A stretch of DNA of 48,302 nucleotides, from the IMG/VR virus record IMGVR_UViG_3300013137_000029, positions 1-48,302 of that record. One strand, written 5' to 3'. Numbering within the stretch: the first letter of the stretch is position 1; each line of letters starts with the position of its first letter. The position numbers were made by a program, and so were the translations under genes. Source of the stretch: a virus. The notes below the pieces were generated by a model. It was not told the origin of the DNA. It was given only the letters and a program-made list of their open reading frames with translations, and did no database searches. Below, piece by piece: positions 1 through 48,302 of the stretch.

Positions 1-1
1 C

Positions 2-1600
2 CCGATGATCCCCCGGACCCTCTCGGAAGGTTCCCTGTCCCTGCTCCCCAAAGTCTCCCGGCAAGTCCTGGGCATCCAAATCACGTTGAGCGGGCAGACC
101 GGGGAGGTCCAAGGGCTGCCTACCCTCTCCCTGGGGGTTCTCCAGAGCAAGGAAAAGCTCGCCTACTCCCTGATTCCAGGCATCCTGGTAGACGAGTCCC
201 ATCCTCGGTATCGGGTGCTGGACCTGCTCCAACGGGTCGCCCTGCACTGCCTGGATGAGAGGCGGTCCCAGGGGGCTCTGGTCTTCTACGACCTGAACAA
301 GGGCTGGGTGACTTCGGAGGAAGGGCACCTCCTGAAGCTCGAACGAGCCCAAGCCAACGTGGGCTACATCATCGTCCAAGAGATGATGATCCTGGCGAAC
401 CAGGGCCTGGCTCAGTACACTGCTCACCACAACATCCCGGTCCTGTACCGGAACCACACTGCCAAGGCGGCGGCTCCTGCACGCGAAGAAATCCAACGGC
501 AGATTGACCTCCTCCAAGTGGACCCCACCCAGGTCGATGTAGTCCGGCAGCGGATTCACACGGTCATGAACCGTGCGACCTACGATGCGGTCATCCTGGG
601 GCACTACGGGCTGTCCCTGCCGTGCTATCTGCATGGCACGTCGCCTATTCGTCGCTACGCCGACTTGGTGACCCAACGTCAACTGCGGGCGCACCTCCTG
701 GGGGAGCCGTTGCCGTACTCCCAGGAGGAGATCGCGGCAGAGGGCACCTACCTCGTGACACGTCTTCGGGAGTTGGAAGACCGGGCGAGTGCGGCTGCCA
801 AGGACCGGGCGAATCGTCTGGCGGAGAGCCGAAAGGACGTGATGAGTCCCGAGCACCTGGCTGCATTGAAGCCTGTGGACTTCGAGCGGCTCCTCAAGGT
901 TTCCGTGAGGTCGGAGATCAATACCGAGGTGGTGGAGGCTATCTGGCGGAGGGCACGGGCGGGGACATTGACCCCCCTGGAGGTCTTCATAGCCCTCTGC
1001 CTGTCGGAGGCATCTTGGCTCCCAATGAAGAAGGGGCTGTTGGAGTTCTTGCTCCGCAACGCCCATATGGGTCCGTCGATCTGTAGCATCGGGATGAACG
1101 TCCTGGGATGGTCTGACGTGAGCATCCGGTCTCAGCAGGAAGGGGATCTCCATGCTCCCAGGTTCCGAGTGGTAGCGACCCTGACCCGAGAAGCGGAGCC
1201 GTTCACTTCCCCGGAGGTGGTGAGTCCGAGCATTCGGGGGGCTAAAGCACGAGCGACGGTCCTATTACTGGCACGGTTGGCGGGTGTTCAGGTGGATACC
1301 CCACCACCACCCGATCAACAGATCCCGCCTCCACCGAAGAATCCGGTCCAACTGGTGGACCGCCCGGACAACCCCATTGCTGCGTTGCAGGACCATGCCC
1401 AGCAGAACAGGCTCCCTGTCCCGGAGTACACCTTCCAGCGGGCAGGGGGACCAGAACATGCCCCGCTTTTCACCTGCACCTGCACCTATCTGGGGCTGGT
1501 CTTGATCTCCCCGGTGGATGGAAACAAGAAGGCCGCCAAGAAGGCGGTCGCGGGGCAGGTTGTCAGGGGTATACTGGGAGCAGAACGGCCAGTGCCGTAG
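2..1600 (+). CDS. RNase II/R-type exoribonuclease with C-terminal dsRNA-binding domain (5' end outside window)
   Basis: The reading frame is open at the left edge, and the first visible Met lies inside the RNB catalytic domain (MIPRTLSEG... matches the mid-domain PxxLSxxxxSL element). The true start and the metal-binding Asp cluster are therefore upstream. Counting from that Met, the RNB signature SPIRRYADL lies at about residues 213-221. RNB enzymes degrade RNA 3' to 5'. Residues from about 447 to the end look like a double-stranded-RNA-binding domain: an initial helix, a Y-x-F/G-x-H-x-P-x-F strand region, then the GNKKAAKKAVAGQVV helix. RNase R normally ends in S1 plus a basic tail, so this RNB-dsRBD arrangement is unusual. 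The next gene starts 9 nt downstream. Family assignment is firm; the role (host mRNA turnover, structured-RNA decay) is inference. Confidence 0.85.
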   Translation, partial: PMIPRTLSEGSLSLLPKVSRQVLGIQITLSGQTGEVQGLPTLSLGVLQSKEKLAYSLIPGILVDESHPRYRVLDLLQRVALHCLDERRSQGALVFYDLNKGWVTSEEGHLLKLERAQANVGYIIVQEMMILANQGLAQYTAHHNIPVLYRNHTAKAAAPAREEIQRQIDLLQVDPTQVDVVRQRIHTVMNRATYDAVILGHYGLSLPCYLHGTSPIRRYADLVTQRQLRAHLLGEPLPYSQEEIAAEGTYLVTRLRELEDRASAAAKDRANRLAESRKDVMSPEHLAALKPVDFERLLKVSVRSEINTEVVEAIWRRARAGTLTPLEVFIALCLSEASWLPMKKGLLEFLLRNAHMGPSICSIGMNVLGWSDVSIRSQQEGDLHAPRFRVVATLTREAEPFTSPEVVSPSIRGAKARATVLLLARLAGVQVDTPPPPDQQIPPPPKNPVQLVDRPDNPIAALQDHAQQNRLPVPEYTFQRAGGPEHAPLFTCTCTYLGLVLISPVDGNKKAAKKAVAGQVVRGILGAERPVP

Positions 1601-1609
1601 GTCCCTCCG

Positions 1610-1831
1610 ATGCTATCCAAGGTCCTGAACTTCCAGCCCCATCAACGTCGAGTTGTCATGGAAGCCTTTGATCTTCAGGAGCGGGCTGACAAGTTGGACA
1701 CCTTCGTGGTGAGTTCCCCCGTCTTCAAGGGACTTCCACCCAGGGAGCAGACCCACCTGCGGGAGCAGTACACGGCAATGCAAGCCTATCTAGCTATCCT
1801 GGATCAGCGGCTGGCAGATTTCGAGGGGTAG
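1610..1831 (+). CDS. Small phage protein, crAss001_48-like helical family
   Basis: A 73-aa acidic, helical protein. The pattern QRxVxEAxxLxxxxDKLxxFxxSxxFxxLxxxEQxxLxxQxxAMxxYxxxLxxRL matches what I recall of the small crAss001_48-related phage family, found in many unrelated phages and of unknown function. It follows the exoribonuclease by 9 nt, so it is probably co-transcribed, although no clear ribosome binding site precedes the ATG. Its 3' end overlaps the leftward gene 1794-1988 by 38 nt. Two long helices are predicted and no cysteines or membrane segments are seen. The family resemblance is from memory. Confidence 0.7.
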   Translation: MLSKVLNFQPHQRRVVMEAFDLQERADKLDTFVVSSPVFKGLPPREQTHLREQYTAMQAYLAILDQRLADFEG

Positions 1832-1988
1832 CCGAGCACCTCTCACAGTGCGTGCCCTGTGGCCCTAAGCTGATAGCATCCCCGCCGTAGATGTTCTGAT
1901 GACATACCGAGCAGGTTCCGATGACCTGTCGGAAGTAGGACCCCGGCTTCTGGAAGTGTCTCCAGAGGGCCCGGAGTAGCCTGTTCAT
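1794..1988 (-). CDS. Small zinc-finger-like protein (64 aa)
   Basis: Starts at an ATG whose last bases overlap the TGA of the upstream leftward gene (ATGA at 1985-1988), the standard coupling arrangement in this genome. The protein has a CSVCH...CERC pair separated by about 18 residues, typical of a small zinc ribbon, after a basic N-terminal helix rich in Arg/His/Trp. No wider family is recognised. It is probably a nucleic-acid-binding or protein-binding accessory factor co-expressed with 1985-2632. Its 3' end overlaps the convergent gene 1610-1831. The coupling and the four cysteines make it more than a shadow frame. Confidence 0.6.
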   Translation of the reverse strand: MNRLLRALWRHFQKPGSYFRQVIGTCSVCHQNIYGGDAISLGPQGTHCERCSATPRNLPAADPG

Positions 1989-2632
1989 CGGTCCCCCATC
2001 TCCCGGTCCGCCCAGGCGTCCCAATCGTAGCCGCTGGTGCCTCCGGCAGCCATCATGAATGCCACCTGCTTCGCCAGGGGGGCGTTCTCCCAGGAAGCCG
2101 GGAGAGAAGCCCCGGCGGGGACCGCACTTCGGTAGCTGTAGTGGGAGTTGTAGCGGCTGCTCCGGCTGTCCCGGTTGAGGTCCTCCGCCCGCTTCCAGCA
2201 GAGGTCTGCACAGCAGAGCTTCCCTGCCTTCGTCTTGAACATTGGAGCCCCACACTTGGAGCACTTCTCGGCGGTCTTGGTCGCCTTCCAGACCTCACGC
2301 ATCCGCTCGATGAGGCGGTCCGTGATGGAGGTGATCTCGCCAGTCCGGTTGACCCGCTTCTCGGCGGAGGCGATGCCACGGTCGAAGCCATCCCGAGCCT
2401 TGTAGACGGCACAGACGCGGATGGCGTCGTCGCCGCATTCACGGGTCATGTCACCCTCGATGGAGGTGTAGACGAGCACACGGACCTTGCCGTCCGTGTC
2501 TGGAACCTCGCGGGCGAACACCTTCTCCCGAGTCCCCGGACGAGACTCCTCGGTGAAGATGCTTCGCGCCATGAGCGCCAGAATGGCGTCGGCGAGGACC
2601 TTGCGGTCCGTGCTGTGCGGGTTGTAGCTCAT
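1985..2632 (-). CDS. Unknown protein with central zinc ribbon (215 aa)
   Basis: The start is set by a clear AAGGAGG ribosome binding site 7-13 nt upstream of the ATG at 2632. The N-terminal half (about residues 1-110) is a mixed alpha/beta region with no motif I recognise. Around residue 122 a CSKCG...C-x4-C segment forms a probable zinc ribbon. The tail is Ser/Tyr/Arg-rich, then acidic. It is the first gene of a leftward two-gene transcript driven by the promoter at 2656-2689, and its stop overlaps the next start (ATGA). Function unknown; a regulatory or single-strand-binding role is only a guess. Confidence 0.7.
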   Translation of the reverse strand: MSYNPHSTDRKVLADAILALMARSIFTEESRPGTREKVFAREVPDTDGKVRVLVYTSIEGDMTRECGDDAIRVCAVYKARDGFDRGIASAEKRVNRTGEITSITDRLIERMREVWKATKTAEKCSKCGAPMFKTKAGKLCCADLCWKRAEDLNRDSRSSRYNSHYSYRSAVPAGASLPASWENAPLAKQVAFMMAAGGTSGYDWDAWADREMGDR

Positions 2633-2655
2633 CTGGGTTCCTCCTTGGGGTCCGA

Positions 2656-2689
2656 CCCTACTACGGGTGAGTCCCCGGGATTGAGCCCC
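2656..2689 (-). promoter_or_regulatory. Class-1 phage promoter candidate, leftward (site A)
   Basis: Read leftward, the sequence is GGGGCTCAAT, 13 nt, then CCGTAGTAGGG. The same two boxes with identical 13-nt spacing recur at 2720, 4477 and 23049. The right box lies 24 nt before the ATG at 2632, leaving room for the AAGGAGG ribosome binding site. It is back to back with site B. Confidence 0.65.
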
Positions 2690-2719
2690 GGAGACGAATT
2701 TTAGGTCCCAGGTCGATTG

Positions 2720-2753
2720 GGGGCTCAATCCGGGAAGGTTGTCCGTAGTGGGG
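2720..2753 (+). promoter_or_regulatory. Class-1 phage promoter candidate, rightward (site B)
   Basis: GGGGCTCAAT, 13 nt, CCGTAGTGGGG, with the right box ending 2 nt before the ATG at 2756. If GTAGTG acts as the -10 element, transcription would begin at or next to the start codon and give a leaderless mRNA. Sites A and B diverge with 30 nt between their upstream boxes. Confidence 0.65.
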
Positions 2754-2755
2754 GC

Positions 2756-3574
2756 ATGAAGACGCAAGACACCATCCAGTCACTCATCAGCCGCAAGGCG
2801 CTGTTCGTAGTCAACCACTCTGGCGGCAAGGACAGCCAGGCCATGCTCATCAAGATCCGGGAGCTTGTCCCGGCGGAGCAGATCCTGGTGGTCCACGCGG
2901 ACCTCCCTGGCGTTGAGTGGGAAGGCACCTTCGACAAGGTCGTGGAGACCTCTAAGGGTCTGGAAGTCATCCGCGTCACGGCGGTCAAGACGTTCGAGGA
3001 CATGGTCATGCACCGTGGCTTCTGGCCGTCGCCGAGCTACCGTCAATGCACCAGCGACCTCAAGCGTGGCCCCATCGAGCGTGCTATCCGCCAGTGGGTC
3101 AAGGCTCACAGCCACCACGGCCTGATCGTCAACTGCATGGGCCTCCGTGCGGACGAGTCGTGCCAGCGTGCGAAGGCGACCCCGTTCAAGCTGAACGAGG
3201 GCAACTCAGTCGCGGGTCGTGAGTGGTATGACTGGCTCCCCATCCACGACATGACCGAGGAAGAGGTCTATGAGACCATCGCGGAGGCGGGGCAGGAAGT
3301 CCACTGGGCGTACACGGCAGGGATGAAGCGTCTCTCGTGCGTCTTCTGTATCATGGCGTCGGGGCACGACCTCAACACGGCCGCCAAGCTGAACCCCGAG
3401 ATGTACGCCAAGTTCGTCGCGATGGAGAAGGCCATCGACCAGACCTTCGTGATGCCCGCCAAGGGCAAGGGTCGCCGGTTCCTCCCCGAAGTCACGGGCG
3501 TCATCCCGGATGCCCACCTGGTCTCCCTGCACACGACCCGCCTGGGTTCTCGGGCGGTGAAGGCGGCGGCGTAA
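2756..3574 (+). CDS. PAPS reductase-like / adenine-nucleotide alpha-hydrolase (ATP pyrophosphatase)
   Basis: 272 aa. The PP-loop SGGKDS at residues 22-27 is diagnostic of the ATP pyrophosphatase superfamily that includes PAPS reductase, sulfurtransferases, DndC and related enzymes. These adenylate a substrate or cleave an adenylyl-sulfate. Later conserved elements are YRQCTSDLKRGPI (about 98-110), GLRADES and a C-terminal LSCVFCIMAS Cys-x2-Cys element, which resembles the PAPS-reductase/DndC side of the superfamily. The ATG at 2756 is chosen because an upstream in-frame start would lie inside promoter site B; no conventional ribosome binding site precedes it. It heads a cassette with the ADP-ribosyltransferase (TAATG overlap). 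Possible roles include sulfur metabolism, nucleotide or tRNA thiolation, or DNA modification; none is shown. Confidence 0.85.
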   Translation: MKTQDTIQSLISRKALFVVNHSGGKDSQAMLIKIRELVPAEQILVVHADLPGVEWEGTFDKVVETSKGLEVIRVTAVKTFEDMVMHRGFWPSPSYRQCTSDLKRGPIERAIRQWVKAHSHHGLIVNCMGLRADESCQRAKATPFKLNEGNSVAGREWYDWLPIHDMTEEEVYETIAEAGQEVHWAYTAGMKRLSCVFCIMASGHDLNTAAKLNPEMYAKFVAMEKAIDQTFVMPAKGKGRRFLPEVTGVIPDAHLVSLHTTRLGSRAVKAAA

Positions 3575-4476
3575 TGGCTCGCAAGATCATTCAACCCCAG
3601 CCCGCACCAAGGGCTGCCACCAAGAAGGTGGTGCCCCAGAAGGTGCTCAAGGAGTTCGGGGACATCCTGAACTTGAAACCCGTCCCGGCTCGGGGGCCTG
3701 CGGTCCTGAGAGCCAAGTGCATGGCGTCCTGGGAGGTCACCCATTCGGACGAGGACATCCTGGCCTATCTGGAAGTGGCAGAACAGATCGGGAACTGCCA
3801 GCGGTTGTTCCACGGAACCCCCGCCCGCAACCTGGAGAGCATCACGATGTCCGGGTTGATGGTCGGAGGGTCGCACTGCATGTTCGGAGCAGGCATCTAC
3901 TTCGGGAACATCGGCAAGACGTTCGGGTACACCCACAAGAGGGGCTACTCCGCAGGGAAGCGTTGGAAGAGGGACGATAATCCCCAGCAGGCACACTACA
4001 TCCTGGAAGCCGAGGTGGCCCTGGGCAAGGTACTGGTAGCCACCGCACCCCAGCGGTATTCCTTGTCAGCCCTGGCGGCAATGGGGCACCATTCCGTGCA
4101 AGGCAAGGCCGGGCTCACTTCCTCCTGGGGAGGGACGCTCGCTTATGACGAGTGGGTGGTCTACCGCCCGTCTCAAGTCTATCTGAAGTACATCCACGAG
4201 TACCAGTTGACTCAGGAGGCCCAGGCGGTGCCTCAGCCGCACTTGTGCGAGTGCCTGATCGAGACGGTCCCCATCACAACCAAGGGCAACAAGGCGTGGC
4301 TCGATGTGCTGTCCAAGCCCCGGGCTTGCGGACGCAACACCTACACTCGACTGGATACGACTGGGGGCGAGGTCTGGGTCTGTGAGACCTGCCTCCAGTC
4401 GAAGCACCTTCGCACGGGGGACCGCCTGCTGATCCTTCGGAAAAATGGGCCGGAAACCGTCCGGTTGAAGGGGTAG
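3574..4476 (+). CDS. PARP-like ADP-ribosyltransferase with C-terminal zinc ribbon
   Basis: 300 aa, start codon overlapping the previous stop (TAATG). Residues 76-210 read as a PARP catalytic fold. LFHGT gives H80, FGAGIYF gives Y109, and YDEWVVYRPSQV gives E193, the H-Y-E triad that binds NAD+ and transfers ADP-ribose. The GIYF and VVYRPSQVYLKYI strands are in the usual PARP order. Residues 1-50 are basic. The C-terminal 85 residues contain CEC...C...CETC, a likely zinc ribbon for nucleic acid or protein recognition. Phage ADP-ribosyltransferases such as T4 Alt/Mod use an R-S-E signature, so this H-Y-E type is distinct. The glutamate suggests real transferase activity; the target (host protein, RNA or DNA) is unknown. 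Confidence 0.85.
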   Translation: MARKIIQPQPAPRAATKKVVPQKVLKEFGDILNLKPVPARGPAVLRAKCMASWEVTHSDEDILAYLEVAEQIGNCQRLFHGTPARNLESITMSGLMVGGSHCMFGAGIYFGNIGKTFGYTHKRGYSAGKRWKRDDNPQQAHYILEAEVALGKVLVATAPQRYSLSALAAMGHHSVQGKAGLTSSWGGTLAYDEWVVYRPSQVYLKYIHEYQLTQEAQAVPQPHLCECLIETVPITTKGNKAWLDVLSKPRACGRNTYTRLDTTGGEVWVCETCLQSKHLRTGDRLLILRKNGPETVRLKG

Positions 4477-4510
4477 AGGGCTCAAAACCCTCGGCTGGTC
4501 CGTAGTAGGG
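4477..4510 (+). promoter_or_regulatory. Class-1 phage promoter candidate (site C)
   Basis: AGGGCTCAAA, 13 nt, CCGTAGTAGGG, beginning directly after the stop of the ADP-ribosyltransferase. The purine-rich GGTGAGGAG that follows serves as ribosome binding site for the RNA ligase. AGGG at the left box and the ACCCT just after it could also form a short stem. Confidence 0.65.
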
Positions 4511-4527
4511 GTGAGGAGATGTCCCCC

Positions 4528-5172
4528 ATGACGACCAACCGGACCAAGTACCCCCGCAGCTTCCACCTCCCGTGGAGCCTTGGGGCCACGGACGACGACA
4601 AAACGCTCGACACGGTAGAGCACTTCGTCGGTCATGACGTGGTGGTCTCGGAAAAATGCGACGGGGAGAACACCACCCTTTACTCGGACGGCTTCATGCA
4701 CGCCCGGAGCCTGGACTCGCGGACGCATGAGTCCCAGGCGTGGGTTCGTGCCCTTGCCGCCACGATGATTGGAAACCTGCCGCAGGGCTGGCGGGTGTGC
4801 GGCGAGAACCTGTTCGCCAAGCACTCCATTGGCTACGACCGGCTCGGCTCCTACTTCTACGTCTTCGCCATCTACAACGAGCACAACGTGTGCCTGTCGT
4901 GGGATGAGACGGCGGAGTGGGCAGCCCTCCTGGGTCTGCTGACCGTCCCGGTGCTCTACCGGGGTCAGTGGGACGAGGATGCGGTCAAGGCGTGCTACAC
5001 CGGCAAGTCCTCCCTGGGAAGCACCCAAGAGGGCTACGTGGTGCGGAAGGCTTCCGCCTACCACTACGACGACTTCAGCCAGTCGCTCGCCAAATTCGTT
5101 CGGGCGAATCACGTCCAGACGGGTGCGGCTCACTGGCGGTCGATGTCCATCACCCCCAACACCTTGGGTTGA
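4528..5172 (+). CDS. RNA ligase (nucleotidyltransferase, Rnl2-like)
   Basis: 214 aa from the ATG at 4528; an in-frame ATG at 4519 exists but touches the GAGGAG ribosome binding site, which is ideally spaced (9 nt) from 4528. Covalent nucleotidyltransferase motif I is KCDGEN at residues 43-48 (K43 = adenylated lysine). Motif III-like GSYFYVFAIYN, motif IV EGYVVRK and motif V-like SLAKFVRANH follow in order. The length matches a bare catalytic domain. Phage RNA ligases commonly reseal tRNAs cut by host anticodon nucleases or repair nicks in RNA duplexes; that role here is inference. It has its own promoter (site C) next to the ADP-ribosyltransferase. No polynucleotide kinase is seen nearby. Confidence 0.85.
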   Translation: MTTNRTKYPRSFHLPWSLGATDDDKTLDTVEHFVGHDVVVSEKCDGENTTLYSDGFMHARSLDSRTHESQAWVRALAATMIGNLPQGWRVCGENLFAKHSIGYDRLGSYFYVFAIYNEHNVCLSWDETAEWAALLGLLTVPVLYRGQWDEDAVKACYTGKSSLGSTQEGYVVRKASAYHYDDFSQSLAKFVRANHVQTGAAHWRSMSITPNTLG

Positions 5173-5180
5173 GGTGCTTC

Positions 5181-5432
5181 ATGTCTCGCTTGATTGGTAA
5201 GTTCGACTACACGGTCTATGGCTTGGTGGGTCTGTTCAGTTACCCGCACTTCCCGGATTCGCCAGCCCAGTTCATGCGCTCGAAGACGCTCTACCCCTCG
5301 AAGGAGGTGGCGTTGGCGGAAGCCCCTCAGTGGATTGCTTCCCTGACGGATCCCACAAAGGGGATCTACATGATGCACTTGATCCAGGCTCCCACCGTGG
5401 AGGAGTACACCCTGGTCGTGGATGATGCCTAG
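5181..5432 (+). CDS. Small protein of unknown function (83 aa)
   Basis: Starts at an ATG 8 nt after the RNA ligase stop, with TTGAGGTG as ribosome binding site. The protein reads as a small alpha/beta fold with aromatic strands (KFDYTVYGLVGLF) and an acidic C-terminus. No motif is recognised. It is probably co-transcribed with the ligase from site C. Its stop shares a CTAG palindrome with the stop of the convergent gene 5429-5794. Confidence 0.6.
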   Translation: MSRLIGKFDYTVYGLVGLFSYPHFPDSPAQFMRSKTLYPSKEVALAEAPQWIASLTDPTKGIYMMHLIQAPTVEEYTLVVDDA

Positions 5433-5794
5433 CGGAATCGACGGGTGATCCATCCCCTGGGTGGTCCTGGGGGGTGGATCGGCCCTGCTGCCGTCTCCCA
5501 CCAGTTCTCCAGGGCACACGGGTCCAACTGTTCGTAAATCTCATCCCCGATGCTGGGTAGCCCCGGCTCTATGAACCACTCCCCGGTCTCTCCCTGGGAT
5601 TCATACCCTCGGAGGCGGTGGTGAAGCTCCCGTTCTAGGTAGCCTTTGTCTTTCAGGACCAGGATGACCCGGAGTTCATAGGGGGAGCCCGTCTGCAACT
5701 GTTTGAGACGGGCAGGGACATCGGAAGACCGCCCCACCTTGAACGCACCCGTTGTGCCACTCTGGATGACGTACAAGTCGGCTCCACCTCGCAT
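5429..5794 (-). CDS. GIY-YIG / T5orf172 (MUG113)-type protein
   Basis: 121 aa. LYVIQSGTTGAFKVGRSSDV is the degenerate GIY-YIG N-terminus, followed by RLKQLQTGSPYEL, then LERELHHRLRGYE and GEWF, the order seen in T5orf172/MUG113 domains. These are nuclease-fold proteins common in phages and large viruses, of uncertain activity. The ATG at 5794 is preferred to an upstream TTG because it follows the preceding stop by 7 nt with a GAGGGGG ribosome binding site. Third gene of the leftward thyX operon. The Pro/Gly/Trp-rich tail (about residues 105-121) is probably disordered. Confidence 0.75.
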   Translation of the reverse strand: MRGGADLYVIQSGTTGAFKVGRSSDVPARLKQLQTGSPYELRVILVLKDKGYLERELHHRLRGYESQGETGEWFIEPGLPSIGDEIYEQLDPCALENWWETAAGPIHPPGPPRGWITRRFR

Positions 5795-5801
5795 GGCCCC
5801 C

Positions 5802-6386
5802 TCATTCTTCGGGTTGTTCCAGCAGCCAGGCCAGAACAAAAGCGTGCCCCATTTTCCGTTCGGGGTCGTTGAGGACTTCCTTCAGGGAACGCCCGAGAGC
5901 CACATGGTCGTAGCCGTCGAAGTCCCACAACGTGATGTTGCCCCCATAGGACTGGTACAGGGTCCTCAGCAGGTTGAAGGCAGAGGTCTGTCGGACTGCC
6001 CTGGCGTACAAGGGGAAGTAGACCTTCTTGCGAGCCTCTATGTAGCCTAGCCGTTCTCCCGCCCACCAGGTGAAAGCAGGGATTCGGCCTCGTCCCTTGG
6101 GGTAGCGGTGTGCCGTGGAGTCAGTCCATCCCGAGGAAGCCCACTCGAAGTAGCTGGGAGTGGGCTTCCCATCAGCCCCCACATCCTCGGGGTAGACCTT
6201 GGAGAACTGCCAGGCGTTCTTCATGTTGAGGGCGGATGGCAGGGTGGCTCCGGGGTACAAAGGCACGGGACCAACGAAGAACGGGCTCAGACCTTGGGAC
6301 CAGGTGTGGGACCGTGAGGTGGTGTCGATGACGATCTCCTCAGGGGAGTTCTTCTGGTCTCGGGGACCTACGACACGGACAGGCAT
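5802..6386 (-). CDS. Conserved protein, DUF6939-like (194 aa)
   Basis: Recognised by SPFFVGPVPLYPG, then NMKNAWQFSKVYPE, RYPKGRGRIPAF, W-x-GERLGYIEARKKVY-x-PLY and ITLWDFDGYDH in this order. That matches a conserved family I recall as DUF6939; the number should be checked. Function unknown; the many invariant Trp/Tyr/Asn residues suggest an enzyme. The ATG at 6386 follows the thyX stop (TAA GTG ATG), so it is translationally coupled; GTG at 6389 is an alternative. Operon with thyX suggests a nucleotide-related job, but only by neighbourhood. Confidence 0.65.
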   Translation of the reverse strand: MPVRVVGPRDQKNSPEEIVIDTTSRSHTWSQGLSPFFVGPVPLYPGATLPSALNMKNAWQFSKVYPEDVGADGKPTPSYFEWASSGWTDSTAHRYPKGRGRIPAFTWWAGERLGYIEARKKVYFPLYARAVRQTSAFNLLRTLYQSYGGNITLWDFDGYDHVALGRSLKEVLNDPERKMGHAFVLAWLLEQPEE

Positions 6387-6389
6387 CAC

Positions 6390-7382
6390 TTACCCCAGGA
6401 GGGCTTCGAGCTTGGCGAGGAAGTCGTTGATCTCTCGCCCTTCGGGGAGGTTTGAGGCGACCAGGATTTCCGAGAGGGCCGTCTCCCGGGGGTTCTCTAC
6501 GTGGTGTTCGTCCGCACAGGCGATGTAGGCTTCCAGGAGGTGCTTCAGCCCTGCCACCTCCATCCGGGAGAAGGTGACTGCCTGGAGGCGGTAGTCCTCA
6601 AAGGCTTCCCAAACGTTGGGTACCCAGACCTTGACGATCTCGGCGATGGCGTTGGCGTAGTCCCGGATCTCCTTCTGGGCATGGTGGTCGAGCCGGAGGG
6701 AGAGGAAGTGGAGCAGGTTGTGGAGGTCCAGCTTCCAGTACGCCTCGGTGTAGTTACTCAGGGGGAGGTCCTTGCGGGCTTGCTCACGAGCGACGCCCAG
6801 TCGGAGCCGCTCCTCATAGACTTCACGGGCGAGGCATTGGATCTCCTTCTCCCGTTCAGAGAGGTAGACCCCTGGGGAGGAGTAGTAGTCCTTCCCGATC
6901 CAAGCACCCTCTTGGCCTCGCTCAGTGGTCTCCGGGCGGAACACCCCTGCGGGCAACGTCTCGGTGAAGCCCTCAGCCCAGTGGGTGACGAGCCCCTTGG
7001 AGCCTTGCTTGTTGTCTGTCGCCTGGGAACGCCAGTGGTCCTCGTCCGTCTTCTGGCAGGCATTGATGGCTTCGGAGTACCGGGTGCTGTATTCGTTGAC
7101 GGAGGCGGTCCGATGGCGGATCCACTGCTTCCAGGCGTCCATAGGAACCCGGATGCGGAGGATGATCTCGCACATCTCGAACGGCGATGTGTGCCGTTGG
7201 CGGAGGAGGTAGCGGATCAGGTGCCGGTCTTCAGAGACCTTCCTGGTCCCGGCTCCATAGGAGACTCGGGCGGCGTTGGCGATGGTGGCCTCATCTCCCA
7301 GGACATCAACTAGGAGGACATGACCATCATCCAGGACTTGGATGGGCTTTTCGGCGAAGGGCTTGAGGTTCTCGGGCAGCAT
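6390..7382 (-). CDS. thyX: FAD-dependent thymidylate synthase ThyX
   Basis: 330 aa. The ThyX signature RHRTASVNEYSTRYS lies at residues 89-103 (RHRxxSxNExSxRYS), and the family element RHTSPFE is at 63-69. ThyX methylates dUMP to dTMP with methylene-tetrahydrofolate, using FAD and NADPH. C-terminal elements (REQARKDLPLSNYTEAYWKLDLHNLLHFLSLRLDHHAQKEIRDYA, about residues 200-245, quoted here in outline only as positions and ends) fit the catalytic and substrate-binding helices. The protein is longer than the usual 220-250 aa because of an insertion after residue 105 and a C-terminal helical extension. AAGGAGC precedes the ATG. First gene of a leftward operon. Confidence 0.95.
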   Translation of the reverse strand: MLPENLKPFAEKPIQVLDDGHVLLVDVLGDEATIANAARVSYGAGTRKVSEDRHLIRYLLRQRHTSPFEMCEIILRIRVPMDAWKQWIRHRTASVNEYSTRYSEAINACQKTDEDHWRSQATDNKQGSKGLVTHWAEGFTETLPAGVFRPETTERGQEGAWIGKDYYSSPGVYLSEREKEIQCLAREVYEERLRLGVAREQARKDLPLSNYTEAYWKLDLHNLLHFLSLRLDHHAQKEIRDYANAIAEIVKVWVPNVWEAFEDYRLQAVTFSRMEVAGLKHLLEAYIACADEHHVENPRETALSEILVASNLPEGREINDFLAKLEALLG

Positions 7383-7405
7383 GGTTGGGCTCCTTGACGT
7401 TGCTT

Positions 7406-7416
7406 CTTCTATACCC
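7406..7416 (+). promoter_or_regulatory. Promoter-like element before spanin genes
   Basis: The 11-mer CTTCTATACCC (possible -10 TATACC) lies 32 nt before the spanin start. The identical 11-mer lies 66 nt before the tail tube gene, and CCTATACCC precedes the homing endonuclease at 13378. No convincing TTGACA-like -35 is visible. Confidence 0.4.
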
Positions 7417-7447
7417 TCGGGGGTGTAGGGTTGTGCTGGAGGGGCTG

Positions 7448-7789
7448 ATGAAAATCCCGGACCTGCTGTTCAAGATCTTCGCGGCTCTGGCATTGCCCCT
7501 TCTGGCATGGGGCGTCAAGTTGGAGGTCAACCTCGCCGTTCAGGATGAGAAGGTCGCCCAACTCTCTAAGGATGTCGATGAGGTCAAGGGGCTGAGGGAC
7601 ACGCTGACGATGCAGGCTACCAAGATCACGCACCTGGAGGCGGAGGTGCAAGAAGCCAAGTCTTGTCGGGATGTTCTGTCCGGTCAGGCAACGGCTCTGG
7701 GCAAGGTAGAGGAGAAGCTCAATGCAACCATCACACGGCTGGATGAGATCAAGGCTGACCTTCGGCGCAGTCTGCCTCCTAGCCCTTAG
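7448..7789 (+). CDS. Putative i-spanin (Rz-like inner-membrane lysis protein)
   Basis: 113 aa. Residues 6-22 (LLFKIFAALALPLLAWG) form a single N-terminal membrane anchor, and residues 25-105 are a long heptad-rich coiled coil ending in a basic, Pro-rich tail. This is the layout of an i-spanin, which sits in the inner membrane and bridges to a lipoprotein in the outer membrane. The ATG at 7448 has a GGAGGGG ribosome binding site. The lipoprotein gene starts inside its 3' end in another frame (68-nt overlap), which is the strongest support. Sequence identity to a known Rz is not claimed. Confidence 0.7.
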   Translation: MKIPDLLFKIFAALALPLLAWGVKLEVNLAVQDEKVAQLSKDVDEVKGLRDTLTMQATKITHLEAEVQEAKSCRDVLSGQATALGKVEEKLNATITRLDEIKADLRRSLPPSP

Positions 7790-8153
7790 CGGCTGCGGGC
7801 AGAAGAAAGCCGTAGAGAGCAAGCCTGCCGGAGTGCCTGTCCAGGATGCGGTCGCTCCTGTTCGGGATGTTCAGCCGGAGCCCCCGGTGATTCTCCCCCC
7901 TCAGGTTGAAGTCCCCAAGGAACTGACCCTGGTAGAGCAGGCGGCTCAGGTAGACGTACTGGAGAAGGACACCGAGACAGTCCGAAATCTGGTTCGGCAG
8001 CACCGGATGGTCCGGTTGGACCAGCACGCCAAGAAGTCCCGCTGGTCGGTACAGGCCCTGCCCGCAGAGGTTCGGGGGAATCCCGAGGCCCAACAGTGGT
8101 GGCAGGAGTGGAGGGACCAGCGGGTGCAGGTCAAGACCTTGGAGGCCCCATGA
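7722..8153 (+). CDS. Putative o-spanin (Rz1-like outer-membrane lipoprotein)
   Basis: 143 aa from the ATG at 7722, which has GAGGAGA 6 nt upstream; an ATG at 7743 is an alternative. The signal peptide RLTFGAVCLLALSGC ends in the lipobox LSGC (Cys25), so the mature protein should be lipid-anchored. A proline-rich segment follows (PVQDAVAPVRDVQPEPPV and onward), characteristic of Rz1 proteins, then a helical C-terminus. It is longer than classical Rz1 (about 40-60 aa). The out-of-frame start within the i-spanin gene is the classical Rz/Rz1 overlap. Together they would fuse inner and outer membranes at lysis, implying a Gram-negative host. Confidence 0.7.
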   Translation: MQPSHGWMRSRLTFGAVCLLALSGCGQKKAVESKPAGVPVQDAVAPVRDVQPEPPVILPPQVEVPKELTLVEQAAQVDVLEKDTETVRNLVRQHRMVRLDQHAKKSRWSVQALPAEVRGNPEAQQWWQEWRDQRVQVKTLEAP

Positions 8154-8368
8154 AAGAAGTCCAAGCCGAAGGCGGTCGCCGGGTCTACGAGTACCTGGGA
8201 TCAGATGGGGTGACCTACTACTCGTTCACCCGGAAGGAGGGCACGGTATCAACCTCGCTTCAGCTTCGGCTCCAGAGCAAGCTGGGGACGAACCTAGTCA
8301 ACTTCCTGGTCGAGTTGAAGCGTCTGGGGCGATACTTGGACCTGCTGGACCGTAAGGATGCTGGGTAG
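8150..8368 (+). CDS. Small unknown protein (72 aa)
   Basis: Starts within an ATGA overlap with the lipoprotein stop; GGAGG lies 5 nt upstream. The protein has a short beta hairpin (RRVYEYLGSDGVTYYSF) and a C-terminal helix rich in Leu/Lys/Arg (LGTNLVNFLVELKRLGRYLDLLDRK in part). No motif recognised. Coupling to the spanins hints at lysis or simply at co-transcription. Confidence 0.6.
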   Translation: MKEVQAEGGRRVYEYLGSDGVTYYSFTRKEGTVSTSLQLRLQSKLGTNLVNFLVELKRLGRYLDLLDRKDAG

Positions 8369-8426
8369 GGTGGAGCCGGTCAAAGCCTACGACAATGGCG
8401 ACACACGACCAGGGAGAGAGAGAGAC

Positions 8427-8768
8427 ATGAGCGACCCGAACGAAATCACCCAAGGCGACCCCACCATCATCGGAGACCTTCTTCCCGAGGAGCTTCAGAA
8501 GCTCGCCGAACTCCGCAACCAGTCGGAGCAGATCCTCCGGCAACTCGGCCTGAACCGCCTGGGTGAGCAACGCCTCCTCCAGCAGATGCAGATCACCGAG
8601 CGGAACGCCCAGATGGTCCTCAACCAGGCGGGTGCCCGTCTGGGCATCGCCGAGGGCACCCCCTGGCAGGTGACGGGTGAGGGCAAAGCCATCATGGTGG
8701 GTCCACCCCCGGTCCCGTCGCCCGTCAAGCCCAACTTGAAGGCGGTGCCGGACCCGTCTCAGGAGTAG
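8427..8768 (+). CDS. Small helical protein, unknown function (113 aa)
   Basis: Starts at the ATG after a purine-rich AGGGAGAGAGAGAG tract that supplies the ribosome binding site. Residues 18-85 are a Leu/Gln-rich coiled coil (LPEELQKLAELRNQSEQIL, then LGEQRLLQQMQITERNAQMV); the C-terminus is Pro-rich. It lies 3 nt before the large virion protein and could be an assembly chaperone or minor structural subunit. No family is recognised. Confidence 0.6.
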   Translation: MSDPNEITQGDPTIIGDLLPEELQKLAELRNQSEQILRQLGLNRLGEQRLLQQMQITERNAQMVLNQAGARLGIAEGTPWQVTGEGKAIMVGPPPVPSPVKPNLKAVPDPSQE

Positions 8769-8771
8769 TCT

Positions 8772-10166
8772 ATGGCCGCAGGTTGGGATAGCCCAGGAGC
8801 CGTGCCCCTGCCACCGAAGAACTGTCAGGTGGTCAGCCCGTTCCAGCGTGGGATGCTCGACCTGCGGTGGGAAGATCCCACAATTTTGTCTCGGAATTCC
8901 GCGTTCAGCATCGTCGGGGTCAACATCTACCGTTCGGAGGCTTCCGACCGGGGACCGTATCGCAGGATCAACGAGTTCCCGGTTGGAGGCGCCTTCTACC
9001 GTGACCGCACGGACTACGAGCGGATCGTCAACGAGGCGGTGCTGTGGGACTCGTCTTGGATCTTCAAGGGGGACAAGCCCAACTCCCGGCAGTGGACCTT
9101 CCAGACCCGGGAGCCCATCGTCAAACGGTACGACGCAGCCCCTCTCCAGGAGCCGACCTGGGCGAATGCCCCCACGGACGTGCAGGTCTTCATCGACGGG
9201 GTCGAGGTTCCTGTTCATGAGGTCTTCGGACGGACCGGGGAAGTCACCCTGGTCAATGCTCCGGGCTTCGATGTAGTGACCGAAACGAACATCCCTGCCG
9301 TCATCCCGGAAGAGACGACGGTAGTGACGGTGAGCTACTACACCCCCAGGAACCATGTCCGCTCCGGGTTGGAGACGAACATCTGGTACAGGTTCGCCAC
9401 GGTTGCCATCGACGCCACGACCCCCAGCGGGTACGTCGAGACGCCCCTGGAGTGGTGTGAGCCCCGGACCGTAGCCGAAGTCGAGACCCTGGACTACATC
9501 TGGCGGGAAGCCATGCGGCGGAACGCCTGGATTCTTCAGCAGGGTGGGGAGCGGGTCAAAGCCTTCGTTCGCAAGACGGCAGGGGTCCAGTGCAGTTGTG
9601 GCATGGACGAACGGACCCTGGAGTGGAGCAAGCAGCCGAGCAACAGGTGTCTGACCTGCTTTGGTAGCGGTTTTGTTGGAGGGTATGAGGGTCCTTACGA
9701 GATCATCATCGTCCCGGATGATGGCGAGAGGAAGATCACGCAGTTGCTTCAGGGGCGTCGGAAGGAGCACACCTACGAGGTGTGGACCTCCCCGAGCCCG
9801 CTCTTGACCCAACGGGACTTCATCGTCAAGCAGACCAACGAGAGGTACTCCATCGGGGCAACCCGACGACCCTCTCATCGCGGGAACCTCCTTCAGCAGC
9901 ACTTCAACATCGGCTACCTGGATGAGGGGGACATCCGCTACCAGGTTCCCATCGACGGGACAACGGAACTCGCCTGGCCCGAGACGAGAGGGCAGCAGAA
10001 GCCCCGGACGTTCAGCCCCCGCCCAGTGGACCAGGCTCTGGAAGGCACCCCGCAGTGGCCGGAAGGACCTGATGCCCTGCACCCCCTGGAGACGGAGAAG
10101 GCAAACATCCCAGACGCCAGGGAACGTCGAGGGCGCTCTCGCGTGTGGGAGAATACGGAGTATTGA
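8772..10166 (+). CDS. Virion structural protein, neck/connector candidate (464 aa)
   Basis: Begins 3 nt after the previous stop. Beta-rich throughout, with Trp/Tyr-rich strands such as NIYRSEASDRGPYRRINEFP and VFIDGVEVPVHEVFG. A cysteine cluster CSCGMDERT...RCLTCFGSGFVGGYEGPYEI sits near residues 274-312, a likely structural zinc or metal site followed by a beta domain (EIIIVPDDGERKI). The C-terminal 80 residues are polar and Pro-rich. Position before tail-completion-like genes suggests a neck, head-closure or adaptor protein. Exact identity is not recognised; 'virion structural' comes from composition and context. Confidence 0.55.
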   Translation: MAAGWDSPGAVPLPPKNCQVVSPFQRGMLDLRWEDPTILSRNSAFSIVGVNIYRSEASDRGPYRRINEFPVGGAFYRDRTDYERIVNEAVLWDSSWIFKGDKPNSRQWTFQTREPIVKRYDAAPLQEPTWANAPTDVQVFIDGVEVPVHEVFGRTGEVTLVNAPGFDVVTETNIPAVIPEETTVVTVSYYTPRNHVRSGLETNIWYRFATVAIDATTPSGYVETPLEWCEPRTVAEVETLDYIWREAMRRNAWILQQGGERVKAFVRKTAGVQCSCGMDERTLEWSKQPSNRCLTCFGSGFVGGYEGPYEIIIVPDDGERKITQLLQGRRKEHTYEVWTSPSPLLTQRDFIVKQTNERYSIGATRRPSHRGNLLQQHFNIGYLDEGDIRYQVPIDGTTELAWPETRGQQKPRTFSPRPVDQALEGTPQWPEGPDALHPLETEKANIPDARERRGRSRVWENTEY

Positions 10167-10167
10167 A

Positions 10168-10458
10168 ATGTCTACACCTACTAGGAAAATCGTATCCCAG
10201 TTGCTGAACACCGAGGCGGGAAAGCACAAGGTCTATGCCTCGGTACTTCACCCCTTGAAGAATCGGGTGGAGTACGCGGCAAAGCAGGCGGGGCTTGCCG
10301 TGCCCGAGGTTCAGATGCTGCCGGAGCCAGAATTCTGGCAACTGGTCCAGATCCATTCCACAAAGGATGCCTGTTCTGAAGGAGAGGCGTTCTTCCACCT
10401 GCTGGACTTGACACCGGACATGGGCAAGCAGCCGGTGCATCCTTTCTTGCTGGTCTGA
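10168..10458 (+). CDS. Small unknown protein in neck cluster (96 aa)
   Basis: The ATG lies one base after the upstream TGA, with a weak ribosome binding site (GGAGTATTGAA). A basic helical N-terminus (TPTRKIVSQLLNTEAGKHK) is followed by an acidic helical middle and a Pro-ended tail. No motif recognised. It overlaps the next gene by 1 nt (TGATG), so it belongs to the same transcript. Confidence 0.6.
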   Translation: MSTPTRKIVSQLLNTEAGKHKVYASVLHPLKNRVEYAAKQAGLAVPEVQMLPEPEFWQLVQIHSTKDACSEGEAFFHLLDLTPDMGKQPVHPFLLV

Positions 10459-11069
10459 TGGAACTTGAAACCCGTCTCAAGCGGACCCTTGGAGGACCCT
10501 TCAGCAACCGCGTGGAGGTCCCGGTCACCCCAGATTTGCTTCACCGGCTGGGGAAGTGCCTGGTGGACTCCTTCGTCAAGGAAGCCAAGAAGGACTTCGC
10601 CAAGAGAGGCTGGTCGGGGAAGGCCGAGGACGGTTCAGCCCCCATCTGGGACTCGTTCAGCTACCACATCGTGGGGGAGAAGACGGTGGAGATCACCAGC
10701 ACCTTCCCCCACATTGAAGAACTGACCTCTACGGACACCAAGCCCTACAAGATGACCTGGCTCACCCAGCAAGCCAAGCAGAAGAGCCCGGCAGACTTCC
10801 CCATCACGCCTCGGGAGAAGAAGCTCGGGATGATTCTGACAGGGAGGGTCAATCAGGGTGGGAGGCTCCCCCTGATCGTCCCCCTCAAGGGGGAAGGCGG
10901 GCAAGTGATCTTCCGAGCAGCCCCCCTGACCTTCAAGGACGCCTGGATTCATCCGGGCATTGCCAAGTTCACCTTCGCCCAGAGGGCCGCCCGGCAGGGT
11001 CGGGAGGAGTGCATCAAGATCATCAAGGAGGAGGTGCTCAAGGCGGTGGTGATGAGGTTGTCCGAATGA
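10458..11069 (+). CDS. Possible tail-completion / HK97 gp10-like protein (203 aa)
   Basis: TGATG overlap with the previous gene. N-terminal helices (LLHRLGKCLVDSFVKEAKKDFAKRG) precede a beta region (YHIVGEKTVEITSTFPHIEEL), then VNQGGRLPLIVPLKG and FKDAWIHPGIAKFTFAQRAARQG. The helix-beta-helix plan ending in W-x-HPG resembles tail-completion or neck proteins that align a terminal ring on the tail, for example the HK97 gp10 type, where a basic 'HPG' near the end is common. This is a plausible guess rather than a firm family match. Confidence 0.45.
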   Translation: MELETRLKRTLGGPFSNRVEVPVTPDLLHRLGKCLVDSFVKEAKKDFAKRGWSGKAEDGSAPIWDSFSYHIVGEKTVEITSTFPHIEELTSTDTKPYKMTWLTQQAKQKSPADFPITPREKKLGMILTGRVNQGGRLPLIVPLKGEGGQVIFRAAPLTFKDAWIHPGIAKFTFAQRAARQGREECIKIIKEEVLKAVVMRLSE

Positions 11070-11629
11070 CCGAAGCCGAGATCACCTGTGAGTGCCTCTC
11101 CATCCGAATACCCGACCTTCAGTTGGCGTTGACTCGGGGCATGGTGGTCTACCTGGATGCCCAGGTGGCGAAGAAGTCCAGCGATCTGACACGGGCGATC
11201 TATGCACATGGGGTCTCCGTCAAGTATGTCCAGCGGTTCAGGGAGCGACGGCCACCTCCAGTTGAACCCCATGTTGAATCTCGGGTTCAGCCCCCAGTTG
11301 TCCCCGACCTCCCGAGGACACTTCCCTCGGAGCCTTCTGTGGATGCGGAGACCATCGCTCAGCGAGTGGTAGAACTACTGGCACCTCGGTTGGAAGCCCT
11401 CCTCAGCAGCAGAGTCGGTGGTGGTAGTGCCCCTATCAGTCTCCCGTCCTCGTCCCCAGCACCGGGTAAGGTGCCCCTGGTGGACGATAGCGTCCCGTTG
11501 TTCATCCCCTCCCGGATAGGTCGGGATGACCTACAGCCGGTGGTGATTGTAGCGGAAGGTGGCGAAGCAGATGGGGTGTCGGATGCCCTGGCTGCCCTGA
11601 AAGCAGCACGCAAGGAGAAGAAGCGATGA
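11066..11629 (+). CDS. Unknown protein with Pro-rich centre (187 aa)
   Basis: Starts in an ATGA overlap. The N-terminal 60 residues look like a small HTH or beta domain (LALTRGMVVYLDAQVAKKSSDLTRAIYAHG). Residues 60-95 are Pro/Arg-rich, then a helical segment and a Ser/Pro linker. The protein ends in a basic helix (DALAALKAARKEKKR). Coupled downstream to the actin-like gene (ATGA), so it could be its adaptor or DNA/virion-binding partner, as small basic partners often accompany ParM-type filaments. That is inference; no homology is recognised. Confidence 0.55.
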   Translation: MTEAEITCECLSIRIPDLQLALTRGMVVYLDAQVAKKSSDLTRAIYAHGVSVKYVQRFRERRPPPVEPHVESRVQPPVVPDLPRTLPSEPSVDAETIAQRVVELLAPRLEALLSSRVGGGSAPISLPSSSPAPGKVPLVDDSVPLFIPSRIGRDDLQPVVIVAEGGEADGVSDALAALKAARKEKKR

Positions 11630-12630
11630 CGGAGCCGAAGGTCAGTAAAGGCAGGGGGTTGGACATCGGGACGATGAATATCGTTGCCGCCCAGCGTACT
11701 CCGAAGGGCATCGAAACGAAGCGTATGCGGGATGCCTTCATCTCCCTACCGCCTTCGCAGGTGAAGATGCTCAAGCTCGCCAACACCAGCTACGTGCAGC
11801 GAGGGGATGAGGTCCTGATCCTGGGGGACGCTGCGATGGAGATGGCGAACGTCTTCGGGCTGGAACCTCGTCGTCCGTTGTCCGCAGGCATGGTGTCCTC
11901 ATCCGAGATGGATGCCTTGGAAGTGCTCAAGCTGCTCATAGAAAGCGTCTTGGGCAAGCCCCAGGTGGACAACGAGGTGTGCTACTTCTCTGTCCCGGCA
12001 GCTCCGGTTGACCAGCCGGACAGGGACATCATCTATCACCGGGGCGTCTTCGAGCGAATCGTGGAGGAGTGCGGCTTCGAGCCCTACCCTGCCAACGAGG
12101 CGATGGCGATCATCTTCTCGGATTGTGCCCCCGAGGGATTCACGGGCATCTCCATGTCGTTTGGGGCGGGGATGACAAATATCGCACTTGCAATCAATAC
12201 CGTGGAAGCATTGAGCTTTTCGGTTGCTCGTGGTGGCGACTGGCTTGACAAGCACGCTGCCCTGGCAGTGGGCTCCACGCAGGCTCGGATGTGTGCCCTC
12301 AAGGAAGGGGGTATCGACCTCATGGACCCCAAGAGCCGGGAGGAGGAGGCTCTCTGCCTCTACTACAAGGCGCTCATCGAGCACGCCCTGGACCAGGTGG
12401 CCGCCAGGTTTGAGGCGATCAAGAGCCAGTTCGTTCTGCCCAAGCCCATCCCCATGATCGTGTCTGGGGGGACGAGCAGGGCGGGGAACTTCCTGGAGTT
12501 CTTCAACAAGGTCTGGACCAAGAAGCAGCGCCGGTTCCCGGTCCAGATCAGTGAAGTCCGGCAAGCCAAGGACCCCTTGAACGCCGTCGCTCTGGGGATG
12601 CTCGTGCAGGCGATGCAGGAGTACGAGTGA
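11626..12630 (+). CDS. Actin-like ATPase (ParM/MreB/Hsp70 fold)
   Basis: 334 aa, ATGA-coupled to the preceding gene. Phosphate-1 loop GLDIGTMNIVAA at residues 11-22, connect-1-like NEAMAIIFS near 157-165, phosphate-2 SMSFGAGMTNIALA at about 176-189, and adenosine loop MIVSGGTSRAGNF near 278-290. All are in the order of the actin/Hsp70 ATPase fold. The length fits ParM/AlfA-type filament proteins. Jumbo phages usually encode tubulin-like PhuZ, and actin-like proteins have occasional phage examples. Here it sits inside the neck/structural transcript rather than with a DNA partition gene, so DNA segregation, cargo positioning or virion assembly are all possible. Confidence 0.8.
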   Translation: MTEPKVSKGRGLDIGTMNIVAAQRTPKGIETKRMRDAFISLPPSQVKMLKLANTSYVQRGDEVLILGDAAMEMANVFGLEPRRPLSAGMVSSSEMDALEVLKLLIESVLGKPQVDNEVCYFSVPAAPVDQPDRDIIYHRGVFERIVEECGFEPYPANEAMAIIFSDCAPEGFTGISMSFGAGMTNIALAINTVEALSFSVARGGDWLDKHAALAVGSTQARMCALKEGGIDLMDPKSREEEALCLYYKALIEHALDQVAARFEAIKSQFVLPKPIPMIVSGGTSRAGNFLEFFNKVWTKKQRRFPVQISEVRQAKDPLNAVALGMLVQAMQEYE

Positions 12631-13010
12631 TGAGCCTGGTCACCAACATCTCGTCCGAGGAACTGGCAGCCCTCCAGGCGGAGACGGCGGCGGCACCCAA
12701 GCTCAAGCGGCGGTTCAAGCGGGCTGCGGCCCCTTGTACCCTGCTGGTCCCGGACAGCAAGGAGGCCGTTCCGGTGTGCTTCACGGAGGCCACGGCGCCC
12801 TTCGAGGTGGAGCCTCTGCCTGGCCGGACCTACGGCCCGGTCTTCAACAGGGACGTGACTCGGGAGGCCCAGGCTCGGTCCAGCCAGCCTACTCCAGGGG
12901 AGAAGCCCATCCCGATGTCCGACGACAACCTGATCCTGCGGATGGGTGACGGTTCCCTGGTTCACCAGACGAAGGGGTGCCTCGGAACGAGCACCCGGAG
13001 GTTGGGATGA
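12630..13010 (+). CDS. Small unknown protein (126 aa)
   Basis: The ATG at 12630 overlaps the TGA of the actin-like gene by one base; a GTG three bases upstream is less likely. Low-complexity Ala/Glu N-terminus, a basic patch KLKRRFKRAAAPC, then a short domain with conserved-looking PFEVEPLPGRTYGPVF. No recognised family. Immediate coupling to the actin-like ATPase makes it another candidate partner. Confidence 0.55.
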   Translation: MSLVTNISSEELAALQAETAAAPKLKRRFKRAAAPCTLLVPDSKEAVPVCFTEATAPFEVEPLPGRTYGPVFNRDVTREAQARSSQPTPGEKPIPMSDDNLILRMGDGSLVHQTKGCLGTSTRRLG

Positions 13011-13276
13011 GTGGCCACCCCTTTGTCGCCAACGACCCCAAGTGGGTGAAACCGCTGTGGTTCAAGCCCGAGCCGGTCAAGGGCTGCCTCTCCTGCGAGC
13101 ACTTTCGGACTGCCGGGCAGCCCAACCGAGCCTGTGCCGAACGTCCTGTAGTCCTCTTGTTCGAGATGGGTGAGGTGGATGCCCAGGGGGTGTACCACAA
13201 GGACGGTCTTCCGCCTGTGGTGGTCATCACCGCTGGTTGTGCCTCTTACCTTTGCCGGGCGGACCTTACCGCCTAG
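13007..13276 (+). CDS. Small Cys-rich protein (89 aa)
   Basis: ATGA overlap with the preceding stop. CLSCEHFRTAG, a single Cys in RACAER, and CASYLC near the C-terminus give five to six cysteines in a metal-binding or redox-like arrangement, on a small beta-rich scaffold (VVLLFEMGEV, PVVVITAG). No family recognised. It is the last gene before the inserted endonuclease locus. Confidence 0.55.
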   Translation: MSGHPFVANDPKWVKPLWFKPEPVKGCLSCEHFRTAGQPNRACAERPVVLLFEMGEVDAQGVYHKDGLPPVVVITAGCASYLCRADLTA

Positions 13277-13312
13277 TTCTCCTATGGGCCTGCTCAGGTA
13301 GGAGGCGTCGCG

Positions 13313-13363
13313 ATGTACTTTCAGCTTACTGGTGGGTCGTTACTGAGCCTATACCCTTTGTAG
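13313..13363 (+). pseudogene. Decapitated 5' stub of the downstream virion gene (MYFQLTG...)
   Basis: A strong TAGGAGG ribosome binding site precedes an ATG encoding MYFQLTG and nine further residues before TAG. The intact virion gene at 14169 begins with the same seven residues, but its DNA differs from this stub at four positions, all synonymous (TTT/TTC, CTT/TTA counting two, GGT/GGC). The homing endonuclease gene lies between. The simplest reading is that the stub is the original start of the virion gene, cut off by insertion of the endonuclease cassette. Confidence 0.65.
13348..13356 (+). promoter_or_regulatory. Promoter-like CCTATACCC before endonuclease gene
   Basis: CCTATACCC lies inside the stub, 21 nt before the endonuclease start, and TTACTG lies 17 nt upstream of TATACC as a possible -35. 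It matches the core of the elements at 7406 and 27428. Confidence 0.3.
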
Positions 13364-13377
13364 GGTAGAGGTGTCAG

Positions 13378-14154
13378 ATGCCACCACGAGTACACCCCCT
13401 GATTGAACCCGCTGTGCTGGAAGACCTCTATGTCCAACAGCGGCTTTCGCTTTCTCGTATTGCGGAACAACTGGGCGTGCCCTACAGCCTAGTTCGAGCT
13501 TCGATGCGTGCAGCGGAATTGCAGTGGCGTACCAAGTCAGAAGCCCGTGCTGGTCGTTCTTGGGATGAGGCCACCAAGGCAAAGATTGCCGCCGCCCGCA
13601 CCGGGTTCAAGGACACACCAGAGACGGCTGCTCGAAAGCGGGAGATCCTAGCGCCATACTGGGGCTGGACGAAAGGGTTGACCGCTGAAACGGATGTTAG
13701 GATTGCTCGAAAGGCCCAAGCCCTGCGAGGGTACTTTCAGGACCATCCCGAGCGGCGGGACGCTTTATCAAAGCTCCGAGTGCAGCAGATCCAGACAGGC
13801 GGTTTCTGGGACCGAGGTTACTATGAGTCACCCAAGGTTGGCCGGGTCTATTACATGTCTGGATGGGAGCAACGGCGGTGGCAGGAACTGGATGCTGATC
13901 CCCAGGTAGTGGTCTATCAACGGTCCCCGTGTGCGATTCCCTATGAGTGGGAGGGGTCGCCACACAGATACATCCCAGACGTACTCATCCACTACGGTGA
14001 TGGCTCGAAGGTGCTGGAGGAAATCAAACCCCTGAGCTTGTTGGTCAAACCGCACAAGGGTCAGGCCAAGTTGCTCGCCAAGGTGCAAGCGGGTGCCAAG
14101 TATGCCGCAACTCAGGGCTGGGGTTGGCGGGTTTTCAGTTACCCAGCCGTGTAA
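13378..14154 (+). CDS. Homing endonuclease, PD-(D/E)XK (TnsA-like) with N-terminal HTH
   Basis: 258 aa. Residues 13-50 form an HTH (LSLSRIAEQLGVPYSLVRASM). A NUMOD-like basic linker follows (SWDEATKAKIAAARTGFKDT, about 61-80). The C-terminal nuclease core has E164 in SGWEQRRW, then YIPDVLIHYGDGSKVLEEIKP, giving D201, E215 and K217, the PD-(D/E)XK triad in the spacing seen in TnsA-like and phage homing enzymes. It would cut HEG-lacking alleles of the neighbouring virion gene. Its flanks duplicate and recode that gene's first codons. Too little noncoding sequence surrounds it (14 nt after, 65 nt before) for a group I intron. Codon use is less GC-biased than neighbours, consistent with mobility. 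Confidence 0.8.
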   Translation: MPPRVHPLIEPAVLEDLYVQQRLSLSRIAEQLGVPYSLVRASMRAAELQWRTKSEARAGRSWDEATKAKIAAARTGFKDTPETAARKREILAPYWGWTKGLTAETDVRIARKAQALRGYFQDHPERRDALSKLRVQQIQTGGFWDRGYYESPKVGRVYYMSGWEQRRWQELDADPQVVVYQRSPCAIPYEWEGSPHRYIPDVLIHYGDGSKVLEEIKPLSLLVKPHKGQAKLLAKVQAGAKYAATQGWGWRVFSYPAV

Positions 14155-14168
14155 GTGGTTGAAATCAA

Positions 14169-15383
14169 ATGTACTTCCAGTTAACTGGCGCCTTAAAGAG
14201 GCGCTTCATCGAGGAGCTTCGTCGGTACTGGAGCTACCACCCCAAGTACCGCAACGACCTCCCCAACAACATCCAGGGGAAGTTCTCGTTCAAGGAGCGG
14301 CCCCAGCATGGGATCATCGTCAAGACGGGCTCGGGTTCCCGGGTGGACCTCTCGGCGGACAACTACCTGGGGGTCATCGAGTCCTACTGCCTCCTGACCA
14401 GGGTGAACAACAAGCCTGGGTTCTCCATCGAGTGGATTCGGGAGGATGCGGTCGCTATCCAGAACAACCAGGGGTACTTCCCCTCGGCTCCGGGCGTCTA
14501 CTACATCGACGTGCAGGAGGAGACCCCAGGGAGCCTGGTCTTCTACGTGGACCCCCTCCTGGATGTCTCCCATGAACCCGTCGCCATGTCTTCCCCGACC
14601 ACGGGGCAACTGGCACACCCTCCCCTGGCGGGGACGACTCGCATCTATGAGATGCCATCGGGGTTCAAGTACGTGGAGGGGGCGAACTATACCCTAGACC
14701 GGAACTTGGCGGGCGAACTCACGGGGGGCCTGACGTTGATGCAGCCCCTGACCGGGGGGCGCTGGTTGCAGGCGGACTACCGCTACCCCATTGAGAGCCG
14801 GGGTCCGTACCCCCTGGTAGAGATGCACGCCAACAATGCCGCCATCCCAGGGGTGGTCCTGGCGTTCGGGCGTAGGGCTCAGGCCGGGGATCAGATGGCA
14901 GTCATGGTACACGACATCCGTCGTCCGGCGTACATGGAATATGGCGGGAAGTGGGACCTGACTATCGAGTTCGACGTGATGAGCCGGGACGTGTACGCCC
15001 AGCAGGAGATTTCGGACTCGACCATCATGTACATCTGGGGGGTTCTACGGTCGCACCTCTCCCACCAGGGGATCGAGATCAGCGACGTGTCGATGGGTGG
15101 TGAGTCCGAAGAAGTCTACGACGAGAACGGGGATGACTACTTCTACAACTCGAACTTCAGCGTGACGGCCCAGACATCCTGGTCTATCCATGTACCTCTC
15201 GACAACTGGCTTCGGTCGGTAGTTCCCTTGACGGCAGACCAGGCTGCCGCGATTGCCGCACTACCCGATGACCAACTTCCCGGGCACGACGGTAACATCC
15301 AAGCGATGGAGTCCCTCGGCATCCAGGCGATCTCTGATCCGTTCTGGTCCGGTCGGGATGGAACCTTCGAGATGGTGAGGTGA
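14169..15383 (+). CDS. Virion structural protein, neck/tail-terminator candidate (404 aa)
   Basis: Begins MYFQLTGALKRRFIEELRR. A basic helical N-terminus is followed by beta-rich sequence with elements such as NIQGKFSFKERPQHGIIVK, LSADNYLGVIESYCLL and YPLVEMHANNAAIPGVVLAFG, then GKWDLTIEFDVMSRDV. The architecture and position just before the sheath fit a neck or tail-terminator protein of large myoviruses. I recall similar proteins annotated only as virion structural. The start codon lacks a good ribosome binding site (AAGTGGTTGAAATCAA upstream), unlike the strong TAGGAGG left behind at the stub. Translation may depend on coupling from the endonuclease, whose stop is 14 nt upstream. Confidence 0.6.
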   Translation: MYFQLTGALKRRFIEELRRYWSYHPKYRNDLPNNIQGKFSFKERPQHGIIVKTGSGSRVDLSADNYLGVIESYCLLTRVNNKPGFSIEWIREDAVAIQNNQGYFPSAPGVYYIDVQEETPGSLVFYVDPLLDVSHEPVAMSSPTTGQLAHPPLAGTTRIYEMPSGFKYVEGANYTLDRNLAGELTGGLTLMQPLTGGRWLQADYRYPIESRGPYPLVEMHANNAAIPGVVLAFGRRAQAGDQMAVMVHDIRRPAYMEYGGKWDLTIEFDVMSRDVYAQQEISDSTIMYIWGVLRSHLSHQGIEISDVSMGGESEEVYDENGDDYFYNSNFSVTAQTSWSIHVPLDNWLRSVVPLTADQAAAIAALPDDQLPGHDGNIQAMESLGIQAISDPFWSGRDGTFEMVR

Positions 15384-15386
15384 CCC

Positions 15387-15677
15387 GTGATCCGGTACAT
15401 GTGCTTTGGGGACTGGCTGGTTGCGTTGCTGAACGCCAAGGAAGCAGGGCAGGTCATCTTCGGCTGTGATGACCCCTTCAAGAGGGTCTTCGGTTTCACG
15501 ACCCTTGGGGTGGAGCACGTCATCTCCTTGTCCTCTGTGCAGAACCAGCCCGAATGGTTCCAGACAGATGCCCAGCGAGACCGGGTGTTCAAGGCGTTCA
15601 AGGTGGACTTCGATGCTCTCAAGGACACCATGCGGGAGCCTGAAGGTCGGGAGCGTCTCTACCAGGGAGCACTCTGA
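15387..15677 (+). CDS. Small unknown protein (96 aa)
   Basis: The GTG start at 15387 has GAGGTGA 4-5 nt upstream and follows the previous stop by 3 nt; an in-frame ATG at 15399 is possible. Alpha/beta protein with aromatic residues and one CFGDW near the start. No motif recognised. TGATG overlap with the next gene. Confidence 0.55.
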   Translation: MIRYMCFGDWLVALLNAKEAGQVIFGCDDPFKRVFGFTTLGVEHVISLSSVQNQPEWFQTDAQRDRVFKAFKVDFDALKDTMREPEGRERLYQGAL

Positions 15678-16120
15678 TGCCTACCCACGAGTTCTTGTGC
15701 GAGTGCGGTTTGAAGTTCGACGCCCATGTCAAGCTCGGGGACCACACTAAGCCTCGGGAGTGTCCCTCCTGTGGGAAGAAGGCTGCCGCGATGGTGCCCT
15801 CCCAGGTCCAGGGGCACTTCAAGAAGGACGTGACGGGACCTGTCCCCCAGAACACTGGCATCCACGACCTCGACGCCCACATTGACCGGGTGATTGGGCA
15901 GTCGGCGAAGCAGGGCTGGGACGTGGCAGAGAATCGGCTCAGGGAGAAGCAGGAGGTCTTGGGTGGCACTCCAGGAGCTTCGGGGCAGGACCTCTCTCGC
16001 AACCCTGATGGCAGCTACCGGGTGATGAAGCCCGAAGAAAGGGGTGTCCACGAACGTGGGCTGGGCATCCACCGGGCAGCGATGACTTGGCGGGCGGGTC
16101 GTGGTCCTCGTCCTCGTTAG
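15677..16120 (+). CDS. FmdB-like zinc-ribbon protein (147 aa)
   Basis: Begins MPTHEFLCECGLKFDAHVK, with CPSCG at about residues 35-39, a two-Cys-pair zinc ribbon in the FmdB N-terminal style (MPxYxYxC...CP.CG). The remainder is helical and charged with no recognised domain. FmdB-like ribbons occur in bacterial regulators and in phage genomes, where their job is unclear. Its place just before the sheath leader raises the possibility of late-gene regulation, but nothing in the sequence shows that. Confidence 0.65.
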   Translation: MPTHEFLCECGLKFDAHVKLGDHTKPRECPSCGKKAAAMVPSQVQGHFKKDVTGPVPQNTGIHDLDAHIDRVIGQSAKQGWDVAENRLREKQEVLGGTPGASGQDLSRNPDGSYRVMKPEERGVHERGLGIHRAAMTWRAGRGPRPR

Positions 16121-16348
16121 TTCCTCTATCCTAGCATCGTAGTAGTGAGGGCGGTCTGCGAGACCCATGCCCGGCACCTCTCCTCCTCTGACAAAGAGGA
16201 TGGCTCATGTGGGTCAATGTTTCGCCTGGTCTTGGGCTTCCCCTCGGGGGATCTGCCTCTCCTGTAAGGGAGATGGGTGATGCGGCTAGAAGGCTCGACG
16301 GCTTTGTAGGTCAGGCAACTGCCCAGTGGGCTCAAGACGAGGTGCCAG
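16121..16348 (+). promoter_or_regulatory. Structured leader of the sheath gene
   Basis: 228 nt without a gene. It contains TATCCTAGC (16127-16135), then the 11-mer CGTAGTAGTGA (16138-16148), shared exactly with a site on the opposite strand at 22496-22506. It also holds several hairpins: CCTCT-GACAA-AGAGG, CCCC-TCGG-GGGG, and TCTCC-TGTAA-GGGAGA. A promoter followed by a folded 5' leader is the likely content. The GAGGTG ribosome binding site lies 6 nt before the ATG. Confidence 0.45.
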
Positions 16349-19300
16349 ATGGCGTTCCCAGGTTCCCAGTACGCTCCCCCCAACGTCTACACCCAGACGA
16401 ACTATGACAACCCCCTTCAGGGTGCTCTGGATACCCTGAAGATTCCGATCTTCATCGGTGAGGGCAACGAGTACCTGTCGCAGAACGACTTCGAGGTCGT
16501 GCGAGGTTCTTCGGCGTCCATCGACCAGCGGGTTGTCGGAGAGGACATGACGGGACGTTCCGTGGTGTCCATCTCGGCAACGGGGGTCGTGACCCTCGGT
16601 AGCTTCGACGGCGTGCTCACCCGAGTGCAGGTCCGCAACCTGCCCGTGACGGACGGTTCAGGTCGGGGTCTGACCAGCACCAACCGCAGCGACGTGACCG
16701 TGACGATCAACGGTCTCCCTGTGGTGGTCATCGCCCTGGACGGCACTCGTGGCATCCTGACCCTGGCTCAGGCTCCCAAGCTGGGAGACCTGGTCCGGGT
16801 GACCTACTTCTTCAACCGCACGGACACCCTCATCACGGATGACGTGTCCTCCCAGGTGTCTGCCGAGACGGCAGTCGTCCGGGCAGCGGCGGGTCTTCAT
16901 GATGTCAACGCCCCCACGCCGGGGACGGAGACCATCGACATCCATGCCGACATCCTCGGACCGACCGGCGAGGTCATCGTCCCGGCGAACAACAGCCTGA
17001 CCCTGGTGGTGGACGGTACCCAGTACAAGTTCACCCTGCCCGCGAAGGCTGACTACACGATGAAGCAGGTTGCCAACGTCATCTCGGCGGCTGGCAAGGG
17101 CACGTTGACGGCGAACACCTACGTCAACAACTTCGGCGAGAGCACCCTGGTCCTCTACGCCACCTGCGACCTGACGGTCCTGGATGACACCGCGAACGCC
17201 CTGCTGGGCATCTACGGTGGGCAGACCAGCATCCGCCGCAAGACCTTCTACACCTACCAGGGACCCATCGTGGATGGTTCCAATGGTGGTGTGACGACGA
17301 CGGACCCCAGCCACGTAGTGGTCAAGGTGAACAACCGCCAGGTGATCCCGGTTTCCGTGGACGGTGCGACCCGTGCGGTGACCCTCTCTCAGGCTCCGGC
17401 AGCCGGGGCGACGGTGACGATCACCTACTGGTTCAACTCCTGGCAGGACACCTTCGACTACCTCGGGCACATCAACGTCCAGAGCGTGAGCCGGGTGGGC
17501 GAAGTCCCCGGGGGGTCTCAGTTCATCCAGGGGGCTGACTTCATCCTCCAGAACGACCGGATCATGTGGGGCACGGCAGCGGCGGTCACCGCCGGGACCA
17601 CGACCACGGGTTCGGAGATGTTCGACAGCACCCAGGTCACCCCGACCCTGATCGACAACCGCACCTACCTCTCCGGGTGTACGGCGGTGGTCTCCTCTCA
17701 GGGGGTGGACAGCAAGACCGAGTTCCAGCTTCCGATGGACCCGACCCTGGGCAACGGGCGTGACACCCCCCTGGGTCAGAGCCTGTTCCAGAGCGTATCC
17801 AACAGCCGCATCGGGCTGCCGGTCAACCGCCCCGACGTGGTCAAGGCGTACTGGGGTTTCTCCGTGGACGACGCCCTGAAGCGTGGTCCGGTCACGGTGG
17901 TCAAGGTTGAGGGCTCGGTCATCACCCTGGCGGATGAAGTCCCGGTGGGAGCCACGGTCTACGCGAGCTTCTACTACAACCTCATCCAGGACATGGAGTA
18001 CACCCTGACCTGCACACTCGCTGGGATCAGCGGCGTGGGCAAGTACACGGTCCAGGACTCGGATGGCAACCCCCTCTACACCCCGACGTTCAACCCTGCC
18101 ACCAAGTCGGCAGGACTCACGGGCATCACCGTCGAGTTCCCCTCGGGTTCTGAACTCACCCCGGATCTTCACTTTGAGGGTGGGTCGGGTACAGGCTTCA
18201 CGGGTCCGGTCGAGGAGATCGTCACCCTGACGTTCGCCAACACCGAGGACACCCCGGCGAAGTACACGGTTGCGGGTCCTGCTCCCTACGCCTTCATTCA
18301 GGGGGAGTCGGACCTGGTCGCCATGACCATCAACGGGGACACGGTTCTCCCCGTCGCTGGGACAGACCTGGACAACATCTCCCTCGGCGGCACGGGCATC
18401 ATGGCCCACTTCGTCGGCGAAGAGGTGGTGTACCCGAACAACGCGAGCTTCGTGTCAGCCGACTTCCTCTCCGGCAACGAGCAGATCATCCTGAACCTTG
18501 ATGGTGTCGAAGTCACCGCCACGGTCGTAGCCGGAACGGTCACTGTCGCGGACTACGTGACTCGCATCAACGAGGCGGCGGATGGTCACCTGGGGGCGGT
18601 GGTGGCGGATGCCGGTTTGAGCACGACGGTGCTCAAGCTGGGGGCTGTCCGTAGCAGTATCACCGACTACTACAAGGACTGGTACGTGGTCGTCGGCGAG
18701 GGCGCTGGGACGATCACGACGGGTTCCATCGGCAAGGTGCTGTCCTACGACGGGGCTACGGGGTTGGCTACCTTGACGGGAGCCATCGACGGGGTCAATG
18801 CCTTCACCGCACTCGACCCGTACCGCATCTACAACCCGGCGACCGTGGCTCTCTACAAGGGTGCCACCCGGTTCAACGGTCCCGTGGATCTGGGTGTGGG
18901 GTTCCGTACCCTGAAGGTCCTCGTGGCGACGGACACCGTGGCATCGACGGCTCTCACGGGGACGGTCGCAGCCGCTACCTACGCCAATGCCACGGCACTG
19001 GCTTCAGCCCTCAACACTGCCTTCCGTGGCGTTGCCGGGAACAACATCTTGACGGTGCCCACGGCGGGGAGCCCCATCGCTCTGGCAATCGCCGGAGACC
19101 CCACCCTTGGCGGTCTGGACTTCATCTTCTCGGCAGACGGGGACGGACGCCTCCAGGTGTTCCTCCAGCTTCCGGGCACGTCGTCCGCAGGGCACCTCAG
19201 TTTCAACTCTACGGGCGTCACCGATGCGGACAGCCTCGCGGTGCTCGCAGGGTTCGACACGGGAACTTCGGTCACGACTCGGCAGGCCAAGCTCAACGTG

Positions 19301-21652
19301 GGCATGGTCGCCAAGCGGTACACGATCACCCAGAACGCCAAGCTCCTGCACGACCGGCTCATCCTCCGCAACCGCATCCATCCCGGTGGACTGGCGATGG
19401 CTGGCAACAACAGCTTCGACCAGTGCGCCCTCGTCATCGGTGCGGGCACCGGCAACACCAAGATGGGCATCGCCAACGCGGAGTACGGTGAGGCAGGCTA
19501 CAAGGGGACCGTGGCTTCAGCGACCCTGGTTGCCTACACCGGCTTCGGTGGGGGCACGGACACCAACGGCGAGCCCGAGATCGTCTTCTACGACGGCACC
19601 GGGGCGCAGCCCGCCAACAATAAGTTCAAGTTCTCCCTCGACGGCTACTCCTGCGAGGTGACCTTCGTGTCCTCGGACACGGGGACCACGAACATCCTGG
19701 GTGTGGCAGCAGCGGCAGGCGACCGGGTCATTCTCCAGATCCAGACGGCTCTGGCGAACCTCCCGGGAGCCCCCTTCGGAGACCTGGCAGCCGTTCAGGC
19801 AGCCCTCCTGGTACGGGGTGATGGTGCGGGCATCCGCATCACTAGTCCGACCTACAAGGAGGCCAGCCAGGTCGTCATCGGCAACGGTTCTGCCAATGCC
19901 GTTCTCGGGTTCACCGAAGGCACCGTGGCAGCCCGGACCCTGGTCTCGGCGGAGCTTCTGGCTTCGGCACTGAACTCTGATCGTGCTTCCACGGTTGCCG
20001 CCTTCCTGGAGGACTTCACCTCCATCGGTGTGGCAGCCCAGGAGTTCGCTGCCCAGGCAGTGGCAAAGGTCATCGCCGATTCTTCGGGTCGGAAGTACCT
20101 CCACATCGCCTCGGCGGGCCCTGCCACCTCGGACTACGGCACGGGTTCCAGCATCGTCCTGAAGGACGCCACTACCAAGTCGTGGCTCTTCGTCGGGACG
20201 GGGATCGATGAACTCACCAACAACGGCTCGGTCGGGGATGCCGCCATCAACGGCTTCTACGTCACCTCGAACAAGTCGGACGGGACGGGTTCATCGAACA
20301 CCTCGCTGCTCAACTCCGGCACGGGTCAGGACGGGCGGATCGGGCAGACCTACCGGGATGAGGTGACGGGCCTGACCTTCACCCTCCTCCCGCGTGGTTG
20401 GCACAACAACTCGCTCGGACCCTGGATCTCCTACCCGGCAGCCGCGACCCTGCGGTTCGACGTGGCGGAGGCGGTCACGACCAACGCCAACATCCCCATC
20501 CGCACCCTCCCGGGTGTGGAACTGCTCGTCGCCAACACGGCGGGGGTTACGATTGGGGACACGGCACTCGTGACCACCTACCCGCGTGGGGGTGAGGAGC
20601 CCGCCATCGGGGACGTGTACTACGCCAGCTACGTCTACCAGAAGGACAGCTTCACAACGCAGTTCTTCACGAAGATGTCCTCCATCGAGGCGGCTTTCGG
20701 ACCCATTCACCCGGACAACCCCCTCACCCTGGCGGCGTACCTCGCCATCACCAATGGGGCGGTCCTGGTGGGTCTGAAGCAGGTGCCTCGTGCCGAGGGC
20801 AGCATCTACGCCGACGTGAACACCTACGTCAACGCCATCACGGAACTGGAAGGGGTCCTGCCGGGCAACATCCGTCCCGACATGATCACCCCCCTCCGTG
20901 GCGACTCTACGCAGATGTACCAACTGCTCAAGCGGTCGAACGACATCCAGTCGTCCATCCGCTACCGGGCAGAGCGTACCTCCATCCTCGGCGTGGCAGC
21001 GGGGACGACCGAAGAACAGGCGAAGACCCTGGCTCAGACGCTCTCCAGCGACCGGATGCGTCTGGTCTACCCCGACATCGCCTTGATGAACATTGAGGAC
21101 ACGAACGGGACGACCAAGGAGTACCTCATCGACGGACCCATGCTGGCAGCGATGCTCACGGGCTCCGTGGTCTCCCCCAACGTGGACGTGGCAACCCCGT
21201 GGACCCGTCGCAAGCTCGTCGGACCCACGCAACTCGCTCGCATCCTCGATGCGGTCCAGCAGAACCTGCTGGCGGTCAAGGGCATCACGGTCCTGGAGGA
21301 CAAGCCTCCCTTCATCTCGGTGCGTCACGGTCTCACGACCGACATGACCAACATCCTGACGAAGACGCCGACCGTGCGGCTCATCGCCGACCACGTCCAG
21401 CAGCAGAGCCGTGAGACCCTCGACCAGTTCATCGGCATCAAGTTCCTGCCCGGCATCCTCTCCCAGGTGGAGGGACGCCTCGCTCGGCTGTTGCAGACCC
21501 TGGTCAAGCAGGAGATCATCGCCATCTACACGGGCGTCAAGGCAACGGTGGACCCGGAAGACCCGACCGTGGCGAACGTCGAAGCCTTCTACCAGCCCGT
21601 GTTCCCGCTTTTGTACTTGCTTTTGACATTCCACCTCCGGAGCAGCCTATAA
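16349..21652 (+). CDS. Contractile tail sheath protein (1767 aa, enlarged)
   Basis: The last roughly 450 residues carry the recognisable sheath region: PDMITPLRGDS, RMRLVYPDIALMNIED, VATPWTRRKLVGPTQLARIL, then VRLIADHVQQQSRETLDQFIG, FLPGILSQVEGRLARLLQ and a conserved-looking C-terminus ending LLTFHLRSSL. The N-terminus MAFPGSQYAPPNVYTQTNYD fits the strand-exchange arm. Sheaths are typically 400-700 aa, so about 1000 residues are extra. Residues 101-156 and 308-363 are a clear internal repeat (DGS-x-GxxTxT... DGxxRxxTLxQAP...VTYxFN), with a weaker third copy near 505-560. Flagellin-hook-like beta segments also recur. The extra domains probably decorate the sheath exterior. The last codons use CTT, TTG, CTA and ACA, unlike the rest. 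Confidence 0.85.
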   Translation: MAFPGSQYAPPNVYTQTNYDNPLQGALDTLKIPIFIGEGNEYLSQNDFEVVRGSSASIDQRVVGEDMTGRSVVSISATGVVTLGSFDGVLTRVQVRNLPVTDGSGRGLTSTNRSDVTVTINGLPVVVIALDGTRGILTLAQAPKLGDLVRVTYFFNRTDTLITDDVSSQVSAETAVVRAAAGLHDVNAPTPGTETIDIHADILGPTGEVIVPANNSLTLVVDGTQYKFTLPAKADYTMKQVANVISAAGKGTLTANTYVNNFGESTLVLYATCDLTVLDDTANALLGIYGGQTSIRRKTFYTYQGPIVDGSNGGVTTTDPSHVVVKVNNRQVIPVSVDGATRAVTLSQAPAAGATVTITYWFNSWQDTFDYLGHINVQSVSRVGEVPGGSQFIQGADFILQNDRIMWGTAAAVTAGTTTTGSEMFDSTQVTPTLIDNRTYLSGCTAVVSSQGVDSKTEFQLPMDPTLGNGRDTPLGQSLFQSVSNSRIGLPVNRPDVVKAYWGFSVDDALKRGPVTVVKVEGSVITLADEVPVGATVYASFYYNLIQDMEYTLTCTLAGISGVGKYTVQDSDGNPLYTPTFNPATKSAGLTGITVEFPSGSELTPDLHFEGGSGTGFTGPVEEIVTLTFANTEDTPAKYTVAGPAPYAFIQGESDLVAMTINGDTVLPVAGTDLDNISLGGTGIMAHFVGEEVVYPNNASFVSADFLSGNEQIILNLDGVEVTATVVAGTVTVADYVTRINEAADGHLGAVVADAGLSTTVLKLGAVRSSITDYYKDWYVVVGEGAGTITTGSIGKVLSYDGATGLATLTGAIDGVNAFTALDPYRIYNPATVALYKGATRFNGPVDLGVGFRTLKVLVATDTVASTALTGTVAAATYANATALASALNTAFRGVAGNNILTVPTAGSPIALAIAGDPTLGGLDFIFSADGDGRLQVFLQLPGTSSAGHLSFNSTGVTDADSLAVLAGFDTGTSVTTRQAKLNVGMVAKRYTITQNAKLLHDRLILRNRIHPGGLAMAGNNSFDQCALVIGAGTGNTKMGIANAEYGEAGYKGTVASATLVAYTGFGGGTDTNGEPEIVFYDGTGAQPANNKFKFSLDGYSCEVTFVSSDTGTTNILGVAAAAGDRVILQIQTALANLPGAPFGDLAAVQAALLVRGDGAGIRITSPTYKEASQVVIGNGSANAVLGFTEGTVAARTLVSAELLASALNSDRASTVAAFLEDFTSIGVAAQEFAAQAVAKVIADSSGRKYLHIASAGPATSDYGTGSSIVLKDATTKSWLFVGTGIDELTNNGSVGDAAINGFYVTSNKSDGTGSSNTSLLNSGTGQDGRIGQTYRDEVTGLTFTLLPRGWHNNSLGPWISYPAAATLRFDVAEAVTTNANIPIRTLPGVELLVANTAGVTIGDTALVTTYPRGGEEPAIGDVYYASYVYQKDSFTTQFFTKMSSIEAAFGPIHPDNPLTLAAYLAITNGAVLVGLKQVPRAEGSIYADVNTYVNAITELEGVLPGNIRPDMITPLRGDSTQMYQLLKRSNDIQSSIRYRAERTSILGVAAGTTEEQAKTLAQTLSSDRMRLVYPDIALMNIEDTNGTTKEYLIDGPMLAAMLTGSVVSPNVDVATPWTRRKLVGPTQLARILDAVQQNLLAVKGITVLEDKPPFISVRHGLTTDMTNILTKTPTVRLIADHVQQQSRETLDQFIGIKFLPGILSQVEGRLARLLQTLVKQEIIAIYTGVKATVDPEDPTVANVEAFYQPVFPLLYLLLTFHLRSSL

Positions 21653-21660
21653 CCCAGTAA

Positions 21661-21689
21661 TGTCAAGCACTTACCAATAATGCTTGACA
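21661..21689 (+). promoter_or_regulatory. Perfect 9-bp hairpin spanning the endonuclease start codon
   Basis: TGTCAAGCA and TGCTTGACA flank an 11-nt loop. The ATG at 21680 straddles loop and 3' arm, so the folded mRNA would hide the start. It could also act as a weak terminator after the sheath gene or a protein operator. Confidence 0.5.
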
Positions 21690-22321
21690 CAGGGCACCAG
21701 CTGGCAGTTCATGCAAACCTGGGTGTGGCAGGATACAAGGGGTTGTACCATGAGGCTCCCTGGTTCGTGTCTGGGGCTTATCAGTTTCAACCTTCAGCGA
21801 ACAAGTTGAACCTCACCCTCCAGGACTTGTCCCCGTTCAAGGATGACAAGGGAAGGGTGCAGGTTGCCTTGGCGGCAGACACGCTGGGGTGCTCTGGGTT
21901 GACGGTGCTTCGGTACTGCAAGGAGAACAACCTGCCTACTCGGAATCGGCTGGCGTTCCAGAAGCGGGTGCTGGATGCGTTGGCAGAGATCCTGGGTGAA
22001 GCCTATGAATGGGAGTGGTCGGACCTGCGGATCTTCAACCCTTTGACGGGTTATCGCCTGTACTTCGATGGGTACTTCTCGGGGCACAACCTGCTGGTAG
22101 AGGTGCATGGCAAGCAGCACTTTGTCTACATCCCCTACTGGCACAAGGCCCGATACATCTTCGAGGCGTTGCAGACGCGGGACCGTGTCAAGCAGGAGCA
22201 AGCCTTGGAGTTGGGGTTCAAGGTGCTGACCATCCGGTATGACGAGCCCTACACGGACGTGATGTACCTGAGGGGTCGGTTGCGGGAGATCGGCCTGTGG
22301 GGGTCAGCCCCTAAATGCTAA
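21680..22321 (+). CDS. Vsr-like (EDxHD / PD-(D/E)XK) homing endonuclease
   Basis: 213 aa. The C-terminal half has YRLYFDGYFSGHNLLVEVHG and KQHF, giving D130, E141, H143 and Q146-H147, the D...ExHGxQH pattern of Vsr-fold nucleases. It continues with DRVKQEQALELGFKVLTIRY, typical of that fold. The N-terminal 100 residues have a possible HTH (QVALAADTLGCSGLTVLRYC). It sits 27 nt after the sheath gene with no neighbour of related function, and the sheath 3' codons are recoded, as expected for a free-standing homing endonuclease that protects its own allele. The start could be later than 21680, because this ATG is within a hairpin and has no good ribosome binding site. Confidence 0.7.
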   Translation: MLDTGHQLAVHANLGVAGYKGLYHEAPWFVSGAYQFQPSANKLNLTLQDLSPFKDDKGRVQVALAADTLGCSGLTVLRYCKENNLPTRNRLAFQKRVLDALAEILGEAYEWEWSDLRIFNPLTGYRLYFDGYFSGHNLLVEVHGKQHFVYIPYWHKARYIFEALQTRDRVKQEQALELGFKVLTIRYDEPYTDVMYLRGRLREIGLWGSAPKC

Positions 22322-22334
22322 GGGGTGAACCCTT
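22308..22334. terminator. Overlapping hairpins at the end of the endonuclease gene
   Basis: CCCCT (22308-22312) pairs with AGGGG (22321-22325), and the alternative AAGGG (22320-22324) pairs with CCCTT (22330-22334). The endonuclease stop TAA lies in the loop. There is no T-tract, so this is a weak terminator candidate on either strand and could also close the leftward RNA. Confidence 0.35.
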
Positions 22335-23048
22335 ACAAGGTCCACCCCCATCCGACTGTGTGGCGCCGTCCCCCTCACTAGATCCAACCGCCGCCTTCCC
22401 ACCTCCTAGCGGAGGGAAGTCCCAGGTCCGTCAGTAAGGTGACCGTCCCTGGCCCGACCGTTGGCCCTTGCGGAGCCGGGGCGTCGTCCCCCTTGTCACT
22501 ACTACGCTCTGGGGAGGGAGTTCACTCCGTCTTGGCGTGGGCGGCGGCCCGGAGGTCCCGGACCGCCTTGCCGCCCTTGCGGTAGGAGCGGCCCCGCCAG
22601 TGGTGTTCCGTTGAGCCCTCTGTTCTAAGCCCCCGTGTCCATGGGACCCAGAACAGGGGGTTCAAGCCCTGCGACCCCGGGGTAGGTGACCCATCCCTGG
22701 TATCTAGCCCCCTTCCAGGGGCTGTGGGGTGCTTGGTCCTCACAGTGCCACAGTGCCGAAGGTGCCGGAGTACGACCCTCTTCCCGGTCCCACCTGCTGC
22801 CTTGGGTAGGCCCGGCACTGTGCCCTCTTTGGTTCCCCAGCCCGTGTTCCAGCGTGGAGAGACACGCAACGGGTTCTGGGCTCTGTCAGCGGCTCACGAC
22901 CGCAGGCCCAGGGGTGACGATCATTCAAGGGTGTGGTGGACCTCCTTCGACGGTTGTTTTCAGGTCTAGCTTCTGATACTTAGGTGTTACGTCCTGGATT
23001 ATCCTAGCGCATCTTGTCCTCCGTCTGGTTCGGTATCTTCCCTCGTGT
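22335..23048 (-). ncRNA. Candidate large structured RNA (about 700 nt, gene-free)
   Basis: The longest gene-free stretch of the window. A leftward class-1 promoter (23049-23082) points into it. No frame shows convincing protein. It is dense in complementary segments: CTGTTCT/AGAACAG (22620-22626 with 22650-22656) enclosing GTCC/GGAC; AGCCCC/GGGGCT (22706-22711 with 22718-22723); CACAGTGCC (22741, repeated at 22749) with GGCACTGTG (22814-22822); GGCGG/CCGCC (22543-22547 with 22563-22567); and a CTTCC...CTCC-TAGC-GGAG-GGAAG arm at 22395-22419. Early in the transcript is a two-codon minigene. Known large phage RNAs such as GOLLD and ROOL have similar size, but I see no diagnostic match. Exact ends are unknown; an internal CGTAGTAGTGA at 22496-22506 may start a shorter RNA. 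Confidence 0.45.
23004..23012 (-). other. Two-codon minigene ATG-CGC-TAG with strong ribosome binding site
   Basis: Leftward, GGAGG (23018-23022), a 5-nt spacer, then ATG CGC TAG. It is about 40 nt from the promoter box at 23049. The spacing is optimal, yet the frame encodes only Met-Arg. Such minigenes (lambda bar is the known example) stall at termination and release peptidyl-tRNA. Chance is not excluded. Confidence 0.35.
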
Positions 23049-23082
23049 CCCTACTACGGGCGACCTCCCAGGATTGAGCCCT
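23049..23082 (-). promoter_or_regulatory. Class-1 phage promoter candidate, leftward (site D)
   Basis: Leftward reading is AGGGCTCAAT, 13 nt, CCGTAGTAGGG, matching sites A-C in both boxes and in spacing. It points away from the rightward virion genes and into the gene-free region, so it has no annotated coding target. Confidence 0.65.
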
Positions 23083-23148
23083 GGGGTTGTCGTTTTCTAG
23101 TCGATATTCCCAGGTAGGGTGGAAGCCTCTTGGGAGGAGCGGTCGCAG

Positions 23149-23721
23149 ATGGGTCAGATCACAAGCAACATGATGGATGACGTGATCTTCCAGATCAACG
23201 GCGACAAGTTCTCCTGCAAGGCAGGTCCGCTTCTTCGTCGGACGGGATGGCGGGGTGGCTTGTGGGTCCGCTACATCGATCCGGGTAACGACGTGGACGA
23301 GTACGTCGTGGAAGCCTCCGATGGGAACGAGGCTACTGGGTTCATCGGGTTTCCCTCTGAGAACTACGACCCTGGGGAGAACTGGGGAGCGGTCAACAAC
23401 TTCACGGGCGTACAGCTTCGGGATGTGCAGGGGTCGGTCTATGGGGCTTCGACCATCACGGTAACGGCAGGTGGTGGTCGGATGCTGTTCCTCGTGTTTG
23501 AGACGGTCCCCATCGACGCAGGGGGTGCCCGAACACCTGGGGCGTTCATCACCTACAACCTGAACGAGGACCTGAAGGTCAGTGAGAACGGGTTCCTCTG
23601 CAATGACTCTGATGCCCGGTTGAACATGGTCGGCGTTACAGCCCCCCTGGTGGTGGGCAAGTGCTGCGCCGTACCTCATGCCCGAAATGGGTTCCGTCTC
23701 GGGATGGACCTCAAGTTCTAG
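23149..23721 (+). CDS. Virion-associated protein of unknown function (190 aa)
   Basis: The ATG at 23149 is chosen for the GGGAGGAG ribosome binding site 7 nt upstream. Beta-rich, glycine-rich sequence (FQINGDKFSCKAGPLLRRTG, then GGLWVRYIDPGNDVDEYVV) and Asn/Asp-rich loops give the look of a small virion or decoration protein. No family recognised. A possible rightward promoter (TATCCTAGC at 23000, GTAGGGT at about 23113) precedes it. Confidence 0.5.
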   Translation: MGQITSNMMDDVIFQINGDKFSCKAGPLLRRTGWRGGLWVRYIDPGNDVDEYVVEASDGNEATGFIGFPSENYDPGENWGAVNNFTGVQLRDVQGSVYGASTITVTAGGGRMLFLVFETVPIDAGGARTPGAFITYNLNEDLKVSENGFLCNDSDARLNMVGVTAPLVVGKCCAVPHARNGFRLGMDLKF

Positions 23722-23729
23722 GTGCGACC

Positions 23730-24623
23730 ATGTGGACTGACCGTATGCCTGGGGGGCTCGCAGACGACAAGGTTCCAGAGGACTTCGACCCGGAAGCCTT
23801 GGCTCAGGGGATCAAAATGGAGCACACCAACAACCCGGAGATCGCCACGGAGATTGCGATGGACCACTTGACCGAAGACCCCAACTACTATGCCAAGCTG
23901 AAGACCATCGAGAAGATGGCGGCGGCGTACCTGTGCCAGAAGACGGCCCTTCAGATGACCGCTGGGGACAAGAAGAAGGCTCTCTACTGGGTTGCTGTGG
24001 AGGGGGCAAAGAACCTGTCGGTCAAGGAGTACGAGGCTCGTGACCTGGGGAACTCGGCGCACAGCGGGGACTTCCTCCTGACTGGTGTCCTGCATGTTCA
24101 GCCGGAGCAAGCTGTCTGGTCCGCAAGTTTCCCCATCCGGCATGTGGTGTCCATCTCGGAACATGCTGAGTCCGGTTCCATTTTCTTCAGCGTGAAGACC
24201 AAGGGTCCGGTGTCAAGTCTTCTGGACATGGCTCTCAGTGACTACACCGTAGAGAACACGGTCATGAAGGCTCTGGGGAAGGTGGATTACGTGCCCTACC
24301 GGACGGCTGCGGTAGCCGTCATCGTTGGGGACATCTTCGTTTCGTCATGGGGCTACGGCCAGACCCGCGTGGACTACTACCAGGTGGTCAAGGTCACTCC
24401 GGCGATGGTCGCGATGCGGGAGATCGACAAGAAGGTTACCCGGAGCACTGGGTCGGCTGACTACATAGTTCCCGTGTCCAACAAGTTCACGGGTCCGGTC
24501 ATCAACAAGAAGGTTACCTCTGGCTCGGATGGTCGCCCGATGGTTCGGCTCACATCCTATTCATGGGCGTTCAAGTGGGATGGGCAGCCGAAGTACCAGA
24601 CGGCCTCCGGCTGGGGTCACTAG
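23730..24623 (+). CDS. DUF5661-like N-terminus fused to a phage beta domain (297 aa)
   Basis: Starts 8 nt after the previous stop. Residues about 12-60 (VPEDFDPEALAQGIKMEHTN, EIAMDHLTEDPNYYAKLK) match the DUF5661 pattern PxxFDxxxLxxGxxxExEHTxxxxxAxxIAxDHLxExPxYYxxL, found in many phages, function unknown. The second half contains VGDIFVSSWGYGQTRVDYYQVVKV-type sequence (quoted in part), a domain I associate with small phage proteins that read WGYDQTNxDFYQV. The join of the two is unusual. The stop overlaps the convergent regulator stop through a shared CTAG. Role unknown. Confidence 0.6.
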   Translation: MWTDRMPGGLADDKVPEDFDPEALAQGIKMEHTNNPEIATEIAMDHLTEDPNYYAKLKTIEKMAAAYLCQKTALQMTAGDKKKALYWVAVEGAKNLSVKEYEARDLGNSAHSGDFLLTGVLHVQPEQAVWSASFPIRHVVSISEHAESGSIFFSVKTKGPVSSLLDMALSDYTVENTVMKALGKVDYVPYRTAAVAVIVGDIFVSSWGYGQTRVDYYQVVKVTPAMVAMREIDKKVTRSTGSADYIVPVSNKFTGPVINKKVTSGSDGRPMVRLTSYSWAFKWDGQPKYQTASGWGH

Positions 24624-25648
24624 CGGGCAGTCCTGATGATGTGCCGTAGGGCGTCCTCGGGCAGGTCACCCTGATAGAGGGCAACTTGCCGCATCCGTAC
24701 ACGGGCGTTCTCGATGAGCAGGTTCAGGAACTCGTTGAGTCCCAATCCGGTGACCTTCGCCGCGTCCAGGTACTTCTGACGGATGCGGGGAGGGACGGCC
24801 CCCCAGAGGTCCTCCGGGTCCTTGGCGGGTTCGGGTGCTTCCTGGTCGGGTGCTTCCTGGTCGGGTGCCCATGAGGCGAAGGAGACGGTAGGTCCTGCCT
24901 TGGGTGGTTCACCCACGACCCAGCGAGCCTGCCAGTGGCCGGTCTGGGGCGGGGCTTCCTCTGCTTGGGGTGGGGCGTCTTCGGGCTCGTGGTCGGGGCC
25001 TTCGTCCTGAAGGACGGCTCCCAGGGGCACAGGGTCTTCCTCGGGGGCCTTGGAGATGGGCACATCTTCATCCTCAGCTAGAGTCCGGAGTGCCGCTCGA
25101 ACTCCGTCGTCATCGTCCGTCTGGGGTGCCTGGACAACTGGCTCCATCGGAGGGGTTGCCAAGGTGTAGACGTTTGACCGACCGGAGGCGATCTCCACGA
25201 TCTCCCCCTTGGCGTAGAGGTCCACAAGGCCCCGGCGGGCGGAGTCGAGGGAGATGTTGGCGATGCCGGCAATTTCTCGGACGTTGAGGGCCTTGCCTCC
25301 CAGACGGGCCTGCTGCTTGAGGACGCCTCGGGTGACCTCTTCCTTGTAGTCGAGGAGGAACTTGTCGGTGCAGGCGTCGATGCCGTCGAGGATGTCTGCC
25401 ATCTGGGAACCCATTGGGGTCAGGTTGTAGACCCCATCGACCTGGATGACCAGCCCCTCGGTCGTCATCCGCTGGAGGCTGTCCTCGATGGCGGAGGGGG
25501 AGATGTACGCCTGCGAGTACAGAGCAGGGGCGGACTTGCGACGGGTGTGGACGAACTCGGCGAAGTCGTCGGACGATGTGGGCTTGTCGAGCAGAGCCCG
25601 CTGACGAACGATGTAGAGAAGCTGGAAGGTTCGGGCGCTTACGGACAT
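24620..25648 (-). CDS. DNA-binding regulator with two winged-helix domains (342 aa)
   Basis: AAGGAG precedes the ATG at 25648. Residues 1-85 resemble a winged-helix domain (AYISPSAIEDSLQRMTTEGLVIQVDGVYNLT, in part). Residues 105-165 resemble a second (ALNVREIAGIANISLDSARRGLVDLYAKGEIVEI, in part). An acidic Pro/Glu-rich linker spans about 170-285, with a short internal tandem repeat (APDQE twice). The last 50 residues (RIRQKYLDAAKVTGLGLNEF) look like a ribbon-helix-helix or dimerisation helix. It is transcribed divergently from the MerR-like gene with inverted repeats between, so both probably regulate that 113-nt region. Lambda-like switch behaviour is inference. Confidence 0.6.
   Translation of the reverse strand: MSVSARTFQLLYIVRQRALLDKPTSSDDFAEFVHTRRKSAPALYSQAYISPSAIEDSLQRMTTEGLVIQVDGVYNLTPMGSQMADILDGIDACTDKFLLDYKEEVTRGVLKQQARLGGKALNVREIAGIANISLDSARRGLVDLYAKGEIVEIASGRSNVYTLATPPMEPVVQAPQTDDDDGVRAALRTLAEDEDVPISKAPEEDPVPLGAVLQDEGPDHEPEDAPPQAEEAPPQTGHWQARWVVGEPPKAGPTVSFASWAPDQEAPDQEAPEPAKDPEDLWGAVPPRIRQKYLDAAKVTGLGLNEFLNLLIENARVRMRQVALYQGDLPEDALRHIIRTAR
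24831..24868. repeat. 15-nt tandem repeat inside the regulator gene
   Basis: TCGGGTGCTTCCTGG occurs at 24831 and 24846, with a partial third copy to 24868. On the coding strand it gives two QEAPD/APDQE units in the acidic linker. Likely a replication-slippage repeat. Confidence 0.7.
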
Positions 25649-25690
25649 GGCATGGTTCTCCTTGGGACGTGCTTGCCTCCCCCTCTACGC

Positions 25691-25714
25691 CATCGGGGAC
25701 GATTTGTCCCGATG
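25691..25714. promoter_or_regulatory. Inverted repeat, operator candidate
   Basis: CATCGGG-G-AC, a GATTT centre, and GTCCCGATG form a near-perfect 9-bp palindrome with one bulged base, 14 nt before the TTGACA box of the MerR-like gene. It is centred between the two divergent regulators, a natural operator position. Confidence 0.5.
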
Positions 25715-25727
25715 GTTGATTTTGATC

Positions 25728-25755
25728 TTGACAGTGTGATCCCCTGGGGTAACAT
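25728..25755 (+). promoter_or_regulatory. Sigma70-type promoter of the MerR-like gene
   Basis: TTGACA (25728-25733), a 16-nt spacer holding the palindrome CCCCTGGGG, then TAACAT (25750-25755). The ATG at 25762 is about 7 nt after the -10, so the mRNA would be leaderless or nearly so. It is the best consensus sigma70 promoter in the window. Confidence 0.6.
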
Positions 25756-25761
25756 GGGGGC

Positions 25762-26166
25762 ATGAGCGAGCCCAACAACACGGTCGAGTACAACTTGGAG
25801 GCCCTGGAGAGGGAGTCCGGGGTCAGTTCTCGTACCATCCGCTACTACATCAGTCAGGGCCTGGTGCAGGCGCCCTTGAAGGTTGGCTGTTCGGCCACCT
25901 ACGGGGCACAGCACTTGGTGACCTTGCGGCGCATTACCGAATTGAAGAAGCAGGGGCTTGCCCTGGACGCCATTCGGAAGCAGTTGGACCCGAGGAACCC
26001 CACCCCGTTGCCTCCGATGGTTACCTGGCACATCTGCCAGCCCACGGAGAACGTGGCGGTGTTCATCCGGGCCAACGTCCCACCCTGGGAGCGCCACAAG
26101 ATCGACAAGGCCCTTGTCCCCTTCGTTGCCGCCGTGACCCGGAACGATGCTTCCGAGGAAGGATGA
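25762..26166 (+). CDS. MerR-family transcriptional regulator (134 aa)
   Basis: LEALERESGVSSRTIRYYIS and QGLV near residues 13-36 form the MerR winged HTH (TIRYYxxxGLV), followed by YGAQHLVTLRRITELKKQGL, the usual second helix region of the family. The C-terminal 50 residues are a short effector or dimerisation region with no Cys metal site, so it is not a metal sensor. The gene lies divergent from the winged-helix regulator. Its start is almost at the predicted transcription start, so expression may use leaderless translation. It is ATGA-coupled to the VIT-like gene downstream. Confidence 0.8.
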   Translation: MSEPNNTVEYNLEALERESGVSSRTIRYYISQGLVQAPLKVGCSATYGAQHLVTLRRITELKKQGLALDAIRKQLDPRNPTPLPPMVTWHICQPTENVAVFIRANVPPWERHKIDKALVPFVAAVTRNDASEEG

Positions 26167-26495
26167 ATATGGAAACCGCACTCAACACCCTGATCGATAC
26201 CCGTACCGGGCGAGCCATCGACCTCGCCATGCAGAAGCTGGAAGTCACCGGGAGGGCCTACCCCCTGGGCTCCTTCGTTCGAGTCACCCATCGGTTCAAG
26301 TGCCTGGGCACCCAGCCAATGGAGGCGATCTACGTCGCCGCCCTGCCCACGGGAGGCACCCTCCGGCGGTTCAAGGTCGTGGGGGAGAACTTCGAGGTGG
26401 ACTCCAAGATGGAGCCCCTGCTGTTCGGCAGTCGGTCACCCGGGGTAAGGGTTTCGGTTTCCTGGAGGAGCCCTCCCTCGATTTCGCCCCGGTGA
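26163..26495 (+). CDS. VIT-like domain protein (110 aa), possible frame interruption
   Basis: ATGA overlap with the MerR gene, and GAGGAAGG as ribosome binding site. VTGRAYPLGSFVRVTHRFKC, TQPMEAIYVAALPTGG and TLRRFKVVGENFEVDSKM are in the order of a VIT domain (strand, then P-x-E-A-x-Y-x-x-x-LP, then a strand). VIT domains occur at the N-terminus of von Willebrand-type proteins and are rare in phages. The last 15 residues (VRVSVSWRSPPSISPR) look less natural than the overlapping frame (GFGFLEEPSLDFAP). The following gene starts in a TGATG overlap, so either coupled genes or one disrupted gene is possible. Confidence 0.5.
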   Translation: MNMETALNTLIDTRTGRAIDLAMQKLEVTGRAYPLGSFVRVTHRFKCLGTQPMEAIYVAALPTGGTLRRFKVVGENFEVDSKMEPLLFGSRSPGVRVSVSWRSPPSISPR

Positions 26496-26980
26496 TGTCC
26501 AGTTGCTACTATGCACCGGAACAGCCCTCAGGGGGTGTGCTGAGAGAGAGGGTCAAAATCTCCACGACAAGCGCCGGATTCAAGTCGATCCCCACCCACG
26601 AGTCTCAGGTGCAGGTGTACAACTTGGCGGCAGGGGTCTCCGAATGGTCCTACACGGGCCGTCTTCTGGAGGACCTCTCCGGGTTGCAAGCCGATGGTGG
26701 GCTCCCTGGGGGCTCCCTGGAGGAGCGGGTGACCAAGACCATCCTCCTGGCTCTCCAGGTTCGGCTGGAGGCTGGCAACTTACCTGGGGTGTACGACCGG
26801 CACATCGAGAAGATGACTCAGTTCATCCAGGCGAACGAGACGGCCCTGAACATGCCTATCGTCAAGGCTCTGGCGGTCATCCAGGGGACCACGTCATGCA
26901 AGGTTCCGGCGAAGCGTATTCAGGTGTTGTTCGGTGCGCCCCCGAGTGACGTGCTGGCGTACCTCCAGCAGAGCCTCTAG
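26495..26980 (+). CDS. Unknown protein coupled to VIT-like gene (161 aa)
   Basis: The ATG overlaps the previous TGA (TGATG, 26493-26497). Beta-rich start (VKISTTSAGFKSIPTHESQV, VQVYNLAAGVSEWSYTGRLL), then helical (RVTKTILLALQVRLEAGNLP, MTQFIQANETALNMPIVKAL) and a basic end. No family is recognised. The same frame stays open upstream and reads plausibly, so an N-terminal extension joined to the VIT-like part by a frame change cannot be excluded. The stop shares CTAG with the convergent HTH gene. Confidence 0.55.
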   Translation: MSSCYYAPEQPSGGVLRERVKISTTSAGFKSIPTHESQVQVYNLAAGVSEWSYTGRLLEDLSGLQADGGLPGGSLEERVTKTILLALQVRLEAGNLPGVYDRHIEKMTQFIQANETALNMPIVKALAVIQGTTSCKVPAKRIQVLFGAPPSDVLAYLQQSL

Positions 26981-27354
26981 GTCTCCCAGACCTTCCTCCT
27001 GACCGGGCGTGCCGGCGCCACGTCCGGTCGGGGGATCTCTGCCCATGCCCGACCCCGCTTGATGTTGGCGATGGTCTGGCGGGTCACTCCGTAGTCAGCA
27101 GCGATCTGGGCAGGCTTCGCGCCCTTGGACAGCCGCAGAAGAATCCCCTGGAGGTCCTCACGGGAGAGCTTGGTCCCGTGCCTCACGATGCCCTTCGCGG
27201 TTCGGGTGAGACCTACCCAGGACTTCCCTGCGACCAGGTTGGAGATGGCTGCCGGACTGACCTGGTACTCTACGGCGAGGTCCTTCTGGGCTTCACCGGA
27301 GGCGACCCGGTTCAGGATGGATTGGGCGGTCTCGGCGGTGAGCTTCCTGTTCAT
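26977..27354 (-). CDS. Double helix-turn-helix DNA-binding protein (125 aa)
   Basis: Two similar HTH units in tandem: ETAQSILNRVASGEAQKDLA followed by VSPAAISNLVAGKSW, and EDLQGILLRLSKGAKPAQIA followed by VTRQTIANIKRGRAWAEI. This repeat of the resolvase/homeodomain-like HTH is typical of phage regulators and of DNA-binding parts of homing enzymes; no nuclease domain is attached. Basic Arg-rich C-terminus. The ATG at 27354 is preceded by GGGGG. It is divergent from the tail tube gene, so it may regulate that promoter region. Stop shared with the convergent gene through CTAG. Confidence 0.7.
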   Translation of the reverse strand: MNRKLTAETAQSILNRVASGEAQKDLAVEYQVSPAAISNLVAGKSWVGLTRTAKGIVRHGTKLSREDLQGILLRLSKGAKPAQIAADYGVTRQTIANIKRGRAWAEIPRPDVAPARPVRRKVWET

Positions 27355-27427
27355 GTCGTGCCCCCATAACGCTGCCAGAGAGCCTACCTGGGGTCCAAAG
27401 TCAAGTCCAGTTTCCGGCTCGATAGGG

Positions 27428-27438
27428 CTTCTATACCC
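27428..27438 (+). promoter_or_regulatory. Promoter-like element before the tail tube gene
   Basis: CTTCTATACCC, identical to the 11-mer at 7406. It lies 66 nt before the tube ATG in the divergent region next to the HTH gene. No clear -35. Confidence 0.4.
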
Positions 27439-27503
27439 GGGGAGAGATAGGACGACGAGGGGGTGCAGGTGCATCCCTGCCCGTACCGTGAGGGAGACGA
27501 GAC

Positions 27504-28352
27504 ATGCCGAACACCGACAAGACCCCCGCAAATGGCTTGGGTGGTTCTTCGTACCTGTACGAGATGGGCACCAGCCCGAACACCCGCACTGCGGTGAGCC
27601 AGAAGGTGCGTCTGCTCACCCCGCACTACGGCAACAACGCAGCGATGCACCAGACGGGAGTGGTCAGTTCGTTCAACCCGTCCCAGAGCCGCACCATCGA
27701 CAACGTTCGTGGCGTGGGCTTCGGCGATCACATCGCCGAGTTGGTTCCGTCCGTGACGGAGCCCACGACGGGCAGCTTCGAGCGGGCGCTCCTGTACCTC
27801 TGCAACCTGTGGCAGGCAACGGGCTATGCCTCCGGTGTGGACGGACCCGTTCGGTCGCTCGCCCACCATCGGTGGCCGTTCGACATCGAGATGCAACTGG
27901 TCTTCTCATCCCTGGCGGACTACGATCTGGGCGTTGCCAACGTGGGCAAGCAGGGTACCTCGGGTTTCTTCAGTGGTGGCACCAAGCAGATCACTTACCC
28001 GAAGGTGACCCCGGACTTCGGTCAGGCAGGAAGTGGCAGCGACTCTGCCTCGCCCACGGACAGCACTCGTGGGCACTCGGCACTCATCACCATCTACGAG
28101 GCGTGCTGGTTCAACACCTGGTCGGCAACCTTCGCCAGGGACTCGGGGCTCATCATGGAGACCGGGGACGTGACGATCTCCGACGTGCATGACTTCGCTA
28201 CGATGTACGGTGAGTTCCTGGCAACGGGCAACGACCCGACCATCGGTCAGTTGGGCTCGATCCGCTTCGGCAAGATCGGGTCGGCGACGCCGAACCAGGC
28301 GGGTGGTGACATCACGGGTGGAGCAGCCCAGTCGCAGTTCATCATCGGGTGA
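27504..28352 (+). CDS. Tail tube protein (282 aa)
   Basis: Starts after GAGGGAGACGAGAC. Sequence is polar, Gly/Ser/Thr-rich and beta-structured, with SYLYEMGTSPNTRTAVSQKV near the N-terminus and LITIYEACWFNTWSATFARD, VTISDVHDFATMYGEFLATG later. The size, composition and location (after sheath-linked genes and before two chaperone-like genes and the tape measure) fit the inner tube of a contractile tail. The assignment rests on context and tube-like composition, not on a diagnostic motif. Confidence 0.6.
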   Translation: MPNTDKTPANGLGGSSYLYEMGTSPNTRTAVSQKVRLLTPHYGNNAAMHQTGVVSSFNPSQSRTIDNVRGVGFGDHIAELVPSVTEPTTGSFERALLYLCNLWQATGYASGVDGPVRSLAHHRWPFDIEMQLVFSSLADYDLGVANVGKQGTSGFFSGGTKQITYPKVTPDFGQAGSGSDSASPTDSTRGHSALITIYEACWFNTWSATFARDSGLIMETGDVTISDVHDFATMYGEFLATGNDPTIGQLGSIRFGKIGSATPNQAGGDITGGAAQSQFIIG

Positions 28353-28592
28353 CCGTTTCTGGGGTAGGGTGAAGAAGATCCTCCCCCATGTGGGGGATGG
28401 TTGATGCAACCACGGAACAGCCGGTGGCCCTCTACGGACCTACGGATAGATGCGATAGCCCTTGCTTGGTCTGACTCCCTCCCCCTGGGGGATGGTTCAA
28501 CGGATGATGATGGGTCAGAACCGGATCAAGCCCGCTTGCGCTGTCCAGAGGTGCCACTGCCTGATTCCCTGAGATGAGAGGGGAACACGCAG
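28353..28592 (+). promoter_or_regulatory. Hairpin-rich leader between tube and next gene
   Basis: 240 nt without a gene. Two hairpin modules are near-copies: CTCCCCC-ATGT-GGGGGATGGTT at 28381 and CTCCCCC-T-GGGGGATGGTT at 28479. Between them CCAC...GTGG can pair. They may terminate or attenuate tube transcription, lowering expression of downstream tail genes. GTAGGGTGAAG at about 28365 could be an initiation site. GAGAGGGG serves the next ATG. Confidence 0.4.
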
Positions 28593-29765
28593 ATGCAGAT
28601 CGACTTCAAGGCTCTGGAACAGGCACTTGCACCTATCGAAGAGATTGGTCAGGGCGAACTGACATTCGACCTCGGCGTCACTCAGGTGACTTTCCGCGTA
28701 CTCATGCCCCAGGAAGAACTGGAGGTCCAACGGTATGCTTCCGAGGCTCTCTCCGCCGAGACGGAGGACCCCAACAACGCGGTGGACTACCTCGACCGCT
28801 TCCGTATCGCCTGTTTGTCTCACGCCATTGTGCAAGTTGGGGGCATGGATTTTCGTAACGTGGACTACGTGTCCACGGGGGAGAAGACGGAGTCCGGGGT
28901 TGAAATCAGGGTTCCCAGGGTCAAGGCTATTCGGAGTCTGGTATCCCGGTGGTCCCGTGCGGTTCTTACTCGGGCCTTCCGCAAGTACAGCGAGCTTTCG
29001 GGGCAGGTTGAGGCCAAAGCCGACCAGGCGATCAAGTACGAGCCTTCGGACGTGGATGCAGAGATTGAACGTCTGGAGGACCGGATCACGGAACTGAAGG
29101 CACGCAAGGAAGCCGAGGCGGACAAGGGGCGTCAGGAAGTGTTCGCACACAGGATGGCGTCTGTTGTGGAGCATGGCGAGGCCCCTGCTAGGGTGGCTGA
29201 AGCCTTGAAGCCCACGCTCCAGGAAGAGGCTGCTCCTTCTGCTCCGGTGGTCTCTGCCCCTGCTCCTGTACCACCCCCGGCTCGTCGGACGGGCTCGATC
29301 ATCCCTCAGCAGGCGGTTCCCCCGGCGGAGTTGCCTGAGCAGGCCCAACCCCTCCCGGTTCCTCCCCGGGCGGACTCCTCCTTCATCAACGCGGATGATG
29401 ATGACTCCGCGAATGCCGCGATGGAGGCCGAGCACCTCCGCATTTTGGAGATGCGTCGTCGGGCGGCGAGGGGTGCCCCGCCGATGGATGAGGGCTCGGT
29501 TCTGGAGAGGGTCCATCCCCAGATGCAGTCCCGGAGGGTGCCCCCGCACCTGGCAGCATCCGCTGCTGAGGCAGAGACACATGCCTTGGATGTGGGAGCC
29601 CCGGCAACGGAACTGGAGCCGACGAAGGACGGGATTCCGGTCTTCGCTCTCCCGGCTCAATCCCTGGATGTCCCGGCTGCCCGGGCTCGAACGGACCCGA
29701 AGGTCGTCAACCCTGCTACGACGGGAGCGGTGAACCCTCGGTTCCGCCCCCCGCCGCGTCCCTGA
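28593..29765 (+). CDS. Putative tail assembly chaperone 1 (390 aa)
   Basis: First of two genes between tube and tape measure, the usual slot for tail assembly chaperones. The N-terminal 130 residues (LEQALAPIEEIGQGELTFDL, TFRVLMPQEELEVQRYASEA, FRIACLSHAIVQVGGMDF) form a mixed fold; ITVxxLxPxExxxxxRxA-like sequence is common in such proteins. A coiled coil (SDVDAEIERLEDRITELKAR) spans about 150-175, then a Pro/Ala-rich disordered tail to the end. The long tail is unusual. No -1 slippery frame fusion to the next gene is apparent. Role from position. Confidence 0.5.
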   Translation: MQIDFKALEQALAPIEEIGQGELTFDLGVTQVTFRVLMPQEELEVQRYASEALSAETEDPNNAVDYLDRFRIACLSHAIVQVGGMDFRNVDYVSTGEKTESGVEIRVPRVKAIRSLVSRWSRAVLTRAFRKYSELSGQVEAKADQAIKYEPSDVDAEIERLEDRITELKARKEAEADKGRQEVFAHRMASVVEHGEAPARVAEALKPTLQEEAAPSAPVVSAPAPVPPPARRTGSIIPQQAVPPAELPEQAQPLPVPPRADSSFINADDDDSANAAMEAEHLRILEMRRRAARGAPPMDEGSVLERVHPQMQSRRVPPHLAASAAEAETHALDVGAPATELEPTKDGIPVFALPAQSLDVPAARARTDPKVVNPATTGAVNPRFRPPPRP

Positions 29766-29780
29766 TAGGAGGTGTCCGGG

Positions 29781-30992
29781 GTGATCCTGCCGAAGACCAC
29801 TTACGCGCAGCGGGTCCGCTTCTACGAGGATGTGGAGGCTCTCCTATCGCCCGGGTTCTTGACGCACGCAGTCACGGTGGCAGGGATCACTCTCCAGATC
29901 CGGTCCCTGTCCCCAGGGGACCTGTTCATGCTCCGGTCCCGGGCGCACGGTACTTCGGATATGGAGTGGCGGGTCTGGGCGCTGGCGACATCCGTCTGGA
30001 TGGTAGACGGGGTCTGCATTCTGGGTGAGGACAGCACTGTACCGTTGGTGGCACGCACACTGAGGTACCTGCCTGATCCGGCAGTTACTCGGTTGTTCTG
30101 GGTTCTTCTCGGGTTGTTTTCCCGTGTGCAGAAGGCCACGGATGCTGTGGTCCCTTACAGCTATGAACAGGACTCCCGATACCGTTGGGTCGCCTTCAAC
30201 CGAAAAGTAGCTTACTCAGGAGTGCCTGGGGCTGACCGGCTGGGTCTGAACCGAGTGCAGCAGATGTGGGTGGCGTTCAACCAGTACGAGGACCTGAAGA
30301 CGGAGATGGATCACAACTGGGAGACCGCCAAGCTGGTGGCTTCTGGGAACTCCCCCAAGGGTATTCGCAAGCTCGATGACCGGGATCGGCAACGGGCACA
30401 GGAGGTCCAGGAACGCCGGCAGAAGATCCTGGACACCTTCTACTATAGCAAGTTTGGTATCGTAGACCCCAAGGGTGAGTCTCAGGTTGAAGGTGTATCC
30501 CATCGCCTGTCCGTCAAGTCCGTAGAGGATCTCGAAGACGAGATGCGGCGATGGGTCACTGGGGATGCCGACCTTCACGACCGGGTGGTGGAGGACTACA
30601 AGACCCGCATCCGAAACCAGTTCGAGCAGGAGAAGGCCAATAGAGCAGCCCGGCAGCTTGCGTTGCAGATGGAGAGGGACCGTATCGAGGTGGCAGCCCA
30701 GCAGGAAGGTTTCCGGCCGCAGCCTCTCCTGGCACTCACGGCGGACCAGCTTCAACGGATGTTGCACGACCGGGGAGGGTTCGGGCGTCAGGGTGTGACC
30801 TACATCCCGGCAGCACCCAATGCTGACCGGCTGTACCAGAAGTACCTGGCAGAAGGGGCAGTGACGACGGGGGACCTCCAAGTGTCCGGGCAGAATGTGG
30901 TGGACCCGAACGCTGACTCCGACGTGGACACCCGGACGTTGAACCAGTTGATCAAGGGTCGAAATCCTGCCTTCGGTGGGGGAAGGGAGTAA
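29781..30992 (+). CDS. Putative tail assembly chaperone 2 (403 aa)
   Basis: GTG start at 29781 preferred, because TAGGAGG lies 8 nt upstream; GTG at 29772 overlaps that site. The protein is helix-rich (RVRFYEDVEALLSPGFLTHA, VTRLFWVLLGLFSRVQKATD) with a basic, Gln/Arg-rich coiled middle (LDDRDRQRAQEVQERRQKIL) and a polar C-terminus. It directly precedes the tape measure by 3 nt. That position and the helical character suggest a chaperone binding the tape measure; the sequence itself matches no family I can name. Confidence 0.5.
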   Translation: MILPKTTYAQRVRFYEDVEALLSPGFLTHAVTVAGITLQIRSLSPGDLFMLRSRAHGTSDMEWRVWALATSVWMVDGVCILGEDSTVPLVARTLRYLPDPAVTRLFWVLLGLFSRVQKATDAVVPYSYEQDSRYRWVAFNRKVAYSGVPGADRLGLNRVQQMWVAFNQYEDLKTEMDHNWETAKLVASGNSPKGIRKLDDRDRQRAQEVQERRQKILDTFYYSKFGIVDPKGESQVEGVSHRLSVKSVEDLEDEMRRWVTGDADLHDRVVEDYKTRIRNQFEQEKANRAARQLALQMERDRIEVAAQQEGFRPQPLLALTADQLQRMLHDRGGFGRQGVTYIPAAPNADRLYQKYLAEGAVTTGDLQVSGQNVVDPNADSDVDTRTLNQLIKGRNPAFGGGRE

Positions 30993-30995
30993 CCG

Positions 30996-33900
30996 ATGTC
31001 CGTCAATGACATGCTCACCTTGACCATTGATGTCTCTGCCAAGACGGATGGGTTCGTCAAGGCTCTTCAGGAAGCAGCACGGAAGGCCAACATCGACCTG
31101 CCTGTTGATGATTCCTTGGTTGAGGGTTTCAAGAAGGCTCGGAACAAAATCCACGCTGAGTTCAATAAGACGGTAGCAGGTGCTGTTGAGACCGGAGTGG
31201 GGGCAGCTTCCCTGAAGGGGTTCACGAAGAAGTTTCAGGACTCCGTGGACCTGTACGAGTCCTCTATGAAGAAAGCGTTTGAGGCGGAGTTGAGGCTCCG
31301 GAAGGGGGGGCTGAGTAAACAGGAGAAGAAGACCCTGGAGGGCATTCGGAATGAGGAGGCCCGTCGCCAGAAAGGTCTGGATTCACGTCTGAAGTTTGAA
31401 AGGGTTGCCAACGAGAAGGTCATCAGGCGGCGGAAATCCGCAACAGAAGAAGCTGAACGGTTGGCTTCGCGTACCCGATCCGAGGCGGTGGAGGAGTTCT
31501 CTGAGGGTATTGGCAAAGCCTTCGACGACCTGAAATCAGGTGGGTTTGCCAACATCTTCAAGGGCCTGGGCAAGGGGATGTCCGGGCGAGGCGCCTTGAT
31601 GCAGGAGAAGGGTGCTTCCCGAGGTGGTCCTCTTGGGGGTCTTCTTGGTGGGGCCGAATCGGGGTTGGGTAAGCTAATGTCCGGGCTTGGGCCTTTGGTT
31701 ATGGCTCTTGGGGGCATTGTTGCTGCCGTAGGGGCTCTGGCGGCGGTTCTGGTTGCTGTAGACAGTAAGGCCAAGGAATTGAACCGGACCCTGTTGGAGG
31801 GCGGTGCAACTGCGGGGGAGATCAACCAGGCATTCGGGACTCTTGGGGGTGGGTTGGACAAGCTGCGAAAGCAGGCCACCGAATTTGGGTTCAATGCCCT
31901 TTGGGGTACAACTGCCAAGGATACTTTGGAAATCTGGGGGGCTTTTGGCAAGGCGGGTGTGACCCTCAAGGAACTGGGTGAGTCCGCAGGAAAGGGCCGA
32001 GAGCAAATGGCAGCCCTTCGGGATGCTACGGCCGCAACCTTGACGTATGCACGCCTTCTGGGGACGACTAATGTCGAGATGGCAGAGGTCTTTGCCGAAC
32101 GGATGCAGGAACTGGGTCTGGGGATCAATGGTGTGGCGGAGAGTCTCTCCGCTGTTCATGCCGCAGCCCTGGAGTCAGGGTTCGGGGTGAAGCGTTTCTT
32201 CAACATGGTCTTGCAGGCGACCTCGGGCATGACCATGTACAACGTCCGAATGGAAGAGGCCGCAGGGTTGCTCCTGCGTATGGGGAAAATCCTGGGGGTC
32301 AAGGCTGGGGGTGAATTCGTCCAGAGCCTAACTAAGGGGTTTGGTGACCTGTCTACACAAGAGAAGCACAAGAAGGTCATGTTGATTGGAGCGAAGACCA
32401 CAAAGGAAACCTATGGGATTTCTGCTCGGAACACCGCTGAGGACTTTGTCAAGAAGGTTGCTGAGAAGGGTGTGGGCAAGGAGATGTCCGCTGCGATTGC
32501 TAAGGCCGGGATCAAGATTGACATGTCCGATGCGAAGGGGCTAGTCAAGACGTTGGGGGGTCTGAGTACAGCCCAGCAGACCAAGTTGTTGGCTCGGGCA
32601 CGCGAGTCGGGAGGGGATGAACTCACGCAACAGTTGACCAACTTGATCGGGGTCTCCCAGGGTGCAAAGGGGGGCATGGGGCGAATGGCTATGAACTTGG
32701 GGTCCTTGGACATGGGTGGGAAGCTCATGATGATGATCCAACAGAAGGTGAAGGGGAAGTCCGTACATGACCTAGACGAAGTACAGACGATGGCTATGGA
32801 GAACATGTATAACGTATCGGGTGGGCAGCTTGCGGAACTCAAACGTGTGAGCCAAGTCCTGGCAGGGAGCCATCAAACCTTGCTGGAGCAGTTGAAGTCC
32901 GGCAAGCAACAGACCGAGGCAGAGAAGATTGCCTCGGTGAAGGCACATGGGGCCTTCATCGAGAATGGCGAGATCATTGCCGCCCACATGGATGCTGCGG
33001 GGGAGAAGATCGATGAGGGGTCCAAGAAGGCTATAGGTACGTCTTACGGGGAGTACGTGCAACAGCAGAGTGCCGCCTTCAAGGATGCTATGGAGGCGGG
33101 TGTGCCAGCAGATACCCTCCTGGCACAAGAGCAGGTAGCCCGGACGACGGAACTCACCCAGCTTATCCAGAATGGTGTGGACAAGTGGCTGGAAGAGATA
33201 CATGGCGTTGTAGAGGGCATCCTGAACTGGATCATGGGGGCAGATGGCCGGAAATCTCGGTCAACGGCCTTGGAAGGCTTTGCCAAGGCTGAGACGGATA
33301 GCCGGGAGAAGATACGCACACAGACCAAAATCCTTGCCGACTTGCAGGCGTCCCTCAAGACCGCGAAAACTCCTGCGGATAAGGCGGCGATCCGGGAGAA
33401 GATCACCGAGGAGAGCCTGAAGCTCAATCGTGCCCAGAGTGGCCTCCAGTTGGCTTCGGCACAACGCAAGTCCGTACTCACAAATCCCGATGCCATGTCC
33501 CTTCTGGGGCCATCCAAGACCGCAGGGCAACTCGGAGGTGAGGCCCTTCAGACGCCCGAGGCCCAGGCATTGCTTGCTAAGGGACGGGGGCAATACGATC
33601 CGGATCTCGCCATCCAGGTGCAGTCCCGGATGATTCAGAAGTATGTGGACAATGTTATGAAGGCCCGGTTTGGGACCAGTTCCCATGAGGACTTCATGGA
33701 AAAAAAGCCCAATCTGATTCAGCAAGATGAGTGGGATGCCCTACAAGAACGAGCACGGGCGTTGGGGGGTACGGTGACAAAGACTGCAATTGCTGGGGGT
33801 ACACCAGCAATCGTCAAGCAGTACGCCAAGGACCACTTTTGGGGTCCTGATATCCATCGGGTTCCTGGAAAGCGGGCCAGTGTGCCCTATTCGTTTCAGG

Positions 33901-34559
33901 GCAAGGGCCAGGAAGCCCTGGAAGCCGGATTGAAGACAGACTTCTCGGACGATTTGGAAGACCTCAGCAAACAGGAAGCGAAGCTGGAGCTTAAGGCTGA
34001 GAAGGCAGACAAGAAGTTGCTCGGGAAGGGCGGAGAAAACCCCGCAGAAATTGCGAAGAAGTTGGACCCTGTCCTCAACGACGCTCTTGACCGGCAAGCC
34101 CAGGCGACGGCGGCAACGAACCTGATGAACACCTTGTATGAGGCAGGGATCTACGAAGACCCCATGAAGGTAGCTGGCTGGTCGAAAAACTTGTCTGAGA
34201 ACATCATGCCCCCAGAACTCAAGGGTCTGCTGTCCAAGGAGATCAAGGGCGCAGAGGGCACTCCGAGCACCACGGTAGAGAAGTCCCTTCGGGGTAAGGG
34301 GGTGCGTATTCCCATTGCCAGTCCGAAAGCCGAGGACTTCCTCATGCACATCGACAGTGACGGGCAAGTGAAGTTCGCTCAGCGGATCGATGGTGCTGAT
34401 ACCGTGGCAGTCGCTACCAAGACAGGAGGGGCTGTGGATAGGGCTTCCGGGGGTGGCGGAGCCGGTGGGGGCACAACCATCGTCCAGCACAACTACTCCA
34501 GCATGGACTCCGTGGTAAAGGGCTGGCGGACCCTGATGGCTTCCAGGGCGATGGGGTGA
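30996..34559 (+). CDS. Tape measure protein (1187 aa)
   Basis: A very long, mostly helical protein after the two chaperone-like genes. Coiled coils dominate residues 20-190 and 780-900. A hydrophobic Gly/Ala-rich membrane-like segment (GPLVMALGGIVAAVGALAAV) sits near 230-250, as in other tape measures, which may insert in the host membrane at DNA entry. Tape measures set tail length at roughly 0.15 nm per residue, so the tail would be about 180 nm (estimate). Synonymous codon use is less GC-biased than in the sheath. No lysozyme or peptidase motif is seen in it; that activity lies in the hub. Confidence 0.85.
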   Translation: MSVNDMLTLTIDVSAKTDGFVKALQEAARKANIDLPVDDSLVEGFKKARNKIHAEFNKTVAGAVETGVGAASLKGFTKKFQDSVDLYESSMKKAFEAELRLRKGGLSKQEKKTLEGIRNEEARRQKGLDSRLKFERVANEKVIRRRKSATEEAERLASRTRSEAVEEFSEGIGKAFDDLKSGGFANIFKGLGKGMSGRGALMQEKGASRGGPLGGLLGGAESGLGKLMSGLGPLVMALGGIVAAVGALAAVLVAVDSKAKELNRTLLEGGATAGEINQAFGTLGGGLDKLRKQATEFGFNALWGTTAKDTLEIWGAFGKAGVTLKELGESAGKGREQMAALRDATAATLTYARLLGTTNVEMAEVFAERMQELGLGINGVAESLSAVHAAALESGFGVKRFFNMVLQATSGMTMYNVRMEEAAGLLLRMGKILGVKAGGEFVQSLTKGFGDLSTQEKHKKVMLIGAKTTKETYGISARNTAEDFVKKVAEKGVGKEMSAAIAKAGIKIDMSDAKGLVKTLGGLSTAQQTKLLARARESGGDELTQQLTNLIGVSQGAKGGMGRMAMNLGSLDMGGKLMMMIQQKVKGKSVHDLDEVQTMAMENMYNVSGGQLAELKRVSQVLAGSHQTLLEQLKSGKQQTEAEKIASVKAHGAFIENGEIIAAHMDAAGEKIDEGSKKAIGTSYGEYVQQQSAAFKDAMEAGVPADTLLAQEQVARTTELTQLIQNGVDKWLEEIHGVVEGILNWIMGADGRKSRSTALEGFAKAETDSREKIRTQTKILADLQASLKTAKTPADKAAIREKITEESLKLNRAQSGLQLASAQRKSVLTNPDAMSLLGPSKTAGQLGGEALQTPEAQALLAKGRGQYDPDLAIQVQSRMIQKYVDNVMKARFGTSSHEDFMEKKPNLIQQDEWDALQERARALGGTVTKTAIAGGTPAIVKQYAKDHFWGPDIHRVPGKRASVPYSFQGKGQEALEAGLKTDFSDDLEDLSKQEAKLELKAEKADKKLLGKGGENPAEIAKKLDPVLNDALDRQAQATAATNLMNTLYEAGIYEDPMKVAGWSKNLSENIMPPELKGLLSKEIKGAEGTPSTTVEKSLRGKGVRIPIASPKAEDFLMHIDSDGQVKFAQRIDGADTVAVATKTGGAVDRASGGGGAGGGTTIVQHNYSSMDSVVKGWRTLMASRAMG

Positions 34560-34565
34560 TGACAC

Positions 34566-35315
34566 ATGGCGGACCGTTCCCCCGTCTTTGATTCTGCCTT
34601 CATGTCCGAGGACGATGAGTTCAACGGGCAAGGGGTTCGTCCGGTCGTCTTCGACATCCTCGGACCTGACCTGGCGACCAGTCTTCTCCCCGAGGGACTG
34701 AGGCTGGTCCTGCATGTGAACCCGTCCTCCCTGAACTTCACCTACGCCAAGCAGGTGGAACGCATCCAGACCAGAGGGGGGTTCGTGGAGCAGCACTGGG
34801 GCGAGGCGGCTCAGGGGCTCTCCATCAACATGGCGACAGGGGGGTTCAAGCGGCTCTACTCTGGGCTCTCCAACATCACCGGGGGTGGATACGACACGGG
34901 GGGTACGCGGCGAGAGACCATCGCCTACGACAAGTACCTCGACATCCTGGCGCTGTTCCACAACAACGGGTCCATCTACGACACCTCGGGGCAGATCGCC
35001 CTCCAGGGCATCATCAAGGTCCTGTTCGACGGCGGCATCTACCTGGGGTGGTTCACATCCTTCAGCGTGAACGAGGCAGCGGACAAGCCCTTCATGTTCC
35101 AGTTGTCTGCCGAGTTCGCCATCGCCCACGAGGTGCTCCGGCTTCGGTCCAACATGTCACCTTACGGGACGCAGAACGCTTACCAGCCCTCTGCTCTGAA
35201 CTTCGTGCAGGGGACTCAGCAGTTGTTCAAGGGAGAGGACATCCAGGCGATGGGGGGCAACTCTGTCCTGGGGGGCTTGCCCTCGTCCCTGTTCGGTGAC
35301 AAGGGGGTGCCGTGA
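34566..35315 (+). CDS. Baseplate protein, paralogue A (249 aa)
   Basis: LVLHVNPSSLNFTYAKQVER, GGFVEQHWGEAAQGLSINMA, NGSIYDTSGQIALQGIIKVL and YLGWFTSFSVNEAADKPFMF recur in the next gene in the same order, so the two are tandem paralogues. This NPxxLxxxYAK...RxGFVxQxWGE pattern is found in baseplate proteins next to LysM/hub genes of contractile tails. It lies between tape measure and hub. Probably forms part of the hub-proximal baseplate. ATG-GTG-TGA overlap to the next gene. Confidence 0.6.
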   Translation: MADRSPVFDSAFMSEDDEFNGQGVRPVVFDILGPDLATSLLPEGLRLVLHVNPSSLNFTYAKQVERIQTRGGFVEQHWGEAAQGLSINMATGGFKRLYSGLSNITGGGYDTGGTRRETIAYDKYLDILALFHNNGSIYDTSGQIALQGIIKVLFDGGIYLGWFTSFSVNEAADKPFMFQLSAEFAIAHEVLRLRSNMSPYGTQNAYQPSALNFVQGTQQLFKGEDIQAMGGNSVLGGLPSSLFGDKGVP

Positions 35316-36625
35316 TGTTCAATCTGAAGGCCGGGTCTGCCAAGAGGTTCTCCTCTGAGAACCGACCCACCCCCCAGGATGACCTTCAGGCTCCCAGAGC
35401 TATGCTGGAGTCCCCACCGTCCCCAATGCACTACAAGGGGTTGAAGTCCGGTCCTGAGTTCACCCTAGAGCACGAGCCCAACCAGGCGCTGCCCATCGAC
35501 GGGTCGAACAGTCTTCTTCGGGTCTTGTCCCCGTTCATGATCCGAGTTGAGCCCCCGATGGTCTACTCGGCAGCGGGAGGCAACGCGAAGAAGAAGGACT
35601 TCGCCAAGGTCTTGGAGGCCGGGAGGGGGAACGCCCCCTCGGCCTACCAGGCGTCCCGGAACGCTATCAGTTCCACGCTGGAGGACAGCCCTATATCGAA
35701 CATGGGGGCGTCTGCCCAGGAGTACGTCTCCCAGGGGATCATGCACAGGAGTCGGGGTCCTGACGGCACCCAGGTTATGGACCTCAAGGGGAGGGGTCCG
35801 ACCAAGATCGGCCAGCCCTCCATCGCCGATCTCTACACGGCAGTGGACATCACCATGCAGTTGCGGGCACTTCTCGAAACCCCCCCGCTGGTGTTGCTCA
35901 TCAACCCAACCACCCTGTCGATGAAGTACGCGAAGAAGCAGCAGTTCACCGACCGCACCCGGTACGGCTTCGTGTTCCAAGCCTGGGGGGAGGAGCAGCC
36001 CAGGCTCTCCATCGAGGCGAAGTGCGGTGCGTTCATCTCCGGGAGTCGTGGGGTGCAGTGGGCGTCCAAGCGGGATTCGGCTGCCTGGCAGAACCTGATG
36101 ATGGCGTTCCAGTTCTACCGGCACAACGGCTACATCTACGACACCGTGGGCAAGTCCAACGCCCACCACTTCGTCGGAGCCCTGAGCATCCACTACGACC
36201 AGTGGGTCTACTATGGCAACATGGAGTCATTCGCCTACAACATCGAGGAGGTCAATCAGCATGGCGGTATCGGGTTCACGATGGAGTTCGTCGTCAACGC
36301 CATGGTGGACACCTCGAAGGCGAACCTGGCCGTGACTCCCATGCGATCTCCGGTCCCGTCACCCTCGGACCCCCGGTACTCTGGATGGGGGAACCGAGCC
36401 ACTCCGGGCACCGGGTCACATGACTTGGTGATAGGGGGGGCAGGGCAACCTGTGCAGTCCGGGCCTGCGGACTATGCCTCGGTCCTGGGCAAGGTCCCCA
36501 AAGTCTCCCAGGGATTGGTGACGGCGCTGCCAAGCAACCTGGGATTTCAGGGTGTGGTCCTAGTCCCCACTCCCGCACCTGTGGGCTCGTCGGCAAAGAA
36601 GCCTGCTCCTTTCAGGGCACGGTAG
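35315..36625 (+). CDS. Baseplate protein, paralogue B (436 aa)
   Basis: The ATG overlaps the previous TGA by one base. The N-terminal 175 residues are Pro/Ser-rich and unrelated to the neighbour. The core (LVLLINPTTLSMKYAKKQQF, RYGFVFQAWGEEQPRLSIEA, GYIYDTVGKSNAHHF, QWVYYGNMESFAYNIEE) aligns with paralogue A. The C-terminal 90 residues are a Pro/Gly/Ser-rich tail. The extra arms suggest it bridges two baseplate layers. Role from position and paralogy. Confidence 0.6.
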   Translation: MFNLKAGSAKRFSSENRPTPQDDLQAPRAMLESPPSPMHYKGLKSGPEFTLEHEPNQALPIDGSNSLLRVLSPFMIRVEPPMVYSAAGGNAKKKDFAKVLEAGRGNAPSAYQASRNAISSTLEDSPISNMGASAQEYVSQGIMHRSRGPDGTQVMDLKGRGPTKIGQPSIADLYTAVDITMQLRALLETPPLVLLINPTTLSMKYAKKQQFTDRTRYGFVFQAWGEEQPRLSIEAKCGAFISGSRGVQWASKRDSAAWQNLMMAFQFYRHNGYIYDTVGKSNAHHFVGALSIHYDQWVYYGNMESFAYNIEEVNQHGGIGFTMEFVVNAMVDTSKANLAVTPMRSPVPSPSDPRYSGWGNRATPGTGSHDLVIGGAGQPVQSGPADYASVLGKVPKVSQGLVTALPSNLGFQGVVLVPTPAPVGSSAKKPAPFRAR

Positions 36626-36634
36626 GAGAGACGG

Positions 36635-39600
36635 ATGCCTCTGGACAAGCGACCCTACATCGGTACTTGGAAGCTGAACAACCAAGAGCTTGTCCAGCAC
36701 ACCCCGGACGCACTGGTCTACCTCAATGGGGACCTGACGTTGCCTGGATGCACCAAGTGCCGGGGGCGGATCGACATCCAGAAGTTCATCACCGAGGTCT
36801 CCGTGGACGCGGGCACGGAGGCAGGGTCGGCATCGGCTACGTTCTCTCTGGCAATCCCTCTGCACCACACGGACTCCTTCGCCCGGGACGCCAAGTTCAT
36901 TCTTCGTCCAGGGCTGGAGGTCAACATCTACATGCGGGGGTACTTCCCTGTCATGGGGCTGTTCTCCGCTCTGGCGGAGCCCACGGCAGCGACGGGGATT
37001 CAGGGGGCGTCCACGGTGCCCAGGAAGCCCGTGACGGACGAGGACCCCGTGATCAGCAAGGACGTGCCGGAGGTCGTGGCGGACGGCTTCCGCCGGATGA
37101 AGCTCAAGACGGACCAGCAGGAGAACGCGGCTCTCATCTACAACATGCTGACGGAGGCGGGGTACACGCCCGCAGCAGCCGTCGCCGCTATCGTGCAGTC
37201 CTATGGCGAGTCCGGGTTGCACAACGTCAAGCAGAAGGGCGGTCCGGGTCTGGGGCTGTTCCAGTTGGACCCCGGGGGGTTGGGGAAGGAGAGCCGGGTC
37301 TTTGAGGTAGGGAAGGTGGCAGGCACTGCGGATACAGCCACGACCTACAATGCCTTGGACCCCGAGACGAACATCAAGCGGATCATCGCTGCCATCCCGT
37401 CTAGCTCTCCTGCAAGCAAGGTTTCCGTGAATGAGGGTAAGTCCCCTTCCCAGAACTTCACTGCCTTCTACGGCTCGTCGCTGGGGCTGGGGAACCGGAA
37501 CCCCAAGGAGCTTCCCTGGCGGAACAAGACAGTCCAGTACACCCGACCTCAGTGGGAAGCCAAGTGGGATGGTGGGCATGAGAAGCGGCAGAAGCGGGGC
37601 AAGGCGTGGTTCGGTGCTGCCTGGGAAGACCCCAACTTCTCGGCAACGGTGGCGGCAGCCGAGAAAGCCAAGGCCGCAGCGGCGGTTGCATCCCTACAGA
37701 CCCCTGGGGTGCAGAACGCCGGGCAGGAGACTGAAGCACCCCCCAAGACTTCTTCGGGGGAGATCGTCCAGGGGGAGTTCGGACCGTCGTTCCTGGAGGC
37801 GATGGGGCTGGACGGGTTGGGCATCGAGGACACGATGGCGTACCCGTACTACCACGTCTTTCACGGGGTCGTCACGTCTACCAACATCAACTGGGCGGGG
37901 GGTGTGAGCAGCATCCAGGTTACCTGCAACTCGATGCTGCACTTCTGGCAGTACCACAACATGAGCACGAATGCCTCGGTGTTCGGTGCCCGCCCGACGA
38001 ACTCGAAGAACAAGATGTCTCTGGTGGGCAACAACTTCACTGGGATGCACCCCTACGCCATCATGTACAAGCTCCACTACGACACGGCTGGGGCAGCCGG
38101 AAGTGTGGGGTTTGCCCTCAGTGACAAGTCCAACCAGAAGGCGAAGACCTACAGCGGGGAGACCCTGTTCTCTCTGAACCTCCGCTACTGGGAGAAGCGG
38201 TTTGCTCAGGGGACTCGGTTGAGGATGCACGGAGCGACGGGGGAGTTGTTCACGACGATGGCAGCGGCGTGGCTCAGTCGGAAGTCGGCTGGGGCGATGA
38301 CTCGGGCGTTGCGGGACCGTTACAAGGATCCCAAGGACTTCGGGACCAAGACAAACATCGGTTCTCAGATGACGGCGGTGGGGCTCTACAGCGGGCCAAA
38401 TGTCCGGTCCGCTCTGGAAGCGACCAAGTTCGCTGACAAGTCGAAGCCCACGGAGCAGGCGAAGTTTGAGATCAACATCCTGGAGATGCAGGCGTTCGTC
38501 TCCAACATCGGCGACTGGGGCAACATCAACCTGTTCGAGTCGAGCTACGAGTCCAAGCTCGACGTAGCCCAGAAGGTCTGTGGCATCACAGGGTTTGAGT
38601 TCTACCAGGATGTCGATGGGGACTTCGTGTTCAAGCCCCCCATGTGGAACTTGGACACCAGCAGTAGCCGAGTCTATCGCCTGGAAGACATTGACCTCAT
38701 CAACATAGCCTTTTCGGAGAAGGAGCCCCAGGTCACCTATATGACCGTCAAGGGTTCTGCCTTCCAGAACCTTCTGGGGACGGGTACCGAGAACGAGTGG
38801 GGCGTCCGGGGTCAGTTCCTGGACTACCGGCTGATTGCTCAGTTCGGTTGGCGTCCCGGGACCTACGAGACCAACTACTTCAACGACCCCAAGTCGATGT
38901 TCTTCGCGGCGGTCAACCGCATGGACGTGATGAACATCGGGGTGAACTCTGCATCGGTCACGATCCCCATCCGGCCTGAACTCCGACCGGGTTACCCCGT
39001 CTACATCCCGTACCTCGACTGCTACTACTACTGTTCTAGCTTCGCCCACTCCCACAGTGTCGGTGGGCAATGCACGACGGCTCTTCAGCTTGTGGGCAAG
39101 CGATCCAAGTTCTACGCTCCCGGAACCCCCAGCAGGGAAGGGGAACAGACCAAGCAGGGGATATCCTCCATCGACCTGGGGGACACTCTTTTGCCGGAGC
39201 GTCCTCTGGAGGTACGAGACCCGAGCGGCAAGCCCCGGTTGTCGGGATTCCCAAATGTGATCATGGCGTTGGACCCTACGAAGGTCAACCCCCTGTTCTA
39301 CATCGTGGGGACCGACATAGAGAACATTGCCGACATGCGGGTGATCAAGGACCTGTTGCGGATGGCATCGTCCAATGAGTTTGGGATCATCAAGGAGGTG
39401 TCCTCCGAGGGGACTGCGACCTATTACACGTATACGAGGGTGATTCCTGGCATAGCCCCCGAGACGACGGGTCGGTCAGAGGATATCCCGTTTTTCCTGG
39501 ATACGGGGAATGAATCTGGACCTGTGGAGAAGGCGAAGAAGAAGGGTCCCAAGGGGAAAAAAGCCGACTCGGAAGGTCCCATCAACATCTTGTTCGCTGC

Positions 39601-41875
39601 ACGGGAGTACAGCCAACTGCTCAAGGCGGGCATCAAGAAGGGGGCCGATTCCAAGCAGAAGATTGATGCTGTCCACCGGGATATCAACAACCTCCAGAAT
39701 CAGTATGCCGCTGCCCATAACAACCCGAAGCGGCAGGGGGATGGAAAAGAGGCCGCCCAACTAGAGAAGACGATGGCGGAGTTGACAAAGAAGATCCAGG
39801 CCGCACAGGACAAGTTGAGTGCCTTGCAGGGGCAACTGGCAGAGGCCAAGGGAAAACTGGAGGCCGAATGGGAGGACTTTGACCAACACCCTGCGGTGGC
39901 TCTCCTGCTCAACATCTTGTCGGAAACCATGTGGGCTTATCGTAGCCAGGCGGACTTTCAGGGTCGGTCGGACTTGTCCAGCACGGTCAATCTTTTGGAC
40001 ATGCTCTCCGACAAGAAGGCCACGTTCTCCAACGGGCAGCAGCCTGGACAGTATAGGTACTACTCGGCATCGCACCCGAATCCTGTGCAGCAAGGCCCCC
40101 GGCAATCCAAGTACGAGAACAAGCATCTAGAGACGCTCTCCCCTGCGGAGTTGACACGCACGCCTCCCGACACTGTTCCGACAGTGATGATGTATACCAA
40201 GAACCCCCAAGGGGGCCCTGGTGAGATTCCTCCCGAGGCTCAGTTGGTTCCGGGTACGCCCCAGGTAGGCATCCGGGTGCTGACGAGCAAGCCGGGACAT
40301 CCGAAGGGTGAGGTCTATGCCACTAGTGAGGTGATGGAGCTGATGTTCACAGTCCAGGATGTGACCTTGCTGAAGAACGTCACCACGCATGGCAACCTGG
40401 CCCATGTCTCGGGGGTTGGGCCTGCTGTCACGGCCAAGGTCAATGAGTTGCTCAAGCCCTCCGCAGAGCCCGCAACGAATAGGGCGTTCGCTGCCACGTT
40501 CAAGGACGCCTGGGACAATGTTGCAGGTAGAGCCGAAGCGGGTGTGGTAGCAATGAAGGCAGCGGCATCGGATGGTTCCAAGACCAAGTCCATCTTTCTC
40601 AAGGCCAAGTCCAGTTTCCCAATGCCCACCACAGTAACCGTAGGGACAAAATCCGTCACTCTTTCCCACGAAATCGGCATGTACAAGTATGCGGGGAACG
40701 CCGATGGAAAGGTGGATTTGGGTGTCACGATAACCAAGAAGCCACTGGCTGCGTTGGTGGGCAAGGTTCAAGCGGCTCTTGCCAAGAACATGCTCAAGCA
40801 GGTGGCGACCGCCCTCAAAGCGTGTGACAGCGCCGAGATGAAGGCGGACCAGGCGAAGCGGGATGCTGCGGTTTCGGCCTTTAACAACGGGTTCACGGTG
40901 GGTGCTGCATCCAAAGCCAAGAGCAAGGGGGCTACCACAACAAAGGTCTACAAGGGGGAGACGACCTACAGTCCGGTATTCCCCGTGTCCGATGCACAGG
41001 GTTACCATGTCCTTGGGTCCTACCGGTACGGCCGGGGGGTTTCTATCGACCCTGAGGGTGTGTTCGCCCAGTTACACAAGCACGACATCTTCAGTCTGCT
41101 CGACAAGAACCTGGTGGACCAGATTCTGAAGTTCTACGTGGAGCATGGCAACATAGGCGTCCCCACCTATGAGACCAAGATGAAGAAGGGCAAGACTGTA
41201 ACGGTCCCGGTCACGACCAAAGGGACGGCGGCAAATCGGGCTGACCAGGCGAAGTACCTCAACGATGAGGCTCTCCGGCAGTTGCGGTCCAAGAACCTGA
41301 CAGACAAGCAGATCCTCGACTACTCGGCGGCCATTAACAAGGGGTCTGAGACGAGCCAATTGGACTTCGATCTTGCCAACCTGTTCGTCAACAGCGAGTC
41401 CGCCATCCAGAAGATCCCTCTGGTCAACGCGGCCTTTTCCTTGGCGGACCTGAATCCCCAGCCCACGGGGCATATCTGTAATTGCAAGGCTGCGGAGGCG
41501 TCGATGCAACTTGAAGCCTTCGGGCAGACAGGGTTCATTCCTGTGGGGGCCTCGGGTGCGAAGACCCAGGAGGGTTATGGTACAAGTCCCGATGATGCAG
41601 TTACTCGGTGGGTCAGGGCCGGGTCCGAAGTAGCTGCCGCCCAGTGGGATCTCCAGCAACAGGCCCTTCGGGGCCAAATGCTGGACAAGGGTTCATCCGG
41701 GGTCGTTTCCCAGTTTCTCGGCACCCTTGGCATTGATTCCGTGGCACAGGGGGAACAGGACAGCTTCATTGCTCAGGGCCGAGATGCAACAGAGGCTCAG
41801 AAGCAGGCTCTTCTTGAGGCATACGCCGCCGCCAGCACGGCCAAGGACAAGCTGAAGAAGGGCGAGGAGAAGTGA
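36635..41875 (+). CDS. Baseplate hub protein with embedded lysozyme domain (1746 aa)
   Basis: Residues 1-130 resemble a hub barrel (WKLNNQELVQHTPDALVYLN, PGCTKCRGRI, RPGLEVNIYMRGYFP). Residues 160-335 form a phage tail lysozyme-like domain: YGESGL with E192 as likely catalytic acid, then GPGLGLFQLDPGGLG. A second hub part follows (YHVFHGVVTSTNINWAGGVS, about 405-560) and a further beta domain near 700-830. Around 1009-1085 is a long coiled coil. The rest (1090-1746) is a mix of unrecognised segments. Fusing hub and cell-wall enzyme in one chain replaces the T4 gp27/gp5 pair. The lysozyme would cut peptidoglycan during injection. Codon use between about 39400 and 41000 is less GC-biased, hinting at an acquired insert. 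Confidence 0.75.
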   Translation: MPLDKRPYIGTWKLNNQELVQHTPDALVYLNGDLTLPGCTKCRGRIDIQKFITEVSVDAGTEAGSASATFSLAIPLHHTDSFARDAKFILRPGLEVNIYMRGYFPVMGLFSALAEPTAATGIQGASTVPRKPVTDEDPVISKDVPEVVADGFRRMKLKTDQQENAALIYNMLTEAGYTPAAAVAAIVQSYGESGLHNVKQKGGPGLGLFQLDPGGLGKESRVFEVGKVAGTADTATTYNALDPETNIKRIIAAIPSSSPASKVSVNEGKSPSQNFTAFYGSSLGLGNRNPKELPWRNKTVQYTRPQWEAKWDGGHEKRQKRGKAWFGAAWEDPNFSATVAAAEKAKAAAAVASLQTPGVQNAGQETEAPPKTSSGEIVQGEFGPSFLEAMGLDGLGIEDTMAYPYYHVFHGVVTSTNINWAGGVSSIQVTCNSMLHFWQYHNMSTNASVFGARPTNSKNKMSLVGNNFTGMHPYAIMYKLHYDTAGAAGSVGFALSDKSNQKAKTYSGETLFSLNLRYWEKRFAQGTRLRMHGATGELFTTMAAAWLSRKSAGAMTRALRDRYKDPKDFGTKTNIGSQMTAVGLYSGPNVRSALEATKFADKSKPTEQAKFEINILEMQAFVSNIGDWGNINLFESSYESKLDVAQKVCGITGFEFYQDVDGDFVFKPPMWNLDTSSSRVYRLEDIDLINIAFSEKEPQVTYMTVKGSAFQNLLGTGTENEWGVRGQFLDYRLIAQFGWRPGTYETNYFNDPKSMFFAAVNRMDVMNIGVNSASVTIPIRPELRPGYPVYIPYLDCYYYCSSFAHSHSVGGQCTTALQLVGKRSKFYAPGTPSREGEQTKQGISSIDLGDTLLPERPLEVRDPSGKPRLSGFPNVIMALDPTKVNPLFYIVGTDIENIADMRVIKDLLRMASSNEFGIIKEVSSEGTATYYTYTRVIPGIAPETTGRSEDIPFFLDTGNESGPVEKAKKKGPKGKKADSEGPINILFAAREYSQLLKAGIKKGADSKQKIDAVHRDINNLQNQYAAAHNNPKRQGDGKEAAQLEKTMAELTKKIQAAQDKLSALQGQLAEAKGKLEAEWEDFDQHPAVALLLNILSETMWAYRSQADFQGRSDLSSTVNLLDMLSDKKATFSNGQQPGQYRYYSASHPNPVQQGPRQSKYENKHLETLSPAELTRTPPDTVPTVMMYTKNPQGGPGEIPPEAQLVPGTPQVGIRVLTSKPGHPKGEVYATSEVMELMFTVQDVTLLKNVTTHGNLAHVSGVGPAVTAKVNELLKPSAEPATNRAFAATFKDAWDNVAGRAEAGVVAMKAAASDGSKTKSIFLKAKSSFPMPTTVTVGTKSVTLSHEIGMYKYAGNADGKVDLGVTITKKPLAALVGKVQAALAKNMLKQVATALKACDSAEMKADQAKRDAAVSAFNNGFTVGAASKAKSKGATTTKVYKGETTYSPVFPVSDAQGYHVLGSYRYGRGVSIDPEGVFAQLHKHDIFSLLDKNLVDQILKFYVEHGNIGVPTYETKMKKGKTVTVPVTTKGTAANRADQAKYLNDEALRQLRSKNLTDKQILDYSAAINKGSETSQLDFDLANLFVNSESAIQKIPLVNAAFSLADLNPQPTGHICNCKAAEASMQLEAFGQTGFIPVGASGAKTQEGYGTSPDDAVTRWVRAGSEVAAAQWDLQQQALRGQMLDKGSSGVVSQFLGTLGIDSVAQGEQDSFIAQGRDATEAQKQALLEAYAAASTAKDKLKKGEEK

Positions 41876-41876
41876 C

Positions 41877-44303
41877 ATGAGCGAAGGACGCCGCCCAGTA
41901 GCCTCTCTGACCAGTCTACATCTAGGGGACATCACCCAGGAGCCAGAGTACCTCAAGAAGAAGCTCCGGGATCAGCATCCTGACCAGGGAGGATCGACTG
42001 GGCTGGGGGTTTGTCGTGTCGTGGGGGTGGACTACGAGGAACACCTCGTCACCCTCCGCACGATGATCGGGACGGAGCAGGAGTTCGAGCGGGTTCCTGT
42101 TCCTATGACCTACCCCGGTGCCGGTGCCAGGCACTTCTTCGGTGCGATGCCGGAGGTCGGGGACTACTGCGTGGTGGGCTGGCTCCCCCAGGATACATCG
42201 GAGGCACGGGGCACCAAGACACCCGTAGTTCTCAACTGGATCATCCCCGGTGTCTGGCCTGGCCGTGACTGGCTAGTCACGGCGGGGTTCACCGAGGATG
42301 AGCACGATGCTTCATCCTCCCGGGGTCAGGAGGAGATCCGGGGGGTCTCCGACCGTGTCAGGCACAAGCTCCGCCACATCCAGCCTGGCAACATCGTAGC
42401 CTCGTCATCTCAAGGCTCCGACCTGGTTCTGGACGAGAGTGCCCACCTGGTGAACCGCCGGGGGAATGAGTTCATCCTTCGGGATGCTGACCAGGCCGTC
42501 GTGACCCGAGCCTTGCAGCAGTTCACGGCTCTGGCAGGGACACGGGTCTATGCAGGCATGGTCCAGCGGGATGCCCTCCGGCTCCCCACGACGATGTTCT
42601 CGGACGGACTCATCTGGGACTCCCCAATGCAGGCTTTGGGGGATGTACCCGTACCCGAAGCGGACCTTGTGGACAGTCCCACGAGTCTCCCTGGGTTCCT
42701 GACCCCCGCAGACGTGTTCCATCGGGTCCTCGGGGACAACGGTGAGGACTTGGGGGGCACACTCGATGCCACTCAGGCGGAGTTCGACCCCTATCAGTTC
42801 CTGCGCCGGGGAGGCTACATTGACGAGCAGGGTTGTGCGGTTGACGCCAACTTCATCAACGATGCGGTGTACGCCGGGAAGAACATCTACCGTGTCATGG
42901 CGGATGGCCCCGACAATGGGGTGCTCCGACCGGAAGGGGCGGTTCTGACGGAGCACCGCATCGAGGTGGCTCACACCTCTAATGGGCTCCTCCCGGTCAC
43001 GGAGCAGACAGACGGGTTCGATGCCGAGCGGCTTCCACCTTCTGACCCTGATACCCCTGGCGTGTCCCCCAACACCCCGTACATCGAGTGGGTTTTGGGG
43101 AGTGTGGTGGGCAACGATCCCTTTTCCGCTAGGGGTCGTCAGGAATACGGTGTCCCGCTAGTTGCCAGGGTCTTTGATGATTTTGGGGGGATAGGACCCC
43201 GCTTGGAGCCGATCCAGGTAGGGTCCACGGCACAGGGGACTACAGGGACTCCCTTGGCAGAACACGCTGCCACGCTGTTTCGGCTGACCCCCCTTGGAGG
43301 GGTACTGGCTCCGACCTGGTGGTCGGTGAACAAGCAGGGGCAGGCACGGGCGTACTTCTCCGGGCCTGTCGATGGTTCCAGCCTCGATGTTGCCTTCGCT
43401 GGGGGTATGCGCTTTGCCGTTGGTGGTGCCCTGGAGATGCAACTCAAAGGTGGCATCCACCTGGGGACCCTCTCCAAGAACAGTCTCCGTCTCCGCAGTG
43501 AGCAAGGCCCCGTCGTCATCTATGGTGGTGGGTCACCGAAGGGGGAGGAGGACTGGATGGAGACGGCCTACGGGTCCAATGGGAAGGGGGATACCGTTCC
43601 TGCGGTGGACATCCGGGCTCGCACGAACGCTCGCCTGTGGGCAGACCGAGCGGTGCTCATCAAGGGAAAGCTCCTGGAACTGAATGCTTCCAAGGTAGAG
43701 ATCAACGGCTTGGACGGGATCTCCCTCTCGGCAGCGAAGCAACTGACCCAGACCACCGAAGACATGAAGGTGGTGGTGACCGGGAAGCGATCCGACACCT
43801 TCAGCGGACCGAAGAACATGCTCCCCTCTTCGGGTGCAATCCATGAGCGGAGCTACAACCCCATGTATGCCGGACTGGTGTGCGAGGAGGTCACCTACCT
43901 CTGGGGGGACAGGAACGAGACCTTCAAGCTGGGCAACCACACGACCACGGTGCTTGTGGGGAACTTGACCTACAAGACGAACCAGGGCACTTGGAAGGCC
44001 CAGGCGGGCTTGAACACCCTGGAGGTGGACACTTCCAAGGGGATCGCGGGTCGAGCGGTGGCAGGCAATCTCTCCCTGACGGCAACGGCAGGGTCCGCTG
44101 AGATGAAGGGGTCTGTCTCGGCAACGGTGGAGTCCACGGGGCCTGTCACGATTCGGTCAGGGGCGGTTCTCACACTAGGGGCTCCTATTCTGGGTCCAGA
44201 TCAAGGACCTATTCTTTGTGCTGGGTCAATTGAGCCCTTCACAGGGTTGCCTTACCTGACTTGGGGTGCCGGAGCCAAAAACCACATCGTCTCCGCAGGA
44301 TAG
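41877..44303 (+). CDS. Baseplate central spike, gp5/gpV-type (808 aa)
   Basis: Starts 1 nt after the hub stop. An N-terminal OB-like domain (LGVCRVVGVDYEEHLVTLRT, MPEVGDYCVVGWLPQ) is followed by repetitive beta sequence, including GMRFAVGGALEMQLKGGIHL, LLELNASKVEINGLDGISLS and SLTATAGSAEMKGSVSATVE, consistent with an intertwined beta-helix needle. The middle (about 215-430) is a loop-rich insertion. Such spikes are trimers that pierce the outer membrane. No lysozyme domain here, because it is on the hub. No PAAR tip is seen within this gene. Strongly coupled transcription with the hub. Confidence 0.7.
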   Translation: MSEGRRPVASLTSLHLGDITQEPEYLKKKLRDQHPDQGGSTGLGVCRVVGVDYEEHLVTLRTMIGTEQEFERVPVPMTYPGAGARHFFGAMPEVGDYCVVGWLPQDTSEARGTKTPVVLNWIIPGVWPGRDWLVTAGFTEDEHDASSSRGQEEIRGVSDRVRHKLRHIQPGNIVASSSQGSDLVLDESAHLVNRRGNEFILRDADQAVVTRALQQFTALAGTRVYAGMVQRDALRLPTTMFSDGLIWDSPMQALGDVPVPEADLVDSPTSLPGFLTPADVFHRVLGDNGEDLGGTLDATQAEFDPYQFLRRGGYIDEQGCAVDANFINDAVYAGKNIYRVMADGPDNGVLRPEGAVLTEHRIEVAHTSNGLLPVTEQTDGFDAERLPPSDPDTPGVSPNTPYIEWVLGSVVGNDPFSARGRQEYGVPLVARVFDDFGGIGPRLEPIQVGSTAQGTTGTPLAEHAATLFRLTPLGGVLAPTWWSVNKQGQARAYFSGPVDGSSLDVAFAGGMRFAVGGALEMQLKGGIHLGTLSKNSLRLRSEQGPVVIYGGGSPKGEEDWMETAYGSNGKGDTVPAVDIRARTNARLWADRAVLIKGKLLELNASKVEINGLDGISLSAAKQLTQTTEDMKVVVTGKRSDTFSGPKNMLPSSGAIHERSYNPMYAGLVCEEVTYLWGDRNETFKLGNHTTTVLVGNLTYKTNQGTWKAQAGLNTLEVDTSKGIAGRAVAGNLSLTATAGSAEMKGSVSATVESTGPVTIRSGAVLTLGAPILGPDQGPILCAGSIEPFTGLPYLTWGAGAKNHIVSAG

Positions 44304-44309
44304 CAACGC

Positions 44310-44903
44310 ATGATCACCCCTCCCCAACTCTATGCGGATCTGAACCGGGCTCGGGATGGGGGGATCTTCGAGTTAGAGGGCTACACCTTCGACAAGTTGG
44401 CCTGGGCGATCTCTTGTGCTGTGGCAACGTGGCTGAAGACTGGGGGTGTGCTGATCAAGGGGGTCAGTACAGGGACGGCGGGGGCCGGTGCCATCAACGT
44501 TCCCACGACTCGTCTGGTCCTCGTCTCCAACCCACCTCTGGTCATCGGTGGGCTGATGAGTGCGGGGATGCTGGGGCCGTTGTCGGTCTCTCTGGGGATG
44601 GTCGTCTCCAAGGGACTCGCTAAGACCTTCACAAAGTCCGGTCAGTACGCCGGAGGCGTAGTAGGTGTCGGCGTGGGGGTCGATGTCTCCAAGGCATTCG
44701 TGGTCAACCCCCCGCTGTTGATCGCACAGTTGCTGGCCTATATGACCGCGATGATGGGAGCCGGGCCAGCAGCGGCTCAGATGGCTACCGGGTTGGGGAC
44801 GGGCATCTCGGCTCATCTCCTGACCTTGACCGGAACGGGTACGGTGGTGGGACCGCCTAGTCCGGCGTCAGCGATGGGGCAGTCAACCTCGGTGGTGATC
44901 TGA
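44310..44903 (+). CDS. Baseplate-associated Gly/Ala-rich protein (197 aa)
   Basis: Starts 6 nt after the spike stop. Unusually rich in Gly, Ala and hydrophobic residues (VSLGMVVSKGLAKTFTKSGQ, GGVVGVGVGVDVSKAFVVN, PPLLIAQLLAYMTAMMGAG). It might be amphipathic rather than truly membrane-spanning. A repeated NPPL element (SNPPLVIGGL and VNPPLLIAQL) suggests an internal duplication. No family recognised. Location between the spike and a wedge-like protein suggests a small spike-tip or baseplate part. Confidence 0.5.
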   Translation: MITPPQLYADLNRARDGGIFELEGYTFDKLAWAISCAVATWLKTGGVLIKGVSTGTAGAGAINVPTTRLVLVSNPPLVIGGLMSAGMLGPLSVSLGMVVSKGLAKTFTKSGQYAGGVVGVGVGVDVSKAFVVNPPLLIAQLLAYMTAMMGAGPAAAQMATGLGTGISAHLLTLTGTGTVVGPPSPASAMGQSTSVVI

Positions 44904-47900
44904 ATGGGGATCTCGTTTACAGGTCAGGTTCTTCGGGCACCCCAGATGGCTCCGGGTAACTCGGCGGCATCGAGTGAGCCTCTCAACGGTGTCTTCCGGG
45001 ACGTGCGACAACCTCCGGTGCGGACGGCTGCTAGCCCCGAAGTGCCGCTTTTGCCCGGCACGCTGGCGATGGTGGACCTCTCGGGGGATCAATACCGAGC
45101 CGCCGTCCTTCAAGCCCCCGGTACGACTCCGCAGGAGTACCTGGTGTGGGCGGCCAACTCCTCCCAGTTGGCTCTGGTGACGGACTCTGCCTGGTGGCAG
45201 GACCAGGGTTCTGGTCGCATTCCCGTGGGGAGCGTGTCTCCCATCGACAACCTCCTGGACCCCTTGGCCCCCTACTCGGATGGCAGCCTCCGGGTGGTGG
45301 TGATGGATGATGGCGGTCGGGAGATCGGGACCATCACCCATGTGGTCGTAGCTCGCGGTGACAAGACCTACGACGATCTCGGCTGGATCAACGAGGACAA
45401 CCCCGCAGCAGGTCGGTTGGGGTCGGCTCCCTACGAGGTGGTCATCCCAGCAGTCGGGGACCAGACGGGACGAACAGGGTCGGTCACCCTGACGGACCTC
45501 AACGTCTACTCGGGAGCAATGGTCCCAGGGACAGTGGCGTCGGTGTTCGGTGGGGGGCTCTCCCTAGAACGGGGAGACACCATCACGGGCGTCCGGTACA
45601 CCATCGCCCCTCTCAAGTTCTGGTGGACGAAGAACGACCGCTACGAGACGAGATTCGGTTGGGATGGCAGACTTCAGAGGTGGAAGCCCTACAAGGGCTC
45701 CGCCCCTATCAATCTCGGGGTCCTGGCGTTCGACACCACGTACACCCTGACTCCGGCTCTTCGGACCCTGCCCCTGGGTGCCATTCTGACAGGAGACGTG
45801 GCGACTCCCGATGAGTACGCCATGCTGCGGCTGGGCACGAGCCCTGGTGCGCTGAGCTTGCCTGTTGGGGCCAACGATGCTGACGGATTCACCGGCATCC
45901 AGGTGGTCGCGGACGATCAAGTCTCCAGCTTCGACTTCTCGGGGACGAAGCTGGCAGGGGTTGTCGGCCAGGCTCGGGGGAACCTGGCCTTCAGTCCCCA
46001 GTACGTCACACTCCATGCGGGTTTGACCGTGTGGTACAGCTACAACACCTTCCAGGCAGACGCCGAAGGTGTCTTGGGCCCCCTTCAGGCCGCCCCCATC
46101 TACGTGGCTCCGATCCCAGGACCCACGGACTACCCGATTCTTCGCATCGCCAATCGGTCGCCCCTTCTGGCGACGGTGGTGGAGACGGAGACCGAACTCG
46201 AAACCGCCGCCGAGCCCGATGAGGGCACCTGTCTGGTGGCGTTGAGCACAGGTCGGGTGCGGTTGAGCCTGATGGACATCCGCAAGGCGGACCCCAAGCA
46301 GCCGGAGTTCAACAAGCACTTCCTGGGGGCTACGGTCTACTACGAGGGCTGTGCCCTCAATGCCATGCCTCAGCCCACCAAAGCACCCGTTCGCCTGGTG
46401 CAGCAGGATGGTGTCACACCGGATCTGTCTGCTTTGGGGTTCATGTACTTGCCGGAAGCATCCCCGTGGCCGGAGGACCTCCAGGGGACGTACCTGGAAG
46501 CCTACATGGGGCTCGGGGTGTCCGGGGTGTTGAACCTCCCGGATGGTACGGGTTCGGTTCCGGTCCCCGATGGTGTGAACCCTGCTTTGGTGGCCGTGCC
46601 TGTTCGCCCAGGTGGGGACACCTTGCCTTCACCTCAGTCGCTGGGTCTGGTCCGGGAAGTAGCAGATGGTGTGGGGGACACGATCATCTTCGCCCGTGCC
46701 GGGGCGGTGACCGAGACGGTCATCGTGGACCGCAACAGTGAGTTGCCGGACTTCCCCTTCCAGGTTCCAGGTGGGAAGGTCTACATCGCCAAGGAGGCTG
46801 TGGCCCTGGGTACGGGGGACAGAGGGTCTCGGGTTCAGATTGGAACTCCCGACCGCACGTTGTTCGGGGTGGGCAAGCCGGTCTACTTCCTCCAAGCGAC
46901 CTTGAACCCTTCGACCTACACGACGTTGGCTCGGGTCTACTCCCGGAACCGCATCATCTTCCGGTTCGTGGGGGATGAGGTGCTGTACTTCGCCATCGAC
47001 GGGGTGGCCCACGACTGGCACGCCAACACCCTTCCGGCACAGGCCTTCTACACGGCAGATGAGGTCGCAGCCTCCATCCAGGCACGGATCACCGCCCAAG
47101 CCGGGACAGGTATTGCACGAGGGGTCGGCGACCGGATTCTTCTGGAGTCGGCGACCCCGACGACGGGAGAGGTGCAGATCGGTTGGGGGTCCGTGAAGGA
47201 TCTCAGCGGTTGTGCGGCTCTGGGGTTCCTGCCAGGGTGGCGAGTCAAGGGCGGGAAGCCCAACTGGCTCTCTGACGCGGGCATCTCCCTGGGGCTGTCC
47301 CGGAGCCTCCTGAACCTCGACCGCAGCAAGGCGGATGCGGACTACAATGCTCAGGTGCGTCTGACGGACGCCGTGCTCTCGGAGTCCATCCTGCCCTCTC
47401 CGTTTCAGTTCCTGGACTACCCCCCGGTGGAGGACATCGCCGGGTTCGATGAGGGGGTGTTCTTCAACCTCCAGATGATGACCGTGCAAGGGGATGATGT
47501 CCGCCTGATCGACAAGAGGCTGGAGCACTTCGTGGACATCCAGCATCGGTTCGGTGAGGGCAAGTTCGCCTGGCTGGAGCAGTCCTCTTCCTCCAACCGT
47601 GTGGAGACCCCCACGACCTCCCTGTTCCTGGGGCAAGCCAACGTGGTCCCTGAAACGTTGCTCGGGGCTCCGGGCATCTCAGGGGGGCTGTACGCCGCCG
47701 AGTCAGGGGGGCCATACCAGGTCCAGGAGCAGGGTGTGGACTACATCCTGTCCGAGGATGGGGGACCTGGGGTCGCTCAGCTTGTCACGAGGTACGGGGC
47801 GTGGATGGTCTCTGGGGCACAGGGAGCCTACGTCGCTGGGCATACCCTCTTCACGGACCCCTCCGCCAACTTCCTGGCGAACTCGACGGACCCCGAGATT

Positions 47901-48302
47901 GACCCCGCTACGGGGCAGCAGCGGATCGACAACTCCGGGAACCTGGTGTGGCTGCCGGTCCTCCGAGGGGGCTTCCGGATCAAGATGGCTTCGGGGTCCT
48001 ACATTGTGACCTCGGTGCTGGATGCAACCCACTGCGAGGTGACTCCCCCCTTCGTGTCGTCCTCGACACGACCGACGCCCTGGGATGCCTACAAGGGGAT
48101 TCCCGACAGCCTGTACGACCCCGCCATCGTGGCGGATGTGGTCTACGAGCCCTTCAACCACCTGTCCGAAGAACCATTCAAGGTCCGGGTCTTGTCTCCT
48201 TTGGGCTCCATCGCGGGCACGGACTTCACCGCCTACGTGGCAGATGCCGTCGCCAAGGGCCGTCCCATCAACCTCCGGTTTGGAGCAGTCTCCCCAGGGA
48301 CG
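44904..48302 (+). CDS. Large baseplate / virion structural protein (3' end outside window)
   Basis: Starts directly after the preceding TGA (TGA-ATG) and stays open to the window edge, so at least 1133 residues are present. Beta-rich, with many aromatic strands (LKFWWTKNDRYETRFGWDGR, VYFLQATLNPSTYTTLARVY). A conserved-looking block VTHVVVARGDKTYDDLGWIN-like (ITHVVVARGDKTYDDL near residues 133-148) resembles a LysM-type module, YxVxxGDTLxxIA, though not convincingly. Its size and place after the spike suggest a baseplate wedge or outer baseplate protein. No specific family is recognised. Confidence 0.6.
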   Translation, partial: MGISFTGQVLRAPQMAPGNSAASSEPLNGVFRDVRQPPVRTAASPEVPLLPGTLAMVDLSGDQYRAAVLQAPGTTPQEYLVWAANSSQLALVTDSAWWQDQGSGRIPVGSVSPIDNLLDPLAPYSDGSLRVVVMDDGGREIGTITHVVVARGDKTYDDLGWINEDNPAAGRLGSAPYEVVIPAVGDQTGRTGSVTLTDLNVYSGAMVPGTVASVFGGGLSLERGDTITGVRYTIAPLKFWWTKNDRYETRFGWDGRLQRWKPYKGSAPINLGVLAFDTTYTLTPALRTLPLGAILTGDVATPDEYAMLRLGTSPGALSLPVGANDADGFTGIQVVADDQVSSFDFSGTKLAGVVGQARGNLAFSPQYVTLHAGLTVWYSYNTFQADAEGVLGPLQAAPIYVAPIPGPTDYPILRIANRSPLLATVVETETELETAAEPDEGTCLVALSTGRVRLSLMDIRKADPKQPEFNKHFLGATVYYEGCALNAMPQPTKAPVRLVQQDGVTPDLSALGFMYLPEASPWPEDLQGTYLEAYMGLGVSGVLNLPDGTGSVPVPDGVNPALVAVPVRPGGDTLPSPQSLGLVREVADGVGDTIIFARAGAVTETVIVDRNSELPDFPFQVPGGKVYIAKEAVALGTGDRGSRVQIGTPDRTLFGVGKPVYFLQATLNPSTYTTLARVYSRNRIIFRFVGDEVLYFAIDGVAHDWHANTLPAQAFYTADEVAASIQARITAQAGTGIARGVGDRILLESATPTTGEVQIGWGSVKDLSGCAALGFLPGWRVKGGKPNWLSDAGISLGLSRSLLNLDRSKADADYNAQVRLTDAVLSESILPSPFQFLDYPPVEDIAGFDEGVFFNLQMMTVQGDDVRLIDKRLEHFVDIQHRFGEGKFAWLEQSSSSNRVETPTTSLFLGQANVVPETLLGAPGISGGLYAAESGGPYQVQEQGVDYILSEDGGPGVAQLVTRYGAWMVSGAQGAYVAGHTLFTDPSANFLANSTDPEIDPATGQQRIDNSGNLVWLPVLRGGFRIKMASGSYIVTSVLDATHCEVTPPFVSSSTRPTPWDAYKGIPDSLYDPAIVADVVYEPFNHLSEEPFKVRVLSPLGSIAGTDFTAYVADAVAKGRPINLRFGAVSPGT

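Follow-up and report, generated by a model that had tools for sequence, protein, structure and literature searches.

How does a phage gene come to have its first codons written twice, with an endonuclease gene in between, and which of the two starts is the original one? This question is raised by one locus of the window, by which we mean the whole stretch of DNA analysed, a 48-kb virus record (48,302 nt) with related contigs of up to 619 kb. As the initial annotation observed, the start MYFQLTG is present twice, in a stub at 13313 (ATG TAC TTT CAG CTT ACT GGT) and in the gene at 14169 (ATG TAC TTC CAG TTA ACT GGC), and over nt 1-21 the two differ at 4 nt in 3 codons, all synonymously. The locus is laid out as follows.

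13280..13312, plus strand: leader of the original tail-terminator gene, with a CCTAT motif and the TAGGAGG ribosome-binding site at 13299-13305; aligns with the leader of an uninvaded relative (L002)
13313..13363, plus strand: stub, the original 5′ end (codons 1-7), now displaced and continuing into cassette DNA; a 16-codon ORF reading MYFQLTGGSLLSLYPL and a stop, its last codons cassette-derived; equivalents in L007, L082, L047 and L087
13334..13377, plus strand: cassette leader before the endonuclease, with a second CCTAT motif and a TAGAGGT ribosome-binding site at 13366-13372
13378..14154, plus strand: homing-endonuclease-like gene, with N-terminal HTH-like helices and a C-terminal TnsA-like PD-(D/E)XK nuclease (Pfam, fold match and conserved columns)
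14155..14168, plus strand: cassette-borne short leader of the tail gene, with a weak Shine-Dalgarno in its sequence
14169..14195, plus strand: cassette-borne replacement 5′ end of the tail gene, about 9 codons, its right limit estimated from L045/L047
14169..15383, plus strand: predicted tail-terminator/neck-like virion gene, 404 aa (fold matches and a relative in phage Tunturi_5)

An independent contig that is a near-copy of the window (L001) has the same arrangement, and an assembly error is thus ruled out for this layout.

Both genes could be assigned to known kinds of protein. The ORF between the two starts had been called a PD-(D/E)XK endonuclease, and Pfam and fold match agree on a TnsA-like domain: its 258 aa match PF08722 (TnsA-like N) at 1.1e-10, and its model matches the TnsA structure 1t0f at 4.7e-5. 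Its conserved residues are E164, P200-D201 and E215-x-K217, and the catalytic E/PD/ExK set is invariant across the five endonuclease lineages described below, giving this family a known nuclease fold with conserved catalytic residues. The gene at 14169 has neither a Pfam nor a PHROG match, so that no PHROG assignment stands behind its earlier designation as a virion gene; we retain that label because of its fold matches and an annotated relative. Its model (mean pLDDT 81) resembles neck and tail-terminator proteins of contractile phages, with matches to the phage 812 neck protein 8q01 (4.3e-8), lambda gpU and gp12-like neck terminators, and a distant relative in the Tunturiibacter phage Tunturi_5, annotated 'tail terminator', lies close upstream of the tail sheath gene. 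The product is predicted to be a tail-terminator/neck protein.

The order of events can be read from pairs of genomes with and without the cassette. L045 lacks the cassette and L047 and L048 carry it, and their identity outside the cassette is 99.5% in the 3.4 kb on its left and 99.8% in the 7.1 kb on its right. The gene of L045 starts with GTGTATTTTCACCTGACAGAAGC directly followed by GACTCGGCGG. In L047, the stub consists of these 23 nt and is followed by the cassette and by a gene start reading ATGTACTTTTTTCTGACCGAAGGGGTG and CGGCGG, which has 10 mismatches to L045 in nt 1-27 and 0 in nt 28-600 (573 nt). The outgroups L052, L053 and L078 keep the YFH..EAT type of start, so L045 represents the ancestral state. 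In a second pair, L004 (empty) and L007 (occupied), flanks are 87-90% identical and the match on the left takes in the ribosome-binding site and the stub as far as nt 21; the L007 stub equals the empty start of L004 except for 2/21 nt, and the two genes differ at 8/33 positions in nt 1-33 vs 38/567 beyond (p=0.002). L047 carries foreign sequence up to nt 27 and L007 up to about nt 31. Genomes that are otherwise nearly identical therefore differ in having or lacking the nuclease gene at one position in L045/L047-L048, and likewise in L004/L007, and these pairs establish that the cassette replaces the 5′ end of the gene and that the stub is the resident original start. Insertion with 5′-end replacement, which the initial annotation had proposed, is thus the step that the genomes record. 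Its suggested check, that endonuclease-less relatives should begin with the stub DNA, holds for L045 over 23 nt and for L004 in all but 2 of 21 nt; uninvaded relatives with the recoded version were looked for and not seen in either pair.

For the window, we infer the history from the other lineages together with upstream DNA that the window has in common with its nearest empty relative, L002 (protein 75% identical). The L002 leader matches the leader of the stub (with GCCTAGT, CCTAT and TAGGAGGCGT in common) and not the leader before 14169, in agreement with the claim that TAGGAGG, in front of the stub, is the original ribosome-binding site. The 21 coding nt of L002, taken by themselves, do not favour the stub over the replacement. 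A search of viral contigs with the upstream gene gave no empty relative nearly identical to the window. Our model predicts that cassette-free close relatives of the window would start with TACTTTCAGCTTACT and not with TACTTCCAGTTAACT. Gly at codon 7, which is rare among relatives, occurs in both window copies, and the replacement could have come from a near relative.

The arrangement recurs in large phages. A search of viral contigs with the tail gene gave 80 loci, and searches with the endonuclease gave others; the endonuclease is intact in five lineages: the window with L001, L007, L082/L083, L087-L090 and L047/L048. Endonucleases of the other four lineages are 42-58% identical to that of the window, and in all five the gene lies directly 5′ of the tail-terminator gene and the stub breaks off at nt 21-24 of the gene. 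Besides the window, four complete cases have a stub of their own gene start 821-872 nt upstream; the L083 locus is incomplete, being cut by the contig end. In 10/10 endonuclease-bearing related contigs tested, at least 5 of residues 2-7 recur in frame 821-872 nt upstream of the gene. Among 77 contigs without an intact endonuclease, none has a stub near the gene, and a single one has a 5/6-residue match (PYFRLNE in L020), which lies 2.4 kb away and is by its position a chance match. Given 10/10 carriers vs 1/77 non-carriers, and the distance of that one match, the association of stub and endonuclease is not a matter of chance. In the tail-gene tree, cassette carriers are scattered among non-carriers. 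Thus, a TnsA-like endonuclease has inserted repeatedly into the start of the tail gene in large phages, each time with a foreign copy of that start. Relatives of the endonuclease were not found in GTDB genomes.

The initial annotation further described the replacement as silently recoded. Differences between stub and replacement are mostly synonymous in all five lineages (P of 0.0001-0.007 per lineage under random change), which indicates that both starts diverged as working gene starts, and the four differences in the window are indeed all synonymous. However, their amount, 2-5 of 5-6 codons, is ordinary: compared with 165 orthologue pairs, the synonymous divergence between stub and replacement falls at percentiles 0.18-0.93, and replacements in two of the five lineages, L047 and L087, change residues. 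An excess of silent recoding is not supported by this comparison and, since divergence does not exceed that of orthologues, selection for recoding itself is unproven. On the plain reading of these sequences, the replacement would be a foreign orthologous 5′ end.

We regard it as very probable that the whole is best explained by a mobile cassette made up of a free-standing TnsA-like homing endonuclease and a divergent 5′ gene copy. In the cassette, the endonuclease gene would be accompanied by a divergent version of the invaded gene's first 9-11 codons. For the cleavage site, homing, self-resistance and coupling, we infer the following course from the sequences. In a co-infected cell, the enzyme would cut the tail-terminator gene of a cassette-free relative near codons 7-9, and the cassette would be copied in as the break is repaired from the cassette-bearing genome, the homology arms being upstream DNA plus stub on one side and the remainder of the gene on the other. 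As the genomes show, resident codons 1-7/8 stay after insertion as a stub behind the original ribosome-binding site, the endonuclease follows, and the tail gene restarts at the cassette-borne start as a hybrid gene with its reading frame intact. Since the insertion again places a gene start next to the intact right half of the target, the cassette start would have to be divergent enough not to rebuild the site, and its divergence would double as self-protection. It is plausible, and for this reason likely, that the replacement start resists the element's own enzyme.

The cassette could also be as described and yet its divergent start be mere co-transferred donor DNA, the enzyme tolerating synonymous changes and protection coming from the insertion, from modification or from low expression. 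Divergence no greater than is normal between orthologues speaks for this, and homing enzymes aimed at coding DNA often tolerate changes at wobble positions. However, insertion alone leaves the gene start beside the right half-site, so a difference is needed unless the site lies wholly to the left or right of the junction, and the L047 replacement differs heavily right up to the junction. We consider such passive co-transfer possible, though rather unlikely. The mobile cassette with a divergent start may go further and act as a natural cleave-and-rescue drive, in which the enzyme would destroy the essential tail-gene start of co-infecting relatives and its own genome would be immune through a recoded, translationally coupled start; we see this proposal as evenly poised. 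If it is true, foreign versions keep replacing the 5′ end of the tail gene across large phages, and the tail gene comes to depend on a selfish one.

Expression and decay of the cassette bear on the role of the stub. In three of the five lineages (L007, L047, L087), the stub can be read without a stop into the endonuclease ORF; in L082, the stub ends with TAA immediately before the ATG of the endonuclease, and in the window it stops 14 nt before the endonuclease, with the TAGAGGT site between. Since stub frames open into or abut the endonuclease, the latter tends to inherit the start signals of the tail gene. In turn, the endonuclease ORF overlaps the tail-gene start in L007, L082, L047 and L087, and a 14-nt gap separates them in the window. 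With the tail gene starting inside or directly after the endonuclease ORF, its translation is probably coupled to that of the endonuclease. Relics occur in four further lineages: 53-60 residues from the end of the endonuclease are left in L020 and about 14-18 in L008 and L009/L010, and in L037 19 N-terminal and 25 C-terminal residues form an in-frame relic. All relics retain the piece adjoining the tail gene, as expected if it now holds the start signals of that gene; upon decay of the endonuclease, the 3′ tail of the cassette would stay for this purpose. The open or abutting stub frames might also suggest that the stub is a regulatory upstream ORF kept for its function, for example as a leader peptide for expression of endonuclease or tail gene. 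The stub lacks an equivalent in uninvaded relatives, in L045/L047 it is an exact match to the resident start, and it has disappeared from loci with relics only, all of which make a retained regulatory role very unlikely; expression of the endonuclease from the old start signals may be a side benefit.

A transposon-like target-site duplication of about 21 bp, with copies that drifted apart later, would account for the short direct repeat flanking the insert, and the nuclease domain resembles TnsA of Tn7. However, in L045/L047, with flanks 99.5-99.8% identical, one copy is the same as the empty site and the other departs from it at 10/27 nt, so the L047 copies differed on arrival and target-site duplication is refuted for L047. 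Moreover, random drift would not give nearly all-synonymous differences, and the cassette is without a transposase gene. With one long ORF in the cassette and flanking copies that were different on arrival, the element does not qualify as a Tn7-like transposon, and we judge later drift of a duplicated target highly improbable overall.

That stub and gene are the 5′ and 3′ exons of a self-splicing intron carrying the endonuclease hardly deserves credence, although a gene start split around an endonuclease is typical of phage introns, because the second copy supplies a complete start, initiation codon included, that overlaps the endonuclease ORF or comes right after it, an arrangement that makes splicing unnecessary and a repeat of the exon inside the intron senseless, and because an Rfam scan of 12600-14700 up to E=5 gave no group I, group II or other intron family.

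The mobile cassette with its replacement 5′ end resembles several known systems. In WHO elements of Torulaspora and Lachancea yeasts, each homing replaces the 3′ end of FBA1, whose old version persists as a fragment, and experiments showed the new end to be resistant to the enzyme (Coughlan et al. 2020, PMC7282813). In common with WHO, the phage endonuclease gene lies beside its target gene and is not spliced out, one end of the target gene is swapped for the element's divergent version with the displaced fragment on the far side, here the 5′ end, and intact and decayed copies cluster at one locus. In contrast, WHO replaces a long 3′ end (about 400 bp) and its enzyme is an intein-derived zinc-finger protein, whereas the phage cassette replaces about 30 bp of the 5′ end of a virion gene; its TnsA-like PD-(D/E)XK domain is not the intein-like LAGLIDADG with zinc finger of the HO/WHO lineage. 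Fungal mitochondrial mORFs with C-terminal duplications (Glomus atp6, atp9, cox2 and nad3; Allomyces atp6; PMC3630166) are likewise endonuclease ORFs inserted with a foreign, often synonymously different gene end, leaving the native end as a displaced remnant and a hybrid gene that is expressed in mORF systems. These are 3′ ends, with LAGLIDADG or GIY-YIG enzymes, in mitochondria, whereas replacement of a 5′ end means that the phage cassette must supply a new start codon and ribosome-binding context.

Among phages, gp210 of PhiPA3 is directed at the homologous gene in a co-infecting phage, and PhiKZ regained growth when given a silently recoded target gene (Birkholz et al. 2024, PMC11620839). 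This too is a jumbo-phage endonuclease at a gene needed for viable virions, but the enzyme is an intron-borne HNH nuclease and the recoded rescue was made by the authors and not carried by the element. Free-standing seg and mob endonucleases of T4 also are intron-less genes between phage genes and often overlap their neighbours for translation (review PMC2988022); in contrast to the cassette, they are intergenic insertions, and that review mentions no displaced stub or replaced gene end. We found no phage or 5′-end case of end-replacing homing in the open-access full-text literature. New here would be end-replacing homing at the 5′ end of a gene and in phages, where it was known before at 3′ ends in yeast WHO elements and fungal mORFs.

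Endonucleases in essential genes are usually explained by splicing, as with introns and inteins, or by intergenic insertion, and end replacement is a third way. In phages, crosses are quick and co-infection is the natural setting, and near-identical empty and occupied genomes make the prediction of a cleavage-resistant replacement testable with short synthetic targets. A selfish nuclease with its own cleavage-resistant replacement would parallel engineered home-and-rescue drives.

Other nucleases use the same gap. A GIY-YIG/NUMOD3 nuclease gene (L078:5321-6016) and a DUF559-type nuclease with treble-clef repeats (L014:4474-6000) lie there without a stub, and L078 has no excess 5′ divergence of its tail-gene start (p=0.26). 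The gap before the tail-terminator gene looks like an endonuclease hotspot. End replacement is not a general rule for TnsA-like phage endonucleases: distant relatives in Moonbeam and phiXF1 overlap the next gene but precede other genes and have no stub.

Several minor observations concern start signals and neighbours. The first possible start of the tail gene is ATT in L007 and L082, as in several uninvaded relatives, and a conserved ATT/ATC start is seen in L007, L015-L018, L020, L022, L023, L025, L031, L033, L037 and L082, often behind a strong Shine-Dalgarno (e.g. ACGGAGGTGTCCC-ATT) and also in cassette-borne starts, which suggests rare AUU/AUC initiation for the tail-terminator protein. 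The CCTAT motif, at 13281-13285 and 13348-13352 of the window and in leaders of many relatives, recurs ahead of the tail gene and within endonuclease cassettes, at a distance of about 30 nt from the start codon, and CCTAT or CTAT is present in the cassette leaders of L007, L047 and L087 too; it is possibly a phage promoter element, with no clear enrichment before other genes of the window. A perfect 12-bp palindrome, CCAGTTAACTGG, lies at 14178-14189 inside the replacement 5′ end. The gene at 11626-12630 of the window has a strong match to Pfam Volactin (actin-like; E 1.6e-71), and a Volactin gene adjoins the tail-terminator gene in most related loci as a conserved neighbour. An apparent volactin duplication in L039/L041 proved to be an intein, and an intein-like insert occurs at the same position of the Volactin gene in two distant phages (L041:3801-5924 and L082:2347-4476).
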